DNA from: Selenomonadales bacterium
Lineage (GTDB): Bacteria > Bacillota > UBA994
Direction: 5' to 3'
Assembly: GCA_018335585.1 (NCBI GenBank)
Contig: JAGXRZ010000046.1
Coordinates: 75,832 to 115,054, forward strand
Length of the DNA stretch: 39,223 nt
Made by a program: the position numbers and the translations under genes. Positions 1 through 39,223 of the stretch are shown here, one piece after another; position 1 is the stretch's first letter, and every line of letters begins with the position of its first letter. Below the pieces are notes generated by a model. The model had not been told where the DNA came from and searched no databases. It worked only from the letters and a program-made list of their open reading frames with translations.

Positions 1-375
1 CTCCAGCATATAAGGAATAGAGCGCCAAGCAAAGGAGAAACCGCCCGGGCCGGTAGTCTCTTGCCCGATACAGCCGAGTCGCCGCGGTATCTGTTCATCG
101 AGCGCGCGGGCTGCGAGGCCCCCGATGCGCACTTGTGACAAGACGTAGTTAGCTCCCGTCAGCGCCTCGTCGAGCAGCAAAGTGTCGGTTATGGTGTACT
201 GTGCCCCCCGCGCCTCTACCATGCGGCGCGATAGCTTGGCGATTATGCTTAGGTTCTCGCTGTCGATATCCATGAGGCAAATCTCGGCCCCGGCGAGGAC
301 TGCCTCCTCCGCCAACAACCCTTCTATGATGCCGGGAGTAAACGCGCTAGCCCCGCCAATCACTGCGATCTTCAC
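1..375 (-). CDS. Glycoside hydrolase family 4 (6-phospho-glucosidase type), N-terminal part
   Basis: The gene enters on the minus strand and runs off the window at base 1, leaving 125 N-terminal residues. The start reads VKIAVIGGASAFTPGIIEGL, the NAD-binding turn of GH4 enzymes such as LicH/CelF. It is followed by LMDID (acidic end of the second beta strand), a VRIGGLAAR stretch, DEQIPRR and the family signature GQETTGPGGF. GH4 enzymes are cytosolic and cleave phosphorylated or free glycosides by an NAD- and Mn2+-dependent redox-elimination mechanism. The substrate cannot be told from this part. The GTG at 375 is the chosen start; an in-frame GTG at 387 is the alternative, and a purine-rich GGAAGG lies just upstream. 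It sits 65 bases behind panB and may be read through from that operon. An 8-bp inverted repeat (386-393 with 416-423) covers the ribosome-binding region. Confidence 0.85.
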   Translation of the reverse strand, partial: MKIAVIGGASAFTPGIIEGLLAEEAVLAGAEICLMDIDSENLSIIAKLSRRMVEARGAQYTITDTLLLDEALTGANYVLSQVRIGGLAARALDEQIPRRLGCIGQETTGPGGFSFAWRSIPYMLE

Positions 376-440
376 AACCGGAAACACCGCCTTCCAACGC
401 TTTATTTCGCGAAGGCAAGGCGGTCTTCCTGCGTTTTATA

Positions 441-1295
441 TTATTTAGAGCTATACTCGGCAAACAGCGCCTGAAATTCCTCGATAGGGTCAAGCACACG
501 GTACACGTGTTCCTCTCCCGGGAAAGCCCCCGCCTTGACATCGGCGATATAGGCCTTAAAAGCATTCGTCTCGACCTCGGCGACATTGGCGTACTTTTTC
601 ACGAACTTAGGCGTAAAGGCTTCGAATTTGCCTAGCAAATCGGCGCTAATCAGGAGCTGCCCGTCGCAGCGGCCGGCCCCAATGGAATATACAGGAATGC
701 TAAGCAAGCGCGCCAAAAACGCAGTTACTTCCGGGGGCACCGCCTCAACTAAGATGCACAGCGCACCCGCGGCTTCTACGGCCAACGCGTCTTCAATCAC
801 GGCGCGCGCGCCTTTAATGTCGCGCCCTTGCGCCTTGTGCCCGCCAAGTTGCCCGGAGCTCTGCGGCGTAAGCCCAATATGCCCCATTACTACTATACCG
901 GCCTCGTTAATGGCCCTAATGCGGCTGGCGACGCGCACGCCGCCCTCGAGCTTAATGCAGTCTACCTCGGCCTCTTTCAAAAAGCGTCCGGCGTTGCGCA
1001 CTGCGTCCTCGTCCGAAACTTGGTAAGACATAAACGGCATGTCGCCAATGACAAACGTGTTTGGCGCGCCGCGGCGCACCGCCTGGCAATGGCGAATGCA
1101 GTCTTCCATCGTCACCGGGACGGTGCCGTGGTAGCCGAGCACCACCATACCTAGCGAATCGCCGACTAGAATCATGTCCATGCCTGCTTTCTCGGCAAAA
1201 GACGCTGTGGGAAAATCGTAGGCCGTGACCCAGGCGGCTTGTTCGCCGCTCTTCTTCATCTTGTGCAAGTCGAGAATGGTTTTTTTCTTGGGCAC
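441..1295 (-). CDS. panB: 3-methyl-2-oxobutanoate hydroxymethyltransferase
   Basis: This cytosolic enzyme transfers a hydroxymethyl group from 5,10-methylene-tetrahydrofolate to 2-oxoisovalerate, giving ketopantoate, the first committed step to pantothenate and CoA. The family motifs appear in order: AYDFPTA near the N-terminus, LVGDSLGMVVLGY (Mg2+-binding Asp), DMPFMSY, KLEGG, GHIGLTPQS, VEAVP and IGAG..DGQ. Full family length is retained. The longest frame begins at 1304, but that GTG overlaps the AGGAGG itself. The GTG at 1295 lies 8 bases behind AGGAGG and is the better start, giving 284 residues. The gene follows the unrecognised 420-residue gene by 12 bases and is surely co-transcribed with it. 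No panC or panD is visible nearby. Confidence 0.96.
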   Translation of the reverse strand: MPKKKTILDLHKMKKSGEQAAWVTAYDFPTASFAEKAGMDMILVGDSLGMVVLGYHGTVPVTMEDCIRHCQAVRRGAPNTFVIGDMPFMSYQVSDEDAVRNAGRFLKEAEVDCIKLEGGVRVASRIRAINEAGIVVMGHIGLTPQSSGQLGGHKAQGRDIKGARAVIEDALAVEAAGALCILVEAVPPEVTAFLARLLSIPVYSIGAGRCDGQLLISADLLGKFEAFTPKFVKKYANVAEVETNAFKAYIADVKAGAFPGEEHVYRVLDPIEEFQALFAEYSSK

Positions 1296-1307
1296 GTAGC
1301 TCACCTC

Positions 1308-2570
1308 CTAATAGCGGTGCAGATTGCGCGCGGCGATAAAGGACAGACCTTTCTCGGTTAGAGCACGGGCAGTGCCGTTGACGGCGGCGTGTTTGTCGAG
1401 GTAGTTTTGTTCGAGTTTAGCCATTTCGCCTGAGGCCTCGACCTCGGACTTGTTGCGGAAGTAATCTAGGATATCTGAGGGGTGCTCGCGGGTAAGCTCG
1501 ACTTCAGGGTCGCCGCCTTCGTGCTTGGCGGCTACATTCGGCACGGTCATAGCCAGCGCGAGCAGCTCCTCGCGCCGGTTATAGGGCTGGCGCACGATGC
1601 TCTTGTAGGCCTCGGTAATATGGTGCTCAAGCCGCACATTGCCCTCTAGCCCTAAAGCTTTACGCACATAGGAGCTCTCTTCAATCGTGTGGTTATTGAC
1701 GGAGTTGCCTAGATTAAAGCCGGCAAGCGGCGTGGTGCCGTCCTCACGCGCCATCAGGCGAGCCATAAGCAGCGTCCACAAGACGGAGTAAGGATTGTCG
1801 TTGCCCATAAACACAGAAATCTTAAAGGTAATGTTAATGCCCATCTTGTAGAGCATGTAGCCCAGAAAAACGGTGCCCGGGTTAATATTGAGCACCTGGC
1901 TGATGCCGTAATTGGTGTAATAGTAGAGGCACTCGTCGACCCACTTTAAGGCGTAATCGTTTGGCTGACCGATGCCGCCAAAGTAGCCGGTAATAGTGCT
2001 CGGGCCGCCTAAATGCACGTTTGAGCCGTCTGTGCCTTTGGTGTCGAGCGTTTCCACATAGCTTGCGCCGACAATCTGCATGGCGGCGGCGATAGCTAAC
2101 GTATCGCCTTGGTCGGCTTCCTGTTCCTTCATCTTGCGCACGCGTATGTAGCGTCCAGGCATAATCTCTTGCCGCGCGATAGCTTGCTTGGCCTCGGCAA
2201 TCAGCCACGGGAAGTACTGCAGCGCGCTAATCTCGAGCGTAACCGCGCGCCCTTCGTCAAAGTACATACGGTCGGCTTTTTCGCCAAGGACCTGGCGGCG
2301 GTAAGCCGAGAGCGGCACAAACGCCCCTTTGTCGCGCTCGCGCATCAGCCACTCTAAGTCGTCGCGGTAGGGGGAGCCCATGTTCTCTAGTCGCTGCAGC
2401 AGGTTAGGCAGGAGCTTTGCCTGCTCGGCCCGGGCGTTAATTTCCTGCGGCGTGCCGTACTTATGCACTACCCGCGTGAGGGCGTTAATGAGTCTGTTGT
2501 CAGGCTGGGCAAGAAACTCGGAAACCTCGGCAAAAGCTTGTTGGTCGATGCGAAAAATGTCGTTCTTCAA
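1308..2570 (-). CDS. Unrecognised conserved-looking protein in an operon with panB (420 aa)
   Basis: I do not recognise the family. The protein is soluble, with no signal peptide or clear membrane helix. A helical first third is followed by a glycine- and asparagine-rich core that looks enzymatic: DTKGTDGSNVHLGGPSTITG around residues 178-197, then YFGGIGQPNDYALKW, LNINPGTVFLGYML, SVFMGNDNPYS and FNLGNSVNNHTIEESS. The repeated Gly/Asn/His loops recall TIM-barrel active-site loops, but this is only an impression. The TTG start at 2570 has AAGGAGG seven bases upstream. The stop is 12 bases before the panB start, and the panB ribosome binding site begins at this gene's stop codon, so tight co-expression is likely. 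A role near branched-chain 2-oxoacid or pantothenate metabolism is inferred only from position. Confidence 0.8.
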   Translation of the reverse strand: MKNDIFRIDQQAFAEVSEFLAQPDNRLINALTRVVHKYGTPQEINARAEQAKLLPNLLQRLENMGSPYRDDLEWLMRERDKGAFVPLSAYRRQVLGEKADRMYFDEGRAVTLEISALQYFPWLIAEAKQAIARQEIMPGRYIRVRKMKEQEADQGDTLAIAAAMQIVGASYVETLDTKGTDGSNVHLGGPSTITGYFGGIGQPNDYALKWVDECLYYYTNYGISQVLNINPGTVFLGYMLYKMGINITFKISVFMGNDNPYSVLWTLLMARLMAREDGTTPLAGFNLGNSVNNHTIEESSYVRKALGLEGNVRLEHHITEAYKSIVRQPYNRREELLALAMTVPNVAAKHEGGDPEVELTREHPSDILDYFRNKSEVEASGEMAKLEQNYLDKHAAVNGTARALTEKGLSFIAARNLHRY

Positions 2571-2612
2571 TGGGGGACCTCCTTACGTTGACTAGTAAAA
2601 TGTGAGGGGTCG

Positions 2613-2879
2613 TTGGCTCCTAGCTCCTGGCTCCTGGTGGGGAAGTGCCCAGTGCCTAGTGCCTAGTGCTCAGTAGAGGGTGGTCGCAATGACACGACCG
2701 TGTCTTTCTGCTTTCCGCTTTCCGCTAGGGGCTGGACGCCGTAAGCCGTATGCTGTACGCCGTAGAGTGCAGAGTCCTCTACTGGGCACTGAGCACTGAG
2801 CACTGAGCACCTTTCCTATACCAGGAGCTAGCAGATGGCAGCCCCTACGGCTCACAGCTCAAAGCTCACAGCTCAAAGC
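2613..2879. repeat. Intergenic heptanucleotide-repeat palindrome A
   Basis: This 311-base gap holds a composite repeat rather than a gene. Left arm: GGCTCCT-type heptads (2615-2637), then AGTGCYY heptads (2644-2671). Centre: TTTCCGC-type units (2710-2726) and CCGTAAG/CCGTATG-type units (2737-2765). Right arm: the AGTGCYY heptads in inverse orientation (2781-2810), an inverted CCAGGAGCTAG (2821-2831), then CTCACAG/CTCAAAG heptads (2850-2879). The arms are complementary, so the RNA could form a long imperfect hairpin. Small open frames through it consist of repeat translation and are not genes. Confidence 0.85.
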
Positions 2880-2882
2880 CGC

Positions 2883-4706
2883 CTACGCTCCTACCGCGTG
2901 GCTGGTGTCGGCGCTGTAGCAGTAGACCCTGTCCTTACCTGCCTGTTTGGCGGCATACATGGCGGTATCCGCGGCGCGAAGCAGCCCTTCGGCGTTAATA
3001 GCGTCCTGCGGATATGAGGCAATCCCTGCGCTGGCGGTAACTCTAACGGTCGCTACTCCCACGCGATACTCAAGTTCTCGTATGGCCTGCAGGATGCGCG
3101 TTGCAATCGTCCGGGCTTCTTCCGACAGAGTGTTGGGCAGCAACACCGCGAACTCGTCTCCACCGTAACGCGCCACAATGTCGCCAGCACGTACGCTGTC
3201 ACGGATAACTTCGCCGAGGCGACAGATATGCTCATCACCCGCGAGATGCCCAAAGCGGTCATTGATGTGCTTTAGGCTATCGGAGTCTATCATCGCTAGG
3301 GACACAGAGCCTGACTGCTCTGCTGCTAGTGCTACTAGTCGCGTGATGGACTCGTGCAGGGAACGTGCATTGGCAAGACCGGTCATGCCGTCGGTCATAG
3401 CGAGCTTCAGCGTGCGCTCATAGAGCTGGGCGTTGTCTAGTGCGATGGCCGCTTGGTTGGCGATAGTGGACAAGAGCTGCACGTGCTCGTCTGTAAACGC
3501 TTCGGTCTGGTAACTCTGCGCGGATAGCGCGCCAATCACTTGTTCCTGCAGCATGATGGGCACTACCAATACGCTTTGTACAACCCGCTCGGGGTTGCCG
3601 TACATCTGCACTCCGGGTATGTTGCGGCTGTCTTGATTGTACAGAACAGGGGCTTTACTCAAAATGGCACGCGATGTTGGGCCTTGGTTGATGGCGAAAG
3701 TGACCGGAGGCTGTCTTTCCCCGTCGTCGTAGGCATAGAGCATCTCAACCTCTTGGCGCTCTTCATGGTACAGGGCCACAAAAAATGCACCTGCATCCAT
3801 AACACGGTTTGTTTCTGCGTACATGGCGTCAAACAAATCTTCGAGTGACAGATTTGCGGCAAAGCGCCGCCCAAGCTCGTTGAGCAGCTTAAGATAGCTC
3901 GTCTGCTTGCGCTGTACTTCTAGCGCCCGGCTCTTGATTAAGGCCGTAGTTACACTTCTGGCAACATACTCAAGCGTGCGCAAAGCCGTACGGTAACGAC
4001 GCCTAGGACCGCGCAGAGCGACTGCTAAGGCCCCGCTACCTGCTTCATCCGCGGAAAACCCGACTGTGAGTACGTTATATGGCGCACTGTAAGACGCAGT
4101 CGCCTGTGTTGTCTTGCCGACTTCGCGCAAGTGCCCCATAAGCTGCATCGGCCAAGTGCCGACGGTACAGTGCTCCTCTTTCTCGCCGGCGATAACCCAG
4201 GCCGCACCCACGGCAGAAGGTAACTTCATCAGCTGTTGCAGTGCAGAATCCAACACCTCATGACCGGCACCAACGGCTGCGGCTATACCGACGCTCGACT
4301 CCATCACCCGACGTAGGCTCCTCAGTTCGCGGCGCAAAATATGCTGCCTGCCGTGGGCCGTGCGTACCTGCCGCCAGATGGTAAGTGCTAAGGCCTGCAC
4401 TATGTAAGCCCCGGTTGCCGTTGCGGTGAGCTTAGCCGCAAGCAAGCCCCACTCAGGATACGAGGCTCTGGCTAGCCAAAGCAAAATTGCCGACGGAAGT
4501 GCGTACATGGCCAACACAACCGCGGCTCCCGAAAGGCCGTAGTACCCCGCAGCCACTAGCGTACTGATGACAACCACGGTGTCTACGCCGAGCGAAGGCG
4601 CGTCTATAACCCAGACGGCCAACAACGCCCCCGCAAGAATAGCTATGGCTCCTAGGGGAACATGGCGAAAGAACCCCTCACGCCTCTTTTGCACCACCAC
4701 TACCAC
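2883..4706 (-). CDS. Membrane-anchored GAF-GGDEF diguanylate cyclase
   Basis: The protein is predicted to make c-di-GMP from two GTP at the inner face of the membrane. Residues 15-115 carry about four hydrophobic helices. A helical linker and a degenerate GAF-like region follow (about 135-255), then a clear GAF domain (about 275-435, ending NQAAIALDNAQLYERT) and a C-terminal GGDEF domain (about 440-600). The active-site loop is intact (YGGDEF, residues 514-519). An RAGD motif at 506-509 lies exactly five residues before GGDEF and matches the inhibitory I-site (RxxD), so product feedback inhibition is likely. The GTG-rich start (GTGGTAGTGGTGGTG) has only a weak ribosome binding site, so the true start could be one of four closely spaced GTGs. 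It sits behind murA on the same strand with a 28-base gap. Confidence 0.9.
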   Translation of the reverse strand: MVVVVQKRREGFFRHVPLGAIAILAGALLAVWVIDAPSLGVDTVVVISTLVAAGYYGLSGAAVVLAMYALPSAILLWLARASYPEWGLLAAKLTATATGAYIVQALALTIWRQVRTAHGRQHILRRELRSLRRVMESSVGIAAAVGAGHEVLDSALQQLMKLPSAVGAAWVIAGEKEEHCTVGTWPMQLMGHLREVGKTTQATASYSAPYNVLTVGFSADEAGSGALAVALRGPRRRYRTALRTLEYVARSVTTALIKSRALEVQRKQTSYLKLLNELGRRFAANLSLEDLFDAMYAETNRVMDAGAFFVALYHEERQEVEMLYAYDDGERQPPVTFAINQGPTSRAILSKAPVLYNQDSRNIPGVQMYGNPERVVQSVLVVPIMLQEQVIGALSAQSYQTEAFTDEHVQLLSTIANQAAIALDNAQLYERTLKLAMTDGMTGLANARSLHESITRLVALAAEQSGSVSLAMIDSDSLKHINDRFGHLAGDEHICRLGEVIRDSVRAGDIVARYGGDEFAVLLPNTLSEEARTIATRILQAIRELEYRVGVATVRVTASAGIASYPQDAINAEGLLRAADTAMYAAKQAGKDRVYCYSADTSHAVGA

Positions 4707-4734
4707 CCCATTTATTGGGATATTACTATGGAGC

Positions 4735-5982
4735 CTATACTCGCTTCACCAGTGCCCCAAGCTCAGCCAACTTAAGGTCTAGTCTCTCGTATCCGCGGTC
4801 CATGTGGTCGATGCCATGTACTAATGTCTCGCCCTCCGCCACCATACCCGCAAGCACCAACGACGCGCTGGCTCTAAGGTCACTACCTCTTACCTCCGCG
4901 CTTGTTAGGCACTCCACACCTTCGATTATCGCGCTGCGTCCTTCGATACGCACGCGTGCGCCCATCTTAGTGAGTTCTTCTAGGTGCTTAAAGCGTTCGT
5001 CCCAAATTGTCTCGGTAACAATGCTTGTCCCATCAGCAACAGCTAGCAAAGTGCTCATCGGAGCCTGAAAATCGGTAAAAAAACCAGGATACGGCAGAGT
5101 CTTTACGTTCACAGCAGAAGGCCTAAGCGAACCGATGACGCGCACAGCATCCTCTCCTGCCACGACAACAGCACCCGTTTCCCTGAGCTTGGCAATAACC
5201 GCATCAAGGTGCATGGGGATAACGTTGTTTAGAGTGACGTCTCCGCCTGTCAGGGCGGCGGCAATCATGAGTGTAGCTGCTTCGCTCTGGTCTGGGATAA
5301 TGCTGTGACGACACCCATGCAATCGCTTTACCCCTTGGATGCGGATTGTTTCCGTGCCGGGGCCAAAGACGCGCGCGCCCATGGCGTTAAGCATATTGGA
5401 AAGGTCGATAATCCACGGCGCCTGGTAGGCGTTAACGATTGTCGTCTGGCCTTCTGTGAGCACGGCGCCGAGCATAATGTTTATAGTAGCCCCCACACTG
5501 GCCACGTCCATGTACACGGAGTTGCCGGAAAGCTTGCGGGCGGAAAGCTTGACTGCGCCGTGCTCTATATGTGCGTCAGCACCTAGCGCGCGAAAGCCTT
5601 TCAGGTGCTGGTCAATCGGGCGCGGCCCAATGTCGTCGCCACCCGGCAAAGCCCCCTCGGCACGGTTAAAGCGCGCGAGCATGACGCCAAGCAGATAGTA
5701 TGAAGCGCGCAGTTTGCGCATCAGTTCCGGCCTTGGCACGCCGTACGACAGGCCGCGCGGGTCTACCGTCACAACGCCGTTATCGAAAGTAGCCCGCACA
5801 CCTAAGCCGCAAAGAATCTCACAGTAGACCCGTACGTCGCTTAAGTCGGGCACATTCTCTATCGTCACCGGTTCGTCGGCCAACAAGGCCGCCGGGATGG
5901 CCGCTAAGGCCACATATTTGGAACCATTCACATTTACTTCGCCGCGCAAACGTGTTTTTCCTGTTACCAATGCACTTGCCAT
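4735..5982 (-). CDS. murA: MurA-family enolpyruvyl transferase with Asp in place of the catalytic Cys
   Basis: The family transfers enolpyruvate from PEP to UDP-N-acetylglucosamine, the first committed step of peptidoglycan synthesis. The 415 residues are colinear with MurA: GEVNVNGSK, ALLADEPVTIENVPDLSDV, RKLRASYYLLG, ARF, RPIDQHLKGF, SVGATINIM, IIPDQSEAAT, SDLRASASLVLAGM and DRGYERLDLKL. Two positions stand out. The catalytic loop reads LPGGDDIG, so the E. coli Cys115 position is Asp116; Asp here is known to allow turnover and give intrinsic fosfomycin resistance. The almost invariant Lys-Asn pair near residue 22 reads Lys-Tyr. The ATG at 5982 has GAGG seven bases upstream and is preferred over the TTG at 5985. 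A strong sigma-A promoter lies 31 bases upstream. It may be a MurA2-like paralogue; the family is certain, the exact substrate less so. Confidence 0.88.
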   Translation of the reverse strand: MASALVTGKTRLRGEVNVNGSKYVALAAIPAALLADEPVTIENVPDLSDVRVYCEILCGLGVRATFDNGVVTVDPRGLSYGVPRPELMRKLRASYYLLGVMLARFNRAEGALPGGDDIGPRPIDQHLKGFRALGADAHIEHGAVKLSARKLSGNSVYMDVASVGATINIMLGAVLTEGQTTIVNAYQAPWIIDLSNMLNAMGARVFGPGTETIRIQGVKRLHGCRHSIIPDQSEAATLMIAAALTGGDVTLNNVIPMHLDAVIAKLRETGAVVVAGEDAVRVIGSLRPSAVNVKTLPYPGFFTDFQAPMSTLLAVADGTSIVTETIWDERFKHLEELTKMGARVRIEGRSAIIEGVECLTSAEVRGSDLRASASLVLAGMVAEGETLVHGIDHMDRGYERLDLKLAELGALVKRV

Positions 5983-6012
5983 CAAATCGCCTCGTCCTCT
6001 TCTATGCCCTTT

Positions 6013-6041
6013 ATTATCCTAGAGTGGTGACTCGGTGTCAA
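6013..6041 (-). promoter_or_regulatory. Sigma-A promoter of the murA-like gene
   Basis: On the minus strand TTGACA (6036-6041) is followed after exactly 17 bases by GATAAT (6013-6018). This is a perfect -35 box and a 5/6 match at -10. The predicted transcript starts about 25 bases before the murA ATG. It is the clearest vegetative promoter in the window. Confidence 0.8.
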
Positions 6042-6101
6042 CCGAATTGAGGCGCATGTTGTCGCTTGTGGCTTGTGGGACGAAGGGGCCACCAAGCGCC
6101 A

Positions 6102-6345
6102 GCCGCCAGCCGCCGGCTTTGAGCAGTGAGCCGTAGGGGCACCTAGCTGCTGGCTCCTAGCTCCTAGTAGAGGGGAGGTGCTCAGTGCCCAGTGCCCAGT
6201 GCTCAGCGCCCAGTAGAGGACGCTGAAGTCTACGGCGTACAGCATACGGCATACGGCTTACAGCGGAAGGCGGAAAGCGGAAAGCCACTGTCGTGGCACT
6301 GCGACCCCTCTCTACTGAGCACTAGGCACTGGGCACTGGGCACTC
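6102..6345. repeat. Intergenic heptanucleotide-repeat palindrome B
   Basis: This is the same composite architecture as the array near 2.7 kb. In order: AGCCGCC units (6102-6117), GGCTCCTAGCTCCTAG (6152-6170), AGTGCYY heptads (6179-6214), ATACGGC heptads (6231-6262), GCGGAAA heptads (6263-6284) and the inverse AGTGCYY heptads (6313-6345). Left and right arms are complementary. The array separates the divergent murA and riboswitch promoter regions and encodes nothing believable. Confidence 0.85.
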
Positions 6346-6388
6346 CCCCTTGCTAATTGCCTCCGGCACTGCTATTATGGAGCTGACC

Positions 6389-6480
6389 ACGAGGGGAGTA
6401 GCTTACTTGCGTCAGTCGTCATCACGTGCCATTCTTGGCACCGGCTGCGCACAAGGGTTACCTTGAAGCAAGACCTCTGT
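6389..6480 (+). ncRNA. yybP-ykoY (Mn2+) riboswitch aptamer
   Basis: The conserved elements of the yybP-ykoY family appear in order: GAGGGGAGTAGC (6391-6402), GTCGTCATCA (6415-6424), ACCGGC (6440-6445) and AGCAAGACCTCT (6467-6478). They match the known Lactococcus lactis aptamer (GGGGAGUAGC, GUCGUCA, ACCGGC, AGCAAGACCU). The closing helix pairs GAGG (6391-6394) with CCTC (6474-6477), and the segment between GTCGTCATCA and AGCAAGACC can form the second metal-binding helix. The 3' strand of the closing helix is also the 5' strand of the terminator that follows, so Mn2+ binding should prevent termination (an ON switch). Family and sensing are established knowledge; ligand and direction here are inferred from the sequence. 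Confidence 0.9.
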
Positions 6481-6503
6481 TCGCTTAGCGGGCAGAGGTT
6501 TTT
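6473..6503 (+). terminator. Riboswitch-controlled intrinsic terminator
   Basis: ACCTCTGTTCGC pairs with GCGGGCAGAGGT across a TTA loop, giving about 12 pairs including G-U, and is followed by TTTTT and then the gene. Bases 6474-6477 are shared with the closing helix of the aptamer, which makes the two structures mutually exclusive. Confidence 0.88.
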
Positions 6504-6536
6504 GTCTGCGGTTAAACGGTGTGGAGGTGTTTTAGC

Positions 6537-7799
6537 TTGAGCGATCAACTCGTAGCTATTCTGGTTTTTGCCGTTACATTTCTTTTGTTTATTCTAAACC
6601 GCGATCGGGCGCTCTTTTATGTATGGGGCGGTAGCCTAGTGCTCCTCGCGCTCGGGGTTATAACTGCTCATGACGCTTGGCAGGCCATTAACTGGAACGT
6701 GCTCGGCATCTTCTTTGGCACGATGATTCTTGCCGAGTTATTCGTCCTATCGCAAGCCCCGGCTTATCTAGCCGCAAAAATGGTAAATGCAGCAGGGAGT
6801 GCTGCAGTTGCCCTCTTAGCCATCGTGGCTTTTGCCGGCGTTCTTTCCGCCTTTATCGAAAATGTAGCCACGGTCTTTATTGCCGCTCCTCTGGCCTTTG
6901 AAACGGCAAAGCGAGTTAAGGTCTCCCCCGTACCGGTGCTCATAGCGGTCGCTATCGCCTCAAACCTGCAAGGCGTAGCTACCATGATTGGCGACTCGCC
7001 TAGTATGTTGCTGGCGACAGCCGCGCGCATGACCTTTGCGGACTTCTTCTGGATGCAAGGGAGGCCCGGCATTTTCTTCGCCGTGCAGCTTGGAGCCATC
7101 GCGGCCGGCGCCATTATGTTCTTGTTCTTTCGCGGTGCGGAGGGCAGAGTCGGCAAGAAGACGCCGCCTAAAGTCACTTCTTGGACGCCGGCACTACTTA
7201 TTGTCTTGCTCGTACTTACGCTCGCAGCATCATCCTTTATCCCCGAGCGTCCGGATGCGCTACCGGGCCTCATTACGGCCTCATTTGGCGTAGTAGCCCT
7301 CCTCTGGAACTCCCGCCGGGAGCTGTTTGCCATGGAGCTGACTAAACTAGACTGGCAGACATTCTTTTTGCTCGCCGGCTTATTTGTGCTGATAAGTGGG
7401 CTTAGCGTGTCAGGCGTCGTGGCTACCGTTGCGGACTACATGAGTGCTTTTGCCGGACACTCGGTACTTACCGCCTTCGTGCTGATTGTGCTAGTCTCGG
7501 TGGCCGTCTCCGCCTTTGTCGACAACATCCCTTACACGATTGCCATGCTCCCGGTTGTCGGTCTATTAGCCGAACGCATGGGGGTTAGTCCCCTGCCACT
7601 TCTGTTTGCCCTCGTGCTAAGCACAAGTCTTGGCGGCAATATTACGCCCATTGGCGCGTCGGCGAACGTCGTGGCCGTGGGCATGCTTAAGCGCCATGGC
7701 TACAAAGTATCTTTCTTTGAGTTCTTTAGAATCGGCTTCCCCGTCACGGTAGCCGCCGTAACCTTAGGCACGCTGTTTATTTGGTTTGTCTGGATGTAG
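6537..7799 (+). CDS. ArsB/NhaD-type ion permease under Mn2+ riboswitch control; candidate manganese exporter
   Basis: This integral membrane protein belongs to the ion-transporter superfamily (ArsB/NhaD/CitMHS type, Pfam CitMHS-like). It has about 11-12 hydrophobic helices in two inverted halves, each with the re-entrant signature: FIENVATVFIAAPL in the first half, FVDNIPYTIAMLPV in the second, plus SLGGNITPIGASANVVAVGM near the C-terminus. Family members move arsenite, Na+/H+ or carboxylates. Because its leader is a yybP-ykoY riboswitch, Mn2+ efflux is the best-supported role here, by inference. The TTG at 6537 has GGAGGTG nine bases upstream and is preferred to the longer frame from 6519, giving 420 residues. 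It appears monocistronic, facing the end of the ger operon with an 8-base gap. Confidence 0.88.
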   Translation: MSDQLVAILVFAVTFLLFILNRDRALFYVWGGSLVLLALGVITAHDAWQAINWNVLGIFFGTMILAELFVLSQAPAYLAAKMVNAAGSAAVALLAIVAFAGVLSAFIENVATVFIAAPLAFETAKRVKVSPVPVLIAVAIASNLQGVATMIGDSPSMLLATAARMTFADFFWMQGRPGIFFAVQLGAIAAGAIMFLFFRGAEGRVGKKTPPKVTSWTPALLIVLLVLTLAASSFIPERPDALPGLITASFGVVALLWNSRRELFAMELTKLDWQTFFLLAGLFVLISGLSVSGVVATVADYMSAFAGHSVLTAFVLIVLVSVAVSAFVDNIPYTIAMLPVVGLLAERMGVSPLPLLFALVLSTSLGGNITPIGASANVVAVGMLKRHGYKVSFFEFFRIGFPVTVAAVTLGTLFIWFVWM

Positions 7800-7807
7800 G
7801 CCACAGC

Positions 7808-9001
7808 TTACTCCCTGCGCACTGCAAACAGCCGCATCAGCATACTGGTATCTTTGAGTCGGGCCTTAGTATCTACGCTTACGGTCATTTGCCGGTAATG
7901 CTCGCTCCAACGCGGCTCTAGGTGACTCCATGTTCGCGGTTGGTTGCGGTAAATCATGTTGCCGACACCTAGGCTATCGCTCCCTATCTCCTGCATTAGC
8001 GCAAAGAGCTCTGTTACTTGGGCTGTAACGTATTGCTCCACAACCTCAAGTATCGGCTGCGGCCCTGCTTGGCGCAAGTCGTACCCGGCGCGTGTCTCGG
8101 TGAGGCTCGCGTCAATCTCTATTTTTACCTGTAGCGCTACAGGCCCTTGCGGCGATGCCTCGGGCTTCAATTGCGCCCGAAAGCGCAAAAACTGCAAAGC
8201 CATCGCCCCGCCCGGCGCGGTAGGGTGCGCAATCGACAGGGCGCCCTGTGTCACATCGCCTGAGAGCAAGGTAAGTGCCTGCGTCTGAAACACATCTAAG
8301 TCATGCACCCACCTGTCGCGCACAAACAGCGCGGTGCGCCCGATAGTCACCTCCATCAGCTGCTGCCCCTGTTGACCCGTGCCATCCGCGGGTTGATGGT
8401 CGGCAGCTTCTAAGCGTAAGGGGGCCAGGTCCAAGATAGGTAGCGCTATCTCTCCCCCAAGCCCCGAAAGCGTGTTAACTGCATCGTAGAGCGTGACCAC
8501 GCGCCCTAATGGGAGGCGCCGCATATTCGCCAACAATTCTAAGACGTCCGCCCCCGGCGCCCTCCCTACGCCGGAGCGAGCGCGGAGCACTTCCTGCGCA
8601 CTGCCCGCCGCAACCAATACTGGCACCGAGCCGCGAATCGTTATCTTCCCATGGAGCCCCCCTAACACTGCCCCAATCCCTGCCCGCGCCATTTCTTCGC
8701 CAAATACCACGAAGCCTAAGTGCATCAGGAAAGGTTCCCGCCGAATGTGCGCCGACAGCAGCAGCATAGCCTCGGTCACCGTAGCCGCCTCGACGCTCAA
8801 GACGCGCAAACTAGTCGCACCGGCTGGGCCTGCGTCAGCGCCAACTGCCTGGGGAGGAACTATCTGTGCGGACAGCCTAATTGTCCCGGGCAGCGTGCCG
8901 ACGTCAAGACCAAGACCTGTGACCGGGGCCACTTCAGTGATTTCGTGTAAATCCCAACAGCCTGTCAGTGCAAGGCAGGCCAGACTAATGGCGACGAGCA
9001 A
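7808..9001 (-). CDS. gerAC: Spore germination lipoprotein, Ger(x)C family
   Basis: This is the C subunit of a nutrient germinant receptor, a lipoprotein on the outer face of the spore inner membrane. The N-terminus is a hydrophobic signal ending in a lipobox (LALTGC), followed by WDLHEI, the typical start of mature Ger(x)C proteins. About 380 further residues match the family in length, with GLGLDV near the N-terminus. The TTG at 9001 is the first conventional start, but it lies 24 bases behind the AGGAGG. An in-frame CTG at 9016 is spaced nine bases from AGGAGG and would give a signal peptide beginning LRRLALLV with the expected positive charge, so initiation there is plausible. The start overlaps the end of gerAB, which argues for translational coupling. 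Confidence 0.92.
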   Translation of the reverse strand: MLVAISLACLALTGCWDLHEITEVAPVTGLGLDVGTLPGTIRLSAQIVPPQAVGADAGPAGATSLRVLSVEAATVTEAMLLLSAHIRREPFLMHLGFVVFGEEMARAGIGAVLGGLHGKITIRGSVPVLVAAGSAQEVLRARSGVGRAPGADVLELLANMRRLPLGRVVTLYDAVNTLSGLGGEIALPILDLAPLRLEAADHQPADGTGQQGQQLMEVTIGRTALFVRDRWVHDLDVFQTQALTLLSGDVTQGALSIAHPTAPGGAMALQFLRFRAQLKPEASPQGPVALQVKIEIDASLTETRAGYDLRQAGPQPILEVVEQYVTAQVTELFALMQEIGSDSLGVGNMIYRNQPRTWSHLEPRWSEHYRQMTVSVDTKARLKDTSMLMRLFAVRRE

Positions 9002-10106
9002 CGCGAGCCGACGCAGGTATTTTCGCCTCCTTCCTGCCTCTTAGATAGGCAAACAGACAGACGAGGGGCAAGAAAGCGTACATTAACATGAAGAAGGTAT
9101 TGTCCACCCGGCTAATAGAGGCGACAAGCTCTGTAAAGCTACCGGGCAGAGCAGAGATGACAAGAAACAACACCCCCACCGCGAGGCCCCGAAATGGTTG
9201 CCTAAAGCCACCATAGATGCCGCGCAAGCTTTCCGAGACTAGGACAAACGCTGCAGTCACTTTGACATACGAGAAGATAGCCCACATCGGATAGAGAAGC
9301 CCCTCTAGTCCTTGGAGAAAGAACCCGATGTGTATGACCTGCGTCAGTTCCACCGTCGGATAGACGAAGCTTTCGGTGACGGAGCGCCCGAGCACCCCCA
9401 GAGTAAGCACAACCGTCAAGGAAAGCAGCAAACCGGCCACTGTTATCGCTAGAGCGGCTAACCAGTGCAGGTTCTTGCGCGTATTAACGTACACGCAGGC
9501 GAACAGGGCAAACAAAATGCCCTCCATGACCCACGGCAGGGCGAGCAGCGACGCGTGGGCAATGCGTATGGGCGCTTCGGCGAAGAGAGGCAACAGGTTT
9601 TCGACGCGCACTACACTTAGGGCAATAAGAATGTAGATGGCAATGACAGGTGTGCTAAAGAGCAGCAAAAGCTCGAGCGTGCGCATAAAGACCTCGACAC
9701 CTCTTAGGTCAGTAAGGACAACGAGCAGCAAAAGGGCCACATTAAGTACTACTTGTGGCGTGTCAGGCAAAGCTGTAGCCTGCGTAACCATGCCGCTCTG
9801 GGCTAGGAGCAAACCGCCCAACCAGGCCCAGATAAAGCCTAAGTATAGGAGAAACAACCGCCCGAGCCAGGGGCCTAGCCAAGCATGCACAGCCTGCCCG
9901 AAGTCACCTACCGGAGCACGCGCAACCAACCACATCGCGCTAAATACCCACGGCAGAGCCACGGCAAAAGCCAGGAGTACGGAAAGCCAGCCCGCGGCCC
10001 CCGCCAAGGGCACTACCACTGCCGCCACAGGGAAGAAAACTGTCCCAATCGTCACCAAGAGAATGGCCGCAGCGGCGTGAAAAGGGTTGAGACGGGCGTC
10101 AAGCAT
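8985..10106 (-). CDS. gerAB: Spore germination permease, GerAB family
   Basis: This 373-residue polytopic membrane protein with about ten helices belongs to the spore germination subgroup of the APC superfamily. Recognisable parts are the N-terminal LNPFHAAAAILLVTIG, FVYPTVELTQVIHIGFF and the C-terminal YAFLPLVCLFAYLRGRKEA. In GerA receptors the B subunit binds germinants such as amino acids and works with A and C in the spore inner membrane. The ATG at 10106 has GAGGAGG ten bases upstream. It overlaps gerAA by eight bases and gerAC by 17 or more, as expected for a tightly coupled receptor operon. Confidence 0.94.
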   Translation of the reverse strand: MLDARLNPFHAAAAILLVTIGTVFFPVAAVVVPLAGAAGWLSVLLAFAVALPWVFSAMWLVARAPVGDFGQAVHAWLGPWLGRLFLLYLGFIWAWLGGLLLAQSGMVTQATALPDTPQVVLNVALLLLVVLTDLRGVEVFMRTLELLLLFSTPVIAIYILIALSVVRVENLLPLFAEAPIRIAHASLLALPWVMEGILFALFACVYVNTRKNLHWLAALAITVAGLLLSLTVVLTLGVLGRSVTESFVYPTVELTQVIHIGFFLQGLEGLLYPMWAIFSYVKVTAAFVLVSESLRGIYGGFRQPFRGLAVGVLFLVISALPGSFTELVASISRVDNTFFMLMYAFLPLVCLFAYLRGRKEAKIPASARVARRH

Positions 10107-11649
10107 CGCCGCCAGGCCTCCTCTTAGACAGACTTGGAGTTTTGCCCATGCGCCGCGTATTCTCGGACTGCAGAGTAGGGCGCAGTGGCTGCCACTGCAT
10201 AGGCGCGCGCACGAACACGTCTAGGGCGCCGCGCCAAGCGAAGGGCGAGAGCGGATACATATAAGGGTACCCAAAGGAGCGAAAGGACGAGACCTGCAGC
10301 GCCAGCAAGATAATGCTCCAAGTTGCGCCAAAAAGGCCTAAGGCACTACAAAAGACCAGGACTACGTACTTTATTACGCGTAGCGGACCAAGCAACGCCG
10401 GCGAAGGTTGCGTGAACGTAGCCAGACCGGTCAGGGAGACAATAATAACTTTGCCCGGACTGACAAACCCGGCTTGTACAGCGGCTTGTCCAAGGATAAT
10501 GCCCCCTACTATGCCTAGCGCCTGCCCGACGCGCATAGGCATACGTGTGCTCGCCTCGACGATGATGTCAAAGGCAATGAGTAGCACAATCATCTCTACA
10601 ACTGTCGGGAGAGGCACGCCTTCTCGCGCTGCCTGAATGGAGCGAAATAGAGCCGGCGGCAGAATGGCGTGGTGAAAGCCGACTGCGGCCACCCACAGGC
10701 CGGGTAGGAAAGCAGCAATGATGGTGCCTAGCAGCCTTACGCCACGCAGAAAAGTGGCCACCGCCGGGCGCTCATAGTAGTCCTCTGCCGACTGCAGCGC
10801 TTCCGGCGCAAATGACGGGATAATAAGTGCGCCCGGGTCGCCATCAACAATAACAATAACTCGCCCTTCCAGGAGGGCGGCCACGGCTCTAGGCGGACGC
10901 TCCGTATTGCGCAGAAGTGGCAAGATGGCTAGCGGCGTATCGCAGATAAGGTCGCCTAAGGAGCGCGCGTATAAGTGGTCGATATCTAGCCGCTCGATGC
11001 GTTGCAGAACTTCTTCCACAAGCTTGTCATTCACGATGCCGGCGACATAAAGCACTGCTACCCCTGTAGACGAAACTCGTCCCACGTTTAGGAGCTTGTG
11101 CTTCAAGTTAGGACTAGAGAGGCGCTTGCGGAGTAGTGCCAAGTTGGTGTCTAGCGATTCGGAAAAGCTGTCGTGCGGGCCGATTAAAACGTCTTCGGAG
11201 GCCGCGCGCTCGATGTTGCGCTCGGCAACTTTTGTTGCGTCAAGGATTAGACCCTCGCGGTAACCGTCGCACACCAGGACTGCCTGCCCGCCGGCAATAG
11301 CTTGTGCAAGCTCTAGCGCGGCTCGCGCCATATTGTACCCCGGAACCTCGACTACCGCTTGCGCAAGCACAGCCGGTTCGAGTGGGCATTCGTACCTTTG
11401 GATAGGGCGGATAACGCCTTGGCTAAGGAGCGTGACGTCCACCATGTTCGCAAAGTAGAAGAGCGCCGCGCGGTGATGCCCACGCGAGTAAAGTAGACGC
11501 CACTCTAAGTCGCCCTCCGTGCCGATGAGGCGCTTTAGCGTTTCACAGTCCTCGTCGAGGTTCCCCGTAAGCTCCCCCGGTATAGCCTTACGCGCGTGGC
11601 AAACCAAAGGGCGCGGCTTTCTAAGCAGATTCCGCGCTTTTCTGGCCAA
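10099..11649 (-). CDS. gerAA: Spore germination receptor subunit A, GerA family
   Basis: This is the A subunit of the germinant receptor. A soluble N-terminal region of about 280 residues is followed by a membrane part of four to six helices (about 300-450) with family segments RPAVATFLRG, LPGLWVAAVGFH, GVPLPTVVEM, ASTRMP and GQALGIVGGIILGQAAV. The C-terminal tail is basic. The length of 516 residues is normal. The TTG at 11649 is preceded by GGGGAGG at good spacing. It is the first gene of the gerAA-gerAB-gerAC operon and shows the host forms endospores. Expression would be expected in the forespore, and a weak sigma-G-like promoter lies just upstream. Confidence 0.95.
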   Translation of the reverse strand: MARKARNLLRKPRPLVCHARKAIPGELTGNLDEDCETLKRLIGTEGDLEWRLLYSRGHHRAALFYFANMVDVTLLSQGVIRPIQRYECPLEPAVLAQAVVEVPGYNMARAALELAQAIAGGQAVLVCDGYREGLILDATKVAERNIERAASEDVLIGPHDSFSESLDTNLALLRKRLSSPNLKHKLLNVGRVSSTGVAVLYVAGIVNDKLVEEVLQRIERLDIDHLYARSLGDLICDTPLAILPLLRNTERPPRAVAALLEGRVIVIVDGDPGALIIPSFAPEALQSAEDYYERPAVATFLRGVRLLGTIIAAFLPGLWVAAVGFHHAILPPALFRSIQAAREGVPLPTVVEMIVLLIAFDIIVEASTRMPMRVGQALGIVGGIILGQAAVQAGFVSPGKVIIVSLTGLATFTQPSPALLGPLRVIKYVVLVFCSALGLFGATWSIILLALQVSSFRSFGYPYMYPLSPFAWRGALDVFVRAPMQWQPLRPTLQSENTRRMGKTPSLSKRRPGGDA

Positions 11650-11680
11650 CGGCGGTCACCTCCCCTCCCCCTAGAGGTTA

Positions 11681-11708
11681 GTGTATCTTTTTGGTGGGAG
11701 GGTTATCC
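11681..11708 (-). promoter_or_regulatory. Possible forespore (sigma-G-like) promoter of the gerA operon
   Basis: On the minus strand GGATA (11704-11708) is followed after 16 bases by GATACAC (11681-11687). This resembles the sigma-G pattern (GHATR, 17-18 bases, CATWHTA), but the spacer is short and two -10 positions mismatch. Weak call, made partly because ger operons are known to be forespore-expressed. Confidence 0.3.
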
Positions 11709-11712
11709 ACGC

Positions 11713-11863
11713 GTCTAGTGCTCAGTGCCTAGTGCCCAGTGCTCAGCATAGACGGGGCGCTCCTGGCTGCTGACTCCCAGCACCGCCACGACACCATTCT
11801 ACTAGGCACTGAGCACTAGGCACTGGGCACCTCCCCTCTACCAGGAGCTAGGAGCCAGGAGCC
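11713..11863. repeat. Intergenic heptanucleotide-repeat palindrome C
   Basis: AGTGCYY heptads (11717-11747) face their inverse copies (11800-11830) across a short centre containing GCTCCTGGCTGCTGACTCC. They are followed by GGAGCYA heptads (11840-11863). It lies between the divergent gerA and hydrogenase promoters and leaves about 85 bases to the hydrogenase -35 box. Confidence 0.83.
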
Positions 11864-11949
11864 GACAACCCTCACGTCTCCATTCGTGAAATTCTTCTCA
11901 TGTCATGTGCAATAAATAACTAAAGATGGAGCAGTAGCTTGTCGCGTCC

Positions 11950-11979
11950 TTGGCAAAGTCGTAATTTTAAGATTATACT
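11950..11979 (+). promoter_or_regulatory. Sigma-A promoter of the hydrogenase operon
   Basis: TTGGCA (11950-11955, 5/6 of consensus), an 18-base spacer and TATACT (11974-11979, 5/6 of consensus) sit in an AT-rich island ahead of the first hydrogenase gene. Transcription would begin near 11986. Confidence 0.65.
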
Positions 11980-11990
11980 TTATCGCGAAT

Positions 11991-12010
11991 TTGTGATATT
12001 ATTATCATTA
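11991..12010 (+). promoter_or_regulatory. Rex-like operator overlapping the start of the hydrogenase transcript
   Basis: TTGTGATATTATTATCATTA contains a perfect palindrome (TGATA-TTAT-TATCA) and resembles the NADH-sensing repressor Rex site (TTGTGA...TCACAA), with the left half better than the right. It lies just after the predicted +1 and before the GAGGAGG ribosome binding site, an apt place for repression. Rex control of hydrogenase genes is known in other Firmicutes; here it is inferred. Confidence 0.4.
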
Positions 12011-12024
12011 GAGGAGGTGCGCCG

Positions 12025-13314
12025 GTGTCATATTTCCATTCCGTACGTCTTGACGCGGAGCGCTGCAAGGGCTGCACGAACTGCATTAAGCTCTGCCCTA
12101 CCGAGGCGATTCGCGTGCGCGACGGCAAGGCCGTCATTATGGAAGAGCGCTGCATCGACTGCGGCGAGTGCATCCGCGTGTGCCCAAACAACGCCAAGAG
12201 CGCCTACAGCGACGGGCTGCAAAAACTGCAGCACTTCGCTTACCGCATCGCTTTGCCTGCACCCTCCCTCTACGGGCAGTTTAGGCAGGATATCACCGCT
12301 AGGCAACTGCAGAGCGCGCTTCGTTTAATAGGCTTTGACGATGTTTTTGAGGTTGGCCAAGCGGCAGATTATATCACCTGTGCCCTGCGCAGTTTCCTGC
12401 GCGACAACCCGGAACGGACTTGGATTTCGTCAAGCTGCCCCGCTATCGTGCGCCTAATTCAAGTGAAGTTCCCCGAGCTCTTGCCCCAACTTATGCCGCT
12501 CGACACGCCCATGGAGCTAGCCGCACAGCTTGCCAAGCAGCGCGCTTACGCTAAGTGGGGCCCGCGCGCGCAAGTGGGGGCGTTTTTTATCACACCCTGC
12601 CCGGCCAAGACGACTGCGGTGCATCAGCCCGAAGGCAACCCGTCTCATGTAGACGGCACCATCTCCATTAGCGAAGCGTATGGTGCTTTGCTTAAGGTGC
12701 TGCCTGCCGCGGACGACACATTGCCTGCCCACATGGGGCGCTTCGGAGCGGGCTGGGCACTGCCGGGTGGCGAGACTATTGCCCTGGGTAAGACTCGTTC
12801 CCTGGCCGCAAACGGCGTGCGCGATGTGTCGCACCTGTTTGAGGAGCTTGAACTTGGGCACGTTGACGGCATTGACTTTATCGAAGCGCAAGCCTGCCCG
12901 GGCGGGTGCCTTGGCGGGCCCTTGACGGTAGCCAATTACTTTGTGTCTAGGGTGCGCTTAGAGCGACTGCTGCCCCACCTCCCCTTGGTCGCCACCGAGG
13001 ATTGTGCGCACATCACACCGCTTATCTCATTCACGCAGCCGCTGCGCCCCCGCCCTATTTTGCCGCTTGACAGCGACGTTTCTGCCGCTATTCGCCTGTT
13101 AGAACACCTAGAAGAACTTCTGCAGGGGCTACCACAGCTAGACTGCGGAGCCTGCGGTGCGCCAAGTTGCCGCGCACTCGCCGAGGACATAGTACGTGGG
13201 CTTGCCACCGAGACTGACTGCGTCATTAAGCTGCGGGATAAAGTTAAGCGACTGGCCTTAGAAATGGTGGACTTGGCCACCAAACTACCGCCCGCCATGG
13301 GCAGAGAGGGATAG
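12025..13314 (+). CDS. hydS: Sensory-type [FeFe] hydrogenase-like protein with C-terminal extra Fe-S domain
   Basis: An N-terminal 2x[4Fe-4S] ferredoxin domain (Cys 14/17/20/24 and 43/46/49/53) precedes an H-cluster domain (about 70-340) and a C-terminal four-Cys Fe-S domain (Cys 374, 377, 382 and 399). The H-cluster motifs are altered. Motif 1 reads SSSCP (135-139), so the proton-shuttling Cys of TSCCP is Ser while the next Cys is kept. Motif 2 reads TPCPAK, and motif 3 keeps both Cys (CPGGC, 291-295) but lacks GGGQP. These are traits of the putative sensory groups C/D rather than a high-turnover enzyme. As first gene of the hydABC operon it may sense H2 or redox state; the signalling output is unknown. 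The GTG start has GAGGAGG upstream. No small-subunit tail is present. Confidence 0.85.
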   Translation: MSYFHSVRLDAERCKGCTNCIKLCPTEAIRVRDGKAVIMEERCIDCGECIRVCPNNAKSAYSDGLQKLQHFAYRIALPAPSLYGQFRQDITARQLQSALRLIGFDDVFEVGQAADYITCALRSFLRDNPERTWISSSCPAIVRLIQVKFPELLPQLMPLDTPMELAAQLAKQRAYAKWGPRAQVGAFFITPCPAKTTAVHQPEGNPSHVDGTISISEAYGALLKVLPAADDTLPAHMGRFGAGWALPGGETIALGKTRSLAANGVRDVSHLFEELELGHVDGIDFIEAQACPGGCLGGPLTVANYFVSRVRLERLLPHLPLVATEDCAHITPLISFTQPLRPRPILPLDSDVSAAIRLLEHLEELLQGLPQLDCGACGAPSCRALAEDIVRGLATETDCVIKLRDKVKRLALEMVDLATKLPPAMGREG

Positions 13315-13351
13315 TATATGCCAGACCATTATCGACGCCCTAGACCTCAAG

Positions 13352-13693
13352 GTGCTCACTCCCCTAAAGTCGCCCCCCGTCACAGTAGAGTACGCCTGTG
13401 CGTCCGACTTGTTAAGCAACGTGATGGCCACGTGCCCGGGCCACTGTCTGTGGATTACAGTGCAGTGCCACATCAATGTCGTAGGCGTCGCCTCGTTGCT
13501 TGACGTGCAGGCAGTGGTGCTAGTAGGTGGAGCCGCGCCCGAGCAAGCCGTGCTGAAGAAGGCGCGCGAAGTGGGGGTGACTTTGCTTGCCACCCACGAC
13601 TCCGCGTTTAACCTCTGCGGCAAGCTCTACAACCTAGGCGTCCGCGGCGTAAAAAGACACGAACTGACCTTAAAATCCGGAGGTGTGCTATGA
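13352..13693 (+). CDS. DRTGG-domain protein of the hydrogenase operon, start uncertain
   Basis: The sequence matches the small DRTGG-type proteins found beside [FeFe] hydrogenase genes: VEYACASDLLSNVMA, LWITVQCHINVVGVASLLD, a Val-rich VVLVGGAAP, and FNLCGKLYNLGVRG. The domain is regulatory or nucleotide-binding in other contexts, with no defined activity here. The first conventional start in frame is GTG 13352, yet the frame is open back to the hydS stop, and the upstream codons (QTIIDALDLK) look like the real N-terminus of the domain. The well-placed ATG at 13318 is one base out of frame with it. Hence initiation may use ATA 13316 or ATT 13328, or one base may be extra in this sequence. The stop overlaps the next ATG (ATGA). 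Confidence 0.78.
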   Translation: MLTPLKSPPVTVEYACASDLLSNVMATCPGHCLWITVQCHINVVGVASLLDVQAVVLVGGAAPEQAVLKKAREVGVTLLATHDSAFNLCGKLYNLGVRGVKRHELTLKSGGVL

Positions 13694-14019
13694 AATCGCT
13701 ACAAGAACTAAAGGCCATGCGCGAGCGCATGGGCGAAGGTAAGCAGGTTACCAGAAGTACCGGCACGACCAAGATTACCGTGGCCATGGGCACATGCGGC
13801 ATAGCCGCCGGTGCGCGCAGTGTCCTTTTGGCCATTATGAGCGAGCTCGCACAGACAGGCCATAGCGACACGACTGTCGCGCAAACGGGGTGTCTTGGCA
13901 TGTGCGAGCGGGAACCTTTAGTCGAGGTTGTCCACGACGGACAGACCACGCTATATGCCTATGTTAACGCCGAACGTGCGCGCCAAATCGTGCGCGACCT
14001 AGGCCTGCCGAATGCTTAG
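13690..14019 (+). CDS. Thioredoxin-fold (2Fe-2S) ferredoxin-like protein
   Basis: This small soluble protein of 109 residues resembles the NuoE/Shethna-type thioredoxin-fold ferredoxins. It has GTCGIAAGAR (Cys36) and TGCLGMC (Cys68 and Cys72) followed by EPLVEV. Only three of the four usual ligand Cys are visible, so cluster binding may be altered or lost. Such genes commonly accompany hydABC, and a role in electron transfer or assembly is inferred from that. It is translationally coupled to the DRTGG gene through an ATGA overlap and lies 18 bases before hydC. Confidence 0.82.
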   Translation: MKSLQELKAMRERMGEGKQVTRSTGTTKITVAMGTCGIAAGARSVLLAIMSELAQTGHSDTTVAQTGCLGMCEREPLVEVVHDGQTTLYAYVNAERARQIVRDLGLPNA

Positions 14020-14037
14020 GGAAAAGAGGAAGAGCCG

Positions 14038-14508
14038 ATGACAGAACAACAAACTAGCACCAGCCGCAGACAGTCAATCCTGCCCTATGTAAACGAGCCG
14101 GGGGGACTGCTAAAGGCGTTGCACGTGCTACAGAACGCCTCACCCGACCACTTCTTGGCACCAAGCGACCTTAAACTCGTGGCCGAGGTGTTTGGCGTGC
14201 CCGAGGCCAAAGTTTGGGGTACCGCTACGTTCTATTCGCTCTATGCAACGACGCCGCGCGGACGCCACATTATCCGCGTCTGCGAGAGCGCGCCCTGCTA
14301 TGTGGTAGGTGCCATGGACATTTTAAAGGCCCTAGAAGAATCACTAGGCGTCAAGCCGGGAGAGACCACCGGGGACGGACGCTTCACGCTCGAAGTCGCC
14401 AGTTGCCTCGGAGTGTGTGGCGTAGCACCGGCGCTCATGATTGACATGGACGTGCACGGCAACCTTAGCCGGGACAAACTAAGCGCCATTTTGGCTGAAT
14501 ACGTCTAG
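14038..14508 (+). CDS. hydC: NADH-linked hydrogenase subunit C, NuoE-like [2Fe-2S] protein
   Basis: The protein has the complete NuoE/24 kDa-subunit pattern. A helical N-terminal bundle contains YVNEPGGLLKALHVLQ and FGVPEAKVWGTATFYSLY. A thioredoxin fold follows, with the four [2Fe-2S] ligands at Cys82, Cys87, Cys123 and Cys127 (CESAPC and CLGVC). In HydABC it passes electrons at the NADH/flavin end of the complex. Its 156 residues are standard. GAAAAGAGGAAGAG precedes the ATG. It lies 11 bases ahead of hydB, in the usual C-B-A order. Confidence 0.93.
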   Translation: MTEQQTSTSRRQSILPYVNEPGGLLKALHVLQNASPDHFLAPSDLKLVAEVFGVPEAKVWGTATFYSLYATTPRGRHIIRVCESAPCYVVGAMDILKALEESLGVKPGETTGDGRFTLEVASCLGVCGVAPALMIDMDVHGNLSRDKLSAILAEYV

Positions 14509-14519
14509 GAGGGTGTGCT

Positions 14520-16160
14520 GTGAAATACTATCGGGCTCATGTACTCGTTTGTAGCGGCTCTAACTGCGCCATTAAGGGATGCAGAAGCATCAAACAGACA
14601 TGCGAGCAGGAGATAGCCCGCCATGGCCTACAGGGCGAGGTTAAGGTCGTAGACACCGGGTGTCTTGGTCTGTGCGAACAAGGCCCCGCGCTAGTGGTGT
14701 ACCCTGAGGGCGTCATGTACGGGAGATTGACGACCAACGACGTGGCGGAGATTGTCGCCGAGCACCTGTTGAAAGGCCGCTTGGTGCACCGCCTAATGCA
14801 GCAGCCGACAGGCCCTACCGGCGAAGTATCGCCGCTAGCGATGACCCCCTTCTTCCAGAAACAGAAGCGTGTCGTGCTTAAGAACTGCGGCATGATTGAC
14901 CCCGAAAGTATCGAGGACTATGTGCGGGCAGGCGGTTACACTGCTCTGGCTACGGCACTTGATACAATGACGCCGGAACGCGTTATTGACGAGATAAAGC
15001 AGTCTGGCCTCAGGGGGCGAGGCGGCGCGGGGTTTCTGACGGGCAGAAAATGGGAGTTTACGCGCGCCGCGGCCGGCCAGCAGAAGTATCTTATCTGCAA
15101 TGCCGATGAAGGCGAACCGGGCACTTTTAAAGACCGCCTGATTCTCGAAGGCGACCCGCACTTAATCATAGAAGGGATGGCCATAGCCGGCTACGCTATT
15201 GGCGCGACGCGCGGCATAATCTACATTCGCGGCGAGTATGAGCTGTCTATCCAACGCATGGAGCAGGCGATTCGCCAAGCGCGTGAAAACGGTCTCCTGG
15301 GAAGTGCAATCTTAGGCTCCGTATGCTCGTTTGACCTAGAGGTGTGTGCGGGTGCCGGCGCGTATGTGTGCGGGGAAGAAACCGCGCTTATTGAATCGTT
15401 AGAGGGAAATCGCGGGGAACCTCGTTTTAAGCCGCCCTACCCGGCACAAAAGGGCCTGTGGGGGCTGCCGACCTCGGTCAACAACGTAGAGACTTTGGCC
15501 AACGTTCCTTCCATTATTGAGAATGGGGCTGCTTGGTACCGTTCCTTGGGCACCCCTAGTTCACCCGGCACAAAGGTTTTCACGTTGACCGGCAACATCG
15601 TCAACAGCGGTCTCATTGAAGTGCCGATGGGCATTACGTTGCGCGAGGTTATTTACGAGATTGGGGGCGGAATTCCTGGCGGCAGGAAGTTCAAAATGGC
15701 GCAGACCGGTGGGACTTCAGGCGGATGCTTGGCTCCGGCGCACCTCGATATCCCTATGGACTATGACTCTCTGCAAAGCCACGGCTCAAGCCTAGGCAGC
15801 GGCGCGCTCCTGATTATGGACGACTCCCACTGCATCGTCGACCTCACGCGCTGCTTCCTTAAGTTCTTTGTGCATGAATCCTGCGGGCAGTGTACGCCTT
15901 GCCGCGAAGGGACGCCTGCCCTGTATCACCTGCTGACAAAGGTCAGCGCGGGTGAAGCAAGCCGAGCGGACATGGAGCTAATCCATAGGCTGTCCCGCAC
16001 TTTGCAGAGCAGCAGCCTGTGTGCGCTAGGACAGACCGCGCCGGTGCCTGTGTTATCCGCGCTACAGCACTTTTCCTCGGAGATAGAGGCCCACCTTGCG
16101 GGGTGTTGCCCCGCCGACAAATGCGTGATCGGAAAGGCGGTGGATAGAAGTGCTGACTAA
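14520..16160 (+). CDS. hydB: NADH-linked hydrogenase subunit B, NuoF-like flavoprotein, short C-terminus
   Basis: The domains are an N-terminal thioredoxin-like [2Fe-2S] domain (Cys11, Cys16, Cys48, Cys52; about 1-95), the NADH/FMN-binding NuoF core (RGRGGAGFLTGRKWEF, CNADEGEPGTFKDR, CGEETALIESLEG), an SLBB segment (FTLTGNI) and the [4Fe-4S] helix (ESCGQCTPCREGT with a later Cys in SSSLCALG). The subunit oxidises or reduces NAD(H) and is the site of flavin-based electron bifurcation or confurcation in HydABC. Typical HydB proteins continue with two ferredoxin-type [4Fe-4S] motifs. Here the protein stops soon after CCPADKC, so that tail is absent. The stop lies 11 bases inside hydA. Confidence 0.92.
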   Translation: MKYYRAHVLVCSGSNCAIKGCRSIKQTCEQEIARHGLQGEVKVVDTGCLGLCEQGPALVVYPEGVMYGRLTTNDVAEIVAEHLLKGRLVHRLMQQPTGPTGEVSPLAMTPFFQKQKRVVLKNCGMIDPESIEDYVRAGGYTALATALDTMTPERVIDEIKQSGLRGRGGAGFLTGRKWEFTRAAAGQQKYLICNADEGEPGTFKDRLILEGDPHLIIEGMAIAGYAIGATRGIIYIRGEYELSIQRMEQAIRQARENGLLGSAILGSVCSFDLEVCAGAGAYVCGEETALIESLEGNRGEPRFKPPYPAQKGLWGLPTSVNNVETLANVPSIIENGAAWYRSLGTPSSPGTKVFTLTGNIVNSGLIEVPMGITLREVIYEIGGGIPGGRKFKMAQTGGTSGGCLAPAHLDIPMDYDSLQSHGSSLGSGALLIMDDSHCIVDLTRCFLKFFVHESCGQCTPCREGTPALYHLLTKVSAGEASRADMELIHRLSRTLQSSSLCALGQTAPVPVLSALQHFSSEIEAHLAGCCPADKCVIGKAVDRSAD

Positions 16161-17865
16161 TGTAACGATTAACGGCAGGGCTATTGCGGTACAGGCAGGT
16201 TCGACTATTCTTGAGGCTTGCCGGCAAGCGGACATCAAGATTCCTACTCTCTGTCATCACCCGGATCAAGCGGTAAAGGCAGCCTGCCGCATATGTGTGG
16301 TGGAAGTGGTTGGGAACAGGCTTCTGCAGCCTGCCTGCTCTTACCCCGTCAGCGAAGGGATGGCCGTCAACACCGCGACTCCGGCTGTACGCGAGGCGCG
16401 CCGCACCATCCTCGAACTAATGTTGTCCAATCACCCCGCAGACTGCCTGCAGTGCCCGCGCAGCTTCACATGTGAGCTGCAGCAGTTAGCTAACGAGCTC
16501 AATGTGCGCGAAACGCCTTTCCCAAGCCTCTTGCGCCAACAGAAAACAGACCAGAGCAGTGTGTCGCTTAGGCGCACGCCAGATAAGTGCGTCAACTGCA
16601 GGCGTTGTGTTCACGCCTGCCTTTCGACCCAAGGCATCGGGCTTCTTTATACGGCAGGCAGGGGTCGCTCCACAGTGGTACAGACGACGGGCAGCGCTCC
16701 GCTCAGCGATATCCCCTGTGTGTTGTGCGGACAGTGCCTGCAAGCGTGTCCTGTAGCGGCCATTACGGAGGTAGACGAGACAGAAAGGGTTTGGGAGGCC
16801 CTTGCCGACCCTGCCAAACACGTGGTTGTCCAGGTGGCTCCCGCTATTCGCGTAGCTTTGGGCGAGGAGTTTGGCGGTGAAGCGGGCAGCGTTGTCACAG
16901 GAAAGCTTGTGGGCGCACTGCGCCGCTTAGGTTTTGACCGCGTGTTTGACACCGACTTTACCGCCGACCTGACCATCATCGAAGAAGGTCATGAGTTCCT
17001 GCATCGCCTCTCGCACGGCGGAACTCTCCCCATGATTACGTCTTGTAGCCCCGGCTGGATTAAGTTTGCGGAGCATAATTACCCAGAACACCTCGCGCAT
17101 CTCTCTAGCTGTAAATCGCCGCAACAAATGTTTGGCGCGCTCGCTAAGACCTATTACGCCGAGAAGGCCGATATCCGACCGGAAGACGTGTTTGTAGTTT
17201 CCATCATGCCCTGCACCGCCAAAAAGTACGAAGCTGCCCGTCCCGAGATGACGAGCAGCGGCTACCGCGACGTAGACGTAGTACTGACCACGCGCGAGCT
17301 AGCGCGCATGCTAAAGCAAGCCGGCATAGACTGGGCAGGGGTTCCCGCCGGAGAGTTTGACGCGCCGCTTGGCATTTCCACCGGGGCGGCGGTAATCTTT
17401 GGTGCGACGGGCGGCGTGATGGAGGCTGCCCTTCGTACCGTCTACGAAGTTGTGACCGGCCAAGAGCTCGGCAACCTGGATTTCACCGAGGTCAGGGGCA
17501 TGGTGGGCGTAAAAGAAGCCGCCGTACCTGTCGGCGACCTGGTAGTAAAGGTTGGGGTGGCGCATGGCTTAGCCAATGCACGGCAGCTGATGGAACAGGT
17601 GGCGAACGGCACGTCCCCGTATCACTTTATTGAAGTCATGTGCTGCCCGGGCGGCTGCATTGGCGGCGGCGGACAGCCAATACCTACGACTAATGCCGTG
17701 CGCGAGCGCCGCATACGCGCGATTTACAGCGTAGACGAAGCGATGACCCTACGGAAGTCGCACCAAAATCCTGCCGTGGCCAAGCTCTATGAGGAATATC
17801 TCAAGCGCCCGCTCGGCCACAAGTCGCATACGCTGTTGCATACGGAATATGTGGAAAGACGGTAG
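16150..17865 (+). CDS. hydA: [FeFe] hydrogenase catalytic subunit A of the NADH/ferredoxin-linked complex
   Basis: This subunit makes or oxidises H2. In order: [2Fe-2S] domain (Cys35, 46, 49, 63), His-ligated [4Fe-4S] (His95, Cys99, 102, 108), 2x[4Fe-4S] (Cys147/150/153/157 and 190/193/196/200), H-cluster domain, and a small-subunit tail (LYEEYLKRPLGHKSHTLLHT). The H-cluster motifs are TSCSPGW (297-303), IMPCTAKKYE, and EVMCCPGGCIGGGGQP. The Ser after Cys299 differs from the TSCCPGW of Clostridium CpI; I recall this form from other NADH-linked enzymes but cannot confirm it here. Its 571 residues are normal for HydA. With ferredoxin and NADH as partners it probably disposes of fermentation electrons as H2. 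Confidence 0.95.
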   Translation: MLTNVTINGRAIAVQAGSTILEACRQADIKIPTLCHHPDQAVKAACRICVVEVVGNRLLQPACSYPVSEGMAVNTATPAVREARRTILELMLSNHPADCLQCPRSFTCELQQLANELNVRETPFPSLLRQQKTDQSSVSLRRTPDKCVNCRRCVHACLSTQGIGLLYTAGRGRSTVVQTTGSAPLSDIPCVLCGQCLQACPVAAITEVDETERVWEALADPAKHVVVQVAPAIRVALGEEFGGEAGSVVTGKLVGALRRLGFDRVFDTDFTADLTIIEEGHEFLHRLSHGGTLPMITSCSPGWIKFAEHNYPEHLAHLSSCKSPQQMFGALAKTYYAEKADIRPEDVFVVSIMPCTAKKYEAARPEMTSSGYRDVDVVLTTRELARMLKQAGIDWAGVPAGEFDAPLGISTGAAVIFGATGGVMEAALRTVYEVVTGQELGNLDFTEVRGMVGVKEAAVPVGDLVVKVGVAHGLANARQLMEQVANGTSPYHFIEVMCCPGGCIGGGGQPIPTTNAVRERRIRAIYSVDEAMTLRKSHQNPAVAKLYEEYLKRPLGHKSHTLLHTEYVERR

Positions 17866-17868
17866 GCT

Positions 17869-17988
17869 GCACTTAGCACTTAGCACTTAGCACTTCGTGA
17901 AGGCCACCCCCGTCCCCTGCAAAGTGCGAAGTGCGAAGTTCGAAGTGCGCTCTCCTCTACTAGCAGCTATCAGCTCTCCGCTCTCCTA
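17869..17988. repeat. Intergenic heptanucleotide-repeat palindrome D
   Basis: GCACTTA heptads (17869-17895) face AAGTGCG heptads (17922-17949), then CTCTCC/TATCAGCTCTCC-type units continue to 17988 into the 3' end of the RAYT-like gene. The array sits between the convergent hydA and RAYT-like genes and could fold as a terminator-like hairpin on either strand. The unit differs slightly from AGTGCYY in the other three arrays. Confidence 0.8.
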
Positions 17989-18779
17989 TACGTCAACCTC
18001 GACACGTACGAATGATGCACGCACAAAAGTTCTGCCACCTCGGTTACAGGGTAATGGTGTTCCGTCACAGCCGTAGTGATGAGCATGCGTCTCGCCGCTA
18101 CGGCTTGCGCACTTCTCCCCTTGCTCTGCATGACGCGCAGGCTCACCCCGGTTCTTTGGCTGATTGCTGCCGCGATTTCCGCTAGCGTAGGGGTCGGTAA
18201 CGCGACAGGGGTAGGGCTCTCCGGCACAACTGCCCTCAAGGCTTGTGCCAACTCGCCTGTACCTACCGAAGTTCCGGACATGGCCTGATACCGGCGACGC
18301 GCTTCACTGCGGTCTTGCGCAATCAGGGCGAGTAGTTCGTCGCTGTCGACAAAGCTGTACCGCGTGTCGCCAAGATACGCGGTGTGACTGGTAAAGCGAG
18401 CGAGGTTCGGGTGATGCGTTAGCCCAAAAGTAACCGGCAGGTAATGCACGTAGCGAACAATTAGCAGCAGGCGTTGATCGCTGTAGCACACCCGCTCGGC
18501 ATAGCTGTCTAAAAAGACGTTGCCGTCTCGTCCGTTGCGCTTGCTGTAGTGAACAGCATATGCCTCGCGCAAAGCTGCGAGCACCGATTGTAGACGCTTA
18601 GATGGGACAGCCACTACCAGATGCACCTGTGCTTCTAACAGGGCAAAGGCGTAAACTTTAATCTGCGCAAAGCGCTTGGTTTCGGCGATTGCCTTGATAA
18701 AGTCATGCTTGTCGTGGTCGGACGTAAACGGCGTAACTCGCGGTCGCCCCTGTAGCACGCAGTAGTAAACTTCCTGCAC
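17970..18779 (-). CDS. RAYT-like protein: Y1 transposase domain plus DnaA-C-like helical domain
   Basis: The N-terminal 140 residues resemble the Y1/HUH transposase fold of REP-associated tyrosine transposases: YYCVLQGR, FIKAIAE, then LLEAQVHLVVAVP where the His-hydrophobic-His motif normally lies. A VRYVHYLPVTFGL segment holds the candidate catalytic Tyr. The C-terminus (about 200-269) looks like the DnaA helix-turn-helix that Firmicute RAYTs often carry. The first His of the HUH motif is Gln, so metal binding and nicking may be impaired. The GTG at 18779 follows a GGTGGAGG; a TTG at 18806 would add nine residues. Its 3' end overlaps a palindromic heptad array, a natural candidate substrate. 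Activity is unproven. Confidence 0.78.
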   Translation of the reverse strand: MQEVYYCVLQGRPRVTPFTSDHDKHDFIKAIAETKRFAQIKVYAFALLEAQVHLVVAVPSKRLQSVLAALREAYAVHYSKRNGRDGNVFLDSYAERVCYSDQRLLLIVRYVHYLPVTFGLTHHPNLARFTSHTAYLGDTRYSFVDSDELLALIAQDRSEARRRYQAMSGTSVGTGELAQALRAVVPESPTPVALPTPTLAEIAAAISQRTGVSLRVMQSKGRSAQAVAARRMLITTAVTEHHYPVTEVAELLCVHHSYVSRLTYRRAES

Positions 18780-18870
18780 CCACCCTCCACCTCTCTCTGG
18801 CTGCAATTTCGCTCTCAGACCATGAATTTGCTGTAGAAGTGGAGACTCCTGCTACGCGGAAAAATCTTTC

Positions 18871-19629
18871 TTAGCCTATTTTCCAGGTCAAATAGGCTTC
18901 GGTACGCGGATCCTTTGGCGCCAGGAAAAGCTCGGCCGTGGGGCCTGTTTCGACTAGTTCGCCGTTTAACACAAAGGCCGTCCGGTCGGAGATGCGACTG
19001 GCTTGGTGCATGTTGTGCGTGACGATTATTACCGTGTAGTCGTGCTTTAGCTCGCTGATAAGCTCTTCAATGCGGGTCGTGCCGACAGGGTCCAAGGAAG
19101 CGCAGGGCTCATCCATTAAGAACACTTCGGGTTCAACCGCCAAAGTGCGCGCGATGCAGAGCCGCTGCTGCTGGCCGCCGGAAAGCATTCCGCCTGGGCG
19201 CCGCAGGTGATCCTTCACTTCATCCCAAAGCGCCGCTTTACGCAGGCATGCTTCCACGCGTTCGGCTATCGCGTTACCGCGAGCTACGTCGTGCAGGCGC
19301 AATCCTTGCGCTACGTTGTCAAAAACCGAGAGGTAGGGGAACGGGCTGGGTTTCTGAAAGATCATCCCCACGCGCCGGCGCAGTTCTACCGGGTCTACGG
19401 CAGGCGAGAATATGTCTTCGTCGCCTACAGCAATGCGCCCTGACGCCCTACTCCCGGCGTGCAGCTCGTGCAGACGGTTAATGCTGCGCAACAAGGTAGT
19501 CTTGCCGCAGCCTGAGGGACCGATTAAGGCGGTTACCTGCCGCGCCGGGACAGACAGAGAGACGTTCTTCACTACTTGGTTGCGCCCGTACCAAAACGAG
19601 AAGTTATCTATGCTTACACCTTGCGCCAT
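18871..19629 (-). CDS. pstB: Phosphate ABC transporter ATP-binding protein
   Basis: This cytosolic ATPase of the high-affinity phosphate importer PstSCAB has Walker A GPSGCGKTTLL, signature LSGGQQQRL, Walker B VFLMDEPCASLD and the H-loop IVTHNM. The phosphate-family hallmarks RRRVGMIFQKPSPFP and DEDIFSP are also present. Its 252 residues are typical. The ATG follows the pstA stop by one base, with GGAGGC upstream. No phoU follows, so the regulator is encoded elsewhere or missing. Confidence 0.96.
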   Translation of the reverse strand: MAQGVSIDNFSFWYGRNQVVKNVSLSVPARQVTALIGPSGCGKTTLLRSINRLHELHAGSRASGRIAVGDEDIFSPAVDPVELRRRVGMIFQKPSPFPYLSVFDNVAQGLRLHDVARGNAIAERVEACLRKAALWDEVKDHLRRPGGMLSGGQQQRLCIARTLAVEPEVFLMDEPCASLDPVGTTRIEELISELKHDYTVIIVTHNMHQASRISDRTAFVLNGELVETGPTAELFLAPKDPRTEAYLTWKIG

Positions 19630-19630
19630 G

Positions 19631-20473
19631 TTAACGCCTCCTATTACTTAGGCCCAAAACAAGTTGTGCCGTCACATTGAGCACAAGGATAACGGCGACC
19701 AGAACTAGTGCCGCACCCCAAGCCTGTGCTTGCCAGTCGACAAAGGGAGATGTGGCGTAGTGGTAAATTAAAACTGGGAGCGAGGCCGTCGGCTGAAACA
19801 AGGAATTGAGCCAAAAGCGACTGGTAAGAGCGGTGAGTAGTACCGGGGCGGTTTGCCCGGCGGCTAGTGCTATAGCCAGCATGACGCCTACAATCAGGCC
19901 GCCTGCCGCGCCGGGAAGTATCAGCCGAAAGACCGTCTGTTGTTTGGTCGCGCCTAGCGCCATAGAGGCCTCGCGCTGACTGCTTGGCACAAGGCGGAGC
20001 ATCTCTTCCGCCGAAAGCGTGATTACCGGCACCATGACAATACTTAGAGCAATCCCACCTGCGAGGGCGGAGTAACTGCCTGTGCGCAAAACCAACTGGC
20101 CAAACACAAACAGACCTATCACCATAGAGGGAACGCCGGATAGGACGCGGCTAGCAAAACGGGCGAAGGCGGAGATTTTGCTGGTGGGATTTTGGTCAAG
20201 AAAGACGGCGGCCGCTATACAGATGGGCACGGCGATAAGCGCACCGACCCCCACCATTAGAAGGCTGCCAAGCAGCGCGTTCCCTATCCCACCCCCCGTT
20301 ACACCAACCGGAGCGGGGAGGCTAGTCAGGAACGATATGTTCACGACGGCCAGTCCGCGGCGAAAAACATAATAGAGGATTAACGATAATACCAATGTAG
20401 CCAAGCCTGCGGCCAGTACGCACAGTGTCTCAAAAACCTGACCCGCAACTTTTCGCTTGCGTAGATTCGTCAT
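19631..20473 (-). CDS. pstA: Phosphate ABC transporter permease PstA
   Basis: This six-helix inner-membrane permease pairs with PstC to form the phosphate channel. It shows the binding-protein-dependent transport fold, with the coupling-helix signature EASMALGATKQQTVFRLILPGAAGG and an N-terminal helix preceded by basic residues. Its 280 residues are normal. The start ATG follows the pstC stop closely, behind AGGGG. It lies inside the pstS-C-A-B operon. Confidence 0.95.
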   Translation of the reverse strand: MTNLRKRKVAGQVFETLCVLAAGLATLVLSLILYYVFRRGLAVVNISFLTSLPAPVGVTGGGIGNALLGSLLMVGVGALIAVPICIAAAVFLDQNPTSKISAFARFASRVLSGVPSMVIGLFVFGQLVLRTGSYSALAGGIALSIVMVPVITLSAEEMLRLVPSSQREASMALGATKQQTVFRLILPGAAGGLIVGVMLAIALAAGQTAPVLLTALTSRFWLNSLFQPTASLPVLIYHYATSPFVDWQAQAWGAALVLVAVILVLNVTAQLVLGLSNRRR

Positions 20474-20476
20474 GAC

Positions 20477-21433
20477 CTAGGTCCCCTTTCGCAGCAGCTT
20501 GGCCCATAGCGAACCTTTGACGGCACCCTCTGCGGTCTGGCTCGGGCGGTAGAAAAACCAAGCGGCAATCAGGTTAATGGCGAGCGTGATTAAAAAGAGC
20601 AGTGTCGCTAGCAGTAGTAGCGCAGAGAGGTGCAAATCAAAGGCCTCGGGGAACTCGTTAACGATTAACGAAGCCATAGTCTGCGCCGGCGCCAAAAGGG
20701 AGACCGGAATTAAGTTCGCGTTTCCAATTACCATAGTTACGGCAATGGCCTCGCCGATAGCGCGACCGAGGCCTAAGAGGATGGCCCCGACAATGCCCGG
20801 TTTGCTGCTTGGCAAAATAACCTTTGTGACTACCTCCCAGCGCGTTGCGCCTAAGGCAAACATGGCTTCGCGCAGCTCCGTGGGCACAGCCCGCATCACT
20901 TCGCCGGAGATAGCCGTAATCGTCGGCATTACCATGATCGCGAGCACTAACGACGCTGTCAGGACGCCAATTCCGAGCGAAGGCCCGGCGAAAACAGGCA
21001 AGAAGCCTAGGTGTTCGGCCAAGAACTGACCAAGGCCGGTTCTTAACCACGGTGCGAGCACAAACAACCCCCACAGCCCGTACACTACGCTTGGCACAGC
21101 TGCCAACAGCTCCACCATGAAGGACAGAGGCCTACGCAGCCGCTGGGGGACAATCTCACTGAGAAAAACGGCGGCGCCGATACTGAGCGGTGTCGCCACA
21201 GCCAGAGCAAGGACTGCGGTGGCGAGTGTCCCGAGCAACGCCGGCACAACTCCAAACTCATTACGCATGGGGTCCCAAATCGATGTCGTCAGGAACGAGA
21301 CACCAAACGCGCGCCATGCGGGTGCCGCCTGCATAGTCACCACAAGAAATATGCCGAGAACCAGCGCTATTAACCCAAGCGCCGCAAATAGGGTTATATA
21401 GTGGAAGAGGCCTTCCCGTGTATTGGCTCGCAT
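20477..21433 (-). CDS. pstC: Phosphate ABC transporter permease PstC
   Basis: This is the second channel subunit of PstSCAB. It has six membrane helices, a long periplasmic-side segment containing SFLTTSIWDP, and the coupling motif REAMFALGATRWEVVTKVILPSS. The ATG at 21433, behind GAGGGAAGG, is preferred over upstream in-frame starts to 21475 and gives 318 residues. The longer form would add a poorly supported 14-residue leader. A strong hairpin separates it from pstS. Confidence 0.94.
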   Translation of the reverse strand: MRANTREGLFHYITLFAALGLIALVLGIFLVVTMQAAPAWRAFGVSFLTTSIWDPMRNEFGVVPALLGTLATAVLALAVATPLSIGAAVFLSEIVPQRLRRPLSFMVELLAAVPSVVYGLWGLFVLAPWLRTGLGQFLAEHLGFLPVFAGPSLGIGVLTASLVLAIMVMPTITAISGEVMRAVPTELREAMFALGATRWEVVTKVILPSSKPGIVGAILLGLGRAIGEAIAVTMVIGNANLIPVSLLAPAQTMASLIVNEFPEAFDLHLSALLLLATLLFLITLAINLIAAWFFYRPSQTAEGAVKGSLWAKLLRKGT

Positions 21434-21478
21434 AACAACCTTCCCTCGCATGCTTTTAATTGCTTCTTCACGCAAGCG

Positions 21479-21508
21479 GGGGCTACGCCGACTCGCGGCG
21501 TAAGCCCC
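21479..21508 (-). promoter_or_regulatory. Hairpin between pstS and pstC
   Basis: GGGGCTTACGCCG pairs with CGGCGTAGCCCC around a five-base loop, with a single bulge. No T-run follows, so it is more likely a processing or 3'-protecting structure that raises PstS over the permeases than a full terminator. Differential expression is inferred. Confidence 0.6.
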
Positions 21509-21540
21509 TTACGAGCTCCGTTAAGCTCTAATTGCAGCCT

Positions 21541-22998
21541 TTATCTCCAGACAGGTTGCCCATTGAAGGTAATGCTCTGTAGGAGCCTGCGCACCCTGTT
21601 GATGCCGGTTTCTGTCAATGGAGAGTAGTGCAATTCCGCAGCGAATGGTTCAAGGTTACGCTCGACAATGGCCCAGCGCAGGAAGTCTACGATGGCGCGC
21701 GCTTTCGCTTCGTTGTCTTGGTCGCGATACACCAAAATCCACGTAATCCCTACTATGGGATAAGCCCTATGCGCGACTGAATCCGTGGGATGTGTCATAA
21801 ACGAGGAATCTTCCATGATTAAGGCTGCTGCCGTAGCTGCCTCTACCGAGGGCGCAATAAAGTTGCCCGACCTGTTCTGCATATGAGCCATGCTCAGGAG
21901 GCTCTGCACGGCGGTGGACAATTCCACATAACCGATGGCTCCAGGGATTTGACTTACCTGTGCGGCTACACCCGCATTACCCGCGCCGCCGATGGTCGTA
22001 CCTGGCCACCGCACGGTCGTGCCTTCGCCGACTTCGCTGCGCCACTGGGCACTTACTTTGGACAGGTAATTAGTAAAGATAAAGGTGGTACCGCTGGAAT
22101 CGGAACGACGAACTAGGGTGATGCGCTGGTCTGGCAAAGTAAGTGTCGGGTTCTGTGCTCGGATGGAAGGGTCGTTCCAGTTTGTGACACGCCCCAAGTA
22201 AATGTCGGCGAGCGTCCCGGGCGTTAAGCGTAATCCGCTACCGATACCGCCGAGATTGTATACTACGGCAACAGCTCCCATAACAGTCGGGATATGTAGT
22301 ACTTCGTTTGGCCTAACTTGGGCCTGCTGCTCCGCTGTCATCGGTGCATCCGTTCCGGCGAAATCGAATGTTCTCGCCAATATTCCGCGAATACCTGCAC
22401 CAGAACCTACCGAGGCGTACTCGATTTGCACGCGCGGGCTGGTGATTGCAGCGTACTCTGTGATCAAACGGGTGTACAGTGGAAAGGGGAAACTGGCTCC
22501 GCCTGCGGTTATCCGCAGTTCACTCGTTACCGGGGAACGCATGCGCGACTGTGTTGCGCTCGTGATGCGCACTGTACGCTGGGCCTCGTCCCACTCCACG
22601 GTGGCACCGAGCGATTCGGCCACAAAGCGCACCGGCACAAAGGTCCGTCCCGCAATAATCTGCGCGGGTTGGTCGAGGGAGACTGCGCGCCCGCCGACGG
22701 TGGCACTCCTGTTGCCGATAATCAGACTAATACTAATGTTCCCTTGCCGACCGCCGACCGTTTGCGTCGCCTCGGTCCACGTAACTTCCGCACCTAGTGC
22801 TTCAAAGATAAGGCGCATCGGCACCATAGTGCGCCCGCCGATAATCTGCGGCGCGGCGTCGCCCCTGATTTCGCGCCCGTCCAGCACGATAGCAATGGGC
22901 CTAGTTTGAGCTACTGCCATAGCCGGCACCAACGAGACTAAGGTACTTAAGCAAGCCAATACAGCCAGTACACGAACGAATAATGTGTGCTTTCTCAT
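21541..22998 (-). CDS. pstS: Phosphate-binding protein PstS fused to a copper-amine-oxidase-type N-terminal domain
   Basis: The protein captures phosphate outside the membrane and hands it to PstCA. A signal peptide (about 1-30, ending AMAVAQ) is followed by two beta-rich repeats of the CuAO_N1 type (about 35-150), each with a GRTFVPVRFVAESLGATVEW-like core. The PstS domain begins near 160 (ITAGGASFPFPLY) and includes YASVGSGAG, DFAGTDAPM, VTNWNDPSI, RSDSSGTTFIFTNYL and GAIGYVEL. There is no lipobox Cys. The added domain is common in extracellular Clostridia proteins as an adhesive or stalk module and may tether PstS to the wall, by inference. The ATG has GGGAGGG upstream. It is the first gene of the operon. 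Confidence 0.93.
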   Translation of the reverse strand: MRKHTLFVRVLAVLACLSTLVSLVPAMAVAQTRPIAIVLDGREIRGDAAPQIIGGRTMVPMRLIFEALGAEVTWTEATQTVGGRQGNISISLIIGNRSATVGGRAVSLDQPAQIIAGRTFVPVRFVAESLGATVEWDEAQRTVRITSATQSRMRSPVTSELRITAGGASFPFPLYTRLITEYAAITSPRVQIEYASVGSGAGIRGILARTFDFAGTDAPMTAEQQAQVRPNEVLHIPTVMGAVAVVYNLGGIGSGLRLTPGTLADIYLGRVTNWNDPSIRAQNPTLTLPDQRITLVRRSDSSGTTFIFTNYLSKVSAQWRSEVGEGTTVRWPGTTIGGAGNAGVAAQVSQIPGAIGYVELSTAVQSLLSMAHMQNRSGNFIAPSVEAATAAALIMEDSSFMTHPTDSVAHRAYPIVGITWILVYRDQDNEAKARAIVDFLRWAIVERNLEPFAAELHYSPLTETGINRVRRLLQSITFNGQPVWR

Positions 22999-23060
22999 AG
23001 CAATCTACCCTCCCGGCAATTTTGGTGACTCATCTCACCGCCATGAGGGTAACACGGTGT

Positions 23061-23077
23061 TGTTAAGCCGAGGTTAA
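23061..23077 (-). promoter_or_regulatory. PhoP-box-like direct repeat upstream of pstS
   Basis: On the minus strand TTAACC-N5-TTAACA gives two copies of the Bacillus PhoP half-box with the expected 11-base period, about 65 bases before the pstS start. Only two repeats are clear, while a strong Bacillus site has four. It overlaps the stop codon of the upstream EFR1-like gene. Confidence 0.5.
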
Positions 23078-23853
23078 AGTAGTGGCAAATCTTGCACAAG
23101 GCTACCGCGCCAGTAATCGTAGCGCCGCTTGCCGACGGTTAAGCGACCTACCTCTATCGCCGCGGCCGGGCAGAGATTGACGCAGCGCATGCAGTGCTCA
23201 CAGCCTTTGTGCCAGCGCGGCCTTTCGTTTTGCATGGTGATGACTTTAACAGGGCAAAGGTCTTCGCAGACTCCACACCCGGTGCACTTTTCCGTGGCGC
23301 GATAGAACTTGTGTACGTGCAGAAGCCCTTTCTGGAAGCCACTGTACGCAAGGCGCAGCAGGTACCACTTGGACATCTTGCGTGGAACTGCGGTGCCGTT
23401 AGCCACGGCGAGCGCTAATTCGCGCGCGCGACTGCACCCTTCTGCTATCTGTGACTCGGCTTCGCTTGGCACGACAGCTTCGCGGCCGAGAATGTAGTTG
23501 CTCGGCATCAGTATCCAATCGGAGGCGACGACCCGGTAGCCCTTCGAGCTCAGCGCTTCTGCCACCATGGCAGGCGCTGGACCGGCCATACCGGCGGCAT
23601 TAGCAAACACAGCTGCCCGACGGCCTTCGCCCTTTGGCAGCTGCTCTACAAACTTGTTGACTATGCGCGGGGCACCAAAGCAGTACACAGGAAAGAAAAT
23701 GCTCAGCAGTTCTGTAGGCTTGCCTCCTGCGTATGCGGTTACGTCCACCAGCTCTACTTGGCAACCACGCGCAATAAGTGTTTCAGCATACGCTCTTGCT
23801 AGGACTAGGGTATTGCCTGTGCCTGAGAAAAAATAGACATGCGAGTTAGGCAT
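23074..23853 (-). CDS. EFR1-type flavodoxin-ferredoxin fusion
   Basis: An N-terminal flavodoxin-like domain with the FMN-phosphate loop FSGTGNT (about 9-15) and FPVYCFGAP is fused to a C-terminal 2x[4Fe-4S] ferredoxin domain (CTGCGVCEDLCPV and CEHCMRCVNLCPA, about 190-240). This is the EFR1 architecture: a cytosolic electron carrier linking flavin and Fe-S cofactors, partners unknown. The length of 259 residues is standard. GGAGGAG lies six bases before the ATG. It is upstream of pstS on the same strand but separated by a PhoP-box-like site, so it is probably an independent unit. Confidence 0.88.
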   Translation of the reverse strand: MPNSHVYFFSGTGNTLVLARAYAETLIARGCQVELVDVTAYAGGKPTELLSIFFPVYCFGAPRIVNKFVEQLPKGEGRRAAVFANAAGMAGPAPAMVAEALSSKGYRVVASDWILMPSNYILGREAVVPSEAESQIAEGCSRARELALAVANGTAVPRKMSKWYLLRLAYSGFQKGLLHVHKFYRATEKCTGCGVCEDLCPVKVITMQNERPRWHKGCEHCMRCVNLCPAAAIEVGRLTVGKRRYDYWRGSLVQDLPLL

Positions 23854-23898
23854 GTCGCACTCCTCCGGCAGACCGTGCTCAAACGGGAGTTGTAGCAG

Positions 23899-25452
23899 GT
23901 GATAATTGCGTGGTTAACCGAGTATTTCACGGAAAATGACGATGCGAACCCGGTTCGGCCAGAGCACAAAAGAAATGGCTACCGCCTTACTAGCCAGTTC
24001 CTTGAGCATCCGTTCCACGCCGAGCAGCGAAATCGCCCGCTTGAGGTTATACCCTAAAAATGCCAAGGAAGCCTCCGCCCTGACTGACTCTAACCCACGA
24101 GTCAGAAAGTGCGTGAACCCCATGCTTCGCTTCAAAGTGCCAAAGACATGTTCGATGATTGCCTGTCGTTTCGCGTAGAGCACTCTGTTTGCCATTGTTC
24201 GCATGTCTACCGTGTTCATGATTGGCTGGTACTTTGAACGGCTAATCCTTCGCCCGCGCTTAGAGGTGGTGCACAACTCCCGTACGGGGCACTCCTTGCA
24301 TGCTTTCCAGTTGCGATATTCCGCTCGTTCGGCCTCGGCCTTGTCATTGAGCCTAGTTAGGACTTTGCCTTGTGGACAAGTATATGTGTCTGTCTGGGAG
24401 TCGTAGACAAACTGATCGTTCAGGTACTCCTTTACGCCAGTTGAGTTCGCAGGGGTAGGCCTTGTCACAAGTGCTATAATGCCAGCGTCTTCGCAGCGCT
24501 TAAGATCTTCAGCTACGTAGTAGCCCTTATCTGCCAAGACCTTGATCTCTTCTACCCCCAGCGCCTCTTGTGCCTTGATCCCCATGACGCTGAGTTGCCC
24601 TTGGTCTGCCGCCGAATTAATGACGTCAGCCACAACGACTAAGCTGTGCTTCGCATCTACTACTGCTTGCACGTTGTAGCAGACATCAACGCCGTTATTG
24701 TGAACGCCCATTAACCTTGCGTCTGGGTCAACCGTAGATACTTCGCCGTTCTTGCTAATTTCCTCGGCAAGTGCGCGGTAGGCCTCCTTGCGAGCCTCGT
24801 TATCTTTGAGTGCTTGCACAATGCTTGCCCGAGCGAATGGCGGGGCACATTCAAATGAATCGCATTCATCAAGCTCCTCGAGATAAGCAACGTCCTTAGT
24901 CGCAAGGTGCTCCAAGTGCCGTTCTACTTTTCTAGCGCTGTAATTATTGCGCTTGGAGTTAGATGCTCGTATTTTGGTGCCATCAGTAGCGACCACTTCT
25001 CCCCCAATGAGTCCCCATTCCCTACACAAGGCATTAAACTGAGCGAGCACTCTCGTCAAAGGCTCACGGTTATCGCGACGGAAATCTGCGATAGTCTTGT
25101 AGTCAGGGGTGAGTTTGCGAAGCAGCCACATTACTTCTTGATTGCGGCGTGCTTCTGCCTCTAGCTTACGTGTTGAGCGAATCCCGTTTGTGTAGCCGTA
25201 GATGTACAGACGAATCAAATCACCAGGATGAAAAGGCGGTCGCCCAGTTTTAGCGAGAGTGGCCTTCTGAAAACCAAGCGTATTAAGGTCAAGTGTATCA
25301 ACGAAAACGTCAATTACCCTAACGGGATTGTCCTTTCCTACGTAATCGTCAAGACACTGCGCTATTCCTAGCTGAAATCTGCAATCGCCGGTAATGTAAG
25401 GCATAATACACCGCCATTTTCATACTTCTAGCGATAATTATACCATAATCAC
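23899..25452 (-). mobile_element. IS1182-family insertion sequence, apparently complete
   Basis: One full-length transposase gene is bounded by candidate imperfect inverted repeats. GTGATAATTGCGTGGTTAA starts at 23899 on the plus strand and GTGATTATGGTATAATTAT starts at 25452 on the minus strand; they match at about 12 of 19 positions. I do not see a clear target duplication, so the exact ends are tentative. Base composition is visibly more AT-rich than the neighbours, which suggests a recent arrival. Confidence 0.7.
23914..25404 (-). CDS. IS1182-family transposase
   Basis: This is a DDE-type transposase of 496 residues without stops or frameshifts. The N-terminal DUF772-like part contains GRPPFHPGDLIRLYIYGYTN and RRNQEVMWLL. 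It is followed by KTIADFRRDN, the DDE_Tnp_1-type core (VVATDGTKIRASNS, VDPDARLMG, VLADKGYY) and a C-terminal zinc-like Cys segment (CKECPVRELC). The final IIEHVFGTLKRSMGFTHFL is a transposase signature that probably carries the catalytic Glu. The start ATG has only a weak ribosome binding site, as is usual for IS genes. It looks functional. Confidence 0.93.
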   Translation of the reverse strand: MPYITGDCRFQLGIAQCLDDYVGKDNPVRVIDVFVDTLDLNTLGFQKATLAKTGRPPFHPGDLIRLYIYGYTNGIRSTRKLEAEARRNQEVMWLLRKLTPDYKTIADFRRDNREPLTRVLAQFNALCREWGLIGGEVVATDGTKIRASNSKRNNYSARKVERHLEHLATKDVAYLEELDECDSFECAPPFARASIVQALKDNEARKEAYRALAEEISKNGEVSTVDPDARLMGVHNNGVDVCYNVQAVVDAKHSLVVVADVINSAADQGQLSVMGIKAQEALGVEEIKVLADKGYYVAEDLKRCEDAGIIALVTRPTPANSTGVKEYLNDQFVYDSQTDTYTCPQGKVLTRLNDKAEAERAEYRNWKACKECPVRELCTTSKRGRRISRSKYQPIMNTVDMRTMANRVLYAKRQAIIEHVFGTLKRSMGFTHFLTRGLESVRAEASLAFLGYNLKRAISLLGVERMLKELASKAVAISFVLWPNRVRIVIFREILG

Positions 25453-25461
25453 TACGTTATG

Positions 25462-27696
25462 TCATGACTTTTCGCACAGTCTGCCGTCCCTCAAAGACAT
25501 TTCTCCCCTTACGGTCTCGACAAGGACTTCCACCAACATAGGGTCAAACTGGGTGCCGGCATAGCGCTGTAGCTCTAGGATGGCGTCCTGTGACGACATG
25601 CCTTGGCGGTAGGGTCGGTCGGAGGTCATGGCGTCAAAGGCGTCGGCAATGGCGACGATGCGGCAGGCCAAGGGGATATCGTGCCGGGATAGACCGTGCG
25701 GGTAGCCTGCGCCGTTCCACCACTCGTGGTGCTTAAGTATTAGGTCAGCCACGGTGGCTAACTCGGGCGAGGCCATAGCGATGCGGTAGCCTATTTCGCA
25801 GTGCCGCTGCATCTCCTTTTTTTCTTCGGGGTTAAGCGGCCCGGGCTTCTGTAAAATGCTGTCAGCGACCCCTACCTTACCTATATCGTGAAACTTTGCA
25901 AATAAAACGAGCTCAAACATCGCGTCCTCAGGATACTCTATAGCACGCGCCAGCGTCACAGCCAGTTCGCCCATGCGCTCCACGTGTTCGCGCGTTTCAA
26001 AGTTCTTGCTCTCTAGCGCACCCATCAACACGTGGACCAAACTGCTCCGGCTGCTTTGTTTTTGCAGCAACTTCTCGCGGTACATGTGGTCGTCGGCTTC
26101 TTTGTAGAGAGCATAAACCCCTCCGCCAAACTCCGTCGCAGTCTTGTAGCCGAATGACACGCTAAACGGGTAGTGTGGCGTGGTGTTATTGCACTCGACG
26201 ATGGCGCCTTCAAGCTGCAACACACATTGGGCAACATCCTCGCTCCTGGCATCTGGGATAAGAATGACGAATTCATCTCCGCCAATGCGAGCGCATACCG
26301 CGCCGTCCGGGGCGTTTTGCTCTAGGAGACGGGCCACAGATTTTAGGAGCTCATCGCCTGCCACGTGACCGAATGTGTCGTTAATGAGCTTTAACCCGTT
26401 AAGGTCGGCCACGATAATGGCCGGAGAGGGCATACTCCCTTCCGAGAGCAGCTTCTCAAAATAGTGGCGATTATAAAGGCCAGTCAATGAGTCATGCCAG
26501 TAGAGGTATTCCCTAGCCTCTTGCACGCTCCTGCGTTCGGTGACATCGCGCATTAGGAGTAGCATTGCTGCTTCGCCTTCATAGTCGATAAGCGTGCCGT
26601 AAATCTCGAGCCACATCGTACTGCCATCTACTCGCAGGCAGTGGTATTCCGCTGTTACCTTGGTACCCTCTAAAATGCTGACAAAGTCTTGCCTAGCACT
26701 CTCACCAGATGCTGGATGCAAGAATCTTTGCGCCTTGCCGACCGCACTACCAGTTGGTTCACTTACCCCAAACATTTTTGCTGCTGAAGGATTCCAGAAC
26801 ACAACCTCGCCGTCAGCGCGTACAATGGCCATGCCTTCGAGCAAGCTCTCCACAAGCGAGCGATAGCGTTTTTCGCCCTGGTGCAAGGACTCTATCAGCT
26901 GCCGCTGGTCTTCAATGTCCGTGGCTATAGACAGCACTCCACGCCTGCCTCCGCCAAGTGGAATGGCGCGTTCACGCAGCAGTTTGCGCCTCACCTCGCC
27001 GCTTCGCTCTAGGGAATATACCTCATGCACCAATGTTTCACCGGCCGCGATGCGAGCTAAATGCCCTGCCACAAGGTGTTGGTGGTCAGCTGGTACGAAG
27101 AGTCGCACATTAGCACCAATTAGCTCCGCGCGCGTATATCCCGAGGCTTTATAGTAAGCTTCGTTAGCATCCATGATGTTGCCCTCTAGATCTAGGACAA
27201 CGATTTTGTCAGGGGACAGCTCAAAGAGGTGGCGATACTGCTCCTCGCGGTTAGCGAGCTCGATTTCTACCAGCTTTCGTTTTGTGATGTCCGTGACGAA
27301 TCCCTCAAGGTAGGCTACCCGACCATCCTCTTCAAACACCGCCTTGCCACGGTCCCACACCCAACGCACTTCGCCACTAGCAGTGACTATGCGGTATTCC
27401 ACCTCTAGCGGGAGACCTAACGTTAGGCGCGTCTGAGCCCCTACCCAATCGCGGTGTTCTGGATGGATAATATCGTTGTACGCCAGCTGTTTATTGTCAA
27501 TTAAGGCCTCCTGCGCATAACCGGTTATCGCCGTGAAACCCTCACTAAGGTAAGACATTGTCCATTGCGGGTCGTTAGCGCAACGATAGACAAAGCCTGG
27601 AACCGTATTTATAATCATGTCCAAAGTAAGCTGCGTCTGTCTAAGCGCAGCCTCTAGTTTTCTCTCTCGCATAGATTTTGACCTAGAGATTTTCAC
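25462..27696 (-). CDS. PAS-PAS-PAS-GGDEF-HD-GYP c-di-GMP regulatory protein
   Basis: Three PAS domains (each ending in a DIT/DIE/DVTERR-type boundary) lead into a GGDEF domain (IGGDEF intact) and a C-terminal HD-GYP phosphodiesterase domain with HDIGK, HHEWWNGAGYP and the later DAFDAMTSDRPYR. It may both make and break c-di-GMP, with the PAS sensors setting the balance. No RxxD I-site lies five residues before GGDEF (PDGA there), unlike the other cyclase in this window. No membrane helix is seen, so it is cytosolic. The GTG at 27696 has AGGTG at seven-base spacing and gives 744 residues; a longer frame begins at 27729 and the first ATG is at 27672. Confidence 0.92.
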   Translation of the reverse strand: MKISRSKSMRERKLEAALRQTQLTLDMIINTVPGFVYRCANDPQWTMSYLSEGFTAITGYAQEALIDNKQLAYNDIIHPEHRDWVGAQTRLTLGLPLEVEYRIVTASGEVRWVWDRGKAVFEEDGRVAYLEGFVTDITKRKLVEIELANREEQYRHLFELSPDKIVVLDLEGNIMDANEAYYKASGYTRAELIGANVRLFVPADHQHLVAGHLARIAAGETLVHEVYSLERSGEVRRKLLRERAIPLGGGRRGVLSIATDIEDQRQLIESLHQGEKRYRSLVESLLEGMAIVRADGEVVFWNPSAAKMFGVSEPTGSAVGKAQRFLHPASGESARQDFVSILEGTKVTAEYHCLRVDGSTMWLEIYGTLIDYEGEAAMLLLMRDVTERRSVQEAREYLYWHDSLTGLYNRHYFEKLLSEGSMPSPAIIVADLNGLKLINDTFGHVAGDELLKSVARLLEQNAPDGAVCARIGGDEFVILIPDARSEDVAQCVLQLEGAIVECNNTTPHYPFSVSFGYKTATEFGGGVYALYKEADDHMYREKLLQKQSSRSSLVHVLMGALESKNFETREHVERMGELAVTLARAIEYPEDAMFELVLFAKFHDIGKVGVADSILQKPGPLNPEEKKEMQRHCEIGYRIAMASPELATVADLILKHHEWWNGAGYPHGLSRHDIPLACRIVAIADAFDAMTSDRPYRQGMSSQDAILELQRYAGTQFDPMLVEVLVETVRGEMSLRDGRLCEKS

Positions 27697-27748
27697 ACAA
27701 ACGCACCTCGGAGTCTCTATTCGACTCACGGTGCACTAATCCTCTTAG

Positions 27749-27780
27749 TGAAGCAAAACTGAAGCAAAAGGGACGGAGCT
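27749..27780 (+). repeat. Partial copy of the AAGGGACGGAG repeat element
   Basis: GTGAAGCAAAA is followed by TGAAGCAAAAGGGACGGAGC, the left arm and loop of the hairpin found intact at 32353-32385. The right arm is missing here. It sits between the divergent PAS-GGDEF-HD-GYP and pepF genes. Confidence 0.65.
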
Positions 27781-27863
27781 GCAGGAACGGTGCTTGGCAT
27801 AGCGAAATATGTGCATAGGGAGACCGCCTTGGCTCCCGACTAAATCTACTGGGAGGCGATTAA

Positions 27864-29654
27864 ATGGCAGTGCAGCTTACCCGTGCAGAAGTCCCCATTG
27901 CGGAAACTTGGAACATTAACGACATCTTCCCCACCCCCGAGGCTTGGGAGCAGGAATTACGTGCACTAGCGAGCATAGTGGCTAGCATAACCCAGTACAA
28001 GGGCCGACTCCAGGAAGGGGCGGCAGTGTTACTTGGCTGCCTAGAAGCGCAGGAGGCACTGCAGAAACGCGCCACCAAAGTGTTTGCCTATGCCTCGCTA
28101 AACCTCTCCGCTGACGGCACTAACCCTGCGTACCAAGCCATGGCCGGCAAAGCCGGAGCAATAGGGGCCGAGATACAGGCAGAGACTTCTTTTGTGCAGT
28201 CCGAAGCGCTCACCCTGCCTGACGGCACGCTGCAGCAGTATCTTAGAGATGAGCCAGGGCTTTTGCCTTATCGCGTCACGCTTGAAAAGTGGATTGAGAA
28301 GAAACCGCACATGCTCACTCCGGAGGCCGAAATGGTTCTAGCGGCACTCGGCGAAGTGCTAAGTTCTCCGGTAGAAGTTTACGAGCGCTCCCGCACGGCA
28401 GATTTGAAGTTTGACGCGGTCGCAGACAGTGAGGGCAAGCTTTACCCCATGTCACTCGGACGACACGAAGGAGCCGCAGACCATACTTTGCGCAGAAACG
28501 CCTATGCGGAACTCAACCGCGGGCTAAAGCAGTACCTGCAAACCTACGGCACTACCTGGGGAACAGAAGTAAAGAAAAATGTAGTATTGGCTAAGCTGCG
28601 GGGATATAAGTCTGCCGTGCATATGCTCGTTGACCAGCAAGAAGTAAACACAGATATCTACCACAACATTCATGACGTCATCCTGACGGAGCTTGCGCCG
28701 CACATGCGCAAGTACGCGCGCCTACGCAAAAAAGTGCTCGGTCTCAGTGAGATGCTCTACTGCGACATCGAAGCGCCACTTGACCCGAGCTTTAACCCCG
28801 AGACTACGTATGAAGAGGCGTGTGCGCTGCTGCTCGCTAGTCTACAGGTGCTTGGGCCGGAATACGCGGCCATTATGGAGGATGGCCTTACCAACCGCTG
28901 GGTGGACCGGGCAGACAATGTGGGTAAGCGCACCGGAGCCTTCTGCAACTCGGTCTACGGCGTGCACCCCTACATTAGCATGACTTGGGGCAACCGCATG
29001 CGCAACGCCCTAACGCTAGCGCACGAGTTAGGCCACGCCGGGCAGGGCGTGCTAGCGCAGAGATACCAGCGCCTCGCTAACACTCGCCCCACCATGTTCT
29101 TTATTGAAGCTCCTTCTACGATTAACGAGCTATTGGTGGCCGACCACATCCTAGCAAACAGCACCAGTCGCCAGATGCGCCGCTGGCTCATTATGCAGCT
29201 ACTGATGACCTACCACCACAACTTCGTGCGCCACCTCATTGAAGGTGAGCTGCAGCGGCGGACTTACGCCCTGGCAGAGCAAGGTCATCCCATTACCGCA
29301 AGCGTGCTCAACAAAGTGCAGGGCGATATTCTAGAGGAGTTTTGGGGCGGCGAAGTAGTTATTGACGAAGGCGCCAAAATGGTCTGGATGCGCCAAGCTC
29401 ACTATTACCGCGGCCTCTATCCGTACACGTATGCTGCCGGCCTGACTGTAGGAACCGCCGTGGCTCGGGCCATTCAAACGGAGGGCGCGCCGGTCGCCGC
29501 ACGCTGGGTCGAGGTGCTTAAAGCCGGAGGAACACTTAAGCCATTGGAGCTCGCCAAGCTGGCAGGCGTAGATATGACGAGTAAGGAGCCTATCCGGGAG
29601 GCCGTAGCCTACGTGGGCTGGCTTGTGGACGAAGTTGTAGCGAGTTTCGAGTAA
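27864..29654 (+). CDS. pepF: Oligoendopeptidase F
   Basis: This cytosolic zinc metallopeptidase of family M3B trims short peptides. The 596-residue sequence has the PepF N-terminal helical domain (WNINDIFPTPEAWEQEL at the start) and the catalytic domain with HELGH (387-391). A Glu near 415 in EAPSTINE is the expected third zinc ligand, and Tyr-rich AHYYRGLYPYTYAAG helps bind substrate. GGGAGGCG precedes the ATG. It is followed six bases later by the iorAB genes, which suggests a peptide-to-2-oxoacid fermentation unit. Confidence 0.95.
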   Translation: MAVQLTRAEVPIAETWNINDIFPTPEAWEQELRALASIVASITQYKGRLQEGAAVLLGCLEAQEALQKRATKVFAYASLNLSADGTNPAYQAMAGKAGAIGAEIQAETSFVQSEALTLPDGTLQQYLRDEPGLLPYRVTLEKWIEKKPHMLTPEAEMVLAALGEVLSSPVEVYERSRTADLKFDAVADSEGKLYPMSLGRHEGAADHTLRRNAYAELNRGLKQYLQTYGTTWGTEVKKNVVLAKLRGYKSAVHMLVDQQEVNTDIYHNIHDVILTELAPHMRKYARLRKKVLGLSEMLYCDIEAPLDPSFNPETTYEEACALLLASLQVLGPEYAAIMEDGLTNRWVDRADNVGKRTGAFCNSVYGVHPYISMTWGNRMRNALTLAHELGHAGQGVLAQRYQRLANTRPTMFFIEAPSTINELLVADHILANSTSRQMRRWLIMQLLMTYHHNFVRHLIEGELQRRTYALAEQGHPITASVLNKVQGDILEEFWGGEVVIDEGAKMVWMRQAHYYRGLYPYTYAAGLTVGTAVARAIQTEGAPVAARWVEVLKAGGTLKPLELAKLAGVDMTSKEPIREAVAYVGWLVDEVVASFE

Positions 29655-29666
29655 GGAGGAATGCGC

Positions 29667-31460
29667 GTGAGCGAACGCACCTTAACCTTAATGACAGGCA
29701 ACGAAGCGGTAGCACGGGGCTTCTGGGAAGCTGGCGGCGTAGTGGCTGCGAGCTACCCCGGGTCGCCGACAGTGGAGATTATGGAACGCCTCAAGGAACA
29801 CGAGGACATTCATGCAGAGTGGGCTATGAACGAAAAGGTAGCGCTAGAGATTGCCATCGGCGGCAGTTTTGCGGGCGCGCGCAGCATGGCCTCCATGAAG
29901 CATGTCGGCATCAACATTGCCGCCGACCCCTTTATGACGTTTACCCAGATTCGCACCAAAGGCGGGTTCGTCTTGGTGGTAGGCGACGACCCGGGGCTGT
30001 CGAGTTCTCAAAACGAGCAAGACAGCAGGTTTTTCGCGAAGTTTGCCAACTGCGCCTTACTTGAACCAAGTACGGCGCAGGAAGTAAAGGACTTTATAGG
30101 TGAGGCTCTTGCCATTAGCGAAGAGTTTGGCATGCCGGCAATCGTTAAGCTGACCAGCACGCTCTGTCATAGTCGCGGCGAGGTCGAGCTAAGCGAACGC
30201 AAGCCGCCGCAGATTGAGGGGTTTGTGCCGGACCAGTCCCGCTACTGCATGCTGCCTCCCTATGCCAATGTACAACAGCACTTTATGCAGGAACGCCTAG
30301 CGAAACTGCGCACACACGGGAACGCCAGCCCTCTTAACCGCTATGAGGATAGCGGGCGGCGTGACGCACTGGTTATTACGGCGGGGCTCACGTACGAGTA
30401 CCTGCGTGAGATTAACCCCAACGTCAGCGTCCTTAAGCTCGGGTTGACGTATCCTTTGCCGGTGGAGCTAATTAAAGAAGTAGCGGCAGGGTACGACAGA
30501 GTACTGGTAATTGAGGAATTGATGCCGTTTATGGAGGAACAGCTACTGGCGCATGGCCTTACAGTGGAGGGGAAGAAGTACTTCTCCTTTACAGGTGAGC
30601 TAAACTCAGACCGCATTCGGGAGGGGCTGGTTAAAGCCGGGGTTATGGCGCCGCTTGAGATTAGCGCAGAAGTCGCACCCGCGGTTCCTAGGCGCACTCC
30701 TATGCTCTGCGCGGGGTGCCCGCACCGCCCCGTATTTCACATTCTACAGAAAGCCAAGGCGACGGTAATCGGCGACATCGGCTGCTATTCTCTGGGCATT
30801 CTTGAACCCTTTGAAGTGCTGAAGACAAATCTTAGCATGGGCGCGTCGCTCGGCATTATCCAGGGCATGGCGAAGGCCCATAAGACGGCCGGCAAAGCGA
30901 AACCATTAGTTGCGGTTATAGGTGACGGGACTTTCTTTCACTCGGGGTTAAGCGGCTTCGCCGACATCGCCAATACCAAAGACAATATTACCGTGGTGGT
31001 GTTAGATAACCGCACCACTGCTATGACCGGTGGGCAGATTACTCCGACCACCGGGGAACTTACCGGCGAGGCGAGCCACATCATCAGCATCCCCGCTGTG
31101 CTTAAGTCCTTTGGCATTAACGATGTGACGGTGGCAGACCAGTTTGAGCACAGTAAGACTCGCTCCGTAATTGTTGAAGCCATAAAGCGCGAAGGTCTGT
31201 CGGTAGTAGTGGTTACCCGTCCCTGCGCCCTAAACTTCCGCATTCGGGAGCCACACTACTATGTCGACCGCGAAATCTGCATCAGCTGCAGGAGTTGCAT
31301 CGGCGTGAACTGTCCCCCCATCTCCATGCAGGTCTACGAGGGGTACGACAAGAAAAACTCCTATATCAACCCGGAGATGTGCGTGGGTTGCTCGGTGTGT
31401 TCGCAGGTTTGCCCGGTTAAGGCCATTAAAAAGTCCTCGCAGGCAGGTGTCGAGGAATGA
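29667..31460 (+). CDS. iorA: Indolepyruvate:ferredoxin oxidoreductase, alpha subunit
   Basis: This thiamine-diphosphate enzyme oxidatively decarboxylates aryl 2-oxoacids to acyl-CoA while reducing ferredoxin. The pyrimidine domain begins with LMTGNEAVARGFWEAGG and SYPGSPT. The TPP-binding domain has the GDGTFFHSGLSGFADIAN motif, and a C-terminal 2x[4Fe-4S] ferredoxin domain has CISCRSCIGVNCP and CVGCSVCSQVCP. GTG 29667 lies seven bases behind GGAGG and is favoured over ATG 29661, which nearly abuts it. The stop overlaps iorB by four bases. Confidence 0.95.
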   Translation: MSERTLTLMTGNEAVARGFWEAGGVVAASYPGSPTVEIMERLKEHEDIHAEWAMNEKVALEIAIGGSFAGARSMASMKHVGINIAADPFMTFTQIRTKGGFVLVVGDDPGLSSSQNEQDSRFFAKFANCALLEPSTAQEVKDFIGEALAISEEFGMPAIVKLTSTLCHSRGEVELSERKPPQIEGFVPDQSRYCMLPPYANVQQHFMQERLAKLRTHGNASPLNRYEDSGRRDALVITAGLTYEYLREINPNVSVLKLGLTYPLPVELIKEVAAGYDRVLVIEELMPFMEEQLLAHGLTVEGKKYFSFTGELNSDRIREGLVKAGVMAPLEISAEVAPAVPRRTPMLCAGCPHRPVFHILQKAKATVIGDIGCYSLGILEPFEVLKTNLSMGASLGIIQGMAKAHKTAGKAKPLVAVIGDGTFFHSGLSGFADIANTKDNITVVVLDNRTTAMTGGQITPTTGELTGEASHIISIPAVLKSFGINDVTVADQFEHSKTRSVIVEAIKREGLSVVVVTRPCALNFRIREPHYYVDREICISCRSCIGVNCPPISMQVYEGYDKKNSYINPEMCVGCSVCSQVCPVKAIKKSSQAGVEE

Positions 31461-32029
31461 AAACCACCAATATATTGATTGCCGGCGTTGGTGGTCAAGG
31501 GCTGGTGCTGGCCACCCGCATTATAGCTGGGGTCGCCTATAAGGCTGGTTTCCAGGTGAAAACGAGTGACGTCATTGGCTTGTCGCAGCGGGGAGGTATG
31601 GTTTGGGGGAGTGTGCGCTTTGGCGACGTCCACTCTCCGCTGATTCCGCGCGGCCAGGGAGACTTCCTGCTCGCCCTAGAGGACCTCGAAGGCCTCAGAT
31701 GGGTAGAGCTTATGAAACCCGGAGCCGTGATCATCACCGGCAAGGAGGAGATACTCCCTAACCGCGTGCTAATCGAAAAAGAGGAGTATCCCAAAGACAT
31801 TACCGGCAAGTTGACTGAACTTGGGTTTAGCGTGCAAACGCTCGATGCTAAGGCTATTGCCCGGGAAATTGGCAATTTGAGGCTTGCCAACACCGTGCTG
31901 CTTGGGAGTCTCTCACGCCACCTGCCCTTTGCCGCGGAGCTGTGGGCAGAAGTCTTACGCGAAAGTGTGCCTTCGCACACCATTGAGCAGAACTTGCTGG
32001 CGTTTCAGAAAGGGATGTCTCCGTCTTAA
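31457..32029 (+). CDS. iorB: Indolepyruvate:ferredoxin oxidoreductase, beta subunit
   Basis: This is the gamma-type domain partner of IorA. It opens with LIAGVGGQGLVLATRIIAG, the signature of the catalytic gamma/beta subunits of 2-oxoacid oxidoreductases, followed by SDVIGLSQRGGMVWGSVRFG. Its 190 residues are normal. The ATG overlaps the iorA stop (ATGA), so the two are translated together. It ends two bases from the convergent DUF2085 gene. Confidence 0.95.
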   Translation: MKTTNILIAGVGGQGLVLATRIIAGVAYKAGFQVKTSDVIGLSQRGGMVWGSVRFGDVHSPLIPRGQGDFLLALEDLEGLRWVELMKPGAVIITGKEEILPNRVLIEKEEYPKDITGKLTELGFSVQTLDAKAIAREIGNLRLANTVLLGSLSRHLPFAAELWAEVLRESVPSHTIEQNLLAFQKGMSPS

Positions 32030-32031
32030 AA

Positions 32032-32385
32032 TCAACGCAACCACCCTAGTTCAATCACCACCTGAGCGAGGTATCGCCCGCCGATAACCACTAGGCCGGA
32101 CTGACCCACCCCAGAGAGAAGTCCTGTAATGACCCGTAAAGTGTTGTTGCTTTCCCGCCACCCCCTGTACTGCGTATAGCCGTCAAGAAGAGCGGGCAGC
32201 TGCATACCTAGGCAAATTAAGACGCCAATCTCAACCAAGTTAAGCAGCATTAAGGGATAAGCTAGGTAGCCAAGTAGCATGCCGGTACACCTAGCGCAGA
32301 CAGGGAGTTGCTTGCCCCTAAAGAACAGCGAGCGGTCGCTCCGCCGATGACAGTGAAGCAAAAGGGACGGAGCCTTTTGCTTCAC
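32032..32385 (-). CDS. DUF2085 family membrane protein
   Basis: This small protein of 117 residues has the DUF2085 signature LHCHRRSDRSLFFRGKQLPVCARCTGMLLGY, shown in part by CHRRSDRSLF and PVCARCTGM, followed by two or three membrane helices. Function is unknown; the conserved His/Cys cluster suggests metal binding. The GTG start and first eleven codons lie inside a perfect hairpin repeat, and the GTG overlaps the stop of the upstream hydrolase gene (GTGA). The true ancestral start may therefore have been replaced by the repeat. Confidence 0.83.
   Translation of the reverse strand: MKQKAPSLLLHCHRRSDRSLFFRGKQLPVCARCTGMLLGYLAYPLMLLNLVEIGVLICLGMQLPALLDGYTQYRGWRESNNTLRVITGLLSGVGQSGLVVIGGRYLAQVVIELGWLR
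32353..32385 (+). repeat. Perfect 13-bp hairpin repeat with GGGACGG core
   Basis: GTGAAGCAAAAGG (32353-32365) and CCTTTTGCTTCAC (32373-32385) are perfect inverse copies around a GACGGAG loop. Related sequences with the AAAAGGGACGG core occur at 27749-27780 and 33430-33471, and a reversed core near 33487-33497. Here it spans the junction of two coding regions. Confidence 0.85.
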
Positions 32386-33476
32386 TTGCGTGTGCTCTGC
32401 TCGCGCTGAACGAGCATCAATATGTCTATAAGCAGCCTAAAGCTCGTGGCCATGTCCTTGGTGTTTCCCACATTTAGGACGTAGGTCGCTTGGGAAGCAT
32501 GATCATACCACGCATGCACACCGGTAACGCCTAGATGCCCGCGCAGTCTAGGCAATCTGTTCAGTAGGAAAAAGAACTCGCCAAAGCGCACTTCCATCAT
32601 GCCTAGGCCGTAATGTAGCCCTTGGCGGTAGCGATGGGTGAAGCTCGCCATGGCGGCAAGCGATGTACCTCTGATGTAATGGCCGTGCTGCAAATGACCG
32701 AGAAACTTAAGCAGGTCTCCGGCGGTAGTAGACAACCCTCCGCCTGAGAAGTCGCAACTGAGGCTAGTATATGTGTGGACATCGACACCGTTGACAAAGA
32801 GCGGGGCTAAGGCCGACTGGTCGAAGCCCTCGCCGTAAAAACACAACGTTGTCTGCGTCATGCCGGCTGGGGTAAATATGTAGGTCTTAAGCGCCGAGTG
32901 AAAAGGCATTTGGTATACTGCCTCAACTAACAGGCCTAGTAGCACATAGCCGGTATCTGAGTACAAGAACTTTTGTCCCGGGGCGGCAATGGCGCTTTGC
33001 CGGGTCCGAGTGAAATCTAGGAGGTCGCCTGGTTTCCAGAAGACATTTGGTTGCTTGATGACTTCGTCCACAAACGAGGCTCCGTCAAACGTCTTACTCT
33101 CAAAATAGTCGTTTACGCCGGACATATGGCCTAACAGCTGCCGCACTGTCACGTCGTCTTGATAATCCTGCCCCTTAAAAACACACAAGCGGTCTAGCAT
33201 ACCTGGCTCTAGGATGGGCCTAACTTTGCTGTCAAGACTAAGCCTACCCTGCTCGATAGCCATAAAGACTAACGTAGCGGTCATCAATTTGCCGACGCTT
33301 GCGCTGTGAAAACGCTGCTCGGGCACCGTGCTGGAAAAGCTATAGCTCAGATCTAGCTCCGGGTTGTGCATGGCAAATTGCAGTGTCTTTGCTCGCTTAG
33401 CTGCCTTCTGTAACATGGCATCGAGGCGCCCGACTAACAAAGCAGAACAAAAGGGACGGTTCTTCTTGTAAATCAT
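32382..33476 (-). CDS. Beta-lactamase-fold serine hydrolase (class C / penicillin-binding-protein-like)
   Basis: The 364-residue protein has the active-site SxxK (SASVGKLMTA), a YSDTGY in the position of the YxN motif, GGLSTTAGDLLKFL and a GHLGVTG that matches the third HxG/KTG element. No signal peptide is evident, so it is probably a cytosolic esterase- or peptidase-like member; the substrate is unknown. The N-terminal codons (NRPFCSALLVG) are encoded by a copy of the GGGACGG repeat, so the true start could be lower, for example near MLQKAAKR. It overlaps the DUF2085 gene by four bases. Confidence 0.85.
   Translation of the reverse strand: MIYKKNRPFCSALLVGRLDAMLQKAAKRAKTLQFAMHNPELDLSYSFSSTVPEQRFHSASVGKLMTATLVFMAIEQGRLSLDSKVRPILEPGMLDRLCVFKGQDYQDDVTVRQLLGHMSGVNDYFESKTFDGASFVDEVIKQPNVFWKPGDLLDFTRTRQSAIAAPGQKFLYSDTGYVLLGLLVEAVYQMPFHSALKTYIFTPAGMTQTTLCFYGEGFDQSALAPLFVNGVDVHTYTSLSCDFSGGGLSTTAGDLLKFLGHLQHGHYIRGTSLAAMASFTHRYRQGLHYGLGMMEVRFGEFFFLLNRLPRLRGHLGVTGVHAWYDHASQATYVLNVGNTKDMATSFRLLIDILMLVQREQSTRK
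33430..33471 (+). repeat. GGGACGG-core repeat at the 5' end of the serine hydrolase gene
   Basis: AGCAGAACAAAAGGGACGGTTCTTCTTGT forms an imperfect hairpin (AGAAC with GTTCT) around the same AAAAGGGACGG core as the 32353-32385 hairpin. A further AGGGACGGAG core lies on the minus strand at 33487-33497. Confidence 0.65.
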
Positions 33477-33497
33477 CTATGTCGCGCTCCTCCGTCC

Positions 33498-34259
33498 CTA
33501 TTCCGTCTCCTTGTTCCGCACGTACTTTAGGCTTACGCTGGGGTTGCTGGTGCGCGTGGAACGCAGTTCGAATTGCTTGAGCGAGGCCACAAAGGGCGTA
33601 AGCTTGTTGTAGCCATAATTGCGCGTATCAAAATCTGGGAAGCGCTTAGTTAGCACGTTCCCAAGCTCACCAAGATAGACCCACCCGTCTTCGTCGGAAA
33701 CCTCGGTGATAATGGTCTTGATGGCCAGAATGAGCTCGCTTTGCGGCGTCATTCTTAGTTTGGGTTCCTCGGCACTTGGCTGTCCCTTTTTCGCAGCATC
33801 GGGCGCGGTAGGCTTTGCCGTCGCCGGGGCTAGCACTTCGAGATACTTAAACTTTTCACACGACGAGATAAATGGCATCGGCGTTTTCTGCTCGCCCATA
33901 CCGATTACCAACATCCCTGCTTCACGCAAACGGGCCGCTAACCGCGTGAAGTCGCTGTCGCTTGACACAATGCAGAAGCCGTCCACGTTCTTGGAGTAAA
34001 GAATATCCATGGCGTCGATGATTAGCGCAGCATCTGTGGAGTTCTTTCCGGCAGTATAGCTGTACTGCTGAATCGGCGTAATCGAGTAATTAAGCAGCAC
34101 CGCCTTCCACGCAGCGAGCTGCGGCTTCGTCCAGTCGCCGTAAATGCGTTTATAGGTAGGTGTGCCGTGGTTAGAAATCTCGTCAATGATGGCCTTAATG
34201 TACTTTTCCGAAACGTTCTCGGCGTCGATGAGAACTGCTATCTTTTGCTCTTTACCCAT
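33498..34259 (-). CDS. NYN-domain (PIN-like) putative ribonuclease with C-terminal OST-HTH/LOTUS-like domain
   Basis: The N-terminal domain is of the LabA/DUF88 type: IAVLIDAENV, STDAALIIDAMDIL and SSDSDFTRLA supply the acidic residues of a PIN-like Mg2+ nuclease site. An Ala/Pro/Lys-rich linker (about 145-170) leads to a C-terminal winged helix (about 180-250) that resembles an OST-HTH RNA-binding domain. A role in RNA turnover is plausible but unproven. ATG 34259 with GGAG upstream gives 253 residues; an in-frame extension to 34343 exists but has weaker support. The gene is divergent from the M23 remnant. Confidence 0.87.
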   Translation of the reverse strand: MGKEQKIAVLIDAENVSEKYIKAIIDEISNHGTPTYKRIYGDWTKPQLAAWKAVLLNYSITPIQQYSYTAGKNSTDAALIIDAMDILYSKNVDGFCIVSSDSDFTRLAARLREAGMLVIGMGEQKTPMPFISSCEKFKYLEVLAPATAKPTAPDAAKKGQPSAEEPKLRMTPQSELILAIKTIITEVSDEDGWVYLGELGNVLTKRFPDFDTRNYGYNKLTPFVASLKQFELRSTRTSNPSVSLKYVRNKETE

Positions 34260-34435
34260 CTTCCCATCTCCAGTCTTATCTCTCGCTCTTAGTCCACTTC
34301 GACAGACCTGCTCAAAACCCTGCTCAGAAAATGGGGAGCGCACTCGCTTGGCCGAAATGGGCGCCCCCGGGGAAGGATGCCAACAGTTGCGCAGAACATG
34401 GTAGACAAAATCAACTTAAAGGAGCAGTTCTCTAG

Positions 34436-34922
34436 ATGAACGACGCTATAATTGTCGATTTTCCCCTGCGAGGGGAATGGGTCGCTCCCAATACCCCAGG
34501 CAGCAAAGTCCCCAGTCACGGCACCGACCAACTCGGTCAGCGATACGCCTTTGACTTCACTTAAGTTTGCCAAGCGCATCTCCCGCCGCGACCCAGAAAA
34601 CGCCGACCTGCATGACCTAGTGGGCAACTATGTCATACTCAAACATGAAGCCTGTTATTCATTTTATGCCCATTTACACCCTGAAACTGTGCAGGTCAAA
34701 GCGGGTGATAACATAACTGCCGGGCAGTTGTTAGGAAAAGTCGGGCACACCGGCAATTCCACGTCGCCGCACCTGCATTTTCAACTGATGGACAGCGCGA
34801 GCCTCATGCAGGCCAAAGGTCTACCCTGTGCATTTACCCACCTGGAGATTTACGCAGACGGCACATGGACAAAAGTTGATCGCGCGATTCCTGCAAGCGA
34901 CGCCCGCATTAGATACGTATAG
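34436..34922 (+). pseudogene. M23-family metallopeptidase, broken by deletion and frameshift
   Basis: The first 42 codons (34436-34564) read FPLRGEWVAPNTPG, VPSHGTDQLGQRYAFDF, the start of an M23 peptidase with its zinc-binding His and Asp, and then stop. The continuation lies in another frame from about 34566: LVGNYVILKH, YAHLHPETVQVKAGD, GQLLGKVGHTGNSTSPHLHF with the HxH zinc motif. Relative to intact relatives some 60-70 residues from the middle of the protein appear missing. Both halves are well preserved, so the decay looks recent. A shorter ORF from 34452 in the second frame lacks the first part and is unlikely to be active. Confidence 0.8.
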
Positions 34923-34933
34923 GGGGGCTATTC

Positions 34934-35476
34934 GTGTCAAGCCAGGAAATTATGGACGTTCTCAGGGCCCGTTTTGCTGCGAACGCAAAGCGTCACCTCG
35001 GGATTAAGTGGGAGCAAGTGCAAGCGAGACTTGACGCTAACCCCATGAAGCTAGGGTCTCTGCGTGAAATGGAAAGCACCGGCGGCGAGCCGGATGTGAT
35101 TGGTTGCGACCCGCAGACCGGTGCAGTAATCTTTTGCGATTGCTCGCCTGAGACTCCTTTAGGGCGCAGGAACAGCTGTTACGACCGCGCCGGGCAAGCA
35201 GAAAGGGAGAAGAAGGGCATCTTTCCCTCCGGAAACGCTGTCGACATGGCTGCGGCAATGGGCATCGAGCTGCTTACAGAAGAGGCGTATCATGAGCTAC
35301 AGCGCTTAGGGAGCTTTGACACGAAGACTTCTAGCTGGCTTAAGACGCCTGCCGAGGTACGCAAACTAGGTGGCGCTATCTTTGGTGACCGCCGCTTTGG
35401 CCGCGTCTTTATTTATCACAACGGTGCAGCTTCCTTCTACAGCGTACGCGGGTTTCGCGGCTCGCTGCGAGTCTAA
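34934..35476 (+). CDS. DUF4256 family protein
   Basis: The 180-residue soluble protein matches DUF4256: EMESTGGEPDVIG, FCDCSPETPLGRRNSCYDRAG, MGIELLTEEAYHELQRLGSFD, TSSWLKTPAEVRKLGGAIFGDRR, VFIYHNGA and RGFRGSLRV. Function is unknown; the many conserved Asp, Cys and Arg suggest an enzyme. AGGGGGG precedes the GTG start. It is eleven bases behind the M23 remnant and was probably co-transcribed with it. A strong hairpin follows. Confidence 0.9.
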   Translation: MSSQEIMDVLRARFAANAKRHLGIKWEQVQARLDANPMKLGSLREMESTGGEPDVIGCDPQTGAVIFCDCSPETPLGRRNSCYDRAGQAEREKKGIFPSGNAVDMAAAMGIELLTEEAYHELQRLGSFDTKTSSWLKTPAEVRKLGGAIFGDRRFGRVFIYHNGAASFYSVRGFRGSLRV

Positions 35477-35502
35477 TCTAATGGTTCAGCCCCTCCCCCC
35501 TT

Positions 35503-35532
35503 GCCCCCGCAGGAGAAGCACCTAGCGGGGGC
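35503..35532 (+). terminator. GC-rich hairpin after the DUF4256 gene
   Basis: GCCCCCGC pairs perfectly with GCGGGGGC around a 14-base loop. There is no U-tract downstream, so it may only pause transcription. It lies 26 bases past the DUF4256 stop. Confidence 0.45.
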
Positions 35533-35533
35533 G

Positions 35534-35555
35534 AATCTATGTAGTAGCATAGATT
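35534..35555 (+). promoter_or_regulatory. Second hairpin just before the MFS ribosome binding site
   Basis: AATCTATG and CATAGATT form a perfect 8-bp stem with loop TAGTAG, ending immediately before ACGGAGGGG. Being next to the ribosome binding site, it could control translation or be an operator for a dimeric regulator. Confidence 0.5.
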
Positions 35556-35570
35556 ACGGAGGGGAAGAAC

Positions 35571-36791
35571 ATTAGACACGATTGGACGCGCATAAGTATC
35601 GTTTTTGCCGGATTCCTACTCGCCTTTTTGGCAGGGGTAGCCTACGCTTGGGGGCCGATGGTAGTGCCATTGGTTGAGCGGTTTGATTGGACAACGGCTG
35701 AGGCAGCCCTGCCCTTTACTATCTTTTTCTTGGTGTTTGCTCTAGTAATGGTTCCCGCCGGCCGCCTGCAGGATACAATCGGCCCCCAGAAGACATGTCT
35801 ACTTGGGGCCGTGTTTATTTTGCTTGGGTTTGGTGGGGCGGCGTTGGTCGGGCGCTTTCCTTATCCGTGGTGGCTGTTCTTAACCTATGGCTTTACAGGC
35901 GGAATCGGCGCCGGCACTATTTATGCCTGTGTGGCTCCGCCCGTACGAAAATGGTTCCCGGACAGACCGGCTTTCGCTATCTCCTGCGCCGTAATGGGTG
36001 TTGGCCTGGCAGGCACGGTAGTTGCGCCACTTAAAGCCGAGCACTTACTGCCTGTCTATGGCATAGAAGGAACGCTGCTACTCATTGCCGTCATTGGTTT
36101 TGTTATGTGTCTTGTGGCCGCCGGGTTACTCCGTAACCCCGCCGAGAGCGTGCCGCGTGCAGGCAAGGCAAAGCAAGCCCAAAAAAGACAGGCCGCTACA
36201 CCGCTTGAGGCTAAGCCAAGTGACCTCTTACGGAACCCTCTGTTTTGGGTTATGTGGCTGGCGTTTGGCGTGGTTATCGCGGGTGGCATGCTCTGTGCGG
36301 CCCTTATCCCGCCTTTCGCCAGGTTAATTATGGGCCTTAGTGCCACCGAAGCCGCGGCGGCTGTGGCGATTTTCTCTGGCTTTAACGGATTTGGCAGACC
36401 GTTTGCCGGATACTTAAGCGATAAGTTCGGCACGGTCCTGGTGATGACCGTAAGCTTCTTGATACAAGCTGTGACGCTACTGCTGTTTAACGTTATTGCC
36501 GTAAACTTAGTGACGCTCTATATTGCCGCAGCACTCGTCGGCTGGGGCCTAGCAGTGGTTTTGGCTACCTTCCCGGCGCTGACCGCCGCGGCTTTTGGCA
36601 CCAAGCACCTTGGCGTTAACTACGGGTTAGTTTTTACCGGCTTGGCTTTTGGGGCCTTTATGCCGGCTGCGGGGGCTGCCATCTATGACGCCACCGGCAG
36701 CTTTACCCCCGCTTTCTTAAGCGCAGGTGTACTGGCTGCGGTCGGCGTAGTGCTCTGCCTGATTCTTAAGCACAAGTATAGGATGGCGTAG
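35571..36791 (+). CDS. MFS transporter, oxalate/formate antiporter (OFA)-like family
   Basis: About twelve membrane helices in two halves are joined by a polar basic loop (RAGKAKQAQKRQ). OFA-like features are GPMVVPL, FTIFFLVFALVMVPAGRLQD, GGIGAGTIYACVAPPVRKWFPDRPA and FNGFGRPFAGYLSDKFG. Members exchange small carboxylates; the substrate here is unknown. The first conventional start (TTG 35628) would remove most of helix 1. The frame extends up to ATT 35571, which lies eight bases behind GGAGG and gives a normal N-terminus (RHDWTRISIVFAGFLLAFLAG), so I place the start there, with some doubt. It converges with the XRE gene, 8 bases apart. Confidence 0.88.
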   Translation: MRHDWTRISIVFAGFLLAFLAGVAYAWGPMVVPLVERFDWTTAEAALPFTIFFLVFALVMVPAGRLQDTIGPQKTCLLGAVFILLGFGGAALVGRFPYPWWLFLTYGFTGGIGAGTIYACVAPPVRKWFPDRPAFAISCAVMGVGLAGTVVAPLKAEHLLPVYGIEGTLLLIAVIGFVMCLVAAGLLRNPAESVPRAGKAKQAQKRQAATPLEAKPSDLLRNPLFWVMWLAFGVVIAGGMLCAALIPPFARLIMGLSATEAAAAVAIFSGFNGFGRPFAGYLSDKFGTVLVMTVSFLIQAVTLLLFNVIAVNLVTLYIAAALVGWGLAVVLATFPALTAAAFGTKHLGVNYGLVFTGLAFGAFMPAAGAAIYDATGSFTPAFLSAGVLAAVGVVLCLILKHKYRMA

Positions 36792-36799
36792 ATCAACGG

Positions 36800-38068
36800 C
36801 TATTGCTGTGCATGCAATAAGTCGTACGCTTTACTAAGCATGCTGTATGCGGAATGCGTTTTCCCAGCGCGATTAAGCAATTTTGCCCCAAAACTGAGAA
36901 CATCCGCAGCGTCCTTCAGCCTTCCGATGCTACTAAAAGCTTCAGCAAATGATGCCGCAGATGCAGCAACATCACCATGCCCCCGCATAAGGCGGCACTT
37001 TTCTAAGGCCCATTCGCCTTTTACCCTATCCCAATCGTCTTTGGGAAACTCGGCCTCTTTCAGAAGGTGGTTCAGATCGAACTCAAGACTAGTCGTATCC
37101 CAGGAGGGCGCTGCCTCCACTGTAGTCAGGAGCATTTCCCGTAAAGCTTTGCATCTTAAACTCGCGGAGATACCCTTTGATGACGTGATTTGGTCAAGGG
37201 CTTCATTTGCCAACTCCTGTTCCCCAAGTTGTACTAGGCAAGCCATTGCCCCAATCAGTGCTTCGGCTTTTAGCTGCAGAAAGTTGTGTTGTTCGGCCAG
37301 GGCAACCGCCTGCCGCGAAGAAGCAAGCGCCATCTTCCATTGACCTTGGCGAAACAGGCAGCTGCTCTCACCCAGCAATGCACAAAGATGTGCCTCTGTT
37401 GTGACTAAGGCGCATGCCCTTGCCTGCTCAAAGTAATTGCGCGCCTCTTGTACAGTGCCCTTGGCAAAATATGCGCACCCAATCATGTAATATGCCAAGG
37501 CCAAGCACCTGTAATCGCTACTGCCTAAAGCTGTTGCGGCCTCCATGGCGAGGGAAATCGCTTGATCCATGTAACCACCCCGATACATTGTGGATGCCGC
37601 GCTGTATCTGCATTCCCACGCCTTCATTGAATTGCCTGCATTGACATATTCATTGGCGGCCACAGTGAAGTAGCTAACGGACTGAGCAATAGCCCCTCTG
37701 TCCTGATGCAATTCGCCCTGCAACTCGTAATACAGCGCCAGGACCGCCGCAGACATAGTCCTCGTGCCTGTACATTTAGCGCCTTCAAGGATGGACTGAG
37801 CTTCCGATACATTACCTAGAACCATATGCACCTTGGCCTGATTGAGACTAGCTTCGATCTGCTGCATGGCCACATCTACATGGTCAGCAATGAAGTGAGA
37901 CAGTGGTTGGCCCAACCGCTCTGCTAGTATCTGGAGATTGCCGGCCGACGGTGACACGCGGCCACTTTCTATGGCAGCGATGTATGAGCGCGACACAAGC
38001 CCTTTAGCTAAGTCGGCTTGGGTCATGCCGCACGCACGCCGAGCTTGCCTAATGCGTTCCCCAATCAT
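36800..38068 (-). CDS. XRE-family regulator with C-terminal TPR repeats
   Basis: The N-terminal helix-turn-helix (about 1-58: IGERIRQARRACGMTQADLA, SRSYIAAIESGR) precedes about 350 residues of helical TPR-like repeats, with Ala/Leu/Tyr patterns such as ALAYYMIGCAYFAKGTVQEA. The layout resembles peptide-sensing RRNPP-type regulators (PlcR/Rap-like) and other XRE-TPR proteins, so a cytosolic sensor of a peptide or partner protein is likely by analogy. ATG 38068 follows GGAGGTG and is preferred to an in-frame start at 38110, giving 422 residues. No small exported-peptide gene is obvious next to it. Confidence 0.87.
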   Translation of the reverse strand: MIGERIRQARRACGMTQADLAKGLVSRSYIAAIESGRVSPSAGNLQILAERLGQPLSHFIADHVDVAMQQIEASLNQAKVHMVLGNVSEAQSILEGAKCTGTRTMSAAVLALYYELQGELHQDRGAIAQSVSYFTVAANEYVNAGNSMKAWECRYSAASTMYRGGYMDQAISLAMEAATALGSSDYRCLALAYYMIGCAYFAKGTVQEARNYFEQARACALVTTEAHLCALLGESSCLFRQGQWKMALASSRQAVALAEQHNFLQLKAEALIGAMACLVQLGEQELANEALDQITSSKGISASLRCKALREMLLTTVEAAPSWDTTSLEFDLNHLLKEAEFPKDDWDRVKGEWALEKCRLMRGHGDVAASAASFAEAFSSIGRLKDAADVLSFGAKLLNRAGKTHSAYSMLSKAYDLLHAQQ

Positions 38069-38140
38069 AGGCGCACCTCCACGCGTAATCATAAACCGTT
38101 CTGTGCGCATGCCCTCAACACAGACACCGGCAAGCAGGAC

Positions 38141-38164
38141 AAGGACCCGCGAGCGCGAGTCCTT
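38141..38164 (-). terminator. Hairpin downstream of the 38.2 kb operon
   Basis: AAGGAC and GTCCTT enclose a second CGC/GCG pairing with one mismatch and a four-base loop. It lies 13 bases past the stop of the minus-strand gene ending at 38178. No T-run follows, so termination is uncertain. Confidence 0.4.
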
Positions 38165-38177
38165 ATGCCCCCCAACT

Positions 38178-38669
38178 TTATGGCAACGGAACTTGTAGGC
38201 GAAGAACTCTGCGTTGGCCCGTCCCCGTCAAGTATGAGAGGCCCAACGCTGTATCGTCAAGGGGCATAGCGAACGAGGCAGTAATAGTGACTGTTACAGC
38301 TTGCCTAGACTCCACCCTGTGCCCGCCCGCAAGACGATTTCCGTCTATCTGGACGTCTTCCAAGCGGTATTCGCCTATCACGTCGAAGAGAAGGAGCTCC
38401 AGCCTTATCGGCATCAAGGACCTATTGCGCAACACAAAAGATATCTCATATCGACCCTCTGCGCGTGACGTCACGTGGATGCCTGTAGCATACGCGTAGT
38501 CTGTCAGCTGCAGGAATGCGAAAGAAGCGAAAACAGCCACAAAGAGTATGTAAAGCATGATTGGCACTTTGACAGTGGCGACACCAGACCTCCTAGCTCT
38601 GAAGTGGCCGTATAGTAAAGCAAGCGGCACCGCCAAGAGAAGTCCCGCTAATATCGCATGCAGCACCAC
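38178..38669 (-). CDS. Unrecognised membrane protein with extracytoplasmic beta domain
   Basis: I do not recognise the family. Two hydrophobic helices (about 4-21 and 36-53) flank a short basic cytoplasmic loop (GHFRARRSG). The remaining 110 residues are beta-rich, alternating hydrophobic and polar as in Ig-like folds (YEISFVLRNRSLMPIRLELLLFD, in part), and lie outside if the first helix enters. GTG start. It is the last gene of a three-member minus-strand group. Confidence 0.6.
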   Translation of the reverse strand: MVLHAILAGLLLAVPLALLYGHFRARRSGVATVKVPIMLYILFVAVFASFAFLQLTDYAYATGIHVTSRAEGRYEISFVLRNRSLMPIRLELLLFDVIGEYRLEDVQIDGNRLAGGHRVESRQAVTVTITASFAMPLDDTALGLSYLTGTGQRRVLRLQVPLP

Positions 38670-38672
38670 AAA

Positions 38673-38750
38673 CTAGGTGAAAATCCCAATGCGCAAAATA
38701 GCCCCACCGAACACAGTAAGAACCTCCCCAACGTTTCCCGCGCCAATCAT
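38673..38750 (-). CDS. Possible 25-residue membrane peptide
   Basis: ATG 38748-38750 overlaps the stop of the upstream gene as ATGA, an arrangement typical of translational coupling. The peptide is hydrophobic (MIGAGNVGEVLTVFGGAILR and a few more) and could span the membrane once. The stop is three bases before the next gene. It could equally be a chance frame. Confidence 0.35.
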   Translation of the reverse strand: MIGAGNVGEVLTVFGGAILRIGIFT

Positions 38751-39082
38751 TGTCGCTTAACCCTGTTTACTACAGTGGGGTAAATCAATAGAAGCTCAGT
38801 TCCGCCATCGTGAATAAGTTGGACCCGCATCGGTTCCTGTAATACCTCCTCAAGCTGTAGAATGGTCTCAGCTGTCTGCGGAAGGAGCCGCATGGATAGG
38901 CTGAAGCTTAGGCTCGGTTGTGGAGGCCCCTGCCGAATATCAACCGGTGCGTGCATTTGCACTGTGGTGTTACCAAGCTCAACAAAAGGGCTCACTCCGC
39001 TTGGTAGTTGGGCTGCAGCAACAGCTCCTTTTAGGTAGCTGTTGCTATTGTTGTATACAGTTATCTCAGGCACTAGCCTCAA
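38747..39082 (-). CDS. Unrecognised small protein (111 aa)
   Basis: No family is recognised. The chain is soluble and beta-rich with an Asn/Ser-rich start (ITVYNNSNSYLKG) and a basic end (VVNRVKRQ). The start is doubtful: TTG 39082 nearly abuts AAGAGG, and GTG 39073 is an alternative. The open frame continues upstream, so a longer form is possible. No further gene can be supported in the 140 bases to the window edge. Confidence 0.5.
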   Translation of the reverse strand: MRLVPEITVYNNSNSYLKGAVAAAQLPSGVSPFVELGNTTVQMHAPVDIRQGPPQPSLSFSLSMRLLPQTAETILQLEEVLQEPMRVQLIHDGGTELLLIYPTVVNRVKRQ

Positions 39083-39223
39083 AACCTCTTGTCTGGGATA
39101 CGCGGGCCCCTAATGCGGGGGGTGAGAAGCTAGCGGGTGCGTGGTCAACACCTTAGGCGAAGCCGGTCACACCAGTTTGGGGTCACCATATGAGGTAAGG
39201 ATTTGCGTTTTGTGCCGATCATA

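Follow-up and report, generated by a model that had tools for sequence, protein, structure and literature searches.

A yybP-ykoY-class Mn2+ riboswitch with an overlapping terminator precedes a candidate Mn2+ exporter of the IT superfamily

Introduction

The DNA analysed here (the window) is a stretch of 39,223 nucleotides from a Selenomonadales bacterium. It contains a permease gene whose leader had been predicted, from the letters alone, to be a Mn2+ riboswitch of the yybP-ykoY class. The locus raises the question of whether the leader is truly such an RNA and, if so, whether the permease behind it could export Mn2+. The permease has the fold of the IT superfamily, whose members of known function act, to our knowledge, on anions, Na+ or neutral arsenite. 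The known families of Mn2+ exporters are few, and linkage to this riboswitch has so far been a good guide to them. The families of Mn efflux proteins recognized in 2026 were CDF, MntP, UPF0016/MneA and P-type ATPases, with TerC implicated, and the IT superfamily was absent (PMC13274385). The targets of yybP-ykoY riboswitches are diverse, ambiguously annotated transporters, and variants of altered specificity are possible (PMC7266159, a review by Breaker).

Identity of the leader RNA

The leader was analysed with a covariance model, R1, built from an alignment (A1) of 26 aptamers from other lineages, the window's own family being left out. R1 matched positions 6384–6481 of the plus strand with 50.5 bits and an E-value of 2.3e-13, while the runner-up site in the window scored 12.7 bits; the assignment to the Mn2+ (yybP-ykoY) class was thereby borne out. 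The structure of A1 displayed covariation in 129 double-change cells versus 46 in shuffles, all slid versions being far worse. Every helix of the class covaried in the comparative alignments, and for helices 2 and 3 of R1 and R2 this was so in 11 of 11 pairs. The R1 model found L1, P3, L3, P4 and P1 in the order of the consensus structure, and the joint core pattern had a single match in the window and no match in 200 dinucleotide shuffles (plus strand).

The original prediction had named the lack of an Rfam match above threshold as a ground for refutation. No such match was obtained, as RF00080 matched positions 6387–6531 (plus strand) with 15.4 bits (E = 0.019, 261 nt searched), under the gathering cut-off of 45 bits. 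The check itself was judged to be poor. The cut-off was reached in 6 of 199 genomes of the phylum, and a match with E ≤ 0.1 was present in 54 of the 199. Inspection of the matches revealed textbook elements located before UPF0016, TerC, P-type ATPase and Na+/Ca2+-exchanger-like genes. Since the majority of the clear class members in the phylum fall below it, the 45-bit limit was not taken as defining, and its use as a class test was rejected. The Rfam cut-off thus leaves out most of the phylum's Mn2+ riboswitches. An aptamer model of 105 positions, devoid of the downstream region, recovered Mn riboswitches in far more phylum genomes than the RF00080 cut-off did.

The low Rfam score is the point in favor of a chance resemblance, or of a decayed and functionless leader. 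This reading is refuted by the E-value of the independent model, the empty set of shuffles, the conservation of the element in all the genomes of the window's family (see below) and the occurrence of a promoter and a terminator in register with it, so that its probability can be considered practically negligible. The RNA, its class and its expression platform are established by sequence and comparison.

Aptamer structure and ligand

All the core blocks of the aptamer were found where the original prediction had placed them, on the plus strand. The 5′ strand of the switch helix P1 (GAGG, 6391–6394) pairs with its 3′ strand (CCUC, 6474–6477) in a helix that covaries across the class and is weak, with four pairs only. 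Forms from the rumen and gut have A-U, not G-C, as their second P1 pair counted from the core, which is a compensated change. The L1 core GGGGAGUAGC (6393–6402) was read directly from the sequence, and its GGGAGTA is near-invariant in A1; the GGGGAGUAG element of L1 is present. P2 is limited to about two pairs. The P3 arm (6409–6450), formed by GCG-U-CAG/CUG-CGC and an upper stem GUGCC/GGCAC, and the P4 hairpin (6452–6465), formed by CAAGG (6452–6456) and CCUUG (6461–6465), were derived from the fold and the R1 alignment. The L3 loop UCGUCAUCAC occupies 6416–6425, and the AGCAAGACC block, also read from the sequence, 6467–6475.

In the L. lactis riboswitch, L3 contains UCA41AUUC, and A41 (A48 in X. 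oryzae) donates N7 to Mn2+ (PMC6754395). The corresponding stretch in the window is UCA6421UCAC, where A6421 is the counterpart of A41 and A48, and the Mn-contacting adenosine is therefore kept. From the class and this conserved residue it follows that Mn2+ is very probably the ligand. It could be argued that the aptamer is a yybP-type variant responding to another divalent metal (Ca2+, Cd2+ or Co2+) that the permease would export, and altered-specificity yybP RNAs have been proposed (PMC7266159). However, neither L1 and L3 nor the Mn-contacting adenosine depart from the canonical form, and in relatives the same core is located before UPF0016, TerC and P-type ATPase genes. We regard this variant reading as quite improbable.

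Promoter, expression platform and translation start

A sigma-70-type promoter-like element, TTGCTA-N17-TATTAT with an extended TG (6350–6378, plus strand; one found, versus an expectation of 0.0 from shuffles), stops some 10 nt ahead of the aptamer. Just 5′ of it, at 6240–6345, there are short degenerate direct repeats (gcatacggc / ggcggaaagcgg / gcactgggcactgggcac), and a genome of the same genus displays at this place a different short repeat, caaccgtcaaccg.

On the other side of the aptamer there is an intrinsic terminator (6473–6503, plus strand) with 12 pairs (6473–6484/6488–6499), a UUA loop and a U run at 6499–6503. The pairs were read from the sequence, and the hairpin was present in the minimum free energy (MFE) fold with a z of −3.6. 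This confirmed the 12-pair terminator that the prediction had described as sharing bases 6474–6477 with the closing helix: the CCUC of the 3′ strand of P1 lies inside the terminator stem (6473–6499), and the same P1/terminator design was observed in relatives. A simple terminator scan left it unflagged, as there are fewer than five T after the stem. Further downstream, a ribosome-binding site GGAGGUG (6523–6529, plus strand) is located 7 nt before TTG 6537, which is likely the start codon of the permease. The alternative GTG 6519 is disfavored because it lies upstream of the ribosome-binding site.

The permease

The gene at 6537–7799 (plus strand) encodes a permease of 420 amino acids and is a single-gene unit, with murA and ger genes as neighbors, so it does not belong to an ars operon. 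With Pfam, the best family was CitMHS (1e-57), and ArsB, Na_sulph_symp and DctM gave weaker matches. With NCBIfam, the best match was MamN, with 89.8 bits versus a cut-off of 500; the ArsB models (NCBIfam/TIGR) gave 36.9 versus 415, 58.5 versus 457 and 43.2 versus 760 bits, and the dass model 78.1 versus 198.6 bits. The assignment of the permease to MamN, ArsB or DASS was rejected since all of them are under the curated cut-offs. A viral or phage origin was also rejected, as a search among viruses and phages found no relatives.

The AlphaFold2 model of the permease (pLDDT 92.4, pTM 0.90, with 66 sequences in the alignment) displayed the two inverted repeats with re-entrant hairpins, HP1 and HP2, that characterize the IT fold. 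Its closest PDB match was ArsB (10tp, TM 0.83), followed by VcINDY and other SLC13 proteins; the best 50 matches were mainly IT members (ArsB, SLC13), with some TRAP transporters. Pfam, the model and the match to ArsB confirm the earlier description of the protein as an ArsB/NhaD-type permease.

The hairpin tips are formed by E108-N109 and D329-N330, and the helices of the model break at 105–108 and 326–329, matching the expectation for such tips. Residues N109, N143, D153, D329, N330, N368 and N377 were invariant in 66 of 66 homologues, and position 108 was always Asp or Glu. In a profile alignment, position 108 and, by the equivalence of the inverted repeats, the repeat-2 column (329) coincide with the serines in the SNT hairpin motifs of anion symporters, and the permease thus has (D/E)N in place of the SN of DASS proteins. 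The ArsB residue aligned with 108 is the Ala next to N111, and the one aligned with 329 immediately precedes N337. The DN hairpin motif is also present in NhaD and OCA2. It seems reasonable to interpret that three carboxylates at the site (E/D108, D153 and D329) would favor a cation as the substrate.

Distribution of the riboswitch-permease pairing

The survey of the leaders of homologous permeases, suggested in the original prediction, revealed that the pairing is not a peculiarity of the window. Each of the eight genomes of the window's family had the riboswitch immediately 5′ of the permease. Within the same class, a second family displayed this arrangement in one of four genomes (G011), and no riboswitch was found at the permease of G009, G013 and G014, although the leader of G013 contains Ns and that of G014 is cut by the contig end. 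When 80 permease loci from named genomes were searched with R1 and R2, the riboswitch was directly upstream of the permease in eleven, including a Peptococcaceae metagenome-assembled genome of the window's family (L092) and Butyrivibrio proteoclasticus (L142), and it headed operons or tandem copies in three others (L112, L148 and L168). The permeases of the Clostridia and relatives with the pairing are only about 40% identical.

In the class of G379, evenly drawn (331 genomes), a close permease was present in 21, four of them with the riboswitch, G379 included; in its family (200 genomes), the permease was present in 16 and the riboswitch in three of these. With R1 and R2, no riboswitch was found at the permease of the Omnitrophota, Verrucomicrobiota and WOR-3 relatives, and most Clostridia homologues were also devoid of it. 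The permease family is not exclusively Mn-linked because many homologues, including all those of Omnitrophota and Verrucomicrobiota and most of those of Clostridia, lack the riboswitch.

On a quick, unrooted tree of 100 permeases the riboswitch label required at least 11 changes, and its consideration as a trait of single origin was rejected. Within the window's family every genome has the pairing; outside it the distribution is patchy, with many gains or losses. The recurrence at about 40% identity, together with the 11 or more label changes, is an argument for the pairing having been selected repeatedly.

Operon contexts and rival substrates

In L148 the order is riboswitch, NptA-type Na/Pi cotransporter, permease, riboswitch and P-type ATPase; in L112 it is riboswitch, NptA and permease; in L168 the riboswitch is followed by tandem permeases. 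The NptA-type genes behind the Mn riboswitch in these permease operons (L112:1067-2983 and L148:1016-2973) encode PF02690 plus a PhoU domain.

These operons bear on the possibility that the RNA does sense Mn2+, while the substrate of the permease is an anion, be it phosphate, citrate or another chelator, or a complex of metal and anion, so that its help against Mn2+ stress is indirect. The operon shared with a Na/Pi cotransporter in L112 and L148 fits this proposal, as do CitMHS being the best Pfam family and the carboxylates, sulfate or phosphate carried by solved DASS relatives. On the other hand, both SNT serines are replaced by acidic residues in the permease family, which disfavors an anion site, and most loci pair the riboswitch with the permease alone. 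An anion substrate is considered unlikely.

With R2, two Mn riboswitches were found in the window's genome, one at the permease and the other before a UPF0016 (GDT1/MneA-family) gene (contig C40, 100835-100949, minus strand; Rfam 11.5 bits). No MntP was found in this genome. The permease as its sole Mn exporter was rejected, since the UPF0016 gene has its own Mn riboswitch. In genomes G378–G382, the riboswitch of the permease was the only Mn riboswitch found, and in G380 neither MntP nor UPF0016 was found; these five were chosen for their riboswitch-bearing permease and are examples, not a sample.

Other targets were also observed. Three Mn riboswitches lie before Na+/Ca2+-exchanger-like (CaCA) genes, one of them (L044) confirmed by Pfam, and yrbG of Vibrio vulnificus, a gene of this type, is under a Mn riboswitch (PMC13274385). 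The original list of known targets (MntP, TerC, UPF0016 and P-type ATPases) holds as far as it goes and omits Na+/Ca2+-exchanger-type genes. In G009, G011 and G013, of the window's class, a Mn riboswitch (R2 46–54 bits) is directly before an OadB-type gene, for the beta subunit of the Na+-transporting oxaloacetate decarboxylase (PF03977, 2e-153 in G011). This was an unexpected target.

NhaD-type proteins of the IT superfamily are Na+/H+ antiporters, and the permease could be an NhaD-like Na+/H+ or cation/H+ antiporter, induced by Mn2+ for pH or sodium balance and not for Mn2+ export. Besides the Mn riboswitch before an OadB-type Na+ pump subunit in the same class, there are Mn targets (Alx) with a link to pH, and nhaD and oadG are targets of the Na+-I riboswitch (PMC9646797). 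The DN motif of the hairpin tips, however, does not separate Na+ from Mn2+, and the other Mn riboswitch of the window's genome controls UPF0016, a known family of Mn2+ transporters. A role in pH or sodium balance appears rather unlikely.

Proposed function and its meaning

The reading that we favor, and hold to be reasonably probable, is that of a transcriptional Mn2+ ON switch before a single-gene unit for a candidate Mn2+ exporter of the IT superfamily. It is favored by the match to the independent model R1, the recurrence of the pairing, the conserved A6421, the IT/ArsB fold and the invariant residues of the permease; the operon contexts of L148, L112 and L168 fit it, no other Mn riboswitch was found in G378–G382, and the window's genome puts a UPF0016 gene under the same riboswitch and has no MntP. 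Against it weigh the many homologues devoid of the riboswitch, the Rfam score under the cut-off, the altered specificity suggested for some yybP-type RNAs (PMC7266159) and the anions, Na+ or neutral arsenite moved by IT members of known function. At low Mn2+, the 3′ strand of P1, a weak helix of four pairs, would be captured by the 12-pair terminator, and the permease would not be made. With rising Mn2+, binding of the ion between L1 and L3 (A6421) would dock the two legs and stabilize P1, and RNA polymerase would read through to the permease. The latter would then reduce the Mn2+ level of the cytoplasm, probably by cation/H+ antiport, with the invariant acidic residues E/D108, D153 and D329 placed where ArsB and SLC13/DASS proteins bind substrate and Na+. 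Judging by the regulation and recurrence and by the chemistry of the active site, the permease itself is somewhat more likely than not to export Mn2+.

A broader proposal is that the acidic-tip ArsB/NhaD-like clade constitutes an unlisted family of bacterial Mn2+ exporters, repeatedly recruited under Mn2+ riboswitches, and that in some Firmicutes of the gut and rumen it takes the place of MntP and MneA as the exporter under riboswitch control. We advance it tentatively, giving it slightly less than an even chance.

The riboswitch class and its mechanism were already known, and what may be new is the placing of this sensor before a candidate exporter whose fold is not on the current list. No paper naming an IT-superfamily target of yybP-ykoY was found in the open literature, in a search that did not cover Dambach 2015 and Price 2015. 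The recurrent link provides a widespread and ambiguously named CitMHS/ArsB/SLC13-like group with a function that can be tested. If true, a divalent metal would join anions, Na+ and arsenite among the known substrates of this fold.

Comparison with known systems

The window element resembles the yoaB-type yybP-ykoY riboswitch of L. lactis in L1, in L3 with its Mn-contacting adenosine, in P3 and P4, and in the 3′ strand of P1 being common to the intrinsic terminator of an ON switch (PMC6754395, PMC11087558). In L. lactis, stabilization of P1.1 by Mn2+ keeps the overlapping terminator from forming (PMC11087558). The window element differs from the L. lactis type in having a P2 of around two pairs, as in several other members of the phylum (L048, L057, L058 and L060), a P1 of four pairs, a score under the Rfam cut-off and a target with the IT fold.

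The permease shares with the arsenite/H+ antiporter ArsB (10tp, PMC13381914) the IT fold along its whole length, the asparagines at both hairpin tips and a proposed H+ coupling. In contrast, the two proteins are only 18% identical, at HP1 the acidic residue of the permease precedes the asparagine instead of following it, at HP2 the neighbor of the asparagine is Asp instead of Asn, and no ars genes lie beside it in the stretch examined. With VcINDY and the SLC13 (DASS) anion-Na+ symporters, the likeness is in the fold and the architecture of the hairpin loops (TM about 0.75), but in the permease Asp or Glu replaces both SNT serines and there is an Asp in loop L1. With the magnetosome transporter MamN it shares the DN hairpin motif, but the score is far from the cut-off and no magnetosome genes were present in the part of the window examined. 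Finally, like MntP, UPF0016/MneA, P-type ATPases and TerC, the permease is under the same class of riboswitch, while it differs from the known Mn2+ exporters in fold and family.
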